Shown: piece by piece, positions 1 through 47,837 of the stretch
Layout: each line of letters opens with the position of its first letter
How positions within the stretch are numbered: position 1 is the first letter of the stretch
DNA from: Methanothermococcus okinawensis
Lineage (GTDB): Archaea; AGJL01; Methanococci; Methanococcales; Methanococcaceae
Assembly: GCA_015662355.1 (NCBI GenBank)
Contig: DQUI01000087.1
Location: forward strand, 1 to 47,837
Direction: 5' to 3'
DNA length: 47,837 bases
Translations under genes and position numbers: made by a program
Notes under the pieces: generated by a model
What the model was told of the DNA's origin: nothing
Seen by the model: the letters and a program-made list of their open reading frames with translations, nothing else
Databases searched by the model: none

Positions 1-795
1 GCCTACGATGGACGTCATAGGGGATTCCAATCTCAACCTCATGGAAATACTGTATGTGATAATATATTGAGGGCTTTAGAGGAGTGTGGATATTTAAGTG
101 AAGATAGGAGAGGTATTATATTCTACGGCGGTAGAACTGACAAGGGAGTCTCTGCACTTGGAAATTTTGTAGTAGTCCATTTAAAAGAGGAGCCTAAACT
201 CTCCTATATCTACTCCAAGTTAAAGGATAGGGGTATATGGATACTTGGCTATAGGAGGATAGAGGAGATACCTGAGGTGAAGTATAGACACTACAGGTAT
301 ATCCTCCCTAGGGATGAGGACTATAATATAGATTTAATGATTGAGGGGTCTAAAAAACTTCTTGGAACTCACTCCTTCCACAACCTCTCCAAAAGGGATA
401 GATCTAAAGAAAAAAGTCCTATAAGGAGTATATACGATATAAGGATCTCTGAGACTGACTTCTATATTGTAATAGATGTTATAGGGAAGAGTTTCCTCTG
501 GAACATGGTAAGAAAAATAGTAACAGTACTCTCTGAGATAGGTAGAAATAGAAGGGAGATAAGTTGGATAGATGATCTCCTAGATGTTAATTACAGGATA
601 GGTGTACCTCCTGCCCCCCCTGAAGGTCTCATACTGGTGGAGGCTAAAACAGATGTGGAGTATATATACGACTCTTACGTAGTGAGGAGATTCTGGGAGG
701 ATTGGGGGAGGGAGTATAGGAGAAGTGTTGTAAGGTGTGGAGTATCTAGGAGTATGTTAGATCTACTGGAGTCTCCTTTTAACAGATTCATATAG
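1..795 (+). CDS. truA: tRNA pseudouridine synthase A (TruA), 5'-truncated by window edge
   Basis: TruA isomerises uridines 38-40 of the tRNA anticodon arm. The ORF track begins at an internal TTG (base 67), but the same frame is open from base 1 and encodes [18 protein letters not shown], which matches the N-terminal AYDGxxFxGxQ block of the family. Only the extreme N-terminus is therefore missing. The catalytic aspartate lies in [13 protein letters not shown], and [11 protein letters not shown] is the conserved C-terminal block. Its end overlaps the end of convergent argG by 33 bp. Identity is clear; the true start lies outside the window. Confidence 0.9.
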
Positions 796-1965
796 TGCTG
801 CCTGTAATCCGTAGTATTTGACTATAGCTCCCATCTCCCTCTGATCTATCTCCTTATCCTCAAAGGATACAAGGTCCTTACTGTATAGGGCATAGGGGCT
901 CTCCCTTCCAACAACCCAGTGGGCACCTCCGTATAACTTCAATCGAACCTTACCACATACCCTCTCCTGGGTCTTATCTATAAAACTGTCTAATCCCTCC
1001 CTTAGAGGTTCATGCCAGAGTCCCCTGTATACTAGATCTCCGTAAGTGGCATCTACTATCTCCTTGAATTTTAACTCCTCCCTAGTGAGTACTAACTGCT
1101 CCAAAGCCTTATGGGCTGTTATGAGCATTACAGCCCCTGGGCACTCGTAGTTCTCCCTGGATTTCAACCCTAGTATCCTGTCCTCTATAATGTCAATCCT
1201 ACCAATACCGTTCCTTCCACCTATCCTGTTACACTCCCTTATAAGATCCACAGGATCCATCTCCCTCCCATTTATACTAACAGGCACCCCTCTCTCAAAC
1301 TCTATCTCTACGTATTCCTCCTCCTTACATTCCCTTGGGTTTCTAGTCCATGAGAATATCTCCTCAGGAGGTTCAAATTTAGGATCCTCCAATGGACCTC
1401 CCTCTATACTCCTCCCCCAGAGGTTTTCATCAATACTGTATTTTTTACTCTCTGAGGGGATCTCTATACCGTGCTTTTTAGCGTATTCTATCTCTTCCCC
1501 TCTTGTAAGATTTAGATCCCTAATTGGGGCAATGATCTTTAGATGGGGTGCCTTCGCCCTGATAATAGTTTCAAATCTAAACTGGTCGTTTCCCTTTCCA
1601 GTACAGCCGTGGGCCACTGCCTCTGCACCTAACTCCTCCGCCAGTTGAACTAACTTCATGGCAATTAACGGTCTAGCTAAGGCTGTAGACAGGGGATATC
1701 CCTCATACATAGCATTTGCCTTTATAGCCCTAAATATAAACTCCTTTACAAACTCCTCCTTGCCATCTATGGTGTAGTGGTGATATACCCCGTATCTCCT
1801 TGCCTTCTCCTCACACTCCTTAATCTCCTCCTCAGGTTGTCCCACATCTACACACAGGGTTACTACCTTATAACCGTATTTTTCCTCTAACAACTTTAGA
1901 CAGCAACTTGTGTCCAGACCTCCTGAGTAGGCCAGTACTGCTATCTTTTCCTGGTTAACTCCCAT
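763..1965 (-). CDS. argG: Argininosuccinate synthase
   Basis: ArgG condenses citrulline and aspartate with ATP to give argininosuccinate, the penultimate step of arginine synthesis, in the cytoplasm. The 400-residue length is normal for the family. The PP-loop motif [13 protein letters not shown] sits at about residues 12-24, and the conserved blocks [15 protein letters not shown] and [14 protein letters not shown] are intact. The ATG follows GGTGAAAAG. It lies 4 bp behind hcgC on the same strand and is the last gene of a leftward run of four. Its pathway is unrelated to its upstream neighbours, so co-transcription need not mean shared function. Confidence 0.97.
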
Positions 1966-1969
1966 CTTT

Positions 1970-2758
1970 TCACCTGTCTACTGGTTCTACAAAGGACTTT
2001 ATTCTATCTATGTTCTTCCCTAGTATCTCCTCTACTTTTGGATATATGTCCTCCTCTAGAGAACTTACAGTTACAGCAGGGGTGTTTATCTCCCCTATGA
2101 ACTTCTTAACGTTTTTCTCGTGGAAGAGAGTACCTTCATAGTATCTAATATTTGGCACAACGTAGAGCACCCCTTCAAGTTCTCTGATCTCGTGACAGGC
2201 ATCTAGTATAGTGTCTATAGTTAAGGTCATAGTTCCAGAGGTCTTTGAAACCCTGGAGATTCTATAGGTGTTTAACAACCCTTTTCTCCTACCTGTTTTT
2301 AACTTCTCCCGGGAGTTATCTGCCTGGAAGATGTCCCTGTCGTATATTCCCTTGGGATTCTCCACGATAAGAACCTCTGGATCGAAGTTAGAGAGAACCT
2401 CTGGACTTACACCTCCCAAACCTGTTAAGTCAATAACTAGATCAGGGTTTAACCTCTTATTTCGCAGGGCGAGATTGAAGGTGTTTATATCCATAAAGGT
2501 TATCCTCTCATTTAATACAATGTCCTTTAAATGGGGATATTTATCCACAAGGATTACCTTCTCAGAGTCGTTTAAAAGGGAGGAGGCCATATAGTGTCCA
2601 CAGAGGTAGGCCCCAAATATAAGGGTCTCCCTAAACTCCTCCCCCTCTAGGAAGTACTTTACAGCTTTTGTCTTCTCCTCTACAATAGAGTGTATTACAT
2701 CTACAACCTTGGTCTTTGACTCCAAGGTTTTAACACTCTCTGTTATACCGTACTTCAT
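1970..2758 (-). CDS. hcgC: HcgC, FeGP-cofactor pyridinol methyltransferase of [Fe]-hydrogenase (Hmd)
   Basis: HcgC methylates the pyridinol ring during synthesis of the iron-guanylylpyridinol cofactor of [Fe]-hydrogenase, which reduces methenyl-H4MPT with H2. The 262-residue protein closely resembles Methanococcales HcgC (DUF1188) as I recall it: [11 protein letters not shown] at the N-terminus, a Rossmann-type block [17 protein letters not shown] with [14 protein letters not shown], then [15 protein letters not shown] and [17 protein letters not shown]. The ATG follows GGGGATAGCT. It overlaps the end of hcgB by 29 bp, so translation is probably coupled. hmd and the other hcg genes are not in this window. 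Confidence 0.9.
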
Positions 2759-3251
2759 AGCTATCCCCTAATATTCCTATCCTCCTCAGTGCCTCCAACA
2801 ACTCCTCCCTAACAACATCTTCAACACTTCTCCTGTGTATAACAGAGGGAGGAGATATGGAGCCACTTAAGATTCTCCCTTTATTATCCATAATAAGAAG
2901 CATGGAACCTGAACCTGGCACTCCCAACCTTCCCCTTGCAATAACAAGTTGAGCATCTGTAGTATCTACAGCTATTAAACCCTTGTTAAGTGCAGGCATT
3001 CTTGTAAGATCTGCAGCCTCAGTAGGTACCTCTATCCTGGATATTTCCACCTCCCTCTCCTTATAAACCTCCTTCAACAGCACCTCCCTAATTACCTTGT
3101 ATTTATTTAAGTTTTTTGTAGCTACAACTATCTTTTTTACGTTGAGGATGTAACTCCTTATAGCCTCTACCTCCTCCCACTTATCCCCCTTCCTCTCTCC
3201 CCTAGAGGATTCAAGATAGGCCTTTAGAATACAGCTCTCCAATATATTCAT
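2730..3251 (-). CDS. hcgB: HcgB, guanylyltransferase of FeGP-cofactor synthesis
   Basis: HcgB joins GMP from GTP to the pyridinol to form the guanylylpyridinol moiety of the [Fe]-hydrogenase cofactor. The 173-residue protein has the DUF3236/HcgB pattern: VVATKNLNKYKVIREVLL, reminiscent of the ITPase-like fold of this family, then LVIARGRLGVPGSGSML and GRILSGSISPPSVIH. About 40 N-terminal residues precede the usual core; the ATG has AGGGGAAAAG upstream, so I keep it. It sits between the GMC flavoprotein gene (16-bp gap) and hcgC (29-bp overlap), which argues for one transcript. Confidence 0.88.
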   Translation of the reverse strand: MNILESCILKAYLESSRGERKGDKWEEVEAIRSYILNVKKIVVATKNLNKYKVIREVLLKEVYKEREVEISRIEVPTEAADLTRMPALNKGLIAVDTTDAQLVIARGRLGVPGSGSMLLIMDNKGRILSGSISPPSVIHRRSVEDVVREELLEALRRIGILGDSYEVRYNREC

Positions 3252-3267
3252 CTTTTCCCCTAAGGTG

Positions 3268-4431
3268 TTATAAAATACCTCCCAACTTCTTTCCCATTGC
3301 CACTATTCCAAGGATAGGAGGTAAACCTGGAGATTCTGGAAATACTGAGGCGTCGCAGACGTAGAGATCCTCCACCTCAGTTTCAAAGTTTTTATCCACC
3401 ACCTTGCCCATGGCACAGGTGCCCCCAGGATGGGATCCTCTAAGTACAGTCCTATATATCCTATCAATCCCCATGTCCTCTAGTATATGGGAGGCCTTTT
3501 TTATACCCTTTGAAAGTATTCTTTTATCCCTCTCAGTTACCCCTTTGTACACCTTATTCCCCTCTACAAACCCTTTACCCTCGTCCCCTATCTTCACCAT
3601 TATCCCGTAGATATCCCCACTACTTACATCTCTTTTCTCTTCCTTTATAGCACGATAGAGGTGGAGGGAGTAGTGGGGGGACAGTAGAAACCTGTCGTAT
3701 CTTTTATAGAGGGCCATAGGTACAGATCTATCTAAGTTACAGTTTTTCAGAACTCCCCCTACTGTAAGAAAGATATCCACAAATAGATTCTTTCCCAGGT
3801 GTTCGTTATCCAGTATAGAAGATAGTACTCTTGGGGAGTTAATACCTCCACCACATACTATAACCTTCTCCCCCTGAAATGTCACTTTTCTCCCAGTGAG
3901 TAGTTGATAGCCCTCCACTTTAAAAATATCCCTCTCCTTAACAATAGAGGATACGTAGAAGTTAGGGATTACTTTACTGTAGGGATTGGACATATTTAAA
4001 AATCTTAGAGGGGTCCACTTGTAGGGGCATAATTTCCTTGCACACATACCACAGGAACTACACCTGTTAAAGTCTATAAACTTTGGGGTTCTTTTAAACC
4101 TGTAGCGAAATAGATATCTACTTCTCTCGTTGATATGACTATCTGGTACTACCCTTACATTTAACTCCCTCTCAATCTCTTCGTATATTTCCCTATCTCT
4201 TATACCAATATCTCTCAGATCTATCCTCATGGCGTTTCCCACTGCTCCTAGCCCTGAACCACCGAGAGCTGTTATATAGAGTATCTGGACCTCACTTCCT
4301 GTACTGTTGTATCTTATTCTCCTGTCCCCCATCTCCAACAGTAGTATCTTCTTATTGGGGTACTTCTCATTTAACTCCTTGAAGAGGGTACAACCTCCTA
4401 CTCCAGCACCTATAATAATAAAGTGATACAA
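3268..4431 (-). CDS. GMC-type FAD oxidoreductase with an embedded ferredoxin-like cysteine cluster
   Basis: The N-terminus YHFIIIGAGVGGCTLF is an FAD-binding Rossmann motif. The C-terminus HPGGTCAMGKVVD, with VCDASVFPESPGLPP, is the GMC/choline-dehydrogenase C-terminal signature including its active-site histidine. Between them, residues 124-135 read CSSCGMCARKLC followed by P, a CX2CX2CX4CP arrangement expected to bind a [4Fe-4S] cluster. At 387 residues it is shorter than classical GMC enzymes (500-600). The start is TTG, preceded by GGGGAT with 3-nt spacing. It is the first gene of a leftward run into hcgB, hcgC and argG. The substrate is unknown; an alcohol or hydride oxidation passing electrons to ferredoxin is inferred. 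I recognise no characterised orthologue. Confidence 0.75.
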   Translation of the reverse strand: MYHFIIIGAGVGGCTLFKELNEKYPNKKILLLEMGDRRIRYNSTGSEVQILYITALGGSGLGAVGNAMRIDLRDIGIRDREIYEEIERELNVRVVPDSHINERSRYLFRYRFKRTPKFIDFNRCSSCGMCARKLCPYKWTPLRFLNMSNPYSKVIPNFYVSSIVKERDIFKVEGYQLLTGRKVTFQGEKVIVCGGGINSPRVLSSILDNEHLGKNLFVDIFLTVGGVLKNCNLDRSVPMALYKRYDRFLLSPHYSLHLYRAIKEEKRDVSSGDIYGIMVKIGDEGKGFVEGNKVYKGVTERDKRILSKGIKKASHILEDMGIDRIYRTVLRGSHPGGTCAMGKVVDKNFETEVEDLYVCDASVFPESPGLPPILGIVAMGKKLGGIL

Positions 4432-4511
4432 CTTATCCCCTGTAAATAAATATAACTCTTATTATAACAGTGATCATTAAAAAAATTAGAGGTTATAATC
4501 TAGGGAGATGA

Positions 4512-5522
4512 ATGGAACCACTAAATAGAATAAAGTTAGGTATCCTAGTACTGTTAGCTATTATCCTCTCGGCAACTTTAGGTCTTATGTATCTAGAGGG
4601 TTGGGATTTCTTTACAGCCCTCTACGTTACAGTGATCACCTTATCCACTGTAGGGTACGGAGATATAACCCCTACTACCTTCTGGGGTAAGGTATTTACA
4701 CTGTTGTATATAGTTTGTGGTGCTGGGGCGATGGCCTACACCTTCGCCTCCATTGCAGGGTTTATAATAGAGGGAGAGTTAAAAAAGATACTAAGGTTGA
4801 AAAAGATGGAGAGTAAGTTAAAGAGTATTAAAGATCACTATATCATATGTGGGTTTGGAAAGATCGGTAAGGTAGTGGCAGAGAAGTTTGACAGTTTAGG
4901 TGTACCTTACGTAGTTGTGGATATAGATGAGAAGAAGTTGGAGAGGGAGGCTGAGAACTTTAAGAATCTACTGTACGTTGTAGGGGATGCTACCTTAGAC
5001 GAGGTTCTAAAAAAAGCTGGAGTGGAAAGGGCCAAGGGATTAATTGCAACAGTTAAATCTGACGCTGAAAATCTATTTGTCACCTTATCTGCAAGGGAGT
5101 TAAATCCTAAGTTGTACATTATTGCAAAAGCTGAGGCAGAGACTACAATAGACAAGCTCCTAAAGGCTGGTGCAGATAGAGTAGTATCCCCATATATCAT
5201 TGGAGGTATGAGGATAGCTGAGATGGCATTGAGACCTGAGATATTAGACTTCGTATCTACCTTAATGGACGAAGCCCACGACATGGAGGTTGGAAGATTC
5301 ACAGTCCATCCTCAGTCAGAGGTTGTTGGAAAAACACTCCATGAATCTAAGATTAGACAGAAAAGTGGTGCCACAATACTGGCTATTGTAAAAGACGATG
5401 AGGAGGTAATTATCAATCCAGGACCAGATGTTGTCTTGGAACCTTACAACGTTGTATACGCCTTTGGTACAAAGGAGCACCTTGAAAAACTTAAAAAGAT
5501 ATTGGGACCAGCTGAGAAGTAG
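4512..5522 (+). CDS. RCK-domain potassium channel (MthK-like)
   Basis: This is a two-transmembrane K+ channel with a cytoplasmic ligand-gating domain. TM1 is about residues 8-27, the pore helix and selectivity filter are TLSTVGYGDITP (44-55), and TM2 follows with glycines suitable as a gating hinge. An RCK_N Rossmann domain starts at HYIICGFGKIGKVVAEKF (about 109), and a TrkA_C domain occupies the last 90 residues (EVVGKTLHES...NVVYAFG). The 336-residue length matches MthK. Met99 lies in the pore-RCK linker, where MthK has an internal start. The gene is transcribed away from the GMC operon; A+T-rich DNA with TATA-like stretches lies between them. It converges tail to tail with herA. Confidence 0.92.
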   Translation: MEPLNRIKLGILVLLAIILSATLGLMYLEGWDFFTALYVTVITLSTVGYGDITPTTFWGKVFTLLYIVCGAGAMAYTFASIAGFIIEGELKKILRLKKMESKLKSIKDHYIICGFGKIGKVVAEKFDSLGVPYVVVDIDEKKLEREAENFKNLLYVVGDATLDEVLKKAGVERAKGLIATVKSDAENLFVTLSARELNPKLYIIAKAEAETTIDKLLKAGADRVVSPYIIGGMRIAEMALRPEILDFVSTLMDEAHDMEVGRFTVHPQSEVVGKTLHESKIRQKSGATILAIVKDDEEVIINPGPDVVLEPYNVVYAFGTKEHLEKLKKILGPAEK

Positions 5523-5524
5523 AT

Positions 5525-7036
5525 TTAATCTAACCCCTCATAATCCCCTAGAGGTTCTTCTCCCCTGATCTTTTCCCTGTGGGACTTCTTCCAAATCTCT
5601 ACAATATCTAGATCCTCCCCTCCATATCTACCGTTAAACTTATTTATCTTAACTAGGGCTGGGATGTTTAGGGCAGGACCTATTATTATAGCCTCCCCTA
5701 CATTTAACCCAGGGAGTTGTTTAAGGAGGTCTTCACTTAAACTCTCTGAGGCCTGTTGCACATGCTGCTGGTCGTGAGGTTCAATTAACTTTGAGATGAT
5801 AAGGTTGTTACACTGGGAGAGGGCCTCAGGATCTAAGGTCTTAGGCCTCTGGGATACTAGACATAGACCTACTCCAAATTTTCTACCCTCTCTCGCTATC
5901 CTAGATATGTAAAGTTTTGACCTTGTAGTCCTATTCTTCGGTATGATGAGATGGGCCTCCTCAAGTACTATGAATATAGGTTTTGGATAACCCTCCCTCA
6001 GTGCCCTCTTTCTATCTGCAAGTATCTCCCTTGCCATATAGGATATAAAAACGTCCATGTCGTTTTCATCTAAGCCCTCTAAGGGTATTATGTTAATGTG
6101 ATTCTCCCTTATCTTCTCTACAGGGTTGTAGTGGAGGGTGATGAGATGTCTCTTAAACTTAAGCATGTCTTCAAGTCTAAATTTTGCAGTTTGTATACTG
6201 TTGTAATCCCTACTGTATTCCTCTGAGAGATTATCCAACGTATTTATTATATCCCCTATATATTCCTCTACAGATGAGAAGTCACTTTCCCTACGAATTT
6301 TCTTTTCCCCATTATCACCTTTCTTAACCTTATCTATAGCCTTTCTGATATATGGTCTCTGTTTCGTAGCTGCCACATCCACCCCAGCTAGATCTGCTAA
6401 ACTGTCACTGCTTATATTGTATACGTTTATTTTAGGCTCTAGAATATTAACCCTTAATCTGTTGTCAGGGTCGTAAGACTCTATATGTCTGTACTCACCG
6501 TGGATATCAAAGACTAGAACTGTAGCATTCAGTTTGTTTAACTCTGAGAGGAGTACTGCAACAGTGTTAGATTTTCCCATTCCAGTTATAGCCAGTATTG
6601 CCAGATGCCTGGAACATAACATGTTAGCATTTAACTTTACAGGTACATCTTTAGATAGGAGTTTTCCAATCTCAATGTGTCCCTGAGAGAACATCCTCTT
6701 TAGGACCTCATCACTGGCAGAGTAAACCTCTGTACCTGGTTTTGGAGGTATCTTTGGTATCTCCTTCTCCTCCACATCCCCTAAGATCTTTATCTTACCT
6801 ATAACCTGATAGGAATCATCCTTCTCCAATGTCCTAAGTTTCAGGATATCCTCTACATTTAACACCTCCTTAAAGATAGGACAATTTTGCACAACTCCCT
6901 CTACCATACCTAATACTTCCTTTCCATTGGGATACTCTATAGACACATAGCTACCTACTTCAGGTACTTTATTTGAGATAAAGCTAACCTCTGTAGTGGT
7001 GGTCTCTCCCACTATATAGCCTATAACCTCTTTCAT
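5525..7036 (-). CDS. herA: HerA, hexameric DNA end-resection ATPase/helicase
   Basis: HerA forms a hexameric DNA pump that works with NurA nuclease in 5'-end resection at double-strand breaks. An N-terminal HAS barrel covers roughly residues 1-100, followed by the HerA/FtsK-type ATPase: Walker A AITGMGKSNTVAVLL (about 149-163), VFDIHGEYRHIES, Walker B PIFIVLEEAHLI, then SRIAREGRKFGVGLCLVSQRP. The 503-residue length is normal. It starts 7 bp behind aroA on the same strand. nurA is about 16 kb away and mre11 about 20 kb away in this window, rather than in the compact herA-nurA-mre11-rad50 operon of many archaea. Other COG0433 ATPases look similar, but the length and HAS domain favour HerA. Confidence 0.88.
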   Translation of the reverse strand: MKEVIGYIVGETTTTEVSFISNKVPEVGSYVSIEYPNGKEVLGMVEGVVQNCPIFKEVLNVEDILKLRTLEKDDSYQVIGKIKILGDVEEKEIPKIPPKPGTEVYSASDEVLKRMFSQGHIEIGKLLSKDVPVKLNANMLCSRHLAILAITGMGKSNTVAVLLSELNKLNATVLVFDIHGEYRHIESYDPDNRLRVNILEPKINVYNISSDSLADLAGVDVAATKQRPYIRKAIDKVKKGDNGEKKIRRESDFSSVEEYIGDIINTLDNLSEEYSRDYNSIQTAKFRLEDMLKFKRHLITLHYNPVEKIRENHINIIPLEGLDENDMDVFISYMAREILADRKRALREGYPKPIFIVLEEAHLIIPKNRTTRSKLYISRIAREGRKFGVGLCLVSQRPKTLDPEALSQCNNLIISKLIEPHDQQHVQQASESLSEDLLKQLPGLNVGEAIIIGPALNIPALVKINKFNGRYGGEDLDIVEIWKKSHREKIRGEEPLGDYEGLD

Positions 7037-7043
7037 ACTATCC

Positions 7044-8333
7044 CTACTTCACTGTTAATTTTGCCCCAAGGGACTTCATTACAGGGATAAAATCTGGGAA
7101 GGATACTTTTACACTTTCCTCTCCCTCAATTACAGTCCTTCCCTCTGCTAAAAGTCCAGCAACTGTAAAGGCCATTACAAGTCTATGATCCCTGTAACTA
7201 TTTAACCTGGCACCCTTTAACTTATTTACTCCCTCTATAATAAGTCCATCAGGTTTCTCTCTTATCTTTCCGCCCATCTTCCTCAACTCCACTGCACAGG
7301 CGTGTAGTCTATCACACTCCTTCAATCTTACATGTTCTCCGTTGTAGATCTCAGTTCTACCTTGGGCAAAACATCCTAAAACAGCTATAGTAGGTACTAG
7401 ATCAGGTATATCCTTTACATCTATGGAGATACCCTCTAGATGATAAGGTCCCTCTGTTATTACTTTGTCCCCTTTTATTTTTATATCAGCACCCATCTCC
7501 TTTAAAATATCCACTATTCTCCTATCCCCCTGTTTAGAGTTTTTAAAGAGATTTTTAACAACAATCTTAGAGTTTAGAAGTACCCCTGCAGCTAAGATAT
7601 AGGAGGCTGAGGAGTAATCGCCCTCCACCTTATAGTCACAGGGTCTATACCTCTGATTTCCCTCTACAAGGAATGCCATCTCCTCCTCTAGCATACTAAC
7701 CTTTATCCCAAATCTCTCAAGTACATCAACTGTTATATCTAGATAAGGTGCTGACTTTAAAGGTGTAGTTAGTACTATCTTACTGTCCTCCTGGGAGAAC
7801 GGTAGAGTCATCATGAGGGATGTGATAAACTGGGAACTTACATCCCCCCTTATTTTAACTAGGTTGTTCTCTATCTTACCTCCCTTAACAACTACAGGGG
7901 CTGTATTGTCCATCTTAGAGGAAAATGCCACGATACCCAACTGATTCAGTCCGTCTAACAGTGGTCCCATAGGTCTTCTCCTTATAGACTCATCTCCAGT
8001 TAATATTGCGTAACCTTTAGATATCTGGGAGGAGATACCTGTAAGTATTCTCAACGTTGTACCACTGTTTCTAACGTCTATAACGTTGTCAGGTGTCTTT
8101 GGACTGTTGTAATTCCCCTCTACTATCCATCTGTCTTCCTCCCTATGGATCTTAGCCCCTAAGGATATACACCCGTATACAGAGGAGAGACAATCTTCAC
8201 TGTTAAGGGGGTTTAAAATATTTGATACACCGTCTCCCAAGGATGCACATATGACAGCCCTGTGGGTGTAGGACTTTGAGGGAGGTGCATTTACACTACC
8301 CCTTAATTCCTCTGTCCTCTCTACAAGAAGCAT
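7044..8333 (-). CDS. aroA: 3-phosphoshikimate 1-carboxyvinyltransferase (EPSP synthase)
   Basis: AroA transfers enolpyruvate from PEP to shikimate-3-phosphate in aromatic amino-acid synthesis. The 429-residue protein shows both EPSP-synthase signatures: DVRNSGTTLRILTG with GDESIRRRPMGPLLDGL, and ECDRLHACAVELRKMGG with NSYRDHRLVMAFTVAGLLA. PPSKSYTHRAVICASL near residue 17 carries the shikimate-phosphate-binding lysine and serine. The ATG follows GGTGATCCT, a strong Shine-Dalgarno. It is 4 bp downstream of cbiD and 7 bp upstream of herA, giving a mixed-function leftward operon. Confidence 0.97.
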   Translation of the reverse strand: MLLVERTEELRGSVNAPPSKSYTHRAVICASLGDGVSNILNPLNSEDCLSSVYGCISLGAKIHREEDRWIVEGNYNSPKTPDNVIDVRNSGTTLRILTGISSQISKGYAILTGDESIRRRPMGPLLDGLNQLGIVAFSSKMDNTAPVVVKGGKIENNLVKIRGDVSSQFITSLMMTLPFSQEDSKIVLTTPLKSAPYLDITVDVLERFGIKVSMLEEEMAFLVEGNQRYRPCDYKVEGDYSSASYILAAGVLLNSKIVVKNLFKNSKQGDRRIVDILKEMGADIKIKGDKVITEGPYHLEGISIDVKDIPDLVPTIAVLGCFAQGRTEIYNGEHVRLKECDRLHACAVELRKMGGKIREKPDGLIIEGVNKLKGARLNSYRDHRLVMAFTVAGLLAEGRTVIEGEESVKVSFPDFIPVMKSLGAKLTVK

Positions 8334-8337
8334 AGGA

Positions 8338-9468
8338 TCACCTCTTTCCTAAATTCTTAACAAGGGGTAAAAACTTATCCCCTATGTAACTCCCCAGGAT
8401 ATTACCCTTCATATCTATTATAATACAGCTGAAGTCTATCTTCTTCCATCTGTTCCTGGCCCTCTCCACTACCCTTCTAGCTATATGATCAAACACCTTG
8501 TGAAGGACCCCCTCTCCCCTAAGGATATCCACTATCTCCTCTGTTGTATTACTATAGAGTATCCTTCTCAAGGTGTCCCTACTATCTATATAGAGGGAAC
8601 TGTAAGCTGTCAATATCTCGTTCCTTCCATCTGCAACTTTAGAGTGGGTGTTGTATATACCTCCTGCAAGTTTTACTATCTTACCCCCATGTCCAAATAT
8701 AAGTATACCTTCAACACCTTTCTCCTGTGCCTTATCTATCATAAAATCCCAGAAGTTTGAAACCTCTACTATCTGATCCTCCTCTACATCAAGAAGTTCC
8801 CTAGCATATCTTGTACCAATATTTCCAGGAGTAAATACCAGTATTCTGTGATTCTTCCCTAGGGCAATATCTATCTGCGGTACTAGGGACTCCCTGTAGG
8901 CCTCATTGGACATAGGTCTCACTATACCTGTAGTTCCAAGAATAGATATACCTCCTAATATACCAAGTTTAGAGTTCAACGTCCTCTCTGCTAACTCCTC
9001 CCCTCTAGGAACAGAGATCCTCACTACAACCCCTTCATCCTCCTCTAGAAGAGGGGTTATGTTTCTAACGATAAGTTCCCGAGGTTTTGGATTTATAGCC
9101 CAATCCCCTTTTTTAACCTGTAACCCATCCTTTGTAACTATACCTATACCTCTCCCTCCAACTATCTTTATCCTCTCTCCCCCTTTCCACTTTACAATTT
9201 CACTATTCACTACAACCTCTATCCCATCTGTAATATCTATGTCTTCACCTGCAAACTTTCTAACAGTAACTGTGGCACACCTGGAGGAGAGGTCCCCCTC
9301 TATCTTCTCCACAGGGATAATAAGTATGTCCCCTCTGTCATTCTCTATCTCTACGTAGTCTAACTTCACACCTTTCTTCAGATAGTAGATTCCACAGTAG
9401 GCTCCCGCTGCTGCACAGGCACCTGTGGTATATCCGTATCTCTTCTCCTTTCTAAAATCGTATATCAT
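8338..9468 (-). CDS. cbiD: Cobalt-precorrin-5B (C1)-methyltransferase
   Basis: CbiD methylates C1 of cobalt-precorrin-5B in the anaerobic corrinoid pathway. The ORF track begins at 9597, but the first 43 residues of that ORF are not CbiD-like and would run into the divergent neighbour. I choose ATG 9468, giving MIYDFRKEKRYGYTTGACAAA, the standard CbiD N-terminus, and a 376-residue protein. The blocks NPKPRELIVRNI, GILGGISILGTTGIVRPMS and VFTPGNIGTRYA are family-typical. The start is 52 bp from the divergent AIR-synthase-like gene. It leads the cbiD-aroA-herA run. Confidence 0.93.
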   Translation of the reverse strand: MIYDFRKEKRYGYTTGACAAAGAYCGIYYLKKGVKLDYVEIENDRGDILIIPVEKIEGDLSSRCATVTVRKFAGEDIDITDGIEVVVNSEIVKWKGGERIKIVGGRGIGIVTKDGLQVKKGDWAINPKPRELIVRNITPLLEEDEGVVVRISVPRGEELAERTLNSKLGILGGISILGTTGIVRPMSNEAYRESLVPQIDIALGKNHRILVFTPGNIGTRYARELLDVEEDQIVEVSNFWDFMIDKAQEKGVEGILIFGHGGKIVKLAGGIYNTHSKVADGRNEILTAYSSLYIDSRDTLRRILYSNTTEEIVDILRGEGVLHKVFDHIARRVVERARNRWKKIDFSCIIIDMKGNILGSYIGDKFLPLVKNLGKR

Positions 9469-9520
9469 ATTTATCCATCTTTTAATAATATTTTTTATCA
9501 ATAGATAGTTGGTGATACCT

Positions 9521-10864
9521 ATGGATATAGAGGAGTACGTTAGGAGACGTCTAAGGAAGAACATACCTGAGGATGTTATTATTGAGGAAGGTGTCAAGTT
9601 AGTTATGGAGTTTAAAGAGATAGATAAACTGTTAGCCAGGGAGTTTGTTGAGGCAGTTCTAAAGGAGGTGAAAACTGTAGAGTCCTATAAGAAACTGGCA
9701 GATCCTAAACTGAAGTATCTCCTAGACTACAGGAGATCTGGAGTTAGTATGGGAGAGATTGGCGGGGGCAGTAGAGGGGAGGGTGACTTCTTCTTACATC
9801 AACTCATAGGAAAGATTGTTGAAAGTACTGGACAGAGGGCAGTTGTAGATAGTAGGGATCAGGACGACGGTGGAGTTGTAGAGGCTGAAGGTAGATATAT
9901 AGTGGCTACAGTAGATGGTACCCACTCTAGATTAAGTGAGTTTCCCTTCCTAGCAGGTTTCCATGTGACGAGGGCATGTCTTAGAGACGTATATGTTATG
10001 GGTGGAGAACCTGTAGCCCTTCTAAGTGACATCCACCTGGCAGATGACGGGGATGTATCGAAAATATTAGACTTTACAGCGGGTATATGTACAGTGTCTG
10101 AGAGTATAGGAGTTCCCCTAGTTGGAGGGAGCACCCTTAGGGTAGGTGGAGATATGGTCTTAGGGGAGAGGATGGTAAGTTCAGTAGGTGCCATAGGTGT
10201 AATAAAGGAAGGTAGGCCTACTGCTAGGAAGAGAGCCCAGGTTGGAGATGTAATACTTATGACTAGAGGTAGTGGGGGAGGTACTATTGCAACAACTGCC
10301 ATATATCACGGGATGTTCTCTGTAGTATATGAAACCCTCAACATAGATTTCTTAAAGGCGTGTAAGAGTATATTTGAAAGTGACCTCCTCAAGTACATCC
10401 ACGTTATGACAGATGTGACAAATGGGGGACTTAGGGGAGACGCCTACGAGATCTCTAAATACGCCAAGGTTTCCCTGGAGTTCTATATGGATAAAGTCCT
10501 AGATGTTATAAACCCTAAGGTATTGGAGATGTTGAAAAAGTTGAATATAGATCCCCTAGGGGTCTCCATAGACAGTCTCTTAATAATAGCCCCTGAGGAA
10601 TACGTAGATGAGATAAGGAAAAAAACAGGGGCTAAGATAGTGGGAGAGGTGAAGGAGGGAGAGGGAAGTTATATAGTAGATAGAGATAGACGTATACCTC
10701 TCAAGCCTAGATTTAGAGAGTCCCCCTATACCCCTGTAAAGAAGGTTGTAGATAAGATGAAACCTGATAAGGAGGAGTTTGAACTTATGAAGAAAAGGAT
10801 AGAGGAGGCCTGTAGAGAGGCTATTAAAAAGAAGGATTTTGTAAAGGGTTTACTGTTAAGATAG
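9521..10864 (+). CDS. AIR synthase-related protein (PurM/HypE/SelD superfamily), function unknown
   Basis: The protein has an about 75-residue helical N-terminal extension before an AIR-synthase fold. The ATP-binding region has IGGGSRGEGDFFLH, VVDSRDQDDGGVVEAEGR and ATVDGTHSRLSEFPFLAG. A second domain carries GDVILMTRGSGGGTIAT and MTDVTNGGLRGDAYEISKYA. The superfamily performs ATP-dependent activation of a carbonyl or similar oxygen, but this methanogen branch has no assigned substrate as far as I know. I place the start at ATG 9521 because GGTGAT sits 4 nt upstream; the ORF-track start at 9509 would overlap that site. The HD-protein gene follows after 8 bp. It is distinct from the marker-2 gene of the same superfamily near 18 kb. 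Confidence 0.8.
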   Translation: MDIEEYVRRRLRKNIPEDVIIEEGVKLVMEFKEIDKLLAREFVEAVLKEVKTVESYKKLADPKLKYLLDYRRSGVSMGEIGGGSRGEGDFFLHQLIGKIVESTGQRAVVDSRDQDDGGVVEAEGRYIVATVDGTHSRLSEFPFLAGFHVTRACLRDVYVMGGEPVALLSDIHLADDGDVSKILDFTAGICTVSESIGVPLVGGSTLRVGGDMVLGERMVSSVGAIGVIKEGRPTARKRAQVGDVILMTRGSGGGTIATTAIYHGMFSVVYETLNIDFLKACKSIFESDLLKYIHVMTDVTNGGLRGDAYEISKYAKVSLEFYMDKVLDVINPKVLEMLKKLNIDPLGVSIDSLLIIAPEEYVDEIRKKTGAKIVGEVKEGEGSYIVDRDRRIPLKPRFRESPYTPVKKVVDKMKPDKEEFELMKKRIEEACREAIKKKDFVKGLLLR

Positions 10865-10872
10865 GTGAAATT

Positions 10873-11544
10873 ATGGAGGAACTTCTAAAGAGGATATATG
10901 AAGCTCTAAATAGAGAGGATATATATAATCTAGAGCTATCCAAGATATTCCCCTATATTGAGAACAGTAAGTTTAGGGAGTACTACTCCCTTCTCTCCAC
11001 TTTATGTAGTAAAAAGGTAGTGATGCACTGTCTGGCAGTATCCCTCTACACCTATGAAGTTGGTTTAAAATTAAAGAACAGAGGTCATAACATAGATCTA
11101 GATCTGGCAGTATTTGGTGCCCTCCTCCACGACATAGGGAGAAGTAGAACTCACACTATAAAACATGGTGTAGAAGGGGCAAAAATAGTGAGAGAGCACA
11201 ACTTAGACGAGAGGCTGGCCTTGATAGTGGAGAGACATATTGGAGGGGGGATAACAAAAAAGGAGGCAGCTGAGTTAGGACTACCTCCAAGGGACTATAT
11301 CCCTAGAACACTGGAGGAGAAACTTGTAGCCCACTGTGACAATTTAACAAGTGGTACAAAGAGGGTAGATATAAACTTTGTAGTGGAAAAATATAAGGGA
11401 AAACTTAGTTGTGATAGTATAGATCACCCTGTAATAACTAGGATTGTAAAACTGAATAATGAGATTATTTCCCTGTTACTGGAAGAGGATACCAGTCATG
11501 TTCAGGGCTACGTAGAAGGCCAACATACCAAAGGTCATACATAG
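10873..11544 (+). CDS. HD-domain protein (HDIG family), probable phosphohydrolase
   Basis: This is a 223-residue metal-dependent HD-domain protein. H..AVSLYTYEVGLKLKNRG and FGALLHDIGRSRTHTIKHG give the HD dyad and metal ligands, and ERHIGGGITKKEAAELGLPP continues the TIGR00295-type family found in methanogens. Such proteins are usually nucleotide or nucleic-acid phosphohydrolases; no substrate can be read from the sequence. It follows the AIR-synthase-like gene by 8 bp and is probably co-transcribed. Its last 22 codons overlap the convergent TadC-like gene by 69 bp, so its C-terminal tail (SHVQGYVEGQHTKGHT) is unlikely to be conserved. Confidence 0.82.
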   Translation: MEELLKRIYEALNREDIYNLELSKIFPYIENSKFREYYSLLSTLCSKKVVMHCLAVSLYTYEVGLKLKNRGHNIDLDLAVFGALLHDIGRSRTHTIKHGVEGAKIVREHNLDERLALIVERHIGGGITKKEAAELGLPPRDYIPRTLEEKLVAHCDNLTSGTKRVDINFVVEKYKGKLSCDSIDHPVITRIVKLNNEIISLLLEEDTSHVQGYVEGQHTKGHT

Positions 11545-12366
11545 GGCGCAACCTATTACCATCCTACTAGCCTTCAAACCAAACAGTGGGACTGTAAACA
11601 ACAGACCAAAGATTCCAGTACCTATCTGGACAACCTCCATACACTTGGCAATCTCTTCTGGTTTTACAGGGGGTGCATTAGGTACTAAACTTGAAACGAT
11701 ATCTAAATAACCTCCAATAATACCTGCAGTTGCAGGAACTACTCCACAGAGTATTACTAGCCCTACTGCAAGACCGTTTGCAGTAACACTTAACAACTGT
11801 GACCTTAGGTTTTGTAGGTCCTCTAAGGTTTTTGCAAGGGTCCTTAAGGTTTCTGCCAACTCCCCTCCATACTTCCTCGTCTCAATAAGGAGTCTTCCAA
11901 CTAACTTGAATATATAGGAATCCATACTGTTTGCAACTATATACACTGCCTCCTCGAAACTCATCTTCCTCTCCTTGATAAGGAGAATAATTTTTAAGAA
12001 AACTTTATCCACCTCCTTAATACCACTGTCAACAACCTCCTGAATTGCATCAACTATGGAACGCCCTGACTCCAGGGAGAGTACCATAACATAGAGGGCC
12101 TTAGGGAGGTTACGCTCAAACTCCTCTATCTTCAACTCGTATATTACTTTGGGAATCATAAGGACTGAGAGGACATACACGACAATCAGTAAGGTAACAC
12201 TTCTTATATTAAGATGGACTACATACTTGAAGACTATAGGAATAATAACAGCCAGTAGTATTATCATTAAATACTTGTTTTCATCTATATTTTTAAATCC
12301 TGCCTTTCTAAGTAAGATTATGTTGGATTTTATAATATGTTGTAATATCTCTCTGATATCTGCCAT
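11476..12366 (-). CDS. Archaeal type II secretion/type IV pilus membrane protein (TadC/T2SF-like), distal subunit
   Basis: This is a 296-residue T2SF-domain membrane protein. Two hydrophobic segments near residues 30-70 are followed by a cytoplasmic helical domain (SLESGRSIVDAIQEVVDSG, ETRKYGGELAETLRTLAKTLEDLQNLRSQL), then three to four hydrophobic segments to the C-terminus. Such platform proteins couple a VirB11-like ATPase to pilin assembly or export. It sits 4 bp behind a second T2SF protein and in the same strand run as the KlbA-type ATPase, so the three probably form one apparatus. No prepilin is visible nearby. The substrate is unknown. Confidence 0.82.
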   Translation of the reverse strand: MADIREILQHIIKSNIILLRKAGFKNIDENKYLMIILLAVIIPIVFKYVVHLNIRSVTLLIVVYVLSVLMIPKVIYELKIEEFERNLPKALYVMVLSLESGRSIVDAIQEVVDSGIKEVDKVFLKIILLIKERKMSFEEAVYIVANSMDSYIFKLVGRLLIETRKYGGELAETLRTLAKTLEDLQNLRSQLLSVTANGLAVGLVILCGVVPATAGIIGGYLDIVSSLVPNAPPVKPEEIAKCMEVVQIGTGIFGLLFTVPLFGLKASRMVIGCALCMTFGMLAFYVALNMTGILFQ

Positions 12367-12370
12367 AGTC

Positions 12371-13426
12371 TCACTCGATCTTGAATTTTACAAAGAGTGC
12401 AAAGACTAGAGCTAAGACAGGTGCTATCTTTGTAAGTACTAAATCTAAGGTGTTGATTACACCGGTGAGTCCAGTATTTCCCTGGATAGAGGACAACATC
12501 ATCCCTGAGAAGGGGAGTATTACACCTACTCCAAATACTAGGTTACCTAGGTTAGTTATCTGGAATTTCGAGGACTCTATCTTGGACATAGACTCTCTCA
12601 GTATCTCCTTGTACAGGTTTCTCAGAAGTAGTTGCGCCCCTCCCTTATTTAGAGAGATAAGTAGTTGAGTGTATAGTTTTTTCATCAGGGGTATCTTTGT
12701 CCTCTTCCTTGCCCTTTCAAGGGCCTCTTTTAAACTGTAACCTCTCTCTATATCTTTGACAATACTTCTAAACTCGAAGGATGGAATACCAAACTCTGGA
12801 CTTTCTGCTATGTTTTTAATAGCCTCCTGGAGAGACATTCCAGCATTTAAAAGAGCTATCATAGTTAACAGTGCTACAAGTATCTGCATCTTTATCTCGC
12901 CACGGAATAACAACAGCTTTATCTTTGGATAGAATATCCCTAGGATGAACACTACAATACTTGCTATTATACCACTTACAATAGCCATAGGAGGGTTATC
13001 CAGGAGGTATAAGAAGTATGCTATCCCCACAAGGATGGAGAATACAGTTAACTTCAGAAAGTACTTGTTAATATCCTTAATACCAGCATATTGGAAATCT
13101 ACCTTAGAGGGTAAGAACTTAGTACGTATTACCTGATAGGATATCTCCTTAGTGTATTTTTTAAGGACCTCTACCTCTATATCTTCCATTATCTTGTCAA
13201 TGTCCACCTCTGTCTCCAATTTTCTCCTATCTAATACACCTTCAGTTCCTTCATAGACTTCGTAAAACTCTAGTAGCTCATCTCTAACTTCATCATAGAT
13301 AGTAGGTACTTTTTCACTAACTGTGGAAATTTTTTTTCTTCTTCTCCTTCGCCCTCTTATGAGGTATACTATCTCATCTAAAAAATCTGTTATACTTGAA
13401 AAAAATTTTCTCAATGTCTCTACCAT
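12371..13426 (-). CDS. Archaeal T2SF-domain membrane protein (TadB-like partner of KlbA)
   Basis: The 351-residue protein has a highly basic N-terminal region (RGRRRRRKK near residues 24-32), two adjacent hydrophobic segments (LTVFSILVGIAYFLYLL and MAIVSGIIASIVVFILGIF), a T2SF cytoplasmic domain (LLNAGMSLQEAIKNIAESPEFG, IERGYSLKEALERARKRTKIPL), and C-terminal hydrophobic helices (NLVFGVGVILPFSGMML). It lies between the ATPase gene (27-bp gap) and the other T2SF gene (4-bp gap). Paired T2SF platform proteins beside one ATPase are typical of archaeal Tad-like systems. The start has GGTGGTTCC upstream. Confidence 0.82.
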   Translation of the reverse strand: MVETLRKFFSSITDFLDEIVYLIRGRRRRRKKISTVSEKVPTIYDEVRDELLEFYEVYEGTEGVLDRRKLETEVDIDKIMEDIEVEVLKKYTKEISYQVIRTKFLPSKVDFQYAGIKDINKYFLKLTVFSILVGIAYFLYLLDNPPMAIVSGIIASIVVFILGIFYPKIKLLLFRGEIKMQILVALLTMIALLNAGMSLQEAIKNIAESPEFGIPSFEFRSIVKDIERGYSLKEALERARKRTKIPLMKKLYTQLLISLNKGGAQLLLRNLYKEILRESMSKIESSKFQITNLGNLVFGVGVILPFSGMMLSSIQGNTGLTGVINTLDLVLTKIAPVLALVFALFVKFKIE

Positions 13427-13453
13427 GGAACCACCATAAAAAAATAATAGATA

Positions 13454-15631
13454 TTACCCCCTAATACTCATAAGTAGTCCCTCAGGATTCTCCTGATATC
13501 TCATTATCAGTTCTCCAACTCTCTTTATATCCCTTATGTTGTTCTTGTATGCATACTTTAATACCTCTATTCTATTTTTTCTATCCTCCAGTAGTTCCTC
13601 CCTTGTTATACCTGCAATATTACAGACCTCCTCCTCCCACATACAGATACCTACTTTCTTTAGGGCATCCTCTGTACCGTCGTATTTAAAGAGAGTTGTT
13701 TTTGATATCTCTCCAGCGGAACCTATAATCTCTATAACCTCTAGTATTCTCCTAATGGTCTTTCTATTTCTTTTTATCCTCTGCTGATTTATAATAAAGT
13801 CTAGGGAGGAGAGCATAATCTTAGGGACGTTCATCGGCGGGTTTATCAACCTAGTTATAGCCTCACTTGCACTGTTTGCGTGGAGAGTTCCAGAACAGTT
13901 AGATACTACAATACCCCCATTACTTCCCCCTATATAGGTGTGATTATCCACAACTGTTAAATCGTATATGTAGCCATTGTACGTTACCTCTTCAATGGAG
14001 ACTACTACGTCCCAGGAGATATCTAGAGAGGGGTATACACTTTCTACTACTACCTCCCCATCTGTGGTGGAGGTAGTTATTAACTTCCTGTAGTTCCCAG
14101 GGATAGCTATGTAGTCCCCAACCTTCAGGGAGTAGGGGTTAATTTCAAAGATAATCCCCCTTAGTACGTAAAGGGGATGGTCGTAGGTAAGGGTTATCTC
14201 TCTACCAGTTGCAGTCTTTAATTTTAAAAGTTTTCCAGTGTATCTCTTTCTCCAGACGTGGGATATTAACTTATCTTCAATTTTTAAGGATTTCTTGTTA
14301 AAACTGTTGATGTATATACCCTCTTCACTTATATCTATCCATTCAAATCCGTTATCCTCCTTAACTGTCCTATATCCCCTCTGGAAGAACTTGTCTACAA
14401 AGTTTCCTATATTTACAACTCTTCCCCTAGATAAATATATAGGTTCATCATTCACTAGGGCACCGTCGTGACCTGTGTTCATGGCGACTAGGAGAGAACG
14501 GGCCTCCTCCCCCCTTACCTCTCCTACAAATATCCTATCAGGTCTCATCCTCAGGGCGTTTTTAATTAAATCGTCCATGGTGATCTCGTAGTCAGGGACT
14601 CCAGGTCTCGGTGGCCTAGTTACCATTCTAATTACGTGATCGTGGGGTATCTGAAGTTCTGGAGTATCCTCTATAGTAACTATTCTATCGGTATACATGG
14701 AGAACATAGATATTACATTTAAGGTGGTAGTTTTACCAGAACCTGTACCTCCTACAATTAAGGTGTTAGCAGGTTTAGATCCGAAGTAACCTTCAACAGC
14801 CTGCCATAGGAAGGCTGCAAATTCAAAGCTAAATGTACCAAACCTTATAAGATCTATTACAGTCAAAGGATCCTTGGAGAACTTACGAATAGTTAAAGTG
14901 TTTCCATCTGGTGTAACCTCCTTTAAGGTAGCATTTACCCTACTACCGTCAGGTAAAAATGCATCTAGCATCGGGGTCCTAGCGTCTATGGTCCTCCCTG
15001 CAAGTAGTGCTATACTCTCTATAATCCTTGTTAACTCCTCCTCATCGAAGACAATATTGGACCTACACATCTGATACTTCCTGTGGAATACGTAGGTAGG
15101 TCTGTACTCTCCGTTAACCATTACCTCCTCTAGCCTGTCGTCCTTAAGGGGTATTTCCAAAAACCCTAATCTACCAAGAATTAGATAGAAGTACTTTGCC
15201 AAACTTTGTATTTCAGGCTTTTTAAGGTTTAAATTGTTTTTCTCTACGTAGTCCTGTAAAAACCTGTATATCTCCCCAACCTTTTCAAATCCCTCCTCAG
15301 AGAGGATAGATTTTATCTCCTGAACAGTGTCTTTAGGTAACTTAGAGAGTATACTCATTATTACATCTACTTCAGGTACTATGTACAGTGTTCGTCCCTC
15401 TTTTTTTCCAATAACTATGTCAAAATCTACTTCTTCCACCTGCACAGTGTATGTATCTAGAACGTTAGATAAATTTAAGTTATTACTAACTACTTTATTA
15501 GAGGTAGTAGGTTTTTTAGAGGGAGTTGTAATATTGGTGGAAACACTCTCTCTGTCTTCTTTTAAAGTGTCACTCTTTTTAATGGAAATTCCAGCTTTAT
15601 TCTTCTTTTTAATTCTATCTAATAACCCCAT
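13454..15631 (-). CDS. klbA: KlbA-type VirB11/TadA secretion ATPase, precursor containing an intein
   Basis: This hexameric ATPase is expected to power pilus assembly or secretion with the two downstream T2SF proteins. After a low-complexity N-terminal tail (about 1-60), the N-domain reaches residue 270. The motor then has Walker A VGGTGSGKTTTLN (about 293-305), an Asp box VTIEDTPELQIPH and Walker B-type RMRPDRIFVGEVRGEEARSL. The conserved block NTGHDG-CSGTLHANS is split by a 188-residue intein (residues 391-578), so the spliced product is 537 residues. The start has GGTGTTGTAAT upstream, and a TATA-like element lies near 15682-15692. The position just downstream of tfb matches my recollection of the Methanocaldococcus arrangement. 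Substrate not evident. Confidence 0.93.
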   Translation of the reverse strand: MGLLDRIKKKNKAGISIKKSDTLKEDRESVSTNITTPSKKPTTSNKVVSNNLNLSNVLDTYTVQVEEVDFDIVIGKKEGRTLYIVPEVDVIMSILSKLPKDTVQEIKSILSEEGFEKVGEIYRFLQDYVEKNNLNLKKPEIQSLAKYFYLILGRLGFLEIPLKDDRLEEVMVNGEYRPTYVFHRKYQMCRSNIVFDEEELTRIIESIALLAGRTIDARTPMLDAFLPDGSRVNATLKEVTPDGNTLTIRKFSKDPLTVIDLIRFGTFSFEFAAFLWQAVEGYFGSKPANTLIVGGTGSGKTTTLNVISMFSMYTDRIVTIEDTPELQIPHDHVIRMVTRPPRPGVPDYEITMDDLIKNALRMRPDRIFVGEVRGEEARSLLVAMNTGHDGALVNDEPIYLSRGRVVNIGNFVDKFFQRGYRTVKEDNGFEWIDISEEGIYINSFNKKSLKIEDKLISHVWRKRYTGKLLKLKTATGREITLTYDHPLYVLRGIIFEINPYSLKVGDYIAIPGNYRKLITTSTTDGEVVVESVYPSLDISWDVVVSIEEVTYNGYIYDLTVVDNHTYIGGSNGGIVVSNCSGTLHANSASEAITRLINPPMNVPKIMLSSLDFIINQQRIKRNRKTIRRILEVIEIIGSAGEISKTTLFKYDGTEDALKKVGICMWEEEVCNIAGITREELLEDRKNRIEVLKYAYKNNIRDIKRVGELIMRYQENPEGLLMSIRG
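13898..14461 (-). other. KlbA intein: class 2 (Ala1) mini-intein without homing endonuclease
   Basis: Precursor residues 391-578 interrupt the ATPase between GHDG and CSGTLH. The intein begins ALVNDEPIYLSRG, so residue 1 is alanine, not Cys or Ser. Block B is LTYDHPLYV (TxxH), block F is YIYDLTVVDNHTYIGG, and the end is GGIVVSN followed by Cys+1. This is the KlbA class 2 arrangement, where Cys+1 attacks the N-terminal junction directly. The penultimate residue is Ser rather than His, as I recall for Methanocaldococcus KlbA. At 188 residues there is no room for a LAGLIDADG endonuclease. About 20 extra residues (LITTSTTDGEVVVESVYPSL) lie where endonucleases usually insert. Confidence 0.93.
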
Positions 15632-15681
15632 ATTACAACACCTGTTAGTGATAGAACTTGTTATAAATTGTATTAAATTTC

Positions 15682-15692
15682 TTATAAAAATA
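15682..15692 (-). promoter_or_regulatory. Probable TATA box for klbA
   Basis: Read on the minus strand the segment is CTATTTTTATAAG, a reasonable archaeal TATA element about 50 bp upstream of the klbA ATG. That would give a transcription start near 15658 and a short leader. It lies directly after the T-rich end of tfb, suggesting that klbA has its own promoter. Confidence 0.5.
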
Positions 15693-15700
15693 GTTATCTA

Positions 15701-15727
15701 GGAGAAAAAAATAAAATAGAGAAAAAG
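15701..15727 (-). terminator. T-rich terminator-like tract after tfb
   Basis: Immediately after the tfb stop the minus strand reads CTTTTTCTCTATTTTATTTTTTTCTCC. Runs of T on the coding strand are the usual archaeal termination signal, and no stem is needed. This would separate the gar1-tfb transcript from klbA. Confidence 0.55.
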
Positions 15728-16699
15728 TTATAAGGTAACATCTATATCTAGATGTTCTGTTAACTCCTTGTATCTATTCCTTATAGTAACCTCTGTAACA
15801 CCTGCAACATCTGCAACCTCTCTCTGGGTTCTCCTTGTCCCGTGGAGTACACTGGCTATGTATATGGCAGCTGCAGCTACACCTGTAGGTCCCCTACCAC
15901 TTGTTAACCCCTTTTCACTGGCTTTCTGAAGGATAGCAATAGCCTTGGACTCCACCTCCCCAGGTAGATTAAGTTCTGAAACAAACCTTGGGACGTAATC
16001 TATTGGACTAGTTGGAGCTAGCTTTATATTTAACTCCCTTGTCAGAAATCTGTAGGTCCTACCTATCTCCTTTCTATCTACCCTGGAAACCTCTGCAATC
16101 TCGTCTAATGTTCTTGGAACTTTACATATCCTACAGGCGGCGTAGAGGGCGGCGGCAGCTACCCCCTCTATACTCCTACCTCTAATAAGCCCCTTCTCTA
16201 CAGCACCCCTGTAGAGTATTGCAGCGTTCTCCCTTACGTTCCTTGGCAGTCCCAACTTAGATGCTATCCTGTCTAACTCTGAGAGGGCATAGGCTAAGTT
16301 CCTCTCTGAGGCATCTGATACCCTTATCCTCCTCTGCCACTTCCTCAACCTGTAGAGTTGAGCCTTCCTCTCTGCAGATATCTCCTTCCCATAACTGTCC
16401 TTGTTCCTCCAGTCAATAACGGTGGACAACCCCTTGTCGTGGATAGTGTATGTTATAGGTGCCCCTACCCTACTTCTCTTTACCCTCTGTTCATGGTCGA
16501 AGGCCCTCCACTCTGGCCCTGTATCAAATAGATTCTCCTCTAAAACACACCCACAATCTGCACATACGATTTCTGCCCTCTCGTAATCTTTAACTATGTT
16601 CTTACTGTTACATATAGGGCAGATGAACTCCTCCTCCTTATCAATGATAACATTTTTTGACGCCCCAGTATTTTTAATATGAGATGCTCCCATTTTCAT
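15728..16699 (-). CDS. tfb: Transcription initiation factor IIB (TFB)
   Basis: TFB binds TBP-TATA DNA and the BRE and recruits RNA polymerase. The N-terminal zinc ribbon uses Cys27, Cys30, Cys46 and Cys49 ([14 protein letters not shown]). The B-reader region [18 protein letters not shown] follows. Two cyclin repeats then occur at about 120-215 ([28 protein letters not shown]) and 220-310 ([18 protein letters not shown]). The 323-residue length shows no intein, unlike the Methanocaldococcus jannaschii gene, which carries one as I recall. It follows gar1 by 25 bp. The first ATG is favoured by GGTG about 8 nt upstream. Confidence 0.97.
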
Positions 16700-16724
16700 A
16701 GGTAAACACCGTTAGGATAAACTT

Positions 16725-17000
16725 TTATTTACGTGGATTCCTCCTTTTGGAGTACCTCCCCCTCTTCTCATCTGAGATAAAGGCCTCCCCCCTTCTCAGT
16801 GCCATCCTCTTTGCAGTTTTATCTGTAGGTATTATAGAGATGTAAGGTTTCTTCACTGGTCCAAAAACCTCGTATACCCTTCCTAACACCCTCCTCCTAT
16901 ATCTGTCTGCAAAAACAGTGGATTTCAACTTAGGTTGATAGTCTGCCCTACCTACAATCCGCCCGTTGGGAAGTTCATGTAGTATCTCTATCCTCCTCAC
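16725..17000 (-). CDS. H/ACA RNP protein Gar1
   Basis: Gar1 binds Cbf5 in box H/ACA ribonucleoproteins and helps release the product of RNA-guided pseudouridylation. The 91-residue protein has the Gar1/Naf1 beta-barrel pattern (NGRIVGRADYQPKLKSTVFAD, GRVYEVFGPVKKPYISI) and a basic tail (KRGRYSKRRNPRK). The start is GTG, preceded by GGAGGAGTACC. It leads an operon with tfb, a pairing that suggests growth-linked expression of information-processing genes. Confidence 0.88.
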   Translation of the reverse strand: MRRIEILHELPNGRIVGRADYQPKLKSTVFADRYRRRVLGRVYEVFGPVKKPYISIIPTDKTAKRMALRRGEAFISDEKRGRYSKRRNPRK

Positions 17001-17080
17001 GGTACTCCTCCAATAATAGATTTAGAAGTATGGATATAATGTTGATGCAGTATATCCATATATCCCTTTTGCACCACTCC

Positions 17081-17112
17081 TATATAAACTTTTCGAAAAA
17101 TATATATATAAC
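17081..17112. promoter_or_regulatory. Back-to-back divergent promoters sharing a palindromic BRE
   Basis: The core TTTTCGAAAA (17090-17099) is a perfect palindrome flanked by TATATAAAC on one side and ATATATATA on the other. Leftward it reads as BRE-TATA TTCGAAAAGTTTATATA for gar1-tfb; rightward it reads TTCGAAAAATATATATA for the precorrin-2 dehydrogenase operon. In the 28-bp symmetric window 17081-17108, 12 of 14 base pairs match. The predicted transcription starts leave leaders of about 60 and 20 nt. Confidence 0.65.
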
Positions 17113-17152
17113 TATTCCTCTCCTTATTTAAACCCTATACATTAAGGATAAA

Positions 17153-17782
17153 ATGATACCTGTATTTATTAAGTTAAAGGGCTTTAAGGTATGTATCTTT
17201 GGATTTGGAGAGGTGGGAAGGAGAAGACTGGATAAGATAGTAAGTGGTGAACCAGAGAGGATAACTGTATATACTAAAGAGGAGATTGATGAAGAGACTA
17301 AGAGGCACTACGAGAGTATCTGTAACATCCAGTTTATAACATCTAACTTAGAGGAGTTAGGAGATAGAGAGATCGAGGAGATAGTAAAGGAGCATGACTT
17401 TATAATAACTGCCATGGGGGAGGAGAACAACAGGAGAATTGTAAATATAGCTAAAAGATGTAAAAAGTTTATAAACTCCTCTACATTTGAAAGGGATATC
17501 AACTTTATAATCCCTGCATACTGCTACAGAGATGGAATATACTTTGTTATATATACAGAGGGAAGGAGTCCATTAATGGCCAGGAGGATTAGGGAGTTAG
17601 TGGAAAAATATATGGAGAATCATAGGGAAGAAATAGAACTTCAGAGTAACTTAAGAACCTTTTTAAAAGAGTGTGTTCCATCCCAGAGGGATAGAAGGGA
17701 TATTCTAGAAAAGGTTTTTAAGAATGAAGAGTTCAAGAGGGAGTTGTTAAATCTAATAGAAAAGTATGGGAGAAAGAAGTAA
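17153..17782 (+). CDS. Precorrin-2 dehydrogenase (Met8/CysG-N type), sirohydrochlorin synthesis
   Basis: The enzyme oxidises precorrin-2 with NAD+ to sirohydrochlorin, the branch point to cobamide and coenzyme F430. The 209-residue protein opens with MIPVFIKLKGFKVCIFGFGEVGRRR, the Met8-type Rossmann NAD motif with the family's usual leading MxPxFxxLxG pattern. The blocks HDFIITAMGEENNRRIVNIAK, FERDINFIIPAY and TEGRSPLMARRIRELVE complete the family signature. Chelatase activity cannot be decided by eye. It is transcribed from the shared divergent promoter and followed after 32 bp by the marker-2 gene, probably on the same transcript. Confidence 0.88.
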   Translation: MIPVFIKLKGFKVCIFGFGEVGRRRLDKIVSGEPERITVYTKEEIDEETKRHYESICNIQFITSNLEELGDREIEEIVKEHDFIITAMGEENNRRIVNIAKRCKKFINSSTFERDINFIIPAYCYRDGIYFVIYTEGRSPLMARRIRELVEKYMENHREEIELQSNLRTFLKECVPSQRDRRDILEKVFKNEEFKRELLNLIEKYGRKK

Positions 17783-17814
17783 TAAAAAAATCTACAACTA
17801 TCCTAGGGGGTCCT

Positions 17815-18789
17815 ATGAAATTGAAAGAGATTGTAGAGGCTATAAAGAACTTTGAAGGTGTCATTAGAAAGAGGGGTATAAAGGAGATAGTATCTAACTT
17901 TAAATTTGAGGACGAGGACTACAACTTTGATATTATAGCCTCCTTTGGAGAGGATGCAGCTGTAATTGGTATAAAAGATAAAGAGGCTATCTTACTAGCT
18001 GCAGATGGTATATGGGACAAGGTATTGGAGGTAGATCCCTGGTGGGCAGGATACTGCTCTGTACTTGTTAACGCCAACGACATAGCAGCTATGGGTGGGA
18101 GACCTATAGCTATGACCAGTATAATAGGGGTAAAAAACTGGGAGGTATGTAGGGAGGTGCTGAAAGGTATTAGATACGGGATAGATAAGTTTGGCATCCC
18201 TATGGTTGGAGGCCACACCCACCCAGATGCAAAGTGTAACGTTCTCGATGTTTCCATTACAGGTATTGTAAATAGGGACAGTATACTGAGAAGTGACACT
18301 GCCAAGGTTGGGGATAAGATAGTATTCGCCTACGATCTAGAGGGTAAAGTCCATGAAAAGTTCAACCTTAACTGGGATACTACCACTATGAAGCCAAAAA
18401 AACTTGTAAGGGATCAGTTAAGGACCCTTGAGGTAATTGGGAGGGAGAAGCTAGCTAACTCCTGTAAGGACATAAGTAACCCAGGTGCCCTAGGTACCTT
18501 GGGAATGCTCCTTGAGGTATCTAGGAAGGGAGGTTATGTAGATATTAGAAAGATACCAAAACCTGAAAACATTCCCCTTGTCCAGTGGTTGAAGATGTAC
18601 CCTGGATGTGGATTTGTATTTACAACACCTGAGGAGAAGGTAAAACCCCTTAAGGAGATACTGGAAGATGTAAATATAACTGCCCAGGTTTGTGGAGAGG
18701 TAGTAAAAGATAGAAAACTTGTAATAGGGGATGGAAAGGAGAAGGAGGTTCTATTTGACTTTGAGAAGGAGTACATCTGTGGATGTTAA
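17815..18789 (+). CDS. Methanogenesis marker protein 2 (AIR synthase-like)
   Basis: This 324-residue member of the AIR synthase/HypE/ThiL superfamily matches what I know as methanogenesis marker 2, a family of undefined function found in methanogens. The N-terminal half has [27 protein letters not shown] and [19 protein letters not shown], and [22 protein letters not shown] is characteristic. The second domain has [14 protein letters not shown] and [25 protein letters not shown]. Two cysteines lie at the extreme C-terminus (YICGC). The leader contains GGGGGT. It is downstream of precorrin-2 dehydrogenase and its stop overlaps the convergent ehbN stop by 4 bp. Confidence 0.85.
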
Positions 18790-19910
18790 ATCTTCTTTTT
18801 TTCTATAGCTAGTATAGATCTATCTGAGCAGGTAAAACAGGGATCACAACTTGTTATAATTACCTCTGCATCAGAGACATGATGCCCTTTAAGTATAGCC
18901 TCCATACAGGCTAAGTTTGTCTCTGTAGGTGTCCTAACCTTTGCATGGGTAACTCTACCTTCACTGTTTACACCGTAGGAGTAATACACCTGTCCCCTCT
19001 GGGCCTCGTTGTATGTATCTATAGGTTTAAACTCCTTTATCTCGTAGTTTGGATTGTAAAACCTCTTATCTAAATGATAGAGAGCATCTAACCCTTGTCT
19101 TATTATTTTACAACTTTCAAAACACTCGTACATCCTTACAACTACTCTAGATAGTACATCTCCATCGTCTAAGAGGATTTCCTCAAACTCAAAGGGATCG
19201 TACTCTGGGACATAGCCCATCTTCCTCATATCACATCTTATACCACTAGCTCTCGCTGTAGGACCTAGGGCGTGATACTTTGCGGCGATCCTTCTGTCCA
19301 CTACACCTATGTCCTTCATACGGGAAACTAGTAGAGGGTCCCTTAACGTCCTATCTAAGAGTTTCTCTATCTTCTCTTCAAATTTCTCTATCCTCTCTAT
19401 TAGAGAGGGGATACGTTTATCTGGGATGTTGCACCTTGGCCTAATGCCCCCTATTATAGGACAGGAGTACTGGATTCTACTTCCACTTATCTCATAGAGA
19501 ATCTGAAGTATAGGTTCCCTGATCATAAAGGCCCTCATGGCCATGGTCTCGTGACCTAACACCTCAAAGATATGGCCAAAGAGTAAGGTATGGGAGTGTA
19601 ACCGCTCTAACTCCTCCACTATAACCCTGATATAGTTGGCCCTCTCTGGCACCTCTATATCACATCCTATCTCACTAACTCTCACTGCACACCATAGATG
19701 GATATGGGAGCATATACCACATATCTTCTCTGTAAGTATAGTGGCCTTCTCTGGAGGTAGCCCCTCCATCAGTAACTCTACCCCCCTGTAGTTAACCCCT
19801 ATTGTAAGTTCTGCATCCTTTATTATCTCGTCCTCTATAAACAACCTCAACCTATGGGGTTCAAGAATAGCTGAATGTATAGGTCCTATAGCTATCTCTC
19901 CCTCGTACAT
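18786..19910 (-). CDS. ehbN: Energy-converting [NiFe]-hydrogenase B large subunit (EhbN)
   Basis: This is the catalytic subunit of a membrane-bound, ion-gradient-driven hydrogenase that supplies low-potential ferredoxin for anabolism. Nickel ligands are in [11 protein letters not shown] (L1) and in DPCFTCSDR (L2) close to the C-terminus. There is no C-terminal histidine-containing peptide after L2, as in group 4 enzymes. [16 protein letters not shown] at the N-terminus and [19 protein letters not shown] are family-typical. The 374-residue length fits EhbN or EhaO. I prefer EhbN because EhaO normally lies in the large eha operon, whereas ehbN is scattered in Methanococcales as I recall; this gene is solitary. 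Confidence 0.82.
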
Positions 19911-19985
19911 ACTACCACATGTTTATAACGATAAATAATGATAAAAAACTAAAATAATATTAAAATCTTTTTATATAGGGGGAGT

Positions 19986-20336
19986 ATGTACAAGCAGGTT
20001 ATCGTTGTCAGGACAGATCTAAATATGGGTAAGGGAAAGATAGCTACCCAGGCATGCCATGCCTCTATAGATGCATTTATAAAGGCCCAGAGGGAGTGTC
20101 CAGAGGTTGTTGAAAAGTGGTTAAGTGAGGGGCAGAAGAAGGTTGTAGTTAAGGTGAAATCCCAGGAGGAGCTTATGGAGGTATTTAAGAAGGCTACTCT
20201 AGAGGGGCTACCCTGTAGTTTAATAAGGGATGCTGGGAGGACTCAACTGACACCTGGAACATGTACTGCAGTTGCCATAGGTCCTGAGAGGGAGGAGAGA
20301 ATAGATAGAATAACTGGAAAGTTGAAACTACTATAG
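19986..20336 (+). CDS. pth2: Peptidyl-tRNA hydrolase, archaeal type (Pth2)
   Basis: Pth2 frees tRNA from prematurely released peptidyl-tRNA. The 116-residue protein is a typical full-length Pth2: [27 protein letters not shown] with the conserved lysine and histidine, then [23 protein letters not shown] with the Asp-Ala-Gly-Arg-Thr motif. The ATG follows GGGGGAGT. It heads a rightward group with the glycosylase 9 bp downstream and the marker-14 gene beyond. A TATA-like TTTTTATATA at 19968-19977 lies too close to serve a standard promoter for this ATG. Confidence 0.95.
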
Positions 20337-20345
20337 AGGGTTAAA

Positions 20346-20990
20346 ATGGATCTTAGGGATATCTACAGTAGACTCCTCTCCTACTTTGGACCTCAAGGTT
20401 GGTGGCCTGCTGAGACCCCCTACGAGGTTGTAGTAGGGGCTATACTAACCCAGAACACCTCCTGGAGAAATGTGGAGAGGGCTATAGACAACCTCAGGAG
20501 ATACAACCTGTTGGATGAGGAGAAGATACTGGATACATCTATAGAGGTACTGAAAGATCTCATAAGAGTTGCAGGATTTTACAATATAAAGAGTAGGAGA
20601 TTGAAGAATATCACAGAATATATAGTAAAGAACTACACCAGTACAGAGGGATTAAAAAAATGTAACAAGGATCTCTACAATTTAAGGGAGGAACTCCTCT
20701 CCATTAAAGGAGTAGGTAGAGAAACTGCAGACACTATACTACTTTACAGCCTAGAGAGACCTATATTTGTAGTGGATAACTATACAAGGAGGATACTCAG
20801 TAGATGGGGGATTGTAGAGGAAAACCTAGACTACGACAGGATACGTACATTGTTTGAAAGTAATATTCCCAGGGATATAGAGATCTACAAGGAGTATCAT
20901 GCCCTTATAGTCCAACTGGGAAAGACCTTCTGTAGAAAGAGGCGCCCTAGATGTGAGGAGTGCCCCCTAATGAAGATCTGTAGAAGTTAA
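20346..20990 (+). CDS. Endonuclease III-like HhH-GPD DNA glycosylase (MagIII/COG2231 type)
   Basis: The 214-residue protein has WWPAETPYEVVVGAILTQNTSWRNV, characteristic of the COG2231/MagIII branch that includes 3-methyladenine glycosylases. The helix-hairpin-helix is LLSIKGVGRETADTILLY, followed by the catalytic aspartate region FVVDNYTRR. A [4Fe-4S] loop closes the protein: CRKRRPRCEECPLMKIC (CX6CX2CX5C). Endonuclease III has a Schiff-base lysine where this sequence has Glu (GVGRETA), so monofunctional glycosylase action without lyase is inferred. It lies 9 bp after pth2. Substrate specificity is not proven by sequence. Confidence 0.82.
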   Translation: MDLRDIYSRLLSYFGPQGWWPAETPYEVVVGAILTQNTSWRNVERAIDNLRRYNLLDEEKILDTSIEVLKDLIRVAGFYNIKSRRLKNITEYIVKNYTSTEGLKKCNKDLYNLREELLSIKGVGRETADTILLYSLERPIFVVDNYTRRILSRWGIVEENLDYDRIRTLFESNIPRDIEIYKEYHALIVQLGKTFCRKRRPRCEECPLMKICRS

Positions 20991-21008
20991 TGCTAGTGTT
21001 TGAGGGAT

Positions 21009-22463
21009 ATGATGGGATTTCTAGATAAAATACTTAGTATATTTAAAAAAAGTCCAAAGATCCCCTATGGAAGATCCCAGAGTGTAGATCTACTGGAGTT
21101 GAAAAGAAACCCCTATTATATCGTTGCATCTGTTGAGTTGGGAAATACTACAACAAAGTCTATAATTACAGCAACTAACATGGACACAGGTAATACCTAT
21201 ATCGTCAGTAAGTACGTTAGGATGACAAGGGATGTAAGGCCGCCAAGGAAGGGAGAGGAGGTATTTGGGAAGACTATCTGGGGAGTAGAACTAACTAAAG
21301 AGGCAGTTGCAGATATGGTGAAGGACGTACTACTTGGAGCCCTGAGAAAGGGAAACCTTACAGTGGATGACCTCCACTTCGTAGTTAGAAGTACTGGGGT
21401 AACTGCAGGATTTGCCACACCAGAGGAGGTATCCAACATGATAATAGCCCTTGCAGAGGGATGTTTAGAGGCTGGGGTTCCTCCATCAAAGATGACCCCT
21501 GCTATGACTAAGAGTCAGCTTCCAAAACCTTTTGACAAGTACAGTTTAATGGATAAGATTATATTTGACGGTGCAGTTACAGGGGTGCTACCTCCCACTG
21601 GTAAGGAGGTAGTAGCCAACGAGATGGAGGGAGAGTTAGTTACTGCAGGTATAAAGGTAGGATCAAAGTGGACCTATGTAGATTTTAGAAATCCCTGTAT
21701 GAGTATAGACTTTGGTACAACCCTTGCAGGTAGGATAACAGATGACAGTAAACCCTATGCCCGTGTTGTTGGTAACCTATGTGGCCTTGCAGGTGCCATT
21801 GCAGACAGTATAGTTAGAGGCAGTGGATTAGTAAGTAGGGATAAAGGTGCAGTGTTAGATATTGAGAAGAGGGGAGGTAAGATAGATAGGGAACTTGCAG
21901 AGAAGTACGGAGAGGAGATACATAAATATATAAAAATCTGTGAAGTTCCCAAAGGTGTGAAGAGGTTTGGAACTGTCCCTGTAGATCCAGAAAGTGCAGA
22001 GAAAGCTGGTACAACCCTTATAGGTTGTGATGTAGGAGAGAATGGAAGTGACTTACCTAAGCTAGAAGAGATTGGAAGGAGAATACTAGAGGAGAGTAAC
22101 GTCCCAACTCTACTTTACACCTTAGATGTAGTATCTGCAAAGATCACTGAGAGACTTGTAAAGTTAGCCTGGGATAAGGGTCTTATAAGTGATAAAAGTG
22201 CCATTGGAATAACTGGGAGAGCAGGGATAACTGGGAATAAACCTAGGTTAATATGGGAGAGGTTAGATAACCTAGGTATATGGGATAAAACTGAGGATAA
22301 CCTAGTATTTGTTGAAGATGGTCTTGCACTGGGAGCCAGTATTATGGCCAGGTGTATGAACTGTCTAGGTACTCCTCAAAATCCAGTTGGAGGGAATAGA
22401 GGGGATAGATGTATACTTGGAGAGAGGAGGAGATGGCAGAAGGAGAGAGGTATGATAAGATAA
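21009..22463 (+). CDS. Methanogenesis marker protein 14
   Basis: The large protein (about 484 residues) resembles methanogenesis marker 14 as I recall it: NPYYIVASVELGNTTTKSIITATNMDTG, a phosphate-1-like ASKHA nucleotide-binding motif, then VVRSTGVTAGFA and NPCMSIDFGTTLAGRI, a second such motif. The first 30 residues include the amphipathic stretch FLDKILSIFKK. The biochemical role is not established; the ASKHA-type fold hints at ATP-driven activation. The ORF-track start is a TTG at 21000; two ATGs (21009 and 21012) follow GAGGG and are more likely. It is downstream of the glycosylase gene by about 20 bp. Confidence 0.78.
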   Translation: MMGFLDKILSIFKKSPKIPYGRSQSVDLLELKRNPYYIVASVELGNTTTKSIITATNMDTGNTYIVSKYVRMTRDVRPPRKGEEVFGKTIWGVELTKEAVADMVKDVLLGALRKGNLTVDDLHFVVRSTGVTAGFATPEEVSNMIIALAEGCLEAGVPPSKMTPAMTKSQLPKPFDKYSLMDKIIFDGAVTGVLPPTGKEVVANEMEGELVTAGIKVGSKWTYVDFRNPCMSIDFGTTLAGRITDDSKPYARVVGNLCGLAGAIADSIVRGSGLVSRDKGAVLDIEKRGGKIDRELAEKYGEEIHKYIKICEVPKGVKRFGTVPVDPESAEKAGTTLIGCDVGENGSDLPKLEEIGRRILEESNVPTLLYTLDVVSAKITERLVKLAWDKGLISDKSAIGITGRAGITGNKPRLIWERLDNLGIWDKTEDNLVFVEDGLALGASIMARCMNCLGTPQNPVGGNRGDRCILGERRRWQKERGMIR

Positions 22464-22468
22464 AAAAG

Positions 22469-23251
22469 TTAACCGATATATCGTAGGTCCTCCTCCCTCT
22501 GTCTCTTATCCTTCTCCCTAACTATGAGATGCCCCTGCTCTAACTGTTTCTCAAACTTCTTAATCCTCTCTAAGAAGGCCTCCATCTCCCTAGCTCTTTT
22601 CTCCAACTCTCCCATATCTATCTCAATGTTTAGAACTTTAGAGAGTACTTCAAGTACCTTCCTTGCAGATTTTGGATCTATGAGATAACCAGGTGTTTCC
22701 CCCATGAGACATGCCCCTTCAATACCCCTCAACTTTGAGAATGTTAGCATCAAACCTGCAGCACCTACTATACCTCCACCGTCTGCCCTGAAAAGTGCTC
22801 CATGTGCCCTTATCCTATCTGCAAGTTCCTTTGAGGTAGCTGCAACGTATACTAGAGGATCCTCCTTTATACGTCCTATGCCAAATCCCCCGAGGGTATA
22901 GGTCGTCCTTGCACCGTACTTCATTCCAATATCCACCAACTTCTTGGAGAGCTGATACTGTCCTGTAGGGGATAGGGCCTGGGTATTCCCAGTAACTACT
23001 ATCATTGGGACAGGTTCCCTTATAACATAGATCTCGTTATTCATACTCTCTATAGTACCGTCCTCGTTTACTAACACCTGAGGGGGGAAGTCGTCACAGT
23101 AGAGCTCCATAACCTTCTCCCCCTGGAACTCCTGTATAAGATGCTCCGCTGCTATCCTACCAACGTGTCCTATTCCTGGGAGTCCCTCTATAAGTACTGC
23201 ATTTTTTAGTGGTTCAACCTTCTTTATTACCCTCTCTATAATCTCCACCAT
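22469..23251 (-). CDS. PAC2-family protein (proteasome assembly chaperone-like)
   Basis: This 260-residue PAC2-domain protein has NAVLIEGLPGIGHVGRIAAEHLI, FPPQVLVNEDGTIE, PMIVVTGNTQALSPTGQYQLS and TYTLGGFGIGR. A C-terminal coiled coil is likely from MGELEKRAREMEAFLERIKKFEKQLEQ. The eukaryotic relatives are 20S proteasome assembly chaperones. Archaeal members are presumed chaperones, but this is an inference from homology. It converges with the marker-14 gene with only 5 bp between stops. GGTGTAACT precedes the ATG. Confidence 0.85.
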   Translation of the reverse strand: MVEIIERVIKKVEPLKNAVLIEGLPGIGHVGRIAAEHLIQEFQGEKVMELYCDDFPPQVLVNEDGTIESMNNEIYVIREPVPMIVVTGNTQALSPTGQYQLSKKLVDIGMKYGARTTYTLGGFGIGRIKEDPLVYVAATSKELADRIRAHGALFRADGGGIVGAAGLMLTFSKLRGIEGACLMGETPGYLIDPKSARKVLEVLSKVLNIEIDMGELEKRAREMEAFLERIKKFEKQLEQGHLIVREKDKRQREEDLRYIG

Positions 23252-23299
23252 AGTTACACCCTATTTTTTTAAATATTATATAGTTATTATCTTTTATGT

Positions 23300-24424
23300 T
23301 TATATCACTATATCCCTATCCCTAGTGTCGTATAACTTTAACAACTTGGCACAGAATTCCATGTCTTTATCGCTGATCTTTACATCCTCATGACTTCTCC
23401 TAAGTATATAGGGATATCCTCCTACAGATATGTCCCTTAGATTTATAAAGAATTTCTCATCTAATCTTTTAAAGGAGGTAATATTTAGTACCCCTGCCCT
23501 GTTATCCAACCTTGCAAACTGATAGTACAGCTCAGGGATATGGAGGTCAAATCTCTTCAAGTAGTGTAGGCTGTAGTAGATGTTGTAATCTATCTCATTT
23601 TTATCTGCTAGATTAATAGGTTTAGAGTATCCAGTACCTTCAATACTTGAAAAGATCCCTATGTCTGGGATAGTTTTAAAGATAGATGTCCCGTTGTTGT
23701 TGTACTTCTTAAAGTATATACTCATCTTAGAGGTTTTTGATATCCCTAGAAACTTCTCCCTGTATTTATTAAAAATCTCCCCTAGTAACACTATATACTC
23801 AACCTGCTCCAAGGTAATCCTAAGTTTCTCATCTCCAGCATTTTTAACTGTTGTAGTAACAGGGGTTAAGCTGTTATTCCTTATATCCTCATAGATGTTT
23901 TCCCTTATCTCTCTTTTATAGTCCCTGTAGTACTCCAGTATATCCTTGTAGTCTTCCCTTATCTCTCCGTTAATCCTACCGCCGTAGGTATGGGTTTGTA
24001 TAATGAGGGAGTAGAGGGAGCCGTCAAATAGATAGTAATCTATATCCCTGTTTTCCAGATTCCAGAGGGCAGTTTTCAACTCCATGTTGATCATATAGAG
24101 TTTAAGTCTATAATCTACGTATCTGTAGGGGATAACAATACCAGGTTCCCAGAAGGAGATAGAGTCCTCTAACTTCTCTCCCGCCTTGTTTGTATAGGAG
24201 ACAGAACCTACTAGGTAGAGACATAGGTCGATATAGTCTATCCTGTTGAAACTACCGTCCCCTCCTCCAAAGGTATAATGGTATCCGTTACCTTGGAAGT
24301 TGCAACTTATCCAGCACTCTTCAAGTATCTGTCTTTTATAGTCGATCTCCCTCTTTATCCTCTCTATCAACTTGGAGATCTCCTCCTTTTTACTGAGGAT
24401 GTAAAAATACTTCAAAGGAGACAC
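23300..24424 (-). CDS. nurA: NurA-domain 5'-3' nuclease (DNA end resection)
   Basis: NurA is the nuclease partner of HerA. The protein has GGGDGSFNRIDYIDLCLYLVGSV, carrying the first metal-binding acidic residue of the NurA domain, and DIDYYLFDGSLYSLII with the second. The C-terminal GGYPYILRRSHEDVKISDKDM resembles the conserved terminal YP-L-H block of the family. The 374-residue length is typical. The ORF start is GTG 24424; TTG 24415 is a good alternative because GGTGTC lies 4 nt upstream of it. It is not adjacent to herA. The NurA call rests on a motif pattern, since this family diverges strongly. Confidence 0.72.
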   Translation of the reverse strand: MSPLKYFYILSKKEEISKLIERIKREIDYKRQILEECWISCNFQGNGYHYTFGGGDGSFNRIDYIDLCLYLVGSVSYTNKAGEKLEDSISFWEPGIVIPYRYVDYRLKLYMINMELKTALWNLENRDIDYYLFDGSLYSLIIQTHTYGGRINGEIREDYKDILEYYRDYKREIRENIYEDIRNNSLTPVTTTVKNAGDEKLRITLEQVEYIVLLGEIFNKYREKFLGISKTSKMSIYFKKYNNNGTSIFKTIPDIGIFSSIEGTGYSKPINLADKNEIDYNIYYSLHYLKRFDLHIPELYYQFARLDNRAGVLNITSFKRLDEKFFINLRDISVGGYPYILRRSHEDVKISDKDMEFCAKLLKLYDTRDRDIVI

Positions 24425-24547
24425 CTTATCTATCTATTAAAAAATCTAAATAGATTCTTCTTTTAATATTCTTATATATAGTTTTTATAATAGTTGTATA
24501 TAAATTATATATAAACCTATCTTTAAACAGTGATAGATGGTGGTACT
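24425..24547. promoter_or_regulatory. A+T-rich divergent intergenic region (nurA / zinc-ribbon gene)
   Basis: This stretch is almost purely A and T, with several TATA-like strings on both strands (TTATATATAG, TATATAAATTATATATAAACC). The rightmost, at about 24498-24516, could serve the plus-strand gene, and its complement GGTTTATATATAATTTATATA could serve nurA. I see no RNA gene or clear operator in it. Confidence 0.4.
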
Positions 24548-24907
24548 ATGAAAGACAGTGAAAATAAAGTAGACATTGTAAAGATTGCCGCAGATGAGAT
24601 GTTAAAAGGTTCCAAGATGTTGGGAGAGCACTGTAAGGTATGTGGCTTCCCCCTCTTCCAGGATAAAAAGGGAAATAAATACTGTGTCTTATGTAGTACA
24701 GTAAAAGAAAGTGAAAAAATAGAGGGGAAAAAGGAGGAGAAAAAAGACGGGGCGCCACTTTACTCTGGAGGTGATTATAGAGGTATAGTAGATAAAAAGA
24801 TAGAGTATCTCTTTAAAAGGTTAGAGGGGGAGTACGACGTGGCCAGGATAGTTGAGATCACTGAAGCTATTAAAGTACTCCTTAAGTTAAAGTCTAAATT
24901 AGAATAG
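24548..24907 (+). CDS. Small zinc-ribbon protein (UPF0148/SSSCA1-like)
   Basis: This is a protein of about 119 residues with one zinc ribbon, CKVCGFPLFQDKKGNKYCVLC (CX2C...CX2C), after a short helix (AADEMLKGSKMLGEHC), the arrangement of the archaeal Sjogren-syndrome/scleroderma-autoantigen-1 family. A charged linker and a C-terminal helix follow. The function is not known. The ORF track starts at GTG 24530; I prefer ATG 24548 because GGTGGT precedes it by 3 nt. Its end overlaps the convergent aCPSF2-type nuclease gene by 9 bp. Confidence 0.75.
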   Translation: MKDSENKVDIVKIAADEMLKGSKMLGEHCKVCGFPLFQDKKGNKYCVLCSTVKESEKIEGKKEEKKDGAPLYSGGDYRGIVDKKIEYLFKRLEGEYDVARIVEITEAIKVLLKLKSKLE

Positions 24908-26164
24908 AGGTAGCACACTTCCCACTGGAGGGGCGAAGGTAGGTACCTTAAGGGACTTCCATATAGTCATAGCCAGGGAGAGGGATTGATACCTCTCCCC
25001 ATGTACTACAAATACCTTATTTGGAGTAGGTATCTTTTTTAGATATCTTATAAGGGAGTTGTAGTCACCGTGTGCAGAGAACTCTATCTTAACAACCTCT
25101 CCCCTAACAGGTATCTCGTTTTTAAAAGGTTTGATTATCTTTGCCCCCTCCTCTAACGCCCTTCCTAAGGTATCCTCTGCCTGATAACCAGTTAATATGA
25201 TCTTGTTCTCTGGATACTTTAAGAGTTTTAAGTACTGGAGTACTGGGCCTCCCTGGAGCATCCCAGAGGTGGATATTATAATACAGGGGCCCTCGTTGAA
25301 GACACTACTATCAGCCTTCTTCACATATTCAAAGGGGTTCTGTCCACTTTCTAACATCCTTCTTATCTTGGGATTTAACCACTGGGAGTAACTTAGATGG
25401 ACCCCTGTAGTATGGATAATAGAGCCATCTACGTATACAGGTACCTCCTCCAAGGCTCCACTTTTCATATAGTGATATATAACTGCTATTATCTCCTGGG
25501 CCCTACCAACTGCAAATACAGGTATGATCACCTTACCCTTTTTCTCTACAGTACTTGAGATCTCCTCTATAAGCTGCCTCTCCAGTGCCTTCCTAGCAGG
25601 TTTTATATCTAGAGGGGAACCGTAAGTGGATTCTATTATAAGGGTATCTATCTCCCCTATATCTGTATCTGCAGGTTTTAACGTCCTAGTTTCCCTCTCG
25701 TTTATATCTCCTGTATATAATACCTTCTTCCCCTCAATATCTAGATATATAGAGGAGCTTCCAAGGATATGGCCGGCGTCGTACATCTCCACAGTGATGT
25801 CCTCAGTTATCCTCCTCTTTTCCCTGTAGTTTACAGTTTCTATAACATCTAAAGCTCTTTTTATCTCCTTTTCACCGTAGATTTTTGAGAGTTTTGAGAC
25901 GTCCTTCCAAAGTATATACATGAGATCTGCAGAGGGTGTTGTACAGTATATCCTTTTGAAGTTGAAACAGGGTATAGCTCCACAGTGATCCAGGTGGGCA
26001 TGGGATACTAAAAGTGCATCTATGTCCCTGTCATCTATTGCAGGTATTGTGTTCTTGTTTGGATCCATCCCACAGTCTAGAAGTATCTTAGACTTCTTCG
26101 TGTCTATCTCTATACAGGACATACCTATCTGATGACATCCTCCGTGAAACTTAACTATAGACAT
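24899..26164 (-). CDS. Beta-CASP metallo-beta-lactamase ribonuclease (aCPSF2-type)
   Basis: This 421-residue protein lacks the N-terminal KH domains of aCPSF1, so it fits the aCPSF2 class of archaeal RNA-processing nucleases. Metal-binding motifs are SHAHLDHCGAIP (HxHxDH), AGHILGSSSIYLD and LYTGDINERETR. The beta-CASP part has FAVGRAQEI, ISTSGMLQGGPVLQYL and SAHGDYNSLIRYL, ending VVHGERYQSL. I use ATG 26164 (MSIVKFHGGCHQIG); the ORF-track start is a GTG three codons earlier. It lies 38 bp behind the RlmF-like gene on the same strand. Endo- versus exonuclease preference cannot be read off. Confidence 0.88.
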   Translation of the reverse strand: MSIVKFHGGCHQIGMSCIEIDTKKSKILLDCGMDPNKNTIPAIDDRDIDALLVSHAHLDHCGAIPCFNFKRIYCTTPSADLMYILWKDVSKLSKIYGEKEIKRALDVIETVNYREKRRITEDITVEMYDAGHILGSSSIYLDIEGKKVLYTGDINERETRTLKPADTDIGEIDTLIIESTYGSPLDIKPARKALERQLIEEISSTVEKKGKVIIPVFAVGRAQEIIAVIYHYMKSGALEEVPVYVDGSIIHTTGVHLSYSQWLNPKIRRMLESGQNPFEYVKKADSSVFNEGPCIIISTSGMLQGGPVLQYLKLLKYPENKIILTGYQAEDTLGRALEEGAKIIKPFKNEIPVRGEVVKIEFSAHGDYNSLIRYLKKIPTPNKVFVVHGERYQSLSLAMTIWKSLKVPTFAPPVGSVLPLF

Positions 26165-26202
26165 AATTCCCACTGTAAAAATATTTATAAGAATAGCTGT
26201 AA

Positions 26203-26997
26203 TTAGAGGAGATATCCCTTTATAATATATCTTGTTCTCTTACCCACATCTATCTTATCTCTCTCCAAGGTTAACCCTAAATTAACAATCTCCTCTTCGA
26301 TTATCTCCCTTCTCTCCCTAGGTTTGTGGGGCATCATCAACCCTATAACCCCCCCTTCCCTTAAATATTTTATACCCTCTCTAAGGATCCTCAGGGAGAA
26401 TTCCTCCCCGTATTTTCCCCCACCGATTAGTTCCACATCCCTGGCGTAGGCACCTCCAAAGCCCCTCTTAGAGGGTACAGAATGTAGGGAGTAGAAGGGA
26501 GGATAGGATAGAATTATATCGAATTTTTTACTCTCAATTTCCTCTATACCTTCAATTACCCTGCCCCTGGAATCTACTATCTCCACCTTATCCTCTAAGT
26601 TGTTTCTCCTAAGGTTCTCCCTGGCTATCTCTATATACTCTTTTACAACTTCTGTGGCGTAGACCTTACACCTGTAGTACTTGGCAGCCATGATAGCCAG
26701 GATAGCTGAGCCTGTTCCAATCTCCAGTACCTCTTTTCCATCCCTACTATTTTTCTCCTTAAAACTTTCAAACAGATTTTTTATAAAGAGATAGCGACTG
26801 ACAGGTGTAGGTATTAAGGCATCCCTGTGAAAGTCCATATCTATATTAAATACATGTTTTAGTAGAGTCTTATTGTAGAGGTAGAGGGCATCCTTATCCC
26901 TAAAGTCTATCCTCATCTTTCCATTTTTATAGTAGGTGTACTTTTTTAACTTAGGGTTTAACTTTACAGCGTCCTCTATTTTTAGACCTAGCTTCAT
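26203..26997 (-). CDS. RlmF/METTL16-like SAM-dependent methyltransferase
   Basis: The 264-residue protein begins with the RlmF/METTL16 N-terminal pattern: MRIDFRDKDALYLYNKTLLKHVF, then DALIPTPVSRYLFIKNL. The SAM site is EVLEIGTGSAILAIMAAKYY, with ATEVVKEYIEIARENLRRNNL following. The catalytic motif IV reads LSYPPFYSL, whereas N6-adenine methyltransferases of this family have NPPF. Target RNA and base are therefore uncertain. The ATG follows GGGGTTCCT. It is divergent from mre11 across about 65 bp. Confidence 0.75.
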   Translation of the reverse strand: MKLGLKIEDAVKLNPKLKKYTYYKNGKMRIDFRDKDALYLYNKTLLKHVFNIDMDFHRDALIPTPVSRYLFIKNLFESFKEKNSRDGKEVLEIGTGSAILAIMAAKYYRCKVYATEVVKEYIEIARENLRRNNLEDKVEIVDSRGRVIEGIEEIESKKFDIILSYPPFYSLHSVPSKRGFGGAYARDVELIGGGKYGEEFSLRILREGIKYLREGGVIGLMMPHKPRERREIIEEEIVNLGLTLERDKIDVGKRTRYIIKGYLL

Positions 26998-27062
26998 AGG
27001 AACCCCATAAATGTTAAATAATAACTGTTATTAATACTGTTTTAAAATTACAGGTGATCACC

Positions 27063-28169
27063 TTGCAGTTTGTACATATAGCAGATAACCACCTTGGATA
27101 TAGGCAGTACAACTTAGACGAGAGGGAGAGGGATATATACAGGGCATTTAAGGAGTGCATAGACAAGATAGTAGAGATAAAGCCAGACTTTGTTGTACAC
27201 TGTGGGGATCTCTTTGAACACTCAGAACCTTCTGTTAACGCCCTATATACAGCGATAGAAGGTTTTAAAAAATTGAAGGATCACAACATACCTGTCTATA
27301 TAATCCATGGAAATCACGACAAACCTAAGAGGGATTCTAAGAAATCTCCCTTTACAATACTTAAAAGTATCCTAGGTAAATCCTTTACAACATTCGTTAG
27401 AAAGAAGTATCACATATTGGAAAAGGAGGGTAAGGAAATATTTATAGGGGGCAGTGATTTCACCTCAAAGAGTAACATACATACCCTCCTTGAGACCTAT
27501 AGAACTATAGAGCAGGCCTCTAAAGATTACAAACATAGGATACTCCTTTTCCACCAGAGTGTATACTCCTACTCCAACCTTCCAACCTATGAGATACAGT
27601 TAAATGATCTCCCCCAGGGATTTAAATACTACGCTGGAGGACATATACATCGGCGGATATTGAAGAGGTTAGAGGATGGGGTTTTCGCCTACAGCGGTTC
27701 CACAGAGATATACACCTACGACGAATACGAAGATTACGAGAAAAATGGAAAGGGATTTTATCTCGTGGATATCAGTGGAGATGACTGTGATGTGGAGAGG
27801 ATAGATATAAGATGTAGGGACTTTGTAGTGGAGAGGGCTATAACAGATAGGGAATCCCTTAACAGATTCCTGGAAAAGTTAAGGTCTAAAGATAAACCTG
27901 TAGTTATCTGCTCAGTTCTCAGGGATCTAGCTGAGAAGGTGGAGAAAGCACTGGAAAATAGGGAAACCCTCTACAACAGGATAACGTATCTAGATAACAT
28001 CACTGAAGAGGAGATCCTGGACATCCTTCATACAGATGTGGATGAGATATTCAAGGAGTTCCTGAAGAGTAGGAATTACGATGTAGATTTTGTATATGGA
28101 ATATACGAGGAGGTAACAAAGGGAGGAAACCTCTACAAGTATCTAGAGGACTACCTTAGGAACTTTTAA
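27063..28169 (+). CDS. mre11: Mre11 double-strand-break repair nuclease
   Basis: Mre11 is the Mn-dependent nuclease of the Mre11-Rad50 complex. All phosphodiesterase motifs are present: HIADNHLG, VVHCGDLFEHSEPS, IIHGNHDKP, LLFHQSVYS and YYAGGHIHRRI. The 368-residue length and the C-terminal capping and Rad50-binding region look complete. The ORF track begins at a GTG that is part of the Shine-Dalgarno. The GGTGAT-CACC-TTG arrangement matches the 4-nt spacing seen at many ATGs here, so I choose TTG 27063. No rad50 follows; the next gene is convergent RNase Z, overlapping by 4 bp. Confidence 0.92.
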   Translation: MQFVHIADNHLGYRQYNLDERERDIYRAFKECIDKIVEIKPDFVVHCGDLFEHSEPSVNALYTAIEGFKKLKDHNIPVYIIHGNHDKPKRDSKKSPFTILKSILGKSFTTFVRKKYHILEKEGKEIFIGGSDFTSKSNIHTLLETYRTIEQASKDYKHRILLFHQSVYSYSNLPTYEIQLNDLPQGFKYYAGGHIHRRILKRLEDGVFAYSGSTEIYTYDEYEDYEKNGKGFYLVDISGDDCDVERIDIRCRDFVVERAITDRESLNRFLEKLRSKDKPVVICSVLRDLAEKVEKALENRETLYNRITYLDNITEEEILDILHTDVDEIFKEFLKSRNYDVDFVYGIYEEVTKGGNLYKYLEDYLRNF

Positions 28170-29098
28170 ACTATCTTCACTGGATACTCCATAAAGTCCT
28201 CTGCCACTATAACATCTATATCTTTCTCTTTTCTAAGTGTTTCAACCTCCTTTAGATAGTCCTCTCCCTCCTCCTCATATCTTGCAGAGATGTGGGTTAG
28301 TATAAGTTTCTCCACCTTTGCAACACACCCGATGTTTATAGCATCCTCTACTGTAGAGTGCATAGTCTCAATGGCGTGCTCCCTCTTAGTACTGTCAAAG
28401 GTAGCCTCGTGGATCAATATCTTACAGTCCAGGGATCTTATAAACTCTCCAAAGCCCTTAACAGGTAGGGTGTCCCCACTGTAAGCCACAGATATCCCTC
28501 TCTTTGGAGGAAGGAGGACTTCCTCAGGGTATATCTTTTTTCCACTCCTAGATATTACAGGGTATCCCTCTTTCAACCTTCTAAGATCTGGTCCTATTTT
28601 TACCCCTAGATCTATCGCCCTCTTTATATCCAACTGTGGTTTTTTCTTCTCCTTAAATATATAACCTAGTGTAGGTACTGAGTGTTTCATAGGGTAGGAG
28701 TACACCTGATAACTCTCCTCATCTAGGACACACTGGGGTTTGTCAGTGGGAACCTCCTGTATATATACGTCAAAGGTTGTATGGAAACCTAACTTCATTA
28801 TACATTTCATTATCTCCTCAGTTTCAGGGGGACCGTATATATAAATAGGGGTAGTTCTCTTATTTAGCCCCATAGATTGTAGAAGGCCTGAGATACCTAG
28901 TATATGATCCCCATGGAGGTGAGAGATAAATATATACTTTACCTTCATAGGTGAGATATCTGTATAGATCATCTGCCTCTGGGTACCCTCTCCACAGTCG
29001 AATAGGAGCACATCACCTCTGTATTTAAGGGCAATTGAGGGCTGGTTTCTCTTCTTTGTAGGTATGGAAGAACCTGTTCCCAGGAATACTATCTTCAT
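28166..29098 (-). CDS. rnz: Ribonuclease Z (tRNA 3'-end processing)
   Basis: RNase Z cuts the 3' trailer from tRNA precursors. The 310-residue short-form enzyme shows GTGSSIPTKKRNQPSIAL, LLFDCGEGTQRQ, the zinc motif FISHLHGDHILG (HxHxDH), the exosite-type insert between about residues 150 and 205, VAYSGDTLPV, LIHEATFD and LILTHISARY. Its start has GGGATACT upstream. It is 8 bp downstream of the TrmB-like gene on the same strand and converges on mre11. Confidence 0.95.
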   Translation of the reverse strand: MKIVFLGTGSSIPTKKRNQPSIALKYRGDVLLFDCGEGTQRQMIYTDISPMKVKYIFISHLHGDHILGISGLLQSMGLNKRTTPIYIYGPPETEEIMKCIMKLGFHTTFDVYIQEVPTDKPQCVLDEESYQVYSYPMKHSVPTLGYIFKEKKKPQLDIKRAIDLGVKIGPDLRRLKEGYPVISRSGKKIYPEEVLLPPKRGISVAYSGDTLPVKGFGEFIRSLDCKILIHEATFDSTKREHAIETMHSTVEDAINIGCVAKVEKLILTHISARYEEEGEDYLKEVETLRKEKDIDVIVAEDFMEYPVKIV

Positions 29099-29106
29099 AG
29101 TATCCC

Positions 29107-29505
29107 TTATCTTCTGTTTTTAACGTACTCCTGAATATAGTCCTCTAACTCCCCAGTATCTATAGCTTCTATCCACCTTTTAACCTCATCACGCCACTCC
29201 TCTATAGTTTTTAATATTTTCTCTCTAACCTCAGTAAAGGGAATTGCCTCGTATCTGTAAAAATACCCACCCTTTTTAAGATTCACCTGTTTCCTCCTAA
29301 CAAGACCTGCCCTTATTAAGTTCTGCATAGATCTCTGAATTGTACTCCTGTCCCTATTTAACAACTCTGCAATGGCACTAACCTTAGAGGGGCCATTCTT
29401 TAAAAGTGTAAGATACACTGCAACATCTAAAGGCTTTATATCAAATATACAGCACATGATATTTTCCAAGGTTAAGGTAGGTGATTTTGAGAGAGGTCTA
29501 TTCAT
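29107..29505 (-). CDS. TrmB-like winged-helix transcriptional regulator
   Basis: This 132-residue protein has an HTH of TrmB type: LDVAVYLTLLKNGPSKVSAIAELLNRDRSTIQRSMQNLIRAGLVRRK. A wing (LKKGGYFYRYEAIPF) and a C-terminal helix follow, with no sugar-binding domain. It is co-directional with RNase Z (8-bp gap) and divergent from gatB. Start ATG has GGTGATTTA upstream. A TATA-like TCTTTTATATTTAAG on the minus strand lies just upstream of the start. Targets cannot be inferred from the sequence beyond possible autoregulation. Confidence 0.8.
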   Translation of the reverse strand: MNRPLSKSPTLTLENIMCCIFDIKPLDVAVYLTLLKNGPSKVSAIAELLNRDRSTIQRSMQNLIRAGLVRRKQVNLKKGGYFYRYEAIPFTEVREKILKTIEEWRDEVKRWIEAIDTGELEDYIQEYVKNRR

Positions 29506-29622
29506 TAAATCACCAGTTATGTTTTTATGGTACTTAAATATAAAAGAGTAGATTATCTCTATTAATAATTTTTATAGTAATGGGAGTTTTTGGAAGTATG
29601 TAGAAAGTATATGGTGATAGTA

Positions 29623-31041
29623 ATGGACAGAGAGGCTACTATGAAGTGTGGTTTAGAGATACATGTTCAAGTAGAGACTAAATCTAAACTCTTCTGTAGA
29701 TGTCCAACTAATTACAGCGAGGTACCTCCAAATACTAACATATGTCCTGTATGTATTGGGCTCCCTGGGGCAAGACCTATGCCTCCAAATAAGAAGGCTA
29801 TAGATATTGCCATCATGGTGGCAAAGATGCTAAACTGTGAGATAGTACTTAACAGAGATATCTACTTTCAGAGGAAACACTACGACTACCCAGATCTACC
29901 TAGTGGTTATCAGAGAACAACTGTTCCTATAGGCATAGATGGAAAATTCCTAGATATTGGAATAGCAGAGGTACATTTAGAGGAGGATCCTGGACAGTAC
30001 AAACCTGACTTAGGTCTTGTAGACTATAACAGAAGTGGTATACCCCTTATCGAAATCGTCACTGAGCCAGATATAAGCTCTCCTGAAGAGGCCAGGGAGT
30101 TTCTAAAACAGTTGATGAGGTTGTTTAGATATATTGGACATCTCAGGGGAGAGGGTACAATGAGGGTAGATGTAAACATCTCTGTGAACTACAACGGTAT
30201 CCAGGGAAACAGGGTTGAGGTAAAGAACGTTAACTCTATCAAGGGAGTTTACAAGGTTCTAAAGTACGAGTTCATAAGGCAGAAGAATATTCTCAAGAGA
30301 GGAGGGGAGGTTAAAAGGGAGACCAGGGGGTTTATGGAGTCTCAGATGATCACAAGGGGTATGAGAACCAAGGAAACTGCAGAGGATTACAGGTATATAC
30401 CTGACCCTGATATCCTACCTATTGTAATAGAGGAGAGGTGGGTTAAAGAGGTAGAGTCTCAGATGCCAGAGACTCCCTTAGAGAAGGAGAAGAGGTTTGT
30501 AAGGGAGTATGGAATAAAGGAGGAGGATGCAAAGGTTCTAGTCTCTGACTTAGCCCTTGCAGAAGTCTTTGAGAAGGTTGTCCAGGATCTAGGATTAGAG
30601 GAGAGAAATGTAAACCTTGCAGTAACTTGGATAAGGAACGAGTTAAAAAGGGTTCTAGCCTACAACAAGATAGACTTCCTGGAGAGTAACTTGAAACCAG
30701 AGCATCTTACAGAACTTATAAGACTTATCAACGACAACGTCATAAGTCAGAAGATCGCTAAAAAGGTCATTGAGATAATGGTGGAACAAAGGGGTAGTAA
30801 GTCTCCAAGGGAGATTGTAGAGGAGATGGGATTAACTGTAATCACTGAAGATGATGTTCTTCTAAAGGCCTGTGAGGAGGCTATTAAAAACAATCCAAAG
30901 GCAGTTAAGGATTATTTAGAGGGGAATAAGGTAGCCCTCCACTTCCTCATGGGTCAGGTGATGAAGTTAACTAGGGGAAGAGCTGAACCTAAGAAGGTTG
31001 TTAAAATACTGAAGGAGAAGTTAGATAGTAATAGGTCATAA
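29623..31041 (+). CDS. gatB: Aspartyl/glutamyl-tRNA amidotransferase subunit B
   Basis: GatB is the kinase/tRNA-binding subunit of GatCAB, which converts mischarged Asp-tRNA(Asn) (and possibly Glu-tRNA(Gln)) to the amide. The sequence has MKCGLEIHVQVETKSKLFCRC, zinc-type cysteines in CRCP and CPVCIGLPG, RKHYDYPDLPSGYQ, VHLEEDPGQY and RVDVNISVN, then a helical YqeY-like tail. I place the start at ATG 29623 because GGTGAT lies 4 nt upstream; the ORF-track start 29590 adds 11 unsupported residues. Length is 472. gatA and gatC are not in this window. Confidence 0.95.
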   Translation: MDREATMKCGLEIHVQVETKSKLFCRCPTNYSEVPPNTNICPVCIGLPGARPMPPNKKAIDIAIMVAKMLNCEIVLNRDIYFQRKHYDYPDLPSGYQRTTVPIGIDGKFLDIGIAEVHLEEDPGQYKPDLGLVDYNRSGIPLIEIVTEPDISSPEEAREFLKQLMRLFRYIGHLRGEGTMRVDVNISVNYNGIQGNRVEVKNVNSIKGVYKVLKYEFIRQKNILKRGGEVKRETRGFMESQMITRGMRTKETAEDYRYIPDPDILPIVIEERWVKEVESQMPETPLEKEKRFVREYGIKEEDAKVLVSDLALAEVFEKVVQDLGLEERNVNLAVTWIRNELKRVLAYNKIDFLESNLKPEHLTELIRLINDNVISQKIAKKVIEIMVEQRGSKSPREIVEEMGLTVITEDDVLLKACEEAIKNNPKAVKDYLEGNKVALHFLMGQVMKLTRGRAEPKKVVKILKEKLDSNRS

Positions 31042-31068
31042 TCTGTTTTTTAACTATGGTGGGATAAA

Positions 31069-32295
31069 TTGAATAGGGAGCTCAACCCTAAGGAAACTGT
31101 AATTATACTGTGGTTTATATCCTTTATTACTATGCTTGGTATAGGTTTAATAGCGCCCCTTATATCAAAGTACGCCCAACTCCTCGGGGCATCAAACTTT
31201 GAGATCGGTATAGTATTTGGCTCATTTGCCCTTGCAAGAACCTTTGCACAGATACCTGTAGGATATCTCTCAGATAGATACGGGAAGAAGATATTTTTAC
31301 TCCTAGGTATATTCTTCTACGGCTTCTTCACAATACTCTATCCCTTTGCAAACTCAGTAATCCATCTGATAGTGTTGAGAATACTTAATGGAATATCCTC
31401 TTCCTTTATAAATCCAGTGGCTGGAGCCTACGTTGCCACAGTTGCACCTAGGGGAAAACTTGGAGAGTACATAGGATTATTCAACTCTGCACTACCTTTA
31501 GGTTTCTCCCTTGGACCTCTACTGGGAGGGATTATGGCACGTTTTTACGGGATAGAGGCACCTTTCTACTTCTGTGGTATTCTAAGTTTCATATCCTTCT
31601 TTATCTGTCTCTTTAAATTAAAAAATATAGAGATAAAGAGGGACGGGAGTTTCAGATACGTCTCAAAACTTATAGTAAAATACAGGGGACCCCTTAAGAG
31701 AAGGTTTTTCTCTCTAGAATTTTTAAGGGATAGACACTTCCGCTCTGCCTTTATTATAAACATGGCGTACTACGTGGTGAACACTGGTATTATCGCCTAT
31801 CTAGTGGTTTACGTCAGTGACTATCTAGGACTAGATCAAGTTGGTATCTTGATTGCCTCTACAAACTTAACTATGGGTGCCCTCCAGAGGAAATTTGGAG
31901 AGATATACGATAGAACAGGGGGAACTTTGTTAATATGTGGAGGACTTCTCTTAAGTGCCCTAGGGTTATATCTCCTCTCCATATTTCCCCAATACCTTAC
32001 AACTGTTTCCCCTATCCTCAAGATATTTTCCGCCTTAGAGCTGGTAGCTATTGGTGGAAGTATGTATCTCCCTGCTGTAAACGCCCTGGCTATGAAGGGG
32101 ATAGATATAGGGGAGAAGGGAGCAGCTATGGGGCTGTTTACCACAAGTTTAAATATTGGAATGTTCCTAGGTGCTGTAGTGTTAGGATACCTGGCAGATC
32201 TCTTTGGACTCTCAAACATGTACAAGATATCCTCTCTTATACTAACTGCTGTAGGGTTATACTCCTACTTCTCTATGAGGCTCTTTTATAGATAG
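31069..32295 (+). CDS. Major facilitator superfamily transporter
   Basis: The 408-residue protein has about 12 hydrophobic segments and the MFS loop motif between TM2 and TM3 (GYLSDRYGKKIFLLLGI), with a related copy in the second half (ERKFGEIYDRTGG-like region ALQRKFGEIYDRTGGTLL). TM4-5 contain VAPRGKLGEYIGLFNSALPLGFSLGPLLGG, which resembles drug/metabolite exporters. The substrate is unknown. The start is TTG with GGTGGGA upstream. It follows gatB by 27 bp and precedes pcm by about 60 bp. Confidence 0.88.
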   Translation: MNRELNPKETVIILWFISFITMLGIGLIAPLISKYAQLLGASNFEIGIVFGSFALARTFAQIPVGYLSDRYGKKIFLLLGIFFYGFFTILYPFANSVIHLIVLRILNGISSSFINPVAGAYVATVAPRGKLGEYIGLFNSALPLGFSLGPLLGGIMARFYGIEAPFYFCGILSFISFFICLFKLKNIEIKRDGSFRYVSKLIVKYRGPLKRRFFSLEFLRDRHFRSAFIINMAYYVVNTGIIAYLVVYVSDYLGLDQVGILIASTNLTMGALQRKFGEIYDRTGGTLLICGGLLLSALGLYLLSIFPQYLTTVSPILKIFSALELVAIGGSMYLPAVNALAMKGIDIGEKGAAMGLFTTSLNIGMFLGAVVLGYLADLFGLSNMYKISSLILTAVGLYSYFSMRLFYR

Positions 32296-32354
32296 TTAAC
32301 AACTAATACCTCCTGAGACGTAAATGAGCTAATTCAAAAGGGAGAGTGAAAAAC

Positions 32355-33005
32355 ATGAACGTTATAGAGGAGATGATTCCAGTAGTGGAGCATTTAAAGA
32401 GGGCAGGGTATATTAAAAATGAGAAAGTTATCCAGGCCCTTTTAAAGGTTCCAAGGGAGGAGTTCCTACCAGAGGAGTTGAAGAAGTACGCCTATATAGA
32501 TACACCTCTAAGTATTGGATACGGCCAGACTATCTCTGCAATACATATAATAGGTATGATGTGTGAGGCGCTAGATCTAAAGGAGGGACAGAAGGTTTTA
32601 GAGGTAGGTACAGGCTCAGGGTATCACGCTGCAGTAGTAGCTGAGATCGTTGGAAAAGATGGACTGGTAGTAACTATAGAGAGGATACCTCAGCTGGCGG
32701 AGAGAGCTAGGAAGACACTTAAGAGGTTAGGTTATGACAACGTTATAGTTGTATGTGGAGACGGTACTCTAGGGTATCCCCCTCTATCCCCCTACGACAG
32801 AATATACGTTACTGCAGCAGGACCTAAGATACCTAAACCACTGATAGATCAGTTAAAGGATAGGGGGAAGTTGGTGGCCCCTGTAGGTAAGGACATTCAG
32901 GAGTTGATACTCCTGGAGAAGAGGGGAAATAAAATATTCAAGAAAAAGTTAGGTCAGGTTGCATTTGTTCCCCTTATTGGAGAGGAGGGATGGAAGGAGT
33001 ATTAA
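32355..33005 (+). CDS. pcm: Protein-L-isoaspartate O-methyltransferase
   Basis: Pcm repairs isoaspartyl residues in aged proteins using SAM, useful at high temperature. The family blocks are [31 protein letters not shown], the SAM motif [50 protein letters not shown], and the C-terminal [10 protein letters not shown]. The ORF-track start is a GTG at 32346; ATG 32355 (216 residues) is the more likely start, with GGGAGAGTGA upstream. Its stop codon lies inside the 22-bp palindrome described separately. Confidence 0.95.
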
Positions 33006-33021
33006 CTTATATAAGTTAATA
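33000..33021. promoter_or_regulatory. Perfect 22-bp palindrome containing a TATA-like core
   Basis: TATTAACTTATATAAGTTAATA (22 bp, quoted in two halves: TATTAACTTAT and ATAAGTTAATA) is perfectly self-complementary. Its centre TTATATAA can act as a TATA box about 40 bp upstream of the thioredoxin-like start. An operator overlapping the TATA box, so that a dimeric regulator blocks TBP, is the simplest reading. The left arm includes the pcm stop codon. Confidence 0.5.
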
Positions 33022-33049
33022 AAAACAACAATACTTAGAGGTGATACTA

Positions 33050-33298
33050 ATGATAATCAAAGTGCTAGGAACAGGATGTCCCAAGTGTAAAAAAACCTAC
33101 GAGAATGTTAAGAGGGCTGTGGAGGAGTTAGGGATAGATGCAGAGATCCAGAAGATTGAGGATATAGAGGAGATATCTGAGTGGGTTATGCTCACCCCAG
33201 GGGTGGTCTTTGACGATGTAGTAGTATTTGAAGGTAAGATACCAACTGTAGAGGAGATAAAGAAGGAATTAATAGATTACTTAAAGATTAAAAACTGA
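33050..33298 (+). CDS. Small thioredoxin/glutaredoxin-like redox protein (CPKC)
   Basis: The 82-residue protein MIIKVLGTGCPKCKKTYENV has a CXXC at residues 10 and 13, then a minimal thioredoxin fold ending PTVEEIKKELIDYLK, the archaeal redox-disulfide family related to MTH895. The cis-proline region appears as MLTPGVVFDDVVVFEG. Start ATG 33050 is set by GGTGAT 4 nt upstream; the ORF-track GTG is part of that site. It heads a three-gene group with the CGGC protein (10-bp gap) and tetraether synthase. A role as electron or disulfide carrier is inferred from the motif. Confidence 0.88.
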   Translation: MIIKVLGTGCPKCKKTYENVKRAVEELGIDAEIQKIEDIEEISEWVMLTPGVVFDDVVVFEGKIPTVEEIKKELIDYLKIKN

Positions 33299-33308
33299 GG
33301 TGATAGAA

Positions 33309-33701
33309 ATGAAGATAGCTATAATTGCATGTGAAAAGATGACTAAAATGGGATGTCCAGGGAAGGAGGCCTGTGTATCCTGCTTCAAGGCAGTGAATGA
33401 AAAGAGTGGAGCCTTTGAGAGATACAGGGATGTGGAGTTAGTGGCATTTACCAACTGTGGAGGTTGTCCAGGGAAGAGGTTTTCATCTAGGATAAAGCTT
33501 CTTAAAAATGTCTCCAATGTAGAGGCTATCCATATAGCAAACTGTACCTTTTTAGAACCTAAATGTCCATACATAGACTTTGAAAAAATCAGTGAAAAGT
33601 TGATGAAGGAGTTAGGGATTCCTATAGTATTTGGTACCCACACGATGATAAAAAAAGATATTCTAGTATGTAGTTGTGAAGAGGGGCGTAAGGAGGAATA
33701 A
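33309..33701 (+). CDS. CGGC-domain cysteine-rich protein
   Basis: This protein of about 130 residues has nine cysteines, including CEKMTKMGCPGKEACVSC near the N-terminus, TNCGGCPGKR (the CGGC signature), ANCTFLEPKCPY and VCSCEEG at the end. CGGC proteins are presumed metal- or iron-sulphur-binding, with no established biochemical role that I know. ATG 33309 has GGTGAT 4 nt upstream, immediately after the thioredoxin-like stop, indicating tight translational linkage. The tetraether synthase gene follows after 25 bp. Confidence 0.82.
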   Translation: MKIAIIACEKMTKMGCPGKEACVSCFKAVNEKSGAFERYRDVELVAFTNCGGCPGKRFSSRIKLLKNVSNVEAIHIANCTFLEPKCPYIDFEKISEKLMKELGIPIVFGTHTMIKKDILVCSCEEGRKEE

Positions 33702-33726
33702 CTATTATTTTTAAGGGGAGATAAAT

Positions 33727-35214
33727 ATGAAGGAGGTTATAGATAGGACACTATCCATCTGTCCTAAATGTTTTAAAAGGATCCCTGCTATCTTCTACGA
33801 AGAGGAAAATGTTGTGTATATAGAGAAGATATGCCCTGAACATGGGATGTTTAAAGATATCTACTGGAGCGATGCCCAGTTATACAAAAAATTCAACAGC
33901 TACGAGTATATATCTAGTGTTAAGGTTACTCACAGGGAGACAGAGAAAGGCTGCCCCTACGACTGTGGCCTATGTCCCAACCACAAAACTCCAACAGTAC
34001 TTGCAAATATAGACCTTACTAACAGGTGCAACTTAAACTGTCCCATATGTTTTGCAAATGCAGGGAAAACTGGAGTAGTCTATGAACCAAGTTTCCAGGA
34101 AGTAAAGAGGATGATGGAGATCTTGAGAAGTGAGATTCCCCCAACCCCTGCTATACAGTTTGCAGGGGGAGAACCTACACTGAGGGAGGATCTCTTCCAT
34201 ATTATAGAACTAGCTAAAGAAATGGGATTCTTACATACCCAGTTAGCTACAAACGGTTTGAAGTTGAAGAACAGGGAGTACGTAAGAAAACTTAAAGAAG
34301 TTGGGCTATCAACAATCTACCTCCAATTTGACGGGATATCAGAGAGACCTTACTTAATAGCCAGGGGGAGAAACCTTCTACCCTTTAAGATGAAGGTAAT
34401 TGAGAACTGTAGGGATGTAGGTTTCAACAGTGTAGTGCTAGTCCCTACTCTAGTTAAAGGGGTTAACGATGGAGAGGTAGGGGATATAATAAGATATGGA
34501 ATAAAAAACTTTGACGTTATTAGAGGTGTTAACTTCCAACCAGTCTCCTTTACTGGAAGAATAGAGGAGGAGAAGAGATTAGAAGGGAGGATAACAATTC
34601 CTGACTTTATAAGGTTAGTGGAGGAGCAGACCCATGGGGAGATTAGTAGGGAGGACTTCTATCCTGTACCTGTTGTCGCCCCAATATCCCTCTTTGTAGA
34701 AAATATACTAGATAGGAAAAAACCTGTTCTAGGATCCCATCAACACTGTGGTGTATCCACCTACGTATTTGTTGAAGATGGGAAGATGATACCCTTCCCA
34801 AGATTCTTTGACGTTGAAGGCTTTTTAGAACTTATAAAGGAGAAAAATGAGGAGTTAATAGAGGGAAAGAAATCTAAAATTAGATCTGTTCTAGATTTAA
34901 GTTTAAGTATATTGAAACTTATTGACAGAGATAGAGCACCTAAAAGTATCAACGTAAAAACTTTGGCCAACTTTATAGTGGATATACTTAGAGGTAGTTA
35001 CACCTCCCTTGTCAAGTTACACCATAGTGTTCTTATGATCGGCTGTATGCACTTTATGGATCCTTACAACTTCGATATAAGGAGATGTGAAAGGTGCTGT
35101 ATCCACTACGCCCTACCAGATGGAAGGGTTATACCTTTCTGTACCTTTAACACTATACATCGACCTCTAATGTTCAAGGGACAATCCTGTTCTGGAGAAA
35201 AAGATAATAATTAA
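33727..35214 (+). CDS. tes: Radical SAM tetraether lipid synthase (Tes, MJ0619-like)
   Basis: Tes joins two archaeol chains tail to tail to make GDGT/macrocyclic archaeol membrane lipids; its M. jannaschii homologue MJ0619 was earlier linked to pterin methylation. The radical SAM motif is CNLNCPIC (Cys101, 105, 108). Auxiliary metal sites are suggested by CPKC and CPEHG at the N-terminus, GCPYDCGLCPNHK (about 75-87), HCGVST and a C-terminal block MIGCMHFMDPYNFDIRRCERCC. QFAGGEPTLREDLF is the GGE motif. The 495-residue length fits. The short leader has GGGGAGATAA. Upstream redox genes may supply electrons, but that is inference. Confidence 0.9.
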   Translation: MKEVIDRTLSICPKCFKRIPAIFYEEENVVYIEKICPEHGMFKDIYWSDAQLYKKFNSYEYISSVKVTHRETEKGCPYDCGLCPNHKTPTVLANIDLTNRCNLNCPICFANAGKTGVVYEPSFQEVKRMMEILRSEIPPTPAIQFAGGEPTLREDLFHIIELAKEMGFLHTQLATNGLKLKNREYVRKLKEVGLSTIYLQFDGISERPYLIARGRNLLPFKMKVIENCRDVGFNSVVLVPTLVKGVNDGEVGDIIRYGIKNFDVIRGVNFQPVSFTGRIEEEKRLEGRITIPDFIRLVEEQTHGEISREDFYPVPVVAPISLFVENILDRKKPVLGSHQHCGVSTYVFVEDGKMIPFPRFFDVEGFLELIKEKNEELIEGKKSKIRSVLDLSLSILKLIDRDRAPKSINVKTLANFIVDILRGSYTSLVKLHHSVLMIGCMHFMDPYNFDIRRCERCCIHYALPDGRVIPFCTFNTIHRPLMFKGQSCSGEKDNN

Positions 35215-35223
35215 TATTCTCTT

Positions 35224-37551
35224 TTAGAGATCTAGGAAATCCTTTAAGGTAGATTGTCTACTTTCACTTTTAAGTTCCTCTTTAGATACTCCAAGAGACT
35301 CCATTATCCTTATTACAGGGGGAAGGACTTGATTATCTATATAGTAGTTTATATCGTAGTCCTGTGCATCCTCAGGTAACTCTGCCCTCTCACTTACAGG
35401 GCCGTTACCACTGGTAATAATATAACCTATTACATCCCCTGTCATCAATCTTCCACCTTTCCTCAGGATCTTCTTTGCAACTTCCACATGAGGGGCAGTT
35501 GTTTTATACCTAGATATATCCTTTGTAAGTTGAGTATAGATAACTAGATCCTCCTTCTTCACTTTACCTTTCCTCAGATCCTCTATAGTGTTGATAACAA
35601 TATCCTTCGCCATTTTAATGTCTCCCTTCTCCAGTAGCGCCTTCAACACCTCTCTCTGGGTCCTCTTAGCTATGTTGGACCAATCCCTCCTTACAAGTTC
35701 TAAGCCCTTTATCACTATCCTGTTGTTTTCATCTATAAGGGCGTATTTCTTCTTTGTAACAAATATACCCCTTTTGTAGTAGCCCTCAAATTCCAACTCC
35801 ATATCCCCTGGCAGTTTCTTATTCATCTCCCTTAAAAACTCATAGGTCCTCTTTAACAACTCCTCCTTACTTTTTACCCCTTCCATAGTGGCATATAGAC
35901 CATCTGTATCTGCGTATATCACCTTAAACCTGTACTTCTCAGCCTCCTCTATAGTCCTCTGGATATACATCCTACCTAAGTACGTCACTACCTCGGCGCA
36001 CTCCTTACAGTACCATCTAGCCCTTGGATAGGCGAGATAGCCGTAATGACTGTTAGCTAGCACCTTCAAGGATTTCTGCTCGTAATCTAGTAGTTTGTAG
36101 TGGGGGGAGCTAGGATCAGTGTTCTTTAACTCCTCCTTTATCTCCCTTCGCCTCTTGAGTAACTTATGGAGCACCTCAGGTATAAGGCCCCTTCTCCTCT
36201 TACAGAACCAGTGACCAAGTATCTTCTCAGATTCCCCCTCACAACATCCACAGTCTATAGTATCTGGGCTTATGTTGTAGGTAATTATTATAGAGGGATA
36301 CAAGGATCTAAAGTCCATACTTACTATGTTCTCGTGGACACCCTTAATAGGCTCCTTTACATATCCCCCCTCGTAGTACTCCCTAACTCTCCTCTTATAC
36401 TCCTCCTCAGAGGGCCTGTTAGGTGCTAAATAGTTTTTCCTATAGGAGTGTTTCAGTAGTAGATACTCTACCATCTGACTACTGCTCATCCTACTAACTT
36501 CAAAGAGAGTCTGATTTACAATCCTTGAAAACATTACCTCTAAAGGTAGAAAGTACTCCCCAACTAGATAGGTATAATAGGCATCCTGAAGGGAGTACTC
36601 CACTAAGTTACTATCCCCCTCCTCCCACAACCTACCTATGTTCCCATGACCAACCTCCAACTTACGTACTCCAAAGAGTTCGTAACACACCTCCTCTAAA
36701 GTGTACTTACTTAAGTTCAACATCCCCCTTACAATAGGATAGAGGTCTAGATGTATCCTCCCAGGGATATAACTCCTTAAGTACATCCCTCCCCTTGAAA
36801 TCCTTATCTCCATGGGAATCTTAACACCTAGGTATTTGGCCCTCTTCACCAAGTATGGAAAGTCGAAGTTGTCTCCGTTGTAGGTATAGATTAGATTGTA
36901 ATCCTTTAGGATCTCTACAGTTCTCTTTATCAACTCCCTCTCATCCTTCACTAACTCTAAACACTCATGTTCAAAAGGTTTATAGGATAGAACCTTCTTC
37001 ATCCCCTGGGAGTAGAAACTTACCATAAGTATAGGGTCCTTATCTACTACAGGTTCCCTACCTCTACAGTACACCTCCATATCGAAGGCCACTGCCTTTA
37101 ACTCTGGTATCTCCTTACTTACTATCTCTCTCCTCTCCCTGTCTTCAATGTTCCTGTAGTATACCATAGGGACTAAGTCGTTGTCTATAAGATATCGCTT
37201 TGTAAAGGGGATGTCATGTTCGTATATCTCCCCTAATTCCCTGAGCACTCTAAGTTTTGGCACGTCCTTGGGATACCTTACAACTACCCTTGTAACATTC
37301 TTCCTTATGATTCTATCCCTACTTTTCAAATCCCTGTTTATCACAATCTTCTCTGTAGTTTCCATCTTCTCTATACGGTCTAACAACTCCTTGTGATTTT
37401 CTTCAAGGAATCTCTCAATCTCCTCTGGAGGTGCATCTACGTAGAAGTAAGGTTTAAACTCCCTGTCCTTTATAAGACCCTTTAGGAGATAGAGGAATAT
37501 ACACTTCTCCTGGGGATTGTAATCCACATCTATTAAGGCATTTTTCTCCAT
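35224..37551 (-). CDS. polB: Family B replicative DNA polymerase, intein-free
   Basis: The 775-residue protein has a complete proofreading and polymerase architecture: Exo I AFDMEVY (about 155), Exo II TYNGDNFDFPYL, Exo III YSLQDAYYTYLVG, motif A DFRSLYPSIIITYN, motif B KVLANSHYGYLAY, motif C YADTDG and KKKYAL. The C-terminus QSTLKDFLDL is a PCNA-interacting PIP box. No intein interrupts motifs A, B or C, which are common insertion sites; the M. jannaschii enzyme carries inteins as I recall. Start ATG follows GGTGTTATC. It converges with tes (9 bp between stops). Confidence 0.97.
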   Translation of the reverse strand: MEKNALIDVDYNPQEKCIFLYLLKGLIKDREFKPYFYVDAPPEEIERFLEENHKELLDRIEKMETTEKIVINRDLKSRDRIIRKNVTRVVVRYPKDVPKLRVLRELGEIYEHDIPFTKRYLIDNDLVPMVYYRNIEDRERREIVSKEIPELKAVAFDMEVYCRGREPVVDKDPILMVSFYSQGMKKVLSYKPFEHECLELVKDERELIKRTVEILKDYNLIYTYNGDNFDFPYLVKRAKYLGVKIPMEIRISRGGMYLRSYIPGRIHLDLYPIVRGMLNLSKYTLEEVCYELFGVRKLEVGHGNIGRLWEEGDSNLVEYSLQDAYYTYLVGEYFLPLEVMFSRIVNQTLFEVSRMSSSQMVEYLLLKHSYRKNYLAPNRPSEEEYKRRVREYYEGGYVKEPIKGVHENIVSMDFRSLYPSIIITYNISPDTIDCGCCEGESEKILGHWFCKRRRGLIPEVLHKLLKRRREIKEELKNTDPSSPHYKLLDYEQKSLKVLANSHYGYLAYPRARWYCKECAEVVTYLGRMYIQRTIEEAEKYRFKVIYADTDGLYATMEGVKSKEELLKRTYEFLREMNKKLPGDMELEFEGYYKRGIFVTKKKYALIDENNRIVIKGLELVRRDWSNIAKRTQREVLKALLEKGDIKMAKDIVINTIEDLRKGKVKKEDLVIYTQLTKDISRYKTTAPHVEVAKKILRKGGRLMTGDVIGYIITSGNGPVSERAELPEDAQDYDINYYIDNQVLPPVIRIMESLGVSKEELKSESRQSTLKDFLDL

Positions 37552-37635
37552 GATAACACCTTAATAATAACCTATAAAAAATATTTTCCTAATTTTTTAT
37601 CCCTCTAGAAACAGTAGATATAAAGGTGATCTTTT

Positions 37636-38064
37636 ATGAAGGGAGAGGTCTTGGCACTTATTATAGCTGTTATGTGGGGGATATTTCCTATTATTGAAAA
37701 GAAGGCGTTGAACTATATTGATCCATCTACAGCACTATTTCTTATCGTATCTATGAACTTCCTTGTAATCTCCTCCCTATATATTTTACTGGGAAAGATC
37801 AGTATAGAGAGTCTTAAATCTCTACCTCTTAAGCCTGTTCTCTTCCTCGCTGTTGTATCCCTTGGAAGTGTTCTCTCCACATATCTATACTACAAGGCTC
37901 TAAAACTATCTTCCCCATCTAAGATTGTATTGATAACCAGTATTTACCCCTTCTTTACAATAATAGCTAATTCTGTTATAACACGGGAACTACCCTCTAT
38001 TAAGATATTACTTGGGGCTCTTTTTATATTCTTAGGTATATACCTTGTAATGGATTACCTCTAA
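37636..38064 (+). CDS. Single EamA/DMT-domain membrane protein
   Basis: The 142-residue protein has about five hydrophobic segments and one EamA repeat (LALIIAVMWGIFPIIEKKALNY at the start, SPSKIVLITSIYPFFTIIAN and ILLGALFIFLGIYLVM at the end). Full drug/metabolite transporters have two repeats; single-repeat forms probably dimerise. No substrate can be named. Start has GGTGAT 5 nt upstream. It is divergent from polB over about 85 bp and precedes the SepF-like gene. Confidence 0.8.
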   Translation: MKGEVLALIIAVMWGIFPIIEKKALNYIDPSTALFLIVSMNFLVISSLYILLGKISIESLKSLPLKPVLFLAVVSLGSVLSTYLYYKALKLSSPSKIVLITSIYPFFTIIANSVITRELPSIKILLGALFIFLGIYLVMDYL

Positions 38065-38119
38065 AACTATAAATATCACAATAGCTTAATTAATAAATCA
38101 AATACATCAGGTGGCAGAG

Positions 38120-38659
38120 ATGTTAAAAAGGTTAAAGAGATTTATTCTAGGTAACGATGATCCGCCGAAACAACTCCCTATTAAGGAGGAGTACGTAGTT
38201 ATAGGGGAGGAGGCTTCTGCCTACGAGATAAAGGGGGATGAGGAGATACCCCTACCTGAGTCTAAAATAGTGTCTAAGTTGAAACTAAAGAGAAGGGAAC
38301 CTCCACTAGATGGAGAGGATAAACCTGAGGGAGAGATTATTAAGAAGGAGGAGAAAAGTGAAAGTAAAGTAGTCATTCAAAAGATCCTACCTAAGATACT
38401 AACTGTTAGAATGAAGTCCCCCCATGACTTTGAAAACCTAAAGAAGATAATAGACCACGACGTAATCATTATAAATCATGAGGACATCTCCCTTGAGGCA
38501 TTTGAAAAGGAGTTCTTAGATTTTAAGAAGTACATGGAGACCTTGAATTACTCCCTGTGGAGAGTTGACGACAACGTAATTTTAATAGTTCGTTCTGACG
38601 TGGACATCGACAGGTACAAGTCTGAAACAGTGGTAGAGGGAATTGGAAGTAACAACTGA
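38120..38659 (+). CDS. SepF-like cell-division protein (tentative)
   Basis: This protein of about 179 residues starts MLKRLKRFILGNDD, a good candidate for an amphipathic membrane-targeting helix. A charged, probably disordered linker follows to about residue 90. The C-terminal domain (LTVRMKSPHDFENLKKIIDHDVIIINHEDISLEAFEKEF ... WRVDDNVILIVRSDV) fits the SepF/DUF552 fold pattern, which anchors FtsZ to the archaeal membrane. I choose ATG 38120, preceded by GGTGG; the ORF-track GTG at 38111 belongs to that site. A TATA-like CTATAAATA at 38067-38075 may be its promoter. The kinase gene follows in the same frame after TGA. Confidence 0.6.
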   Translation: MLKRLKRFILGNDDPPKQLPIKEEYVVIGEEASAYEIKGDEEIPLPESKIVSKLKLKRREPPLDGEDKPEGEIIKKEEKSESKVVIQKILPKILTVRMKSPHDFENLKKIIDHDVIIINHEDISLEAFEKEFLDFKKYMETLNYSLWRVDDNVILIVRSDVDIDRYKSETVVEGIGSNN

Positions 38660-38668
38660 GGTGATAGG

Positions 38669-39220
38669 ATAAAGCTAGCTATCACCGGGACCCCTGGAGT
38701 GGGAAAATCCACTATCTCCAAACATTTGAAGGATAAATTGACAAAGAGGGGCATCTCCCTTGAATATATAGATCTTACAGAGGTTGTAAAGAGAGAAAAA
38801 CTCTACATAGAGAAGGATGAACACATGGACTCCTACGTAGTAGACTTTCCAAAACTTAGAGAGTATTTAAAAGATGTTAAAGGGGATGTTGTCATCCTAG
38901 ATGGTCATATAAGCCATCTCCTAGATGTGGATTATATAGTGGTACTTCGATGCAACCCTCAACTAGTTAAGGAGAGATTAAAAAAACGAGGTTATTCTAA
39001 GGAGAAGATTAAGGAGAACGTAGGGGCTGAGATACTAGATGTCTCCTTAATAGAGTCCCTGGAGAGGTTGAAAAACGAGAACATCCCTGTATACGAAATA
39101 GATACTACTAACAGATGTGTAGAGGAGGTTGTAGAGGAGATTATAGAGAATATGAAGAATAAAAAAGTGAGGTATGGGGTAGTGGACTGGCTAGAGGATT
39201 TCATATCTATGATAGACTAG
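38669..39220 (+). CDS. AK6/Fap7-type adenylate kinase, apparent ATA start codon
   Basis: This is a P-loop nucleoside monophosphate kinase of the AK6 (hCINAP/Fap7) family, linked to small-subunit ribosome maturation. The ORF track starts at GTG 38699, which would cut the P-loop: the frame upstream encodes KLAITGTPGVGKSTISKHL. Between the in-frame stop of the previous gene (TGA 38657-38659) and the P-loop there is no ATG, GTG or TTG. GGTGAT (38660-38665) is followed by AGG-ATA-AAG-CTA, so ATA 38669 is the best start (183 residues). VILDGHISHLL and LRCNPQLVKERLKKRGYSKEKIKEN match the family. It converges on leuB by 4 bp. Confidence 0.85.
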   Translation: MKLAITGTPGVGKSTISKHLKDKLTKRGISLEYIDLTEVVKREKLYIEKDEHMDSYVVDFPKLREYLKDVKGDVVILDGHISHLLDVDYIVVLRCNPQLVKERLKKRGYSKEKIKENVGAEILDVSLIESLERLKNENIPVYEIDTTNRCVEEVVEEIIENMKNKKVRYGVVDWLEDFISMID

Positions 39221-40221
39221 ATGTACTCTCTTACTCTTTTGGCAACCTCCCTGGCCATCTCAAAGGTAGTGAGGGAGCCACCGAGATCAGGTGTTGTAAG
39301 TCCTCTCTCCAGCACCTCCTCAAGTGCCCTCTCCACTATATTCGCCACCTCATCCTCTCCTAGATATCTCAACATAAGTACTCCAGCTAGTATTGTGGCA
39401 GTTGGATTGGCTATACCTTTCCCTGCTATATCTGGGGCAGAACCGTGTACAGGTTCAAAGAGCCCATATCTATCTCCAATGTTTGCAGAGGGTGCCATCC
39501 CCAATCCTCCAACTGTTCCAGCAGCTCCATCGGAGAGGATGTCCCCAAAGAGATTCGAGGTAACAACTACGTCGAAGGTTTCAGGTTTTGTAATGATATA
39601 CATATTCATGGCGTCTATGTAGTAATCCTCAGCCTCTATATCTGGATACTCCTCTGCAACCTGATAGAAAATTCTTTTAAACACTCCATCTGTAAGTTTT
39701 AGGACGTTAGCCTTGTGGGCACAACTGACCTTCCCCCTTTTACCTTCTCCCTTCCTCTTCTCTGCCAACTGAAAGGCAAATTTAAATATCCTCCTAGAGG
39801 CCCTCTCTGTAATCACCCTGGTTGCTGTATATACTCCTTCTGCCACCTGGGCCTCTATACCTTTATAGAGGTCCTCTGTATTCTCCCTTACTATTACATA
39901 GTCTATGTTATCCTTTAAACATCTTATACCCTTGTAGGATTTAACAGGTCTAACGTTGGCGTAGGTATCCAGTATCTTCCTCAGCTTAACTATAACATCT
40001 GCAGCAGTCTCCCCAGCAGCTCCAAAGAGTACTGCATCACACTTCTTTGCAATCTCAACTGTCTCCTCTGGAAGGGCAACTCCTCTCTTTTTAAAAACCT
40101 CGTCTCCAGCCTCTGCATGTATAAATTCAAAGTTCAGTCCTGTTGCCTTTAAAACCTCCAAGGTTGCAGGTACAACCTCTTTTCCAATACCGTCTCCCTC
40201 TATTACACATATTTTATACAT
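39217..40221 (-). CDS. leuB: 3-isopropylmalate dehydrogenase
   Basis: LeuB is an NAD-dependent decarboxylating dehydrogenase of leucine synthesis. The protein of about 334 residues follows the M. jannaschii LeuB pattern rather than the paralogue AksF: MYKICVIEGDGIGKEVVPATLEVL, VLFGAAGETAADVIVKLRKILDTYANVRPVK, VIVRENTEDLYKGIE, AHKANVLKLTDG, TSNLFGDILSDGAAGTVGGLG and FEPVHGSAPDIAGKGIANP. I move the start from GTG 40230 to ATG 40221, because GGTGAG is 4 nt upstream of it. Related dehydrogenases act on homologous substrates, so some overlap with 2-oxosuberate synthesis cannot be excluded. It follows the methyltransferase gene closely. Confidence 0.9.
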   Translation of the reverse strand: MYKICVIEGDGIGKEVVPATLEVLKATGLNFEFIHAEAGDEVFKKRGVALPEETVEIAKKCDAVLFGAAGETAADVIVKLRKILDTYANVRPVKSYKGIRCLKDNIDYVIVRENTEDLYKGIEAQVAEGVYTATRVITERASRRIFKFAFQLAEKRKGEGKRGKVSCAHKANVLKLTDGVFKRIFYQVAEEYPDIEAEDYYIDAMNMYIITKPETFDVVVTSNLFGDILSDGAAGTVGGLGMAPSANIGDRYGLFEPVHGSAPDIAGKGIANPTATILAGVLMLRYLGEDEVANIVERALEEVLERGLTTPDLGGSLTTFEMAREVAKRVREYI

Positions 40222-40232
40222 CCCTCTCACCT

Positions 40233-40937
40233 TTACTTTTTAACAGCTACAGCACCTATATAACCTCCCAGGTACTTTAAAAAGGTTTTGTATAGAAGGT
40301 TATCCAAGGGGGAGTTAGTGATAGAGGTGGCAAAGGTATACTTTATATGAAAGTTATGTTTTCTCAGGAGATTCTCCACCTCTCCCAAGGAGTAAAATCT
40401 AGTATTAACCTTTATCCTCCTCCCATCTATCACCTTTCTAATATCACCCCTCCTCCTCTTCATAGCCTTTAAGGTATCCCTCCATCCCCTCCTTAACAGG
40501 GATTTAACTATCCATTTTAGATCGTAGAGGTTGGCCACTGTAAATATAAATATACCTCCCTTAACAAGGACCCTCCTAATCTCCTTAAATACCCTTTCTA
40601 TATCCCCGTGATTTAAAGCTCCAAAGAAGGAGATTACACAGTGGAAGGATCTACTCTTAAAGGGGAGATGTTGTCCATCCCCTACAACTACAAATTTCCC
40701 ACTTTTATCCCTTGCCCTCCTTGCCATCTCTATGGAGATGTCCAAACCTACTGTATTGAAATCCCTGAGATATACTAGATGCTCTCCAGTTCCACATCCT
40801 ACGTCTAAGATTAGATAATCCTTTTTTATCTCATTTTTAACTACCTTATACTCTACAGCTCTCATATACTCCATATTCCTGTATATCCTGTCGTACTCCC
40901 TGGCTAAAGTGTTGTAGTAGTTTATCACCCTCTTCAT
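40233..40937 (-). CDS. Class I SAM-dependent methyltransferase, substrate unknown
   Basis: This 234-residue methyltransferase11-type protein begins RVINYYNTLAREYDRIYRNM, a helix common in UbiE-like enzymes. The SAM motif is LILDVGCGTGEHLVYL, followed by VGLDISIEMARRARD, FVVVGDGQHLPFKSRSFHCVISFFGALNH and LVKGGIFIFTVAN. The C-terminal half is rich in basic residues (RRGWRDTLKAMKRRRGDIRK). Small-molecule or quinone-like targets are typical for this family, but none can be assigned here. It lies 11 bp upstream of leuB on the same strand and is divergent from cbiM. Confidence 0.82.
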   Translation of the reverse strand: MKRVINYYNTLAREYDRIYRNMEYMRAVEYKVVKNEIKKDYLILDVGCGTGEHLVYLRDFNTVGLDISIEMARRARDKSGKFVVVGDGQHLPFKSRSFHCVISFFGALNHGDIERVFKEIRRVLVKGGIFIFTVANLYDLKWIVKSLLRRGWRDTLKAMKRRRGDIRKVIDGRRIKVNTRFYSLGEVENLLRKHNFHIKYTFATSITNSPLDNLLYKTFLKYLGGYIGAVAVKK

Positions 40938-40975
40938 AATACCACAAAACTTTAATTAAATTAAACTTAAATAGA

Positions 40976-41002
40976 AAGCTATTTATAATAAATATTTAGC
41001 TT
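40976..41002. promoter_or_regulatory. Inverted repeat overlapping the probable cbiMNQ promoter
   Basis: AAGCTA and TAGCTT (6-bp arms, 15-bp spacer) enclose ATTTATAATAAATAT, which contains a TATA-like element about 55-60 bp before the cbiM start. A repressor bound to the arms would cover the TATA box. The arms are short and the DNA is A+T-rich, so this is a candidate only. Confidence 0.35.
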
Positions 41003-41043
41003 AAATTACTACATACCCCTATTTCTAGTTAAGAGGTGATATC

Positions 41044-41745
41044 TTGCACATAATGGAGGGGTATCTACCACCTATGTGGTGTGCAATATGGTACATCCTC
41101 TCAGGTATAGTGGTAGGTTACGGGATTATAAAGATAAATAAACTTCTCAAGGAGATGCCAGAGGTAAAACCTCTCCTGGCAGTTGCAGGGGCCTATATGT
41201 TCGTACTGAGCTCCCTTAAACTTCCCTCAGTTACAGGTAGCTGTTCCCACCCCTGTGGTAACGGTTTAAGTGCAGTACTCTTTGGAGTAGCGATTACTGC
41301 AGTTTTAGCTACAATAGTACTACTATTCCAGGCACTGCTGTTAGCCCATGGTGGATTAACTACCTTGGGAGCAAATATATTCTCCATGGGTGTTATGGGT
41401 CCTCTAGCAGGGGTAATTGTATGGAAACTTCTCAGAGGTAAGGTAAGCTCTACAATAGCAGTTATGTTGGCAGCTATTGCATCAGATTGGATGACCTACG
41501 TCACTACAGCTATACAACTTACCTTGGCATTCCCAGGAGACGATCCAGTAAAGACATTAATAACGTTCCTAAGTATATTCGCTGTTACCCAGATACCCCT
41601 TGCAATTGCAGAGGGTCTATTGACAGCAATAATCTGGGACAAGATAAAGGAGTTGAGACCAGACCTCCTCTTGAAGTTGGGAGTTATAGATGAAAGTGAA
41701 GTACCTCACTACACCCAAGTAATGGAGACTGGAGGTGCTGAATAA
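41044..41745 (+). CDS. cbiM: Cobalt ECF transporter S-component CbiM
   Basis: CbiM is the substrate-binding membrane component for Co2+ uptake. The start is TTG 41044, set by GGTGAT with 3-nt spacing and by the protein itself: MHIMEGYLPPMWCAIWYI reproduces the conserved N-terminus whose amino group and His2 bind the metal. Later blocks KLPSVTGSCSHPCGNGLSAVLFG, ALLLAHGGLTTLGANIFSMGVMGP and AIASDWMTYVTTAIQL are typical. It has about seven hydrophobic segments in 233 residues. The cbiN start overlaps its stop by one base. Confidence 0.96.
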   Translation: MHIMEGYLPPMWCAIWYILSGIVVGYGIIKINKLLKEMPEVKPLLAVAGAYMFVLSSLKLPSVTGSCSHPCGNGLSAVLFGVAITAVLATIVLLFQALLLAHGGLTTLGANIFSMGVMGPLAGVIVWKLLRGKVSSTIAVMLAAIASDWMTYVTTAIQLTLAFPGDDPVKTLITFLSIFAVTQIPLAIAEGLLTAIIWDKIKELRPDLLLKLGVIDESEVPHYTQVMETGGAE

Positions 41746-42044
41746 TGGAGACAAAACATATACTTATGATCTTAGGAGTTATTATCTTAATCATTATCCC
41801 CCTTCTCATATACGCAGGTAAGGGAGAGGAAGAGGGTTACTTCGGTGGAGCAGATGGGGAGGCTGAAGAGGCTATCATAGAGATGAACCCAAACTATGAA
41901 CCCTGGTTCAGCCCAGTATGGGAGCCACCAAGTGGAGAGATTGAGTCATTCCTCTTTGCCCTCCAGGCTGCCATAGGTGCTATAATAATAGGCTACTTCA
42001 TAGGATACAACAAGGCTAGAATAGAGTTAAAATCCCAGAGCTAA
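41745..42044 (+). CDS. cbiN: Cobalt transport accessory protein CbiN
   Basis: CbiN is a small two-helix protein needed for CbiM activity. The 99-residue sequence has TM1 HILMILGVIILIIIPLLIYAG, an extracytoplasmic loop with the family motif GGADGEAEEAI and PWFSPVWEPPSGEIESFLFALQAAIGAIIIGYFIGY forming TM2. Its ATG shares one base with the cbiM stop, so translation is coupled. A T-rich 64-bp gap separates it from cbiQ. Confidence 0.95.
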   Translation: METKHILMILGVIILIIIPLLIYAGKGEEEGYFGGADGEAEEAIIEMNPNYEPWFSPVWEPPSGEIESFLFALQAAIGAIIIGYFIGYNKARIELKSQS

Positions 42045-42108
42045 CACTTTTTTCTATTTTTTTATAGTTATTTTAAAAAATATTTATTACTCTTTTTAGG
42101 TGAGTTAA
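42045..42108 (+). terminator. T-rich cbiN-cbiQ gap: possible terminator plus internal promoter
   Basis: Right after the cbiN stop the plus strand has CACTTTTTTCTATTTTTTTATAG, T runs of the kind that end archaeal transcripts. AAAAAATATTTATTAC then follows and resembles a TATA element, although it lies only about 30 bp before the cbiQ start. Partial termination could lower cbiQ relative to cbiMN. Confidence 0.4.
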
Positions 42109-42897
42109 ATGAATGCAAATATTATAGACCGTATTGCCCATAACAACAGGTTACGTCATATCAACCCTAAGTTAAAGGTGTTTTTTGCCCTATCTATGCT
42201 TTTAATTACTGTCTTTTCAAAATCTGTTATAGTCCCTCTAATTATAGCCCTTATTATGATAGTCCTAACTGTCTTCGTGGCCAAGGTTCCCCTTAGGATA
42301 TATCTACCTCTTCTATTAGCTCCCTTAGGATTTGGAGTAATTACAGTGATCCTCATGGGTATTATATACTCTGGAGGGAAGGAACTTCTCTCTATAAAGA
42401 TCTTCAACTTCACTATCTCCATCTACAGTTATGGAGTTAATCTAGGTTTGTTAGTATTTAGCAGGATGCTTGGAGGTATTGCCTGTACCCTCTTCCTGGC
42501 ATTGACTACCCCTATGACTGAACTCTTCTATATATTGAGGGATTTAAAACTCCCCTCCACCTTTGTAGATATAGCCATGATGATGTACAGGTATATCTTC
42601 CTGTTACTGGAGGAGATGATAAGGATAACAAACGCCCAAAACACTAGATTAGGATATAAGGATCTAAAAACTACCTATAAGTCCCTAGGTACACTGGGAG
42701 CTATTCTCTTTATAAGGGCCTGGGATAGGGGAGAGAAAGCCTTTATTACCATGAGCTGTAGAGGATACAACGGAGACTTAAAGTTAATAAAAAAGATAGA
42801 GTCCCCAGCTATTAAGTATATACTGTTAATAGTTATAGTGGACATACTACTGATAGCCCTCTCCTACTTAACAGGAGACTTTAAAGTGATCACCTAG
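42109..42897 (+). CDS. cbiQ: Cobalt ECF transporter transmembrane (T) protein CbiQ
   Basis: CbiQ is the coupling membrane protein that links the S-component to the ATPase. The 262-residue protein has RIAHNNRLRHINPKLKVFFALSMLLITVFSK at the N-terminus, several hydrophobic helices, LRDLKLPSTFVDIAMMMYRYIFLLLEEMIR, and the coupling-helix motifs AQNTRLGYKDLKTTYKSLG and ERGEKAF-type MSCRGYNGD. The ATG has GGTGAG 4 nt upstream. The expected ATPase gene cbiO does not follow; the next gene is convergent taw3, overlapping by 8 bp. Confidence 0.93.
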   Translation: MNANIIDRIAHNNRLRHINPKLKVFFALSMLLITVFSKSVIVPLIIALIMIVLTVFVAKVPLRIYLPLLLAPLGFGVITVILMGIIYSGGKELLSIKIFNFTISIYSYGVNLGLLVFSRMLGGIACTLFLALTTPMTELFYILRDLKLPSTFVDIAMMMYRYIFLLLEEMIRITNAQNTRLGYKDLKTTYKSLGTLGAILFIRAWDRGEKAFITMSCRGYNGDLKLIKKIESPAIKYILLIVIVDILLIALSYLTGDFKVIT

Positions 42898-43468
42898 ATT
42901 CCAACTCCTTATAAAACCTATGGAGTAACGCCCTGGACTTCTTCAATTTAGTGTTTCCAACCTTTAACAACGTCTTGAGATAATCCTCATCTACAAGGAT
43001 GTTTCCATCTATACCAACTGGTGCATCTATTTTATAGGTGCTTACTATCTCCACCACTACCCTCCTATCTGTTATAGACTTTATAGAGGAGGCCTTTAAA
43101 CCACTGTGGATAGCTGTATCCAGGAGTCTCTTGGCAGCAGGGATATCCCTAGAGGCTACATGGAGTATTGGAGAGTTCATCACAAAAACTAACATCTCAA
43201 AATCTTCAGATCTCCTCTCTAAGGCCTTAAACAAATCCCTCTCGTCTCCGTAGTGGTGCCACTTCCCTAACCATCTTGAGTGTACCTTGGGATTTCTACC
43301 CCTTGGAAACTCTATTAGCCCACATCTTCCTATACAGGAACTGGTGGTGTAGTAGTCCTCCATCTCGTTTATCCTGTGGAGTAAGTATAGTATACCTCTA
43401 TCTACAAGGTCCTTCTCCAAGGCCTCCCTTAATCTCTTCATAGCCTTTTCCTTATCCTCCTGAAACAT
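42890..43468 (-). CDS. taw3: tRNA wybutosine-synthesising methyltransferase Taw3 (TYW3 family)
   Basis: Taw3 methylates N4 of the imidazopurine intermediate of wyosine at tRNA(Phe) position 37. The 192-residue protein shows INEMEDYYTTSSCIGRCGLIEFPRG, HSRWLGKWHHYG, FVMNSPILHVASRDIPAAKRLLDTAIHSGLKASSI and ITDRRVVVEIVSTYKIDAPVG, all typical. It is divergent from tusA across about 60 bp that contain ACTATTATATACTT, readable as a TATA element in both directions. Confidence 0.92.
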   Translation of the reverse strand: MFQEDKEKAMKRLREALEKDLVDRGILYLLHRINEMEDYYTTSSCIGRCGLIEFPRGRNPKVHSRWLGKWHHYGDERDLFKALERRSEDFEMLVFVMNSPILHVASRDIPAAKRLLDTAIHSGLKASSIKSITDRRVVVEIVSTYKIDAPVGIDGNILVDEDYLKTLLKVGNTKLKKSRALLHRFYKELESR

Positions 43469-43529
43469 ATTAACACTTCCTAACTATTATATACTTCTAT
43501 TCCAACTATAAAGGGATAGAGGGGATAAT

Positions 43530-43742
43530 ATGGAGTTAGATGTTCGTGGTCTCGTATGTCCAATGCCTGTGTTGAAAACAAAGAAGGCTCTAGAGGGATT
43601 AGCTAAGGGAGAGAGATTAACTGTAATAGGGGACTACAAACCTGCCCTGGAGAATATTAAAAGATTCGCTGAAACCTACGGTTACAAGGTAGTGTCCATT
43701 GAGGAGTGTGGAGAAACCTTTAAAGTTGTAATAGAGAAGTAG
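43530..43742 (+). CDS. TusA-family sulfur carrier protein
   Basis: The 70-residue protein MELDVRGLVCPMPVLKTKKAL has the CPxP signature with Cys10, the persulfide-bearing residue of TusA/SirA/YeeD-like carriers. It ends at FKVVIEK with no extra domain. Start has GGGGATAAT. The DsrE-like gene begins within 12 bp of its stop, so they are probably co-translated. In organisms of this order the sulfur donor and acceptor are not obvious from sequence. Confidence 0.92.
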   Translation: MELDVRGLVCPMPVLKTKKALEGLAKGERLTVIGDYKPALENIKRFAETYGYKVVSIEECGETFKVVIEK

Positions 43743-43753
43743 AGGTGATGATT

Positions 43754-44098
43754 GTGAAATTTACAGTGATAGTTACTACAGCTCCCTACGGGCATGAGAG
43801 GGCCTACTCAGCTCTTAGATTCGCCCTTGCCTCCCTGTTAGAGGGGATAGATGTAAATATATTCCTTATAGAGGATGGGGTCTATCTGGCGAAGAAATTC
43901 CAAAACCCCTCTGAGGTTCCAAACTATCTAGAGTACTTGAAGAACTGTATAGAATCTGGGGCAGTTGTAAAAGCCTGTGGTCCCTGCTGTAGAGCTAGAG
44001 GCCTAAGGGAGGAGGATCTAATAGAGGGGGTTAATTTAGGTACTATCCATGATCTAGTGGAGTTTGTAAAGGAGAGTGATAAGGTCATTACCTTCTAA
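43754..44098 (+). CDS. DsrE-family protein, partner of TusA-like carrier
   Basis: This protein of about 114 residues has a DsrE/F-like fold: KFTVIVTTAPYGHERAYSALRFALASLLEG, VNIFLIEDGVYLAKK, then VVKACGPCCRARGL with clustered cysteines suitable for persulfide transfer, and VNLGTIHDLVEFVKESDKVITF. I choose GTG 43754, since GGTGAT precedes it by 4 nt; ATG 43748 overlaps the Shine-Dalgarno. It follows tusA directly. It converges on the RlmI-like gene with a 4-bp overlap. Confidence 0.85.
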   Translation: MKFTVIVTTAPYGHERAYSALRFALASLLEGIDVNIFLIEDGVYLAKKFQNPSEVPNYLEYLKNCIESGAVVKACGPCCRARGLREEDLIEGVNLGTIHDLVEFVKESDKVITF

Positions 44099-45237
44099 TC
44101 CACTGCAAAAAATAGACACTTTAAATACTCTAAATTTTTATTGGCCATGGAGATCACATGATCTGGGGATTGGGTCCTATAACCTCCAATTTGTTTAATC
44201 TCCCTTTTAGCCCTTAGAGAGGCAGATACTACAGTACTCTTAAAGGTCTCCCTGTCTATGTGATGGGAACAGGAGCATGTAACTAACATCCTTCTACTAA
44301 GTTGGAGCCCTAGATAGTTAAGGGTGTTGTAGGCCCTTAGAGCATTTTTTACATCCTCTGAGGTTCTTGTGAAAGATGGGGGATCTAGTATTACTACGTC
44401 GAAGAACTCCCCCTCCTCTATAAGATCCCTCATCACGTCAAAGGCGTTCCCATGTATAAGGTGATAGTTATCTATGTTGTTTAATCTCATATTCTCCTCT
44501 GCAACCTCTAAGGCCCTCTTGGAAATATCCACTCCCCAGACCTCTGCACCTATCACCCCACAGTGTACAGAGAAGCCACCTGTATAGCAACATACATCTA
44601 ATACCCTATCCCCCTCTCTCACGTAATTCTCTATGTCTATCCTGTTGTCCCTCTGATCTAGGAAGAAACCTGTTTTGTGCCCCTTTACGTTTACCTTGAA
44701 TTTTCCCCTACCCTCCTCTATAACAGTTTCCACATTCCTCCTATCTCCAAATATTCTAGGTTTTATCCTATCTCCCTTCTTAGCACCTTGGACATATAAG
44801 GTGCTAATATCTCCAAGCTCCTCTACACATTCGAATATTACAGGGGCGAATCTCTCCATAACCTTGGAGGAGATCTGCATAGAACCTATGTTGTTGTATC
44901 TATCTAGCACTATACATGGTAGATAGTCGCCTTCAGCGTATATCATCCTGTAGGTGTTCTTGAAACCAAGGATCTTCTCCCTGTACTCTATAGCTTTTTT
45001 TATCCTCTTATAGAAGAAGTCTTTATCTATCTCTTCTCTCTCCAGAGTAAGTATCTTTAAAGTAGGGCTGCCCCTGTTGTAGATAGCCCTAGCTACAAAT
45101 CTCCCCCTGTAGTAGAGGTCCACTATCTCATCCCTTTCAGGTAGATCTTCCCTGTTCACTATCCCCTTAACATACACTATCCTGGAGAAGTTCTCTATAG
45201 ACTCATAGGCTCTCCTATCTATCTGAAGCTTTATAAT
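44095..45237 (-). CDS. RlmI-like (COG1092) PUA-methyltransferase, apparent ATT/ATA start
   Basis: This RNA m5C-type methyltransferase has an N-terminal PUA domain, a central region ending KGHKTGFFLDQRDNR, the SAM motif VLDVCCYTGGFSVHCGVIGAEVWGVDIS, catalytic VVILDPPSFTRT and a TCSCSHHIDRETF motif. The ORF track starts at GTG 45177, but the open frame upstream encodes IIKLQIDRRAYESIENFSRI, the missing first part of the PUA domain. There is no ATG, GTG or TTG between that and the in-frame stop of component A2. GGTGAT-AAC-ATT-ATA-AAG places the start at ATT 45237 or ATA 45234. The target RNA is not known. Confidence 0.8.
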   Translation of the reverse strand: MIKLQIDRRAYESIENFSRIVYVKGIVNREDLPERDEIVDLYYRGRFVARAIYNRGSPTLKILTLEREEIDKDFFYKRIKKAIEYREKILGFKNTYRMIYAEGDYLPCIVLDRYNNIGSMQISSKVMERFAPVIFECVEELGDISTLYVQGAKKGDRIKPRIFGDRRNVETVIEEGRGKFKVNVKGHKTGFFLDQRDNRIDIENYVREGDRVLDVCCYTGGFSVHCGVIGAEVWGVDISKRALEVAEENMRLNNIDNYHLIHGNAFDVMRDLIEEGEFFDVVILDPPSFTRTSEDVKNALRAYNTLNYLGLQLSRRMLVTCSCSHHIDRETFKSTVVSASLRAKREIKQIGGYRTQSPDHVISMANKNLEYLKCLFFAVD

Positions 45238-45249
45238 GTTATCACCTCT

Positions 45250-46911
45250 CTACTCTTTCTCCTCCCCTAGAAACCTTGAATTACTTATCTCTATAAACTT
45301 GTCACAGACAACCTCTGGATCTCCCTCCATCTCTATTTTCCCCCTGTCTATAAGTATTACTCTGTCGCTTATCTCCTTTATCAGAGGTATATGATGACTG
45401 ATCAGTACTACAGTGGTACTGTATCTGTCGTTTATCATCTTTAGATAATTTGCAACATTCCTCAAGGTTATAGGGTCTAAATCTCCAAAGGGTTCATCTA
45501 ATAGGAGGATCTTTGGTTTTGTTATCAGTTGTAGGGCAAGGGCTACTCTAACCTTCTCTCCACCACTTAACTCCTCAGCTCTCCTGTTCAGCACCTCCTC
45601 ATCTAAGTCCAACATTTTAAGTATCTCCACAGGGTTAAAATCCTCGTCAACAATAGCAGGGAATAGAGTATTTATAATATTGTAGGAGAGGCCTAACCTC
45701 TCAAGTTTACTCCTCCTCTCCTCCTCAGGGAGATCTATCAGCTGATAGATCCCATCTACAACCTTCGGGGATATACCTAGCTCCTGGGATTTTAATTTGG
45801 CAGCGGTAATAGCCCCCTCTCCCTTCACTCCAGCTCTGTACTTCAACATATCCCTAACTGTTAGATAGTGAGGTATAGAGAACTCCTGGTGTAGTATACC
45901 TATCTTCCTACGTAACTCTATTCTCTTCCATCCGTACTCACTTAGATCTACGCCGTCCACTATGATCTTCCCACTATCTGGAAGCTCAAGCCCTCCAAGG
46001 AGTCTTAAAAGTACAGATTTTCCAGCACCACTTGGCCCAATAATAGAGAGTATCTCCCCCTCTCTAACATGGAAGGAGATATTCCTCATGTTCAAGGTCT
46101 CCCCTCCCCTCACTACAAAGTATCTCTTAGATACATTCTTTACCTCGATTATAGCCCTATCCTTAGGTTTAGATCTTCTAATATAGGGAGGTGCCATCTC
46201 CTCCAGGAACTTCTCTATCACCTCCTCAGGTTTTCCATCTAGTATCACCTTCCCCTCCTCTAGAAGGATAGTCCTATTACATAGATATCTGTGTATCTCA
46301 GGGAGGTGGGAGGTAATAACTATAGGGATGTTTAACTCCCTGTTAATGTTCTTCAACACATCTAAGAGGATCTGCTTTGAGGCTGGACAGGCCATAGTTG
46401 CAGGCTCGTCTAAAAGTAATACTCCCTCACCTTTCTCGTATATCTTTGCTATCTGTCTAGCTAGTATTAGACGTTGCTTCTCCCCTCCACTTAACACGTT
46501 TGCAAGGACGTCCTTCTTATGTTCCAGCCCAACTAACCTCAATATCTCTAGAGCCTTTTTTTCATACTCCTCCCACTCCTCCTCCATAGGTAGGGATTCG
46601 TCACAGTTGTTCCTTACAGCGTATAACTTTCTTATGATGTTGTAGATTGCAGGCTCAGCCCACAGTGCAAAGTTCCTCTGAAGGTGTATAGCTGTAACCT
46701 CCCTGAAGTTATCCCTCCTACCAAGTATCTCAACGTACCCCTCATAGTCCCTATCGATCCCCCTAAGTATCCTTATAAGTGTAGACTTTCCAGCTCCAGA
46801 TTTCCCCACTACTCCCAGTATCTCCCCCTTCTCCACCTGGAAGGAGACGTTATCCAGGGCTATTTTATTGTTGTATCTCTTCCTAAGGTTTTTAACTACC
46901 ACTGCAGTCAT
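45250..46911 (-). CDS. atwA: Methyl-coenzyme M reductase activation component A2 (twin ABC ATPase)
   Basis: Component A2 is the ATP-binding protein needed to reductively activate methyl-coenzyme M reductase. Two ABC domains are fused in 553 residues. The first has Walker A VVGKSGAGKSTLIRIL, signature VLSGGEKQRLILARQ and Walker B VLLLDEPATMACPASKQ, the last being diagnostic of this family. The second has IGPSGAGKSVLLRLLGG, ELSGGEKVRVALALQL and KILLLDEPFGDLDP. No membrane segments are present. Start has GGTGATAGT. The RlmI-like gene follows in the same frame 12 bp after its stop. It should not be mistaken for the missing cobalt-transport ATPase. Confidence 0.93.
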   Translation of the reverse strand: MTAVVVKNLRKRYNNKIALDNVSFQVEKGEILGVVGKSGAGKSTLIRILRGIDRDYEGYVEILGRRDNFREVTAIHLQRNFALWAEPAIYNIIRKLYAVRNNCDESLPMEEEWEEYEKKALEILRLVGLEHKKDVLANVLSGGEKQRLILARQIAKIYEKGEGVLLLDEPATMACPASKQILLDVLKNINRELNIPIVITSHLPEIHRYLCNRTILLEEGKVILDGKPEEVIEKFLEEMAPPYIRRSKPKDRAIIEVKNVSKRYFVVRGGETLNMRNISFHVREGEILSIIGPSGAGKSVLLRLLGGLELPDSGKIIVDGVDLSEYGWKRIELRRKIGILHQEFSIPHYLTVRDMLKYRAGVKGEGAITAAKLKSQELGISPKVVDGIYQLIDLPEEERRSKLERLGLSYNIINTLFPAIVDEDFNPVEILKMLDLDEEVLNRRAEELSGGEKVRVALALQLITKPKILLLDEPFGDLDPITLRNVANYLKMINDRYSTTVVLISHHIPLIKEISDRVILIDRGKIEMEGDPEVVCDKFIEISNSRFLGEEKE

Positions 46912-46947
46912 ACTATCACCTGGTAAATTGAATTATAAGTGATTGTT

Positions 46948-47706
46948 ATGACAGAGGATAGAGTAAATAAGTTGAAGTATATTATAAAATCCCTTGGAAT
47001 AGAATCTGCAAGACTGATAGAGGAAAAAATAGATCTACAGTATCACTATCTGAAGAACCTTAAAGAGAGGTTAAATAATCAGGCGTTATTTCTAAAGTTG
47101 ATAATACTTAACGCCCTAGTGTCCTATCAACTCTCTACCACTGGAGAGAACTGGTGGAGAGAGTTTTCAGAGTACCCCTGGGAGAACATATCTGGGGATG
47201 TAGTGGAGGAGTATATTAAATTCCTCTCTAACTCAAAGGGTAATAGGCGATATTTAGATAAGAAGATAAAGAGAATAAATAAGTTAAAGTATTTTCTAAG
47301 TACCCGCTCCCTAGAGGATTTTAAAAACTACTACAACAACATGGAAGCCCTTAGAAAAGCCCTTGCAAAGGTGTTAAACACTAAAGGTCACTCTAAAACT
47401 GTAGTATTCGCCGTGAAGATCTTTGGATATGGAGCCAGGATGTCATTTAACAGGTTTATCCCCTATCCCTACTCTATAGAGATCCCTAGAGATAGTAGAA
47501 TAGAGAAATACACTGCAAAATTTACAAGGGGAGACGTGTTAAAATTTTGGAGTGAAGTTGCCAGAGACAGTGGAGTTCCTCCTCTCCACATAGACTCTAT
47601 ACTGTGGCCAGCTCTAGGAGATTGGGAGAGGGTAAAAAAACCTCTGAAAGCCTTAAGTGAAGATGTATACAAAAAGGTGAAGATGTTAATAGAACTAGCT
47701 AAATAG
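46948..47706 (+). CDS. Archaeal 8-oxoguanine DNA glycosylase/lyase (AGOG family)
   Basis: This protein of about 252 residues has the AGOG hallmarks: HSKTVVFAVKIFGYGARMSFNR with the Schiff-base lysine, IPRDSRIEKYTAKF with the catalytic aspartate, and VARDSGVPPLHIDSILWPALGDW. It removes oxidised guanine from DNA and nicks the strand. I use ATG 46948 with AGTGAT 4 nt upstream; the ORF-track start at 46939 is a GTG within that site. It is divergent from component A2 across only about 36 bp. Confidence 0.92.
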   Translation: MTEDRVNKLKYIIKSLGIESARLIEEKIDLQYHYLKNLKERLNNQALFLKLIILNALVSYQLSTTGENWWREFSEYPWENISGDVVEEYIKFLSNSKGNRRYLDKKIKRINKLKYFLSTRSLEDFKNYYNNMEALRKALAKVLNTKGHSKTVVFAVKIFGYGARMSFNRFIPYPYSIEIPRDSRIEKYTAKFTRGDVLKFWSEVARDSGVPPLHIDSILWPALGDWERVKKPLKALSEDVYKKVKMLIELAK

Positions 47707-47709
47707 GGA

Positions 47710-47837
47710 TTAAGGTTTCTCTATTTTCACTACTTTCCCGCCCCTCCACTCTACGAAGATTGGCTCCTTAGGGAGATCCTCTAAGGTTTTAAAGTACTCC
47801 ACTGCAGCCTTTGTACCCCATCTGTCAGAACCTGCCA
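47710..47837 (-). CDS. C-terminal end of an unidentified protein, truncated by window edge
   Basis: The minus strand is open from the window end to TAA at 47712-47710. It encodes 41 residues, AGSDRWGTKAAVEYFKT followed by LEDLPKEPIFVEWRGGKVVKIEKP. The composition and codon use are like the neighbouring genes, and no competing plus-strand ORF is present. I do not recognise the family from this fragment. It converges on the AGOG gene with 3 bp between stops. Confidence 0.6.
   Translation of the reverse strand, partial: AGSDRWGTKAAVEYFKTLEDLPKEPIFVEWRGGKVVKIEKP

Follow-up and report, generated by a model that had tools for sequence, protein, structure and literature searches.

The window, that is, the whole 47,837-nt stretch of Methanothermococcus okinawensis DNA that was analysed, contains a gene for an RlmI/PH1915-like SAM methyltransferase, located downstream of a gene for a component A2-like ABC protein, and also a gene for a Fap7/AK6-type kinase (Table 1). 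The methyltransferase has an RlmI/PH1915-type architecture, comprising a PUA N-terminus and a SAM methyltransferase domain. Its score with the NCBIfam 23S C1962 model (23SC1962Mtase) is 225.7 bits, below the curated cutoff of 575, and the protein is accordingly named RlmI-like only.

Table 1. Genes and initiation features of the two loci in the window.
Feature	Position	Strand	Basis
Fap7/AK6-type kinase (NCBIfam PRK03839), 183 aa	38669..39220	+	Profile match; PDB 4cvn and hCINAP relatives
Putative ATA start codon of the Fap7/AK6-like kinase	38669..38671	+	GGTGATAGG-ATA; ATA/ATT in 21 Methanococcaceae, ATG in 8 Methanocaldococcaceae
Shine-Dalgarno sequence GGTGAT of the kinase	38660..38665	+	
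RlmI/PH1915-like SAM methyltransferase with N-terminal PUA domain, 380 aa	44095..45237	-	Pfam PF10672 and PF17785; PDB 2as0, E = 2.8e-101
ATT, most likely initiation codon of the methyltransferase	45235..45237	-	Shine-Dalgarno spacing 3; register of PH1915 Met1; ATT/ATA/TTG/ATG at the homologous site in relatives
ATA, second and less likely candidate start of the methyltransferase (spacing 6)	45232..45234	-	Spacing 6 rare among canonical starts
Shine-Dalgarno sequence GGTGAT of the methyltransferase	45241..45246	-	8-nt match GAGGTGAT to the 16S 3' end GGATCACCTCC; kept in relatives despite differing flanks
A at -3 of the methyltransferase ATT	45240..45240	-	A at -3 in most ATH candidates of G005 and G000
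Methyl-CoM reductase component A2-like ABC protein, upstream gene	45250..46911	-	TAG 12 nt before ATT; same frame as the methyltransferase here

Read along the minus strand, the junction of the two adjacent genes consists of TAG (45252-45250), AGA, GGTGAT (45246-45241), AAC, ATT (45237-45235), ATA (45234-45232) and AAG CTT CAG ATA GAT. The first ATG, GTG or TTG in the methyltransferase frame is GTG 45177, at residue 21, and the PUA N-terminus lying upstream of it is coding. According to a Pfam search, the PUA_3 domain match begins at residue 5, and residue 4 of PH1915 (PDB 2as0) is paired in the alignment with residue 4 of the methyltransferase; thus, ATT sits at the position of Met1. The Shine-Dalgarno (SD) sequence preceding ATT 45237 is a perfect GGTGAT at a spacing of 3 nt, which is the modal spacing in the genome. 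The initial annotation had described the methyltransferase as a gene without a canonical start, and its coordinates, its SD sequence and the conserved coding N-terminus all agree with that description. The absence of a usable canonical start is supported at the level of sequence, with ATT favoured over ATA as the probable initiation codon.

The homologous site was compared among related genomes, six of which (G001, G002, G003, G006, G008 and G010) are public Methanothermococcus records; the family and genus labels of the others are those that we presume. GGTGAT-N3-ATT is kept in five genomes beyond that of the window, one of them complete, ATA is found in two, and the outgroups have TTG or ATG. 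In the same-genus comparison, GGTGATAAC-ATT is present in G000, G001 and the complete genome G005, and GGTGATAAC-ATA in G006 and G010; GGTGATAAT-ATT, continued by TCA or CCA, occurs in G002, G004 and G008. TTG occupies the homologous site in G009, G011 and several Methanocaldococcaceae, and ATG does so in other outgroups. Among the same-genus genomes, the N-terminus and the SD sequence are conserved and the sequence farther upstream is wholly different. Conservation at the protein level covers the 20 residues ahead of the GTG and reaches down to the outgroups, where ATG or TTG precedes them; the alignment of homologues that had been proposed as a check therefore finds the PUA N-terminus present in relatives.

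The kinase is the second case in the window. The first canonical codon of its gene, a GTG at residue 11, lies inside the P-loop, GTPGVGKST, which extends from residue 7. In pattern searches of 41 genomes, the kinase start of the 21 readable Methanococcaceae was ATA (14 genomes) or ATT (7 genomes), and that of 8 Methanocaldococcaceae was ATG. In G017 and G021, the ATA of the kinase gene is followed by an ATG one codon farther on, and these cases are ambiguous. The base at -3 is A in all 21 orthologues with ATH (ATA, ATT or ATC) and T in all 8 with ATG.

A census of such starts covered the whole of G005 (complete, 1,504,113 bp) and, in part, G000 (0.63 Mb). In G005, the SD match had to be 6 nt or longer, with spacing 3, and a canonical alternative had to be lacking for ATH; the background ATH frequency was 0.10, and a looser scan with 5-nt SD matches was too noisy. 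At spacing 3, there were 251 canonical first codons, 13 ATH and 5 other codons in G005, compared with 23 ATH among 178 at the other spacings tested, which is near background (binomial p ~7e-10 for the excess at spacing 3; Fisher p ~1.6e-7 against the other spacings). The corresponding figures for the 0.63 Mb of G000 were 121 canonical, 8 ATH and 9 other. When 664 orthologous pairs from these two genomes were scanned for genes lacking a canonical codon and having a GGTG-type SD sequence at spacing 3 in both, four matches were obtained, all of them ATH/ATH: the RlmI-like methyltransferase, the kinase, a RimK-like ligase and PurO. The ATH genes have a strong SD sequence at the normal spacing (mean match 6.9 nt), no usable ATG, GTG or TTG at a conserved N-terminus and, for RlmI, the kinase, TPI and PurO, conservation in relatives, as is the case for infC-type genes starting with AUU, AUA or AUC. 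About 12 genes of G005, or ~1%, thus appear to qualify as ATH-started. The genome-wide scan, which the initial annotation had named as a check, brought further cases to light, and its claim that non-canonical starts recur is borne out in both the genome and the family by the census, the kinase, TPI and PurO.

The ATH sites share a further feature, A at -3, with the accepted weak starts, and this feature played no part in finding them. In G005, A is present at -3 in 12/13 ATH, 33/38 GTG and 29/31 TTG starts and in 100/184 ATG starts (Fisher tests against ATG: p ~0.008 for ATH and ~6e-8 for GTG and TTG together). In G000, the counts are 7/8 for ATH and 45/84 for ATG, and the 'other' codons at spacing 3 have T at -3 in 7 of 9 instances. 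In G005 and the part of G000 that was covered, A at -3 occurs in ~90% of GTG/TTG starts vs ~54% of ATG starts, resembling a Kozak-like rule for weak starts.

The candidates in G005 are genes for agmatinase, a RimK-like ligase, TPI, the RlmI-like protein, a glycosyltransferase, MTAP, a nitrogenase beta-like subunit, a lipoprotein (with a typical signal peptide and an I-K-K-L start), a radical-SAM-like protein, the Fap7/AK6 kinase, PurO, a membrane-like protein and one doubtful case; some of them are known from one genome only. TPI begins with ATT, ATC or ATA in 15 Methanococcaceae, with ATG in the g4 genus and with ATG or TTG in Methanocaldococcaceae; the TPI gene of G013 has an additional GTG four codons downstream of the ATH. 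PurO, whose family profile match extends from position 1, begins with ATC, ATT or ATA in six genomes of one subclade. MTAP has ATA in G005 only, and ATG, GTG or TTG in the other genomes. On the tree of the methyltransferase, which is drawn from one gene and lacks some genomes, a single switch between NTG and ATH suffices for each of kinase, TPI and RlmI, all other changes being swaps within ATH or within NTG; after the change of class, ATT, ATC and ATA are exchanged without a return to NTG.

Several other loci were noted. The nitrogenase beta (vnfK/nifK/nifN-like) subunit gene at G005:351986-353386 (minus strand, locus L068) has GGTGGGAAT-ATT at its start. A membrane-like protein gene at G000 C21:1-990 (minus strand, locus L150) has GGTGATATT-ATT with no canonical codon for 14 codons and runs off the contig. 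At G000 C1:23660-23929 (plus strand, L128/L129), GGTGATACC-TTA-AGG stands ahead of an N-terminus, LRFVQIVKIAVIVLLTLP, that is hydrophobic and resembles a signal sequence; 10 codons pass without a canonical start, and UUA is a possible start in this one genome. A RIO2-like kinase gene (G000 C52:6548-7456, minus strand; G005 around 1066012) has GGAGGTGTAAAC-ATA in G000 and was removed from the core list, since in relatives a GTG precedes this place in frame by one or two codons; that GTG may have been lost in G000, with ATA serving in its stead. The ATA matches at 554619 in G005 and on C60 in G000 are probably false, having a GTG start near, without A at -3.

The arrangement of the window genes had been taken as a sign of coupled re-initiation, whereby ribosomes ending the A2 gene would restart on a nearby near-cognate codon and the coupling would make ATT usable. 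The A2 stop does lie 12 nt upstream and in frame, and the kinase start follows an in-frame TGA by 9 nt, so that a shared frame and a stop within 12 nt hold for both window genes, but these are not general features. In G001 and G005, the A2 gene ends ~0.4-0.7 kb away, with GGTGATAACATT unchanged and the same ATT and SD sequence in place, and at L007/L008 A2 ends in a different frame from the methyltransferase; some relatives thus share the start without having an upstream stop nearby. Nor are ATH starts in G005 clearly nearer to upstream genes than ATG starts: an upstream gene ends no more than 30 nt away in 6/13 and 73/197 cases, respectively, and for 6 of the 13 ATH genes the 300 nt upstream contain no gene end on the same strand. 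Coupling is, therefore, a very unlikely explanation of the ATT start.

The initial annotation had left the choice between ATT and ATA open. ATA 45234 is also near-cognate and adjoins ATT, but it would require a spacing of 6, represented by 15 canonical starts in G005 as against 251 at the modal spacing of 3; it is ATT that is in register with the TTG or ATG of relatives and with Met1 of PH1915, and in G006 and G010 ATT ATA has become ATA GTA. These comparisons leave ATA only a small chance of being the start. Initiation at GTG 45177, with the upstream frame a conserved accident, is the solution that gene finders limited to ATG, GTG and TTG would choose; it is scarcely credible given that the preceding 20 residues are conserved and form part of the PUA domain and of PH1915, and that the next canonical codon in G005 is 38 codons into the gene. 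The same logic of a downstream canonical start would split the P-loop of the kinase and cost TPI its NYK motif. An assembly or sequencing error turning ATG or TTG into ATT might be imagined in a fragmented genome of 90 contigs, but the same pattern appears in independent assemblies, including the single-contig G005, and the kinase and TPI patterns recur in many complete genomes; the probability of such an error is practically negligible.

Very probably, then, the methyltransferase is translated from ATT 45237 by the ordinary Met-tRNAi and belongs to a class of ~1% of Methanococcaceae genes having AUU, AUA or AUC starts. The initiator tRNA of G005 is ordinary (A1-U72, a GGG/CCC anticodon stem and a CAU anticodon), and its 16S end, GGATCACCTCCTT, has a normal anti-SD; an altered initiator tRNA or anti-SD is thus ruled out in that genome. 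In the simplest and most likely mechanism, a strong SD sequence (GGUGRU), exactly 3-4 nt upstream, would position the 30S subunit, A at -3 would help initiation at AUH, and the CAU anticodon of Met-tRNAi would pair with the first two codon bases, a mismatch at the third being tolerated, so that the protein would begin with Met. From the sequences, we infer initiation at AUH, methionine as the first residue, an efficiency below that of AUG and selection for low expression, possibly regulated. In Sulfolobus, aIF1 is reported to discriminate against non-canonical starts (PMC6237735), and the efficiency of AUH is, therefore, probably low.

That AUA and AUU have been retained across the family, with exchanges within AUH but without reversion to AUG, points to selection in favour of a weak start. 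The RlmI-like and AK6/Fap7-like proteins may, judging by homology only, act in ribosome making, which gives rise to the idea of an infC-like feedback, but the other members are metabolic. In a speculative form that we consider rather unlikely, the AUH genes would be fixed in Methanococcaceae as a regulatory class, the SD sequence and A at -3 (read by aIF2alpha) licensing weak starts that answer to initiation fidelity; for the kinase and the methylase, there would be a loop in which immature or low-fidelity 30S subunits raise their own maturation factors. Against the main reading, translation from ATT as part of an AUH-started class, it counts that the RlmI-like gene itself begins with TTG or ATG in some members of the family. 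In the searchable literature, subscription journals excepted, no paper was found that treats AUH starts in archaea as a class, and the family-wide archaeal class appears to be undescribed; in individual database entries, curated extension may already have placed Met at AUH sites. Gene finders restricted to ATG, GTG and TTG would shorten or miss AUH proteins, TPI losing its NYK motif.

In bacteria, infC of E. coli starts at AUU. In S. aureus, infC, cvfC1, ccpN and citZ have AUU or AUA starts with strong SD sequences and lowered initiation (PMC13009471). The archaeal genes are similar in having AUU or AUA behind a strong or extended SD sequence, conserved among relatives. They differ in the archaeal aIF1/aIF2 setting, in their number (about a dozen per genome), in the use of AUC, in the A at -3 signature and in their family-wide occurrence; their products in Methanococcaceae are mostly metabolic, none being an initiation factor. 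The GTG and TTG starts of the same genomes share the SD sequence, the spacing and the strong preference for A at -3, but their mismatch with CAU is at the first base instead of the third, and, unlike them, ATH is barred by common gene finders. Eukaryotes have near-cognate starts in a strong Kozak context with A or G at -3, ascribed to contact with eIF2alpha; by analogy, aIF2alpha might contact the base at -3 in archaea. The A at -3 rule would tie near-cognate starts of archaea to a contact of the Kozak kind, and it is testable in Methanococcus, a genus open to genetic manipulation. The two systems have in common a weak codon combined with a purine at -3, and archaea possess aIF2, but here the start is placed by Shine-Dalgarno pairing and not by scanning.
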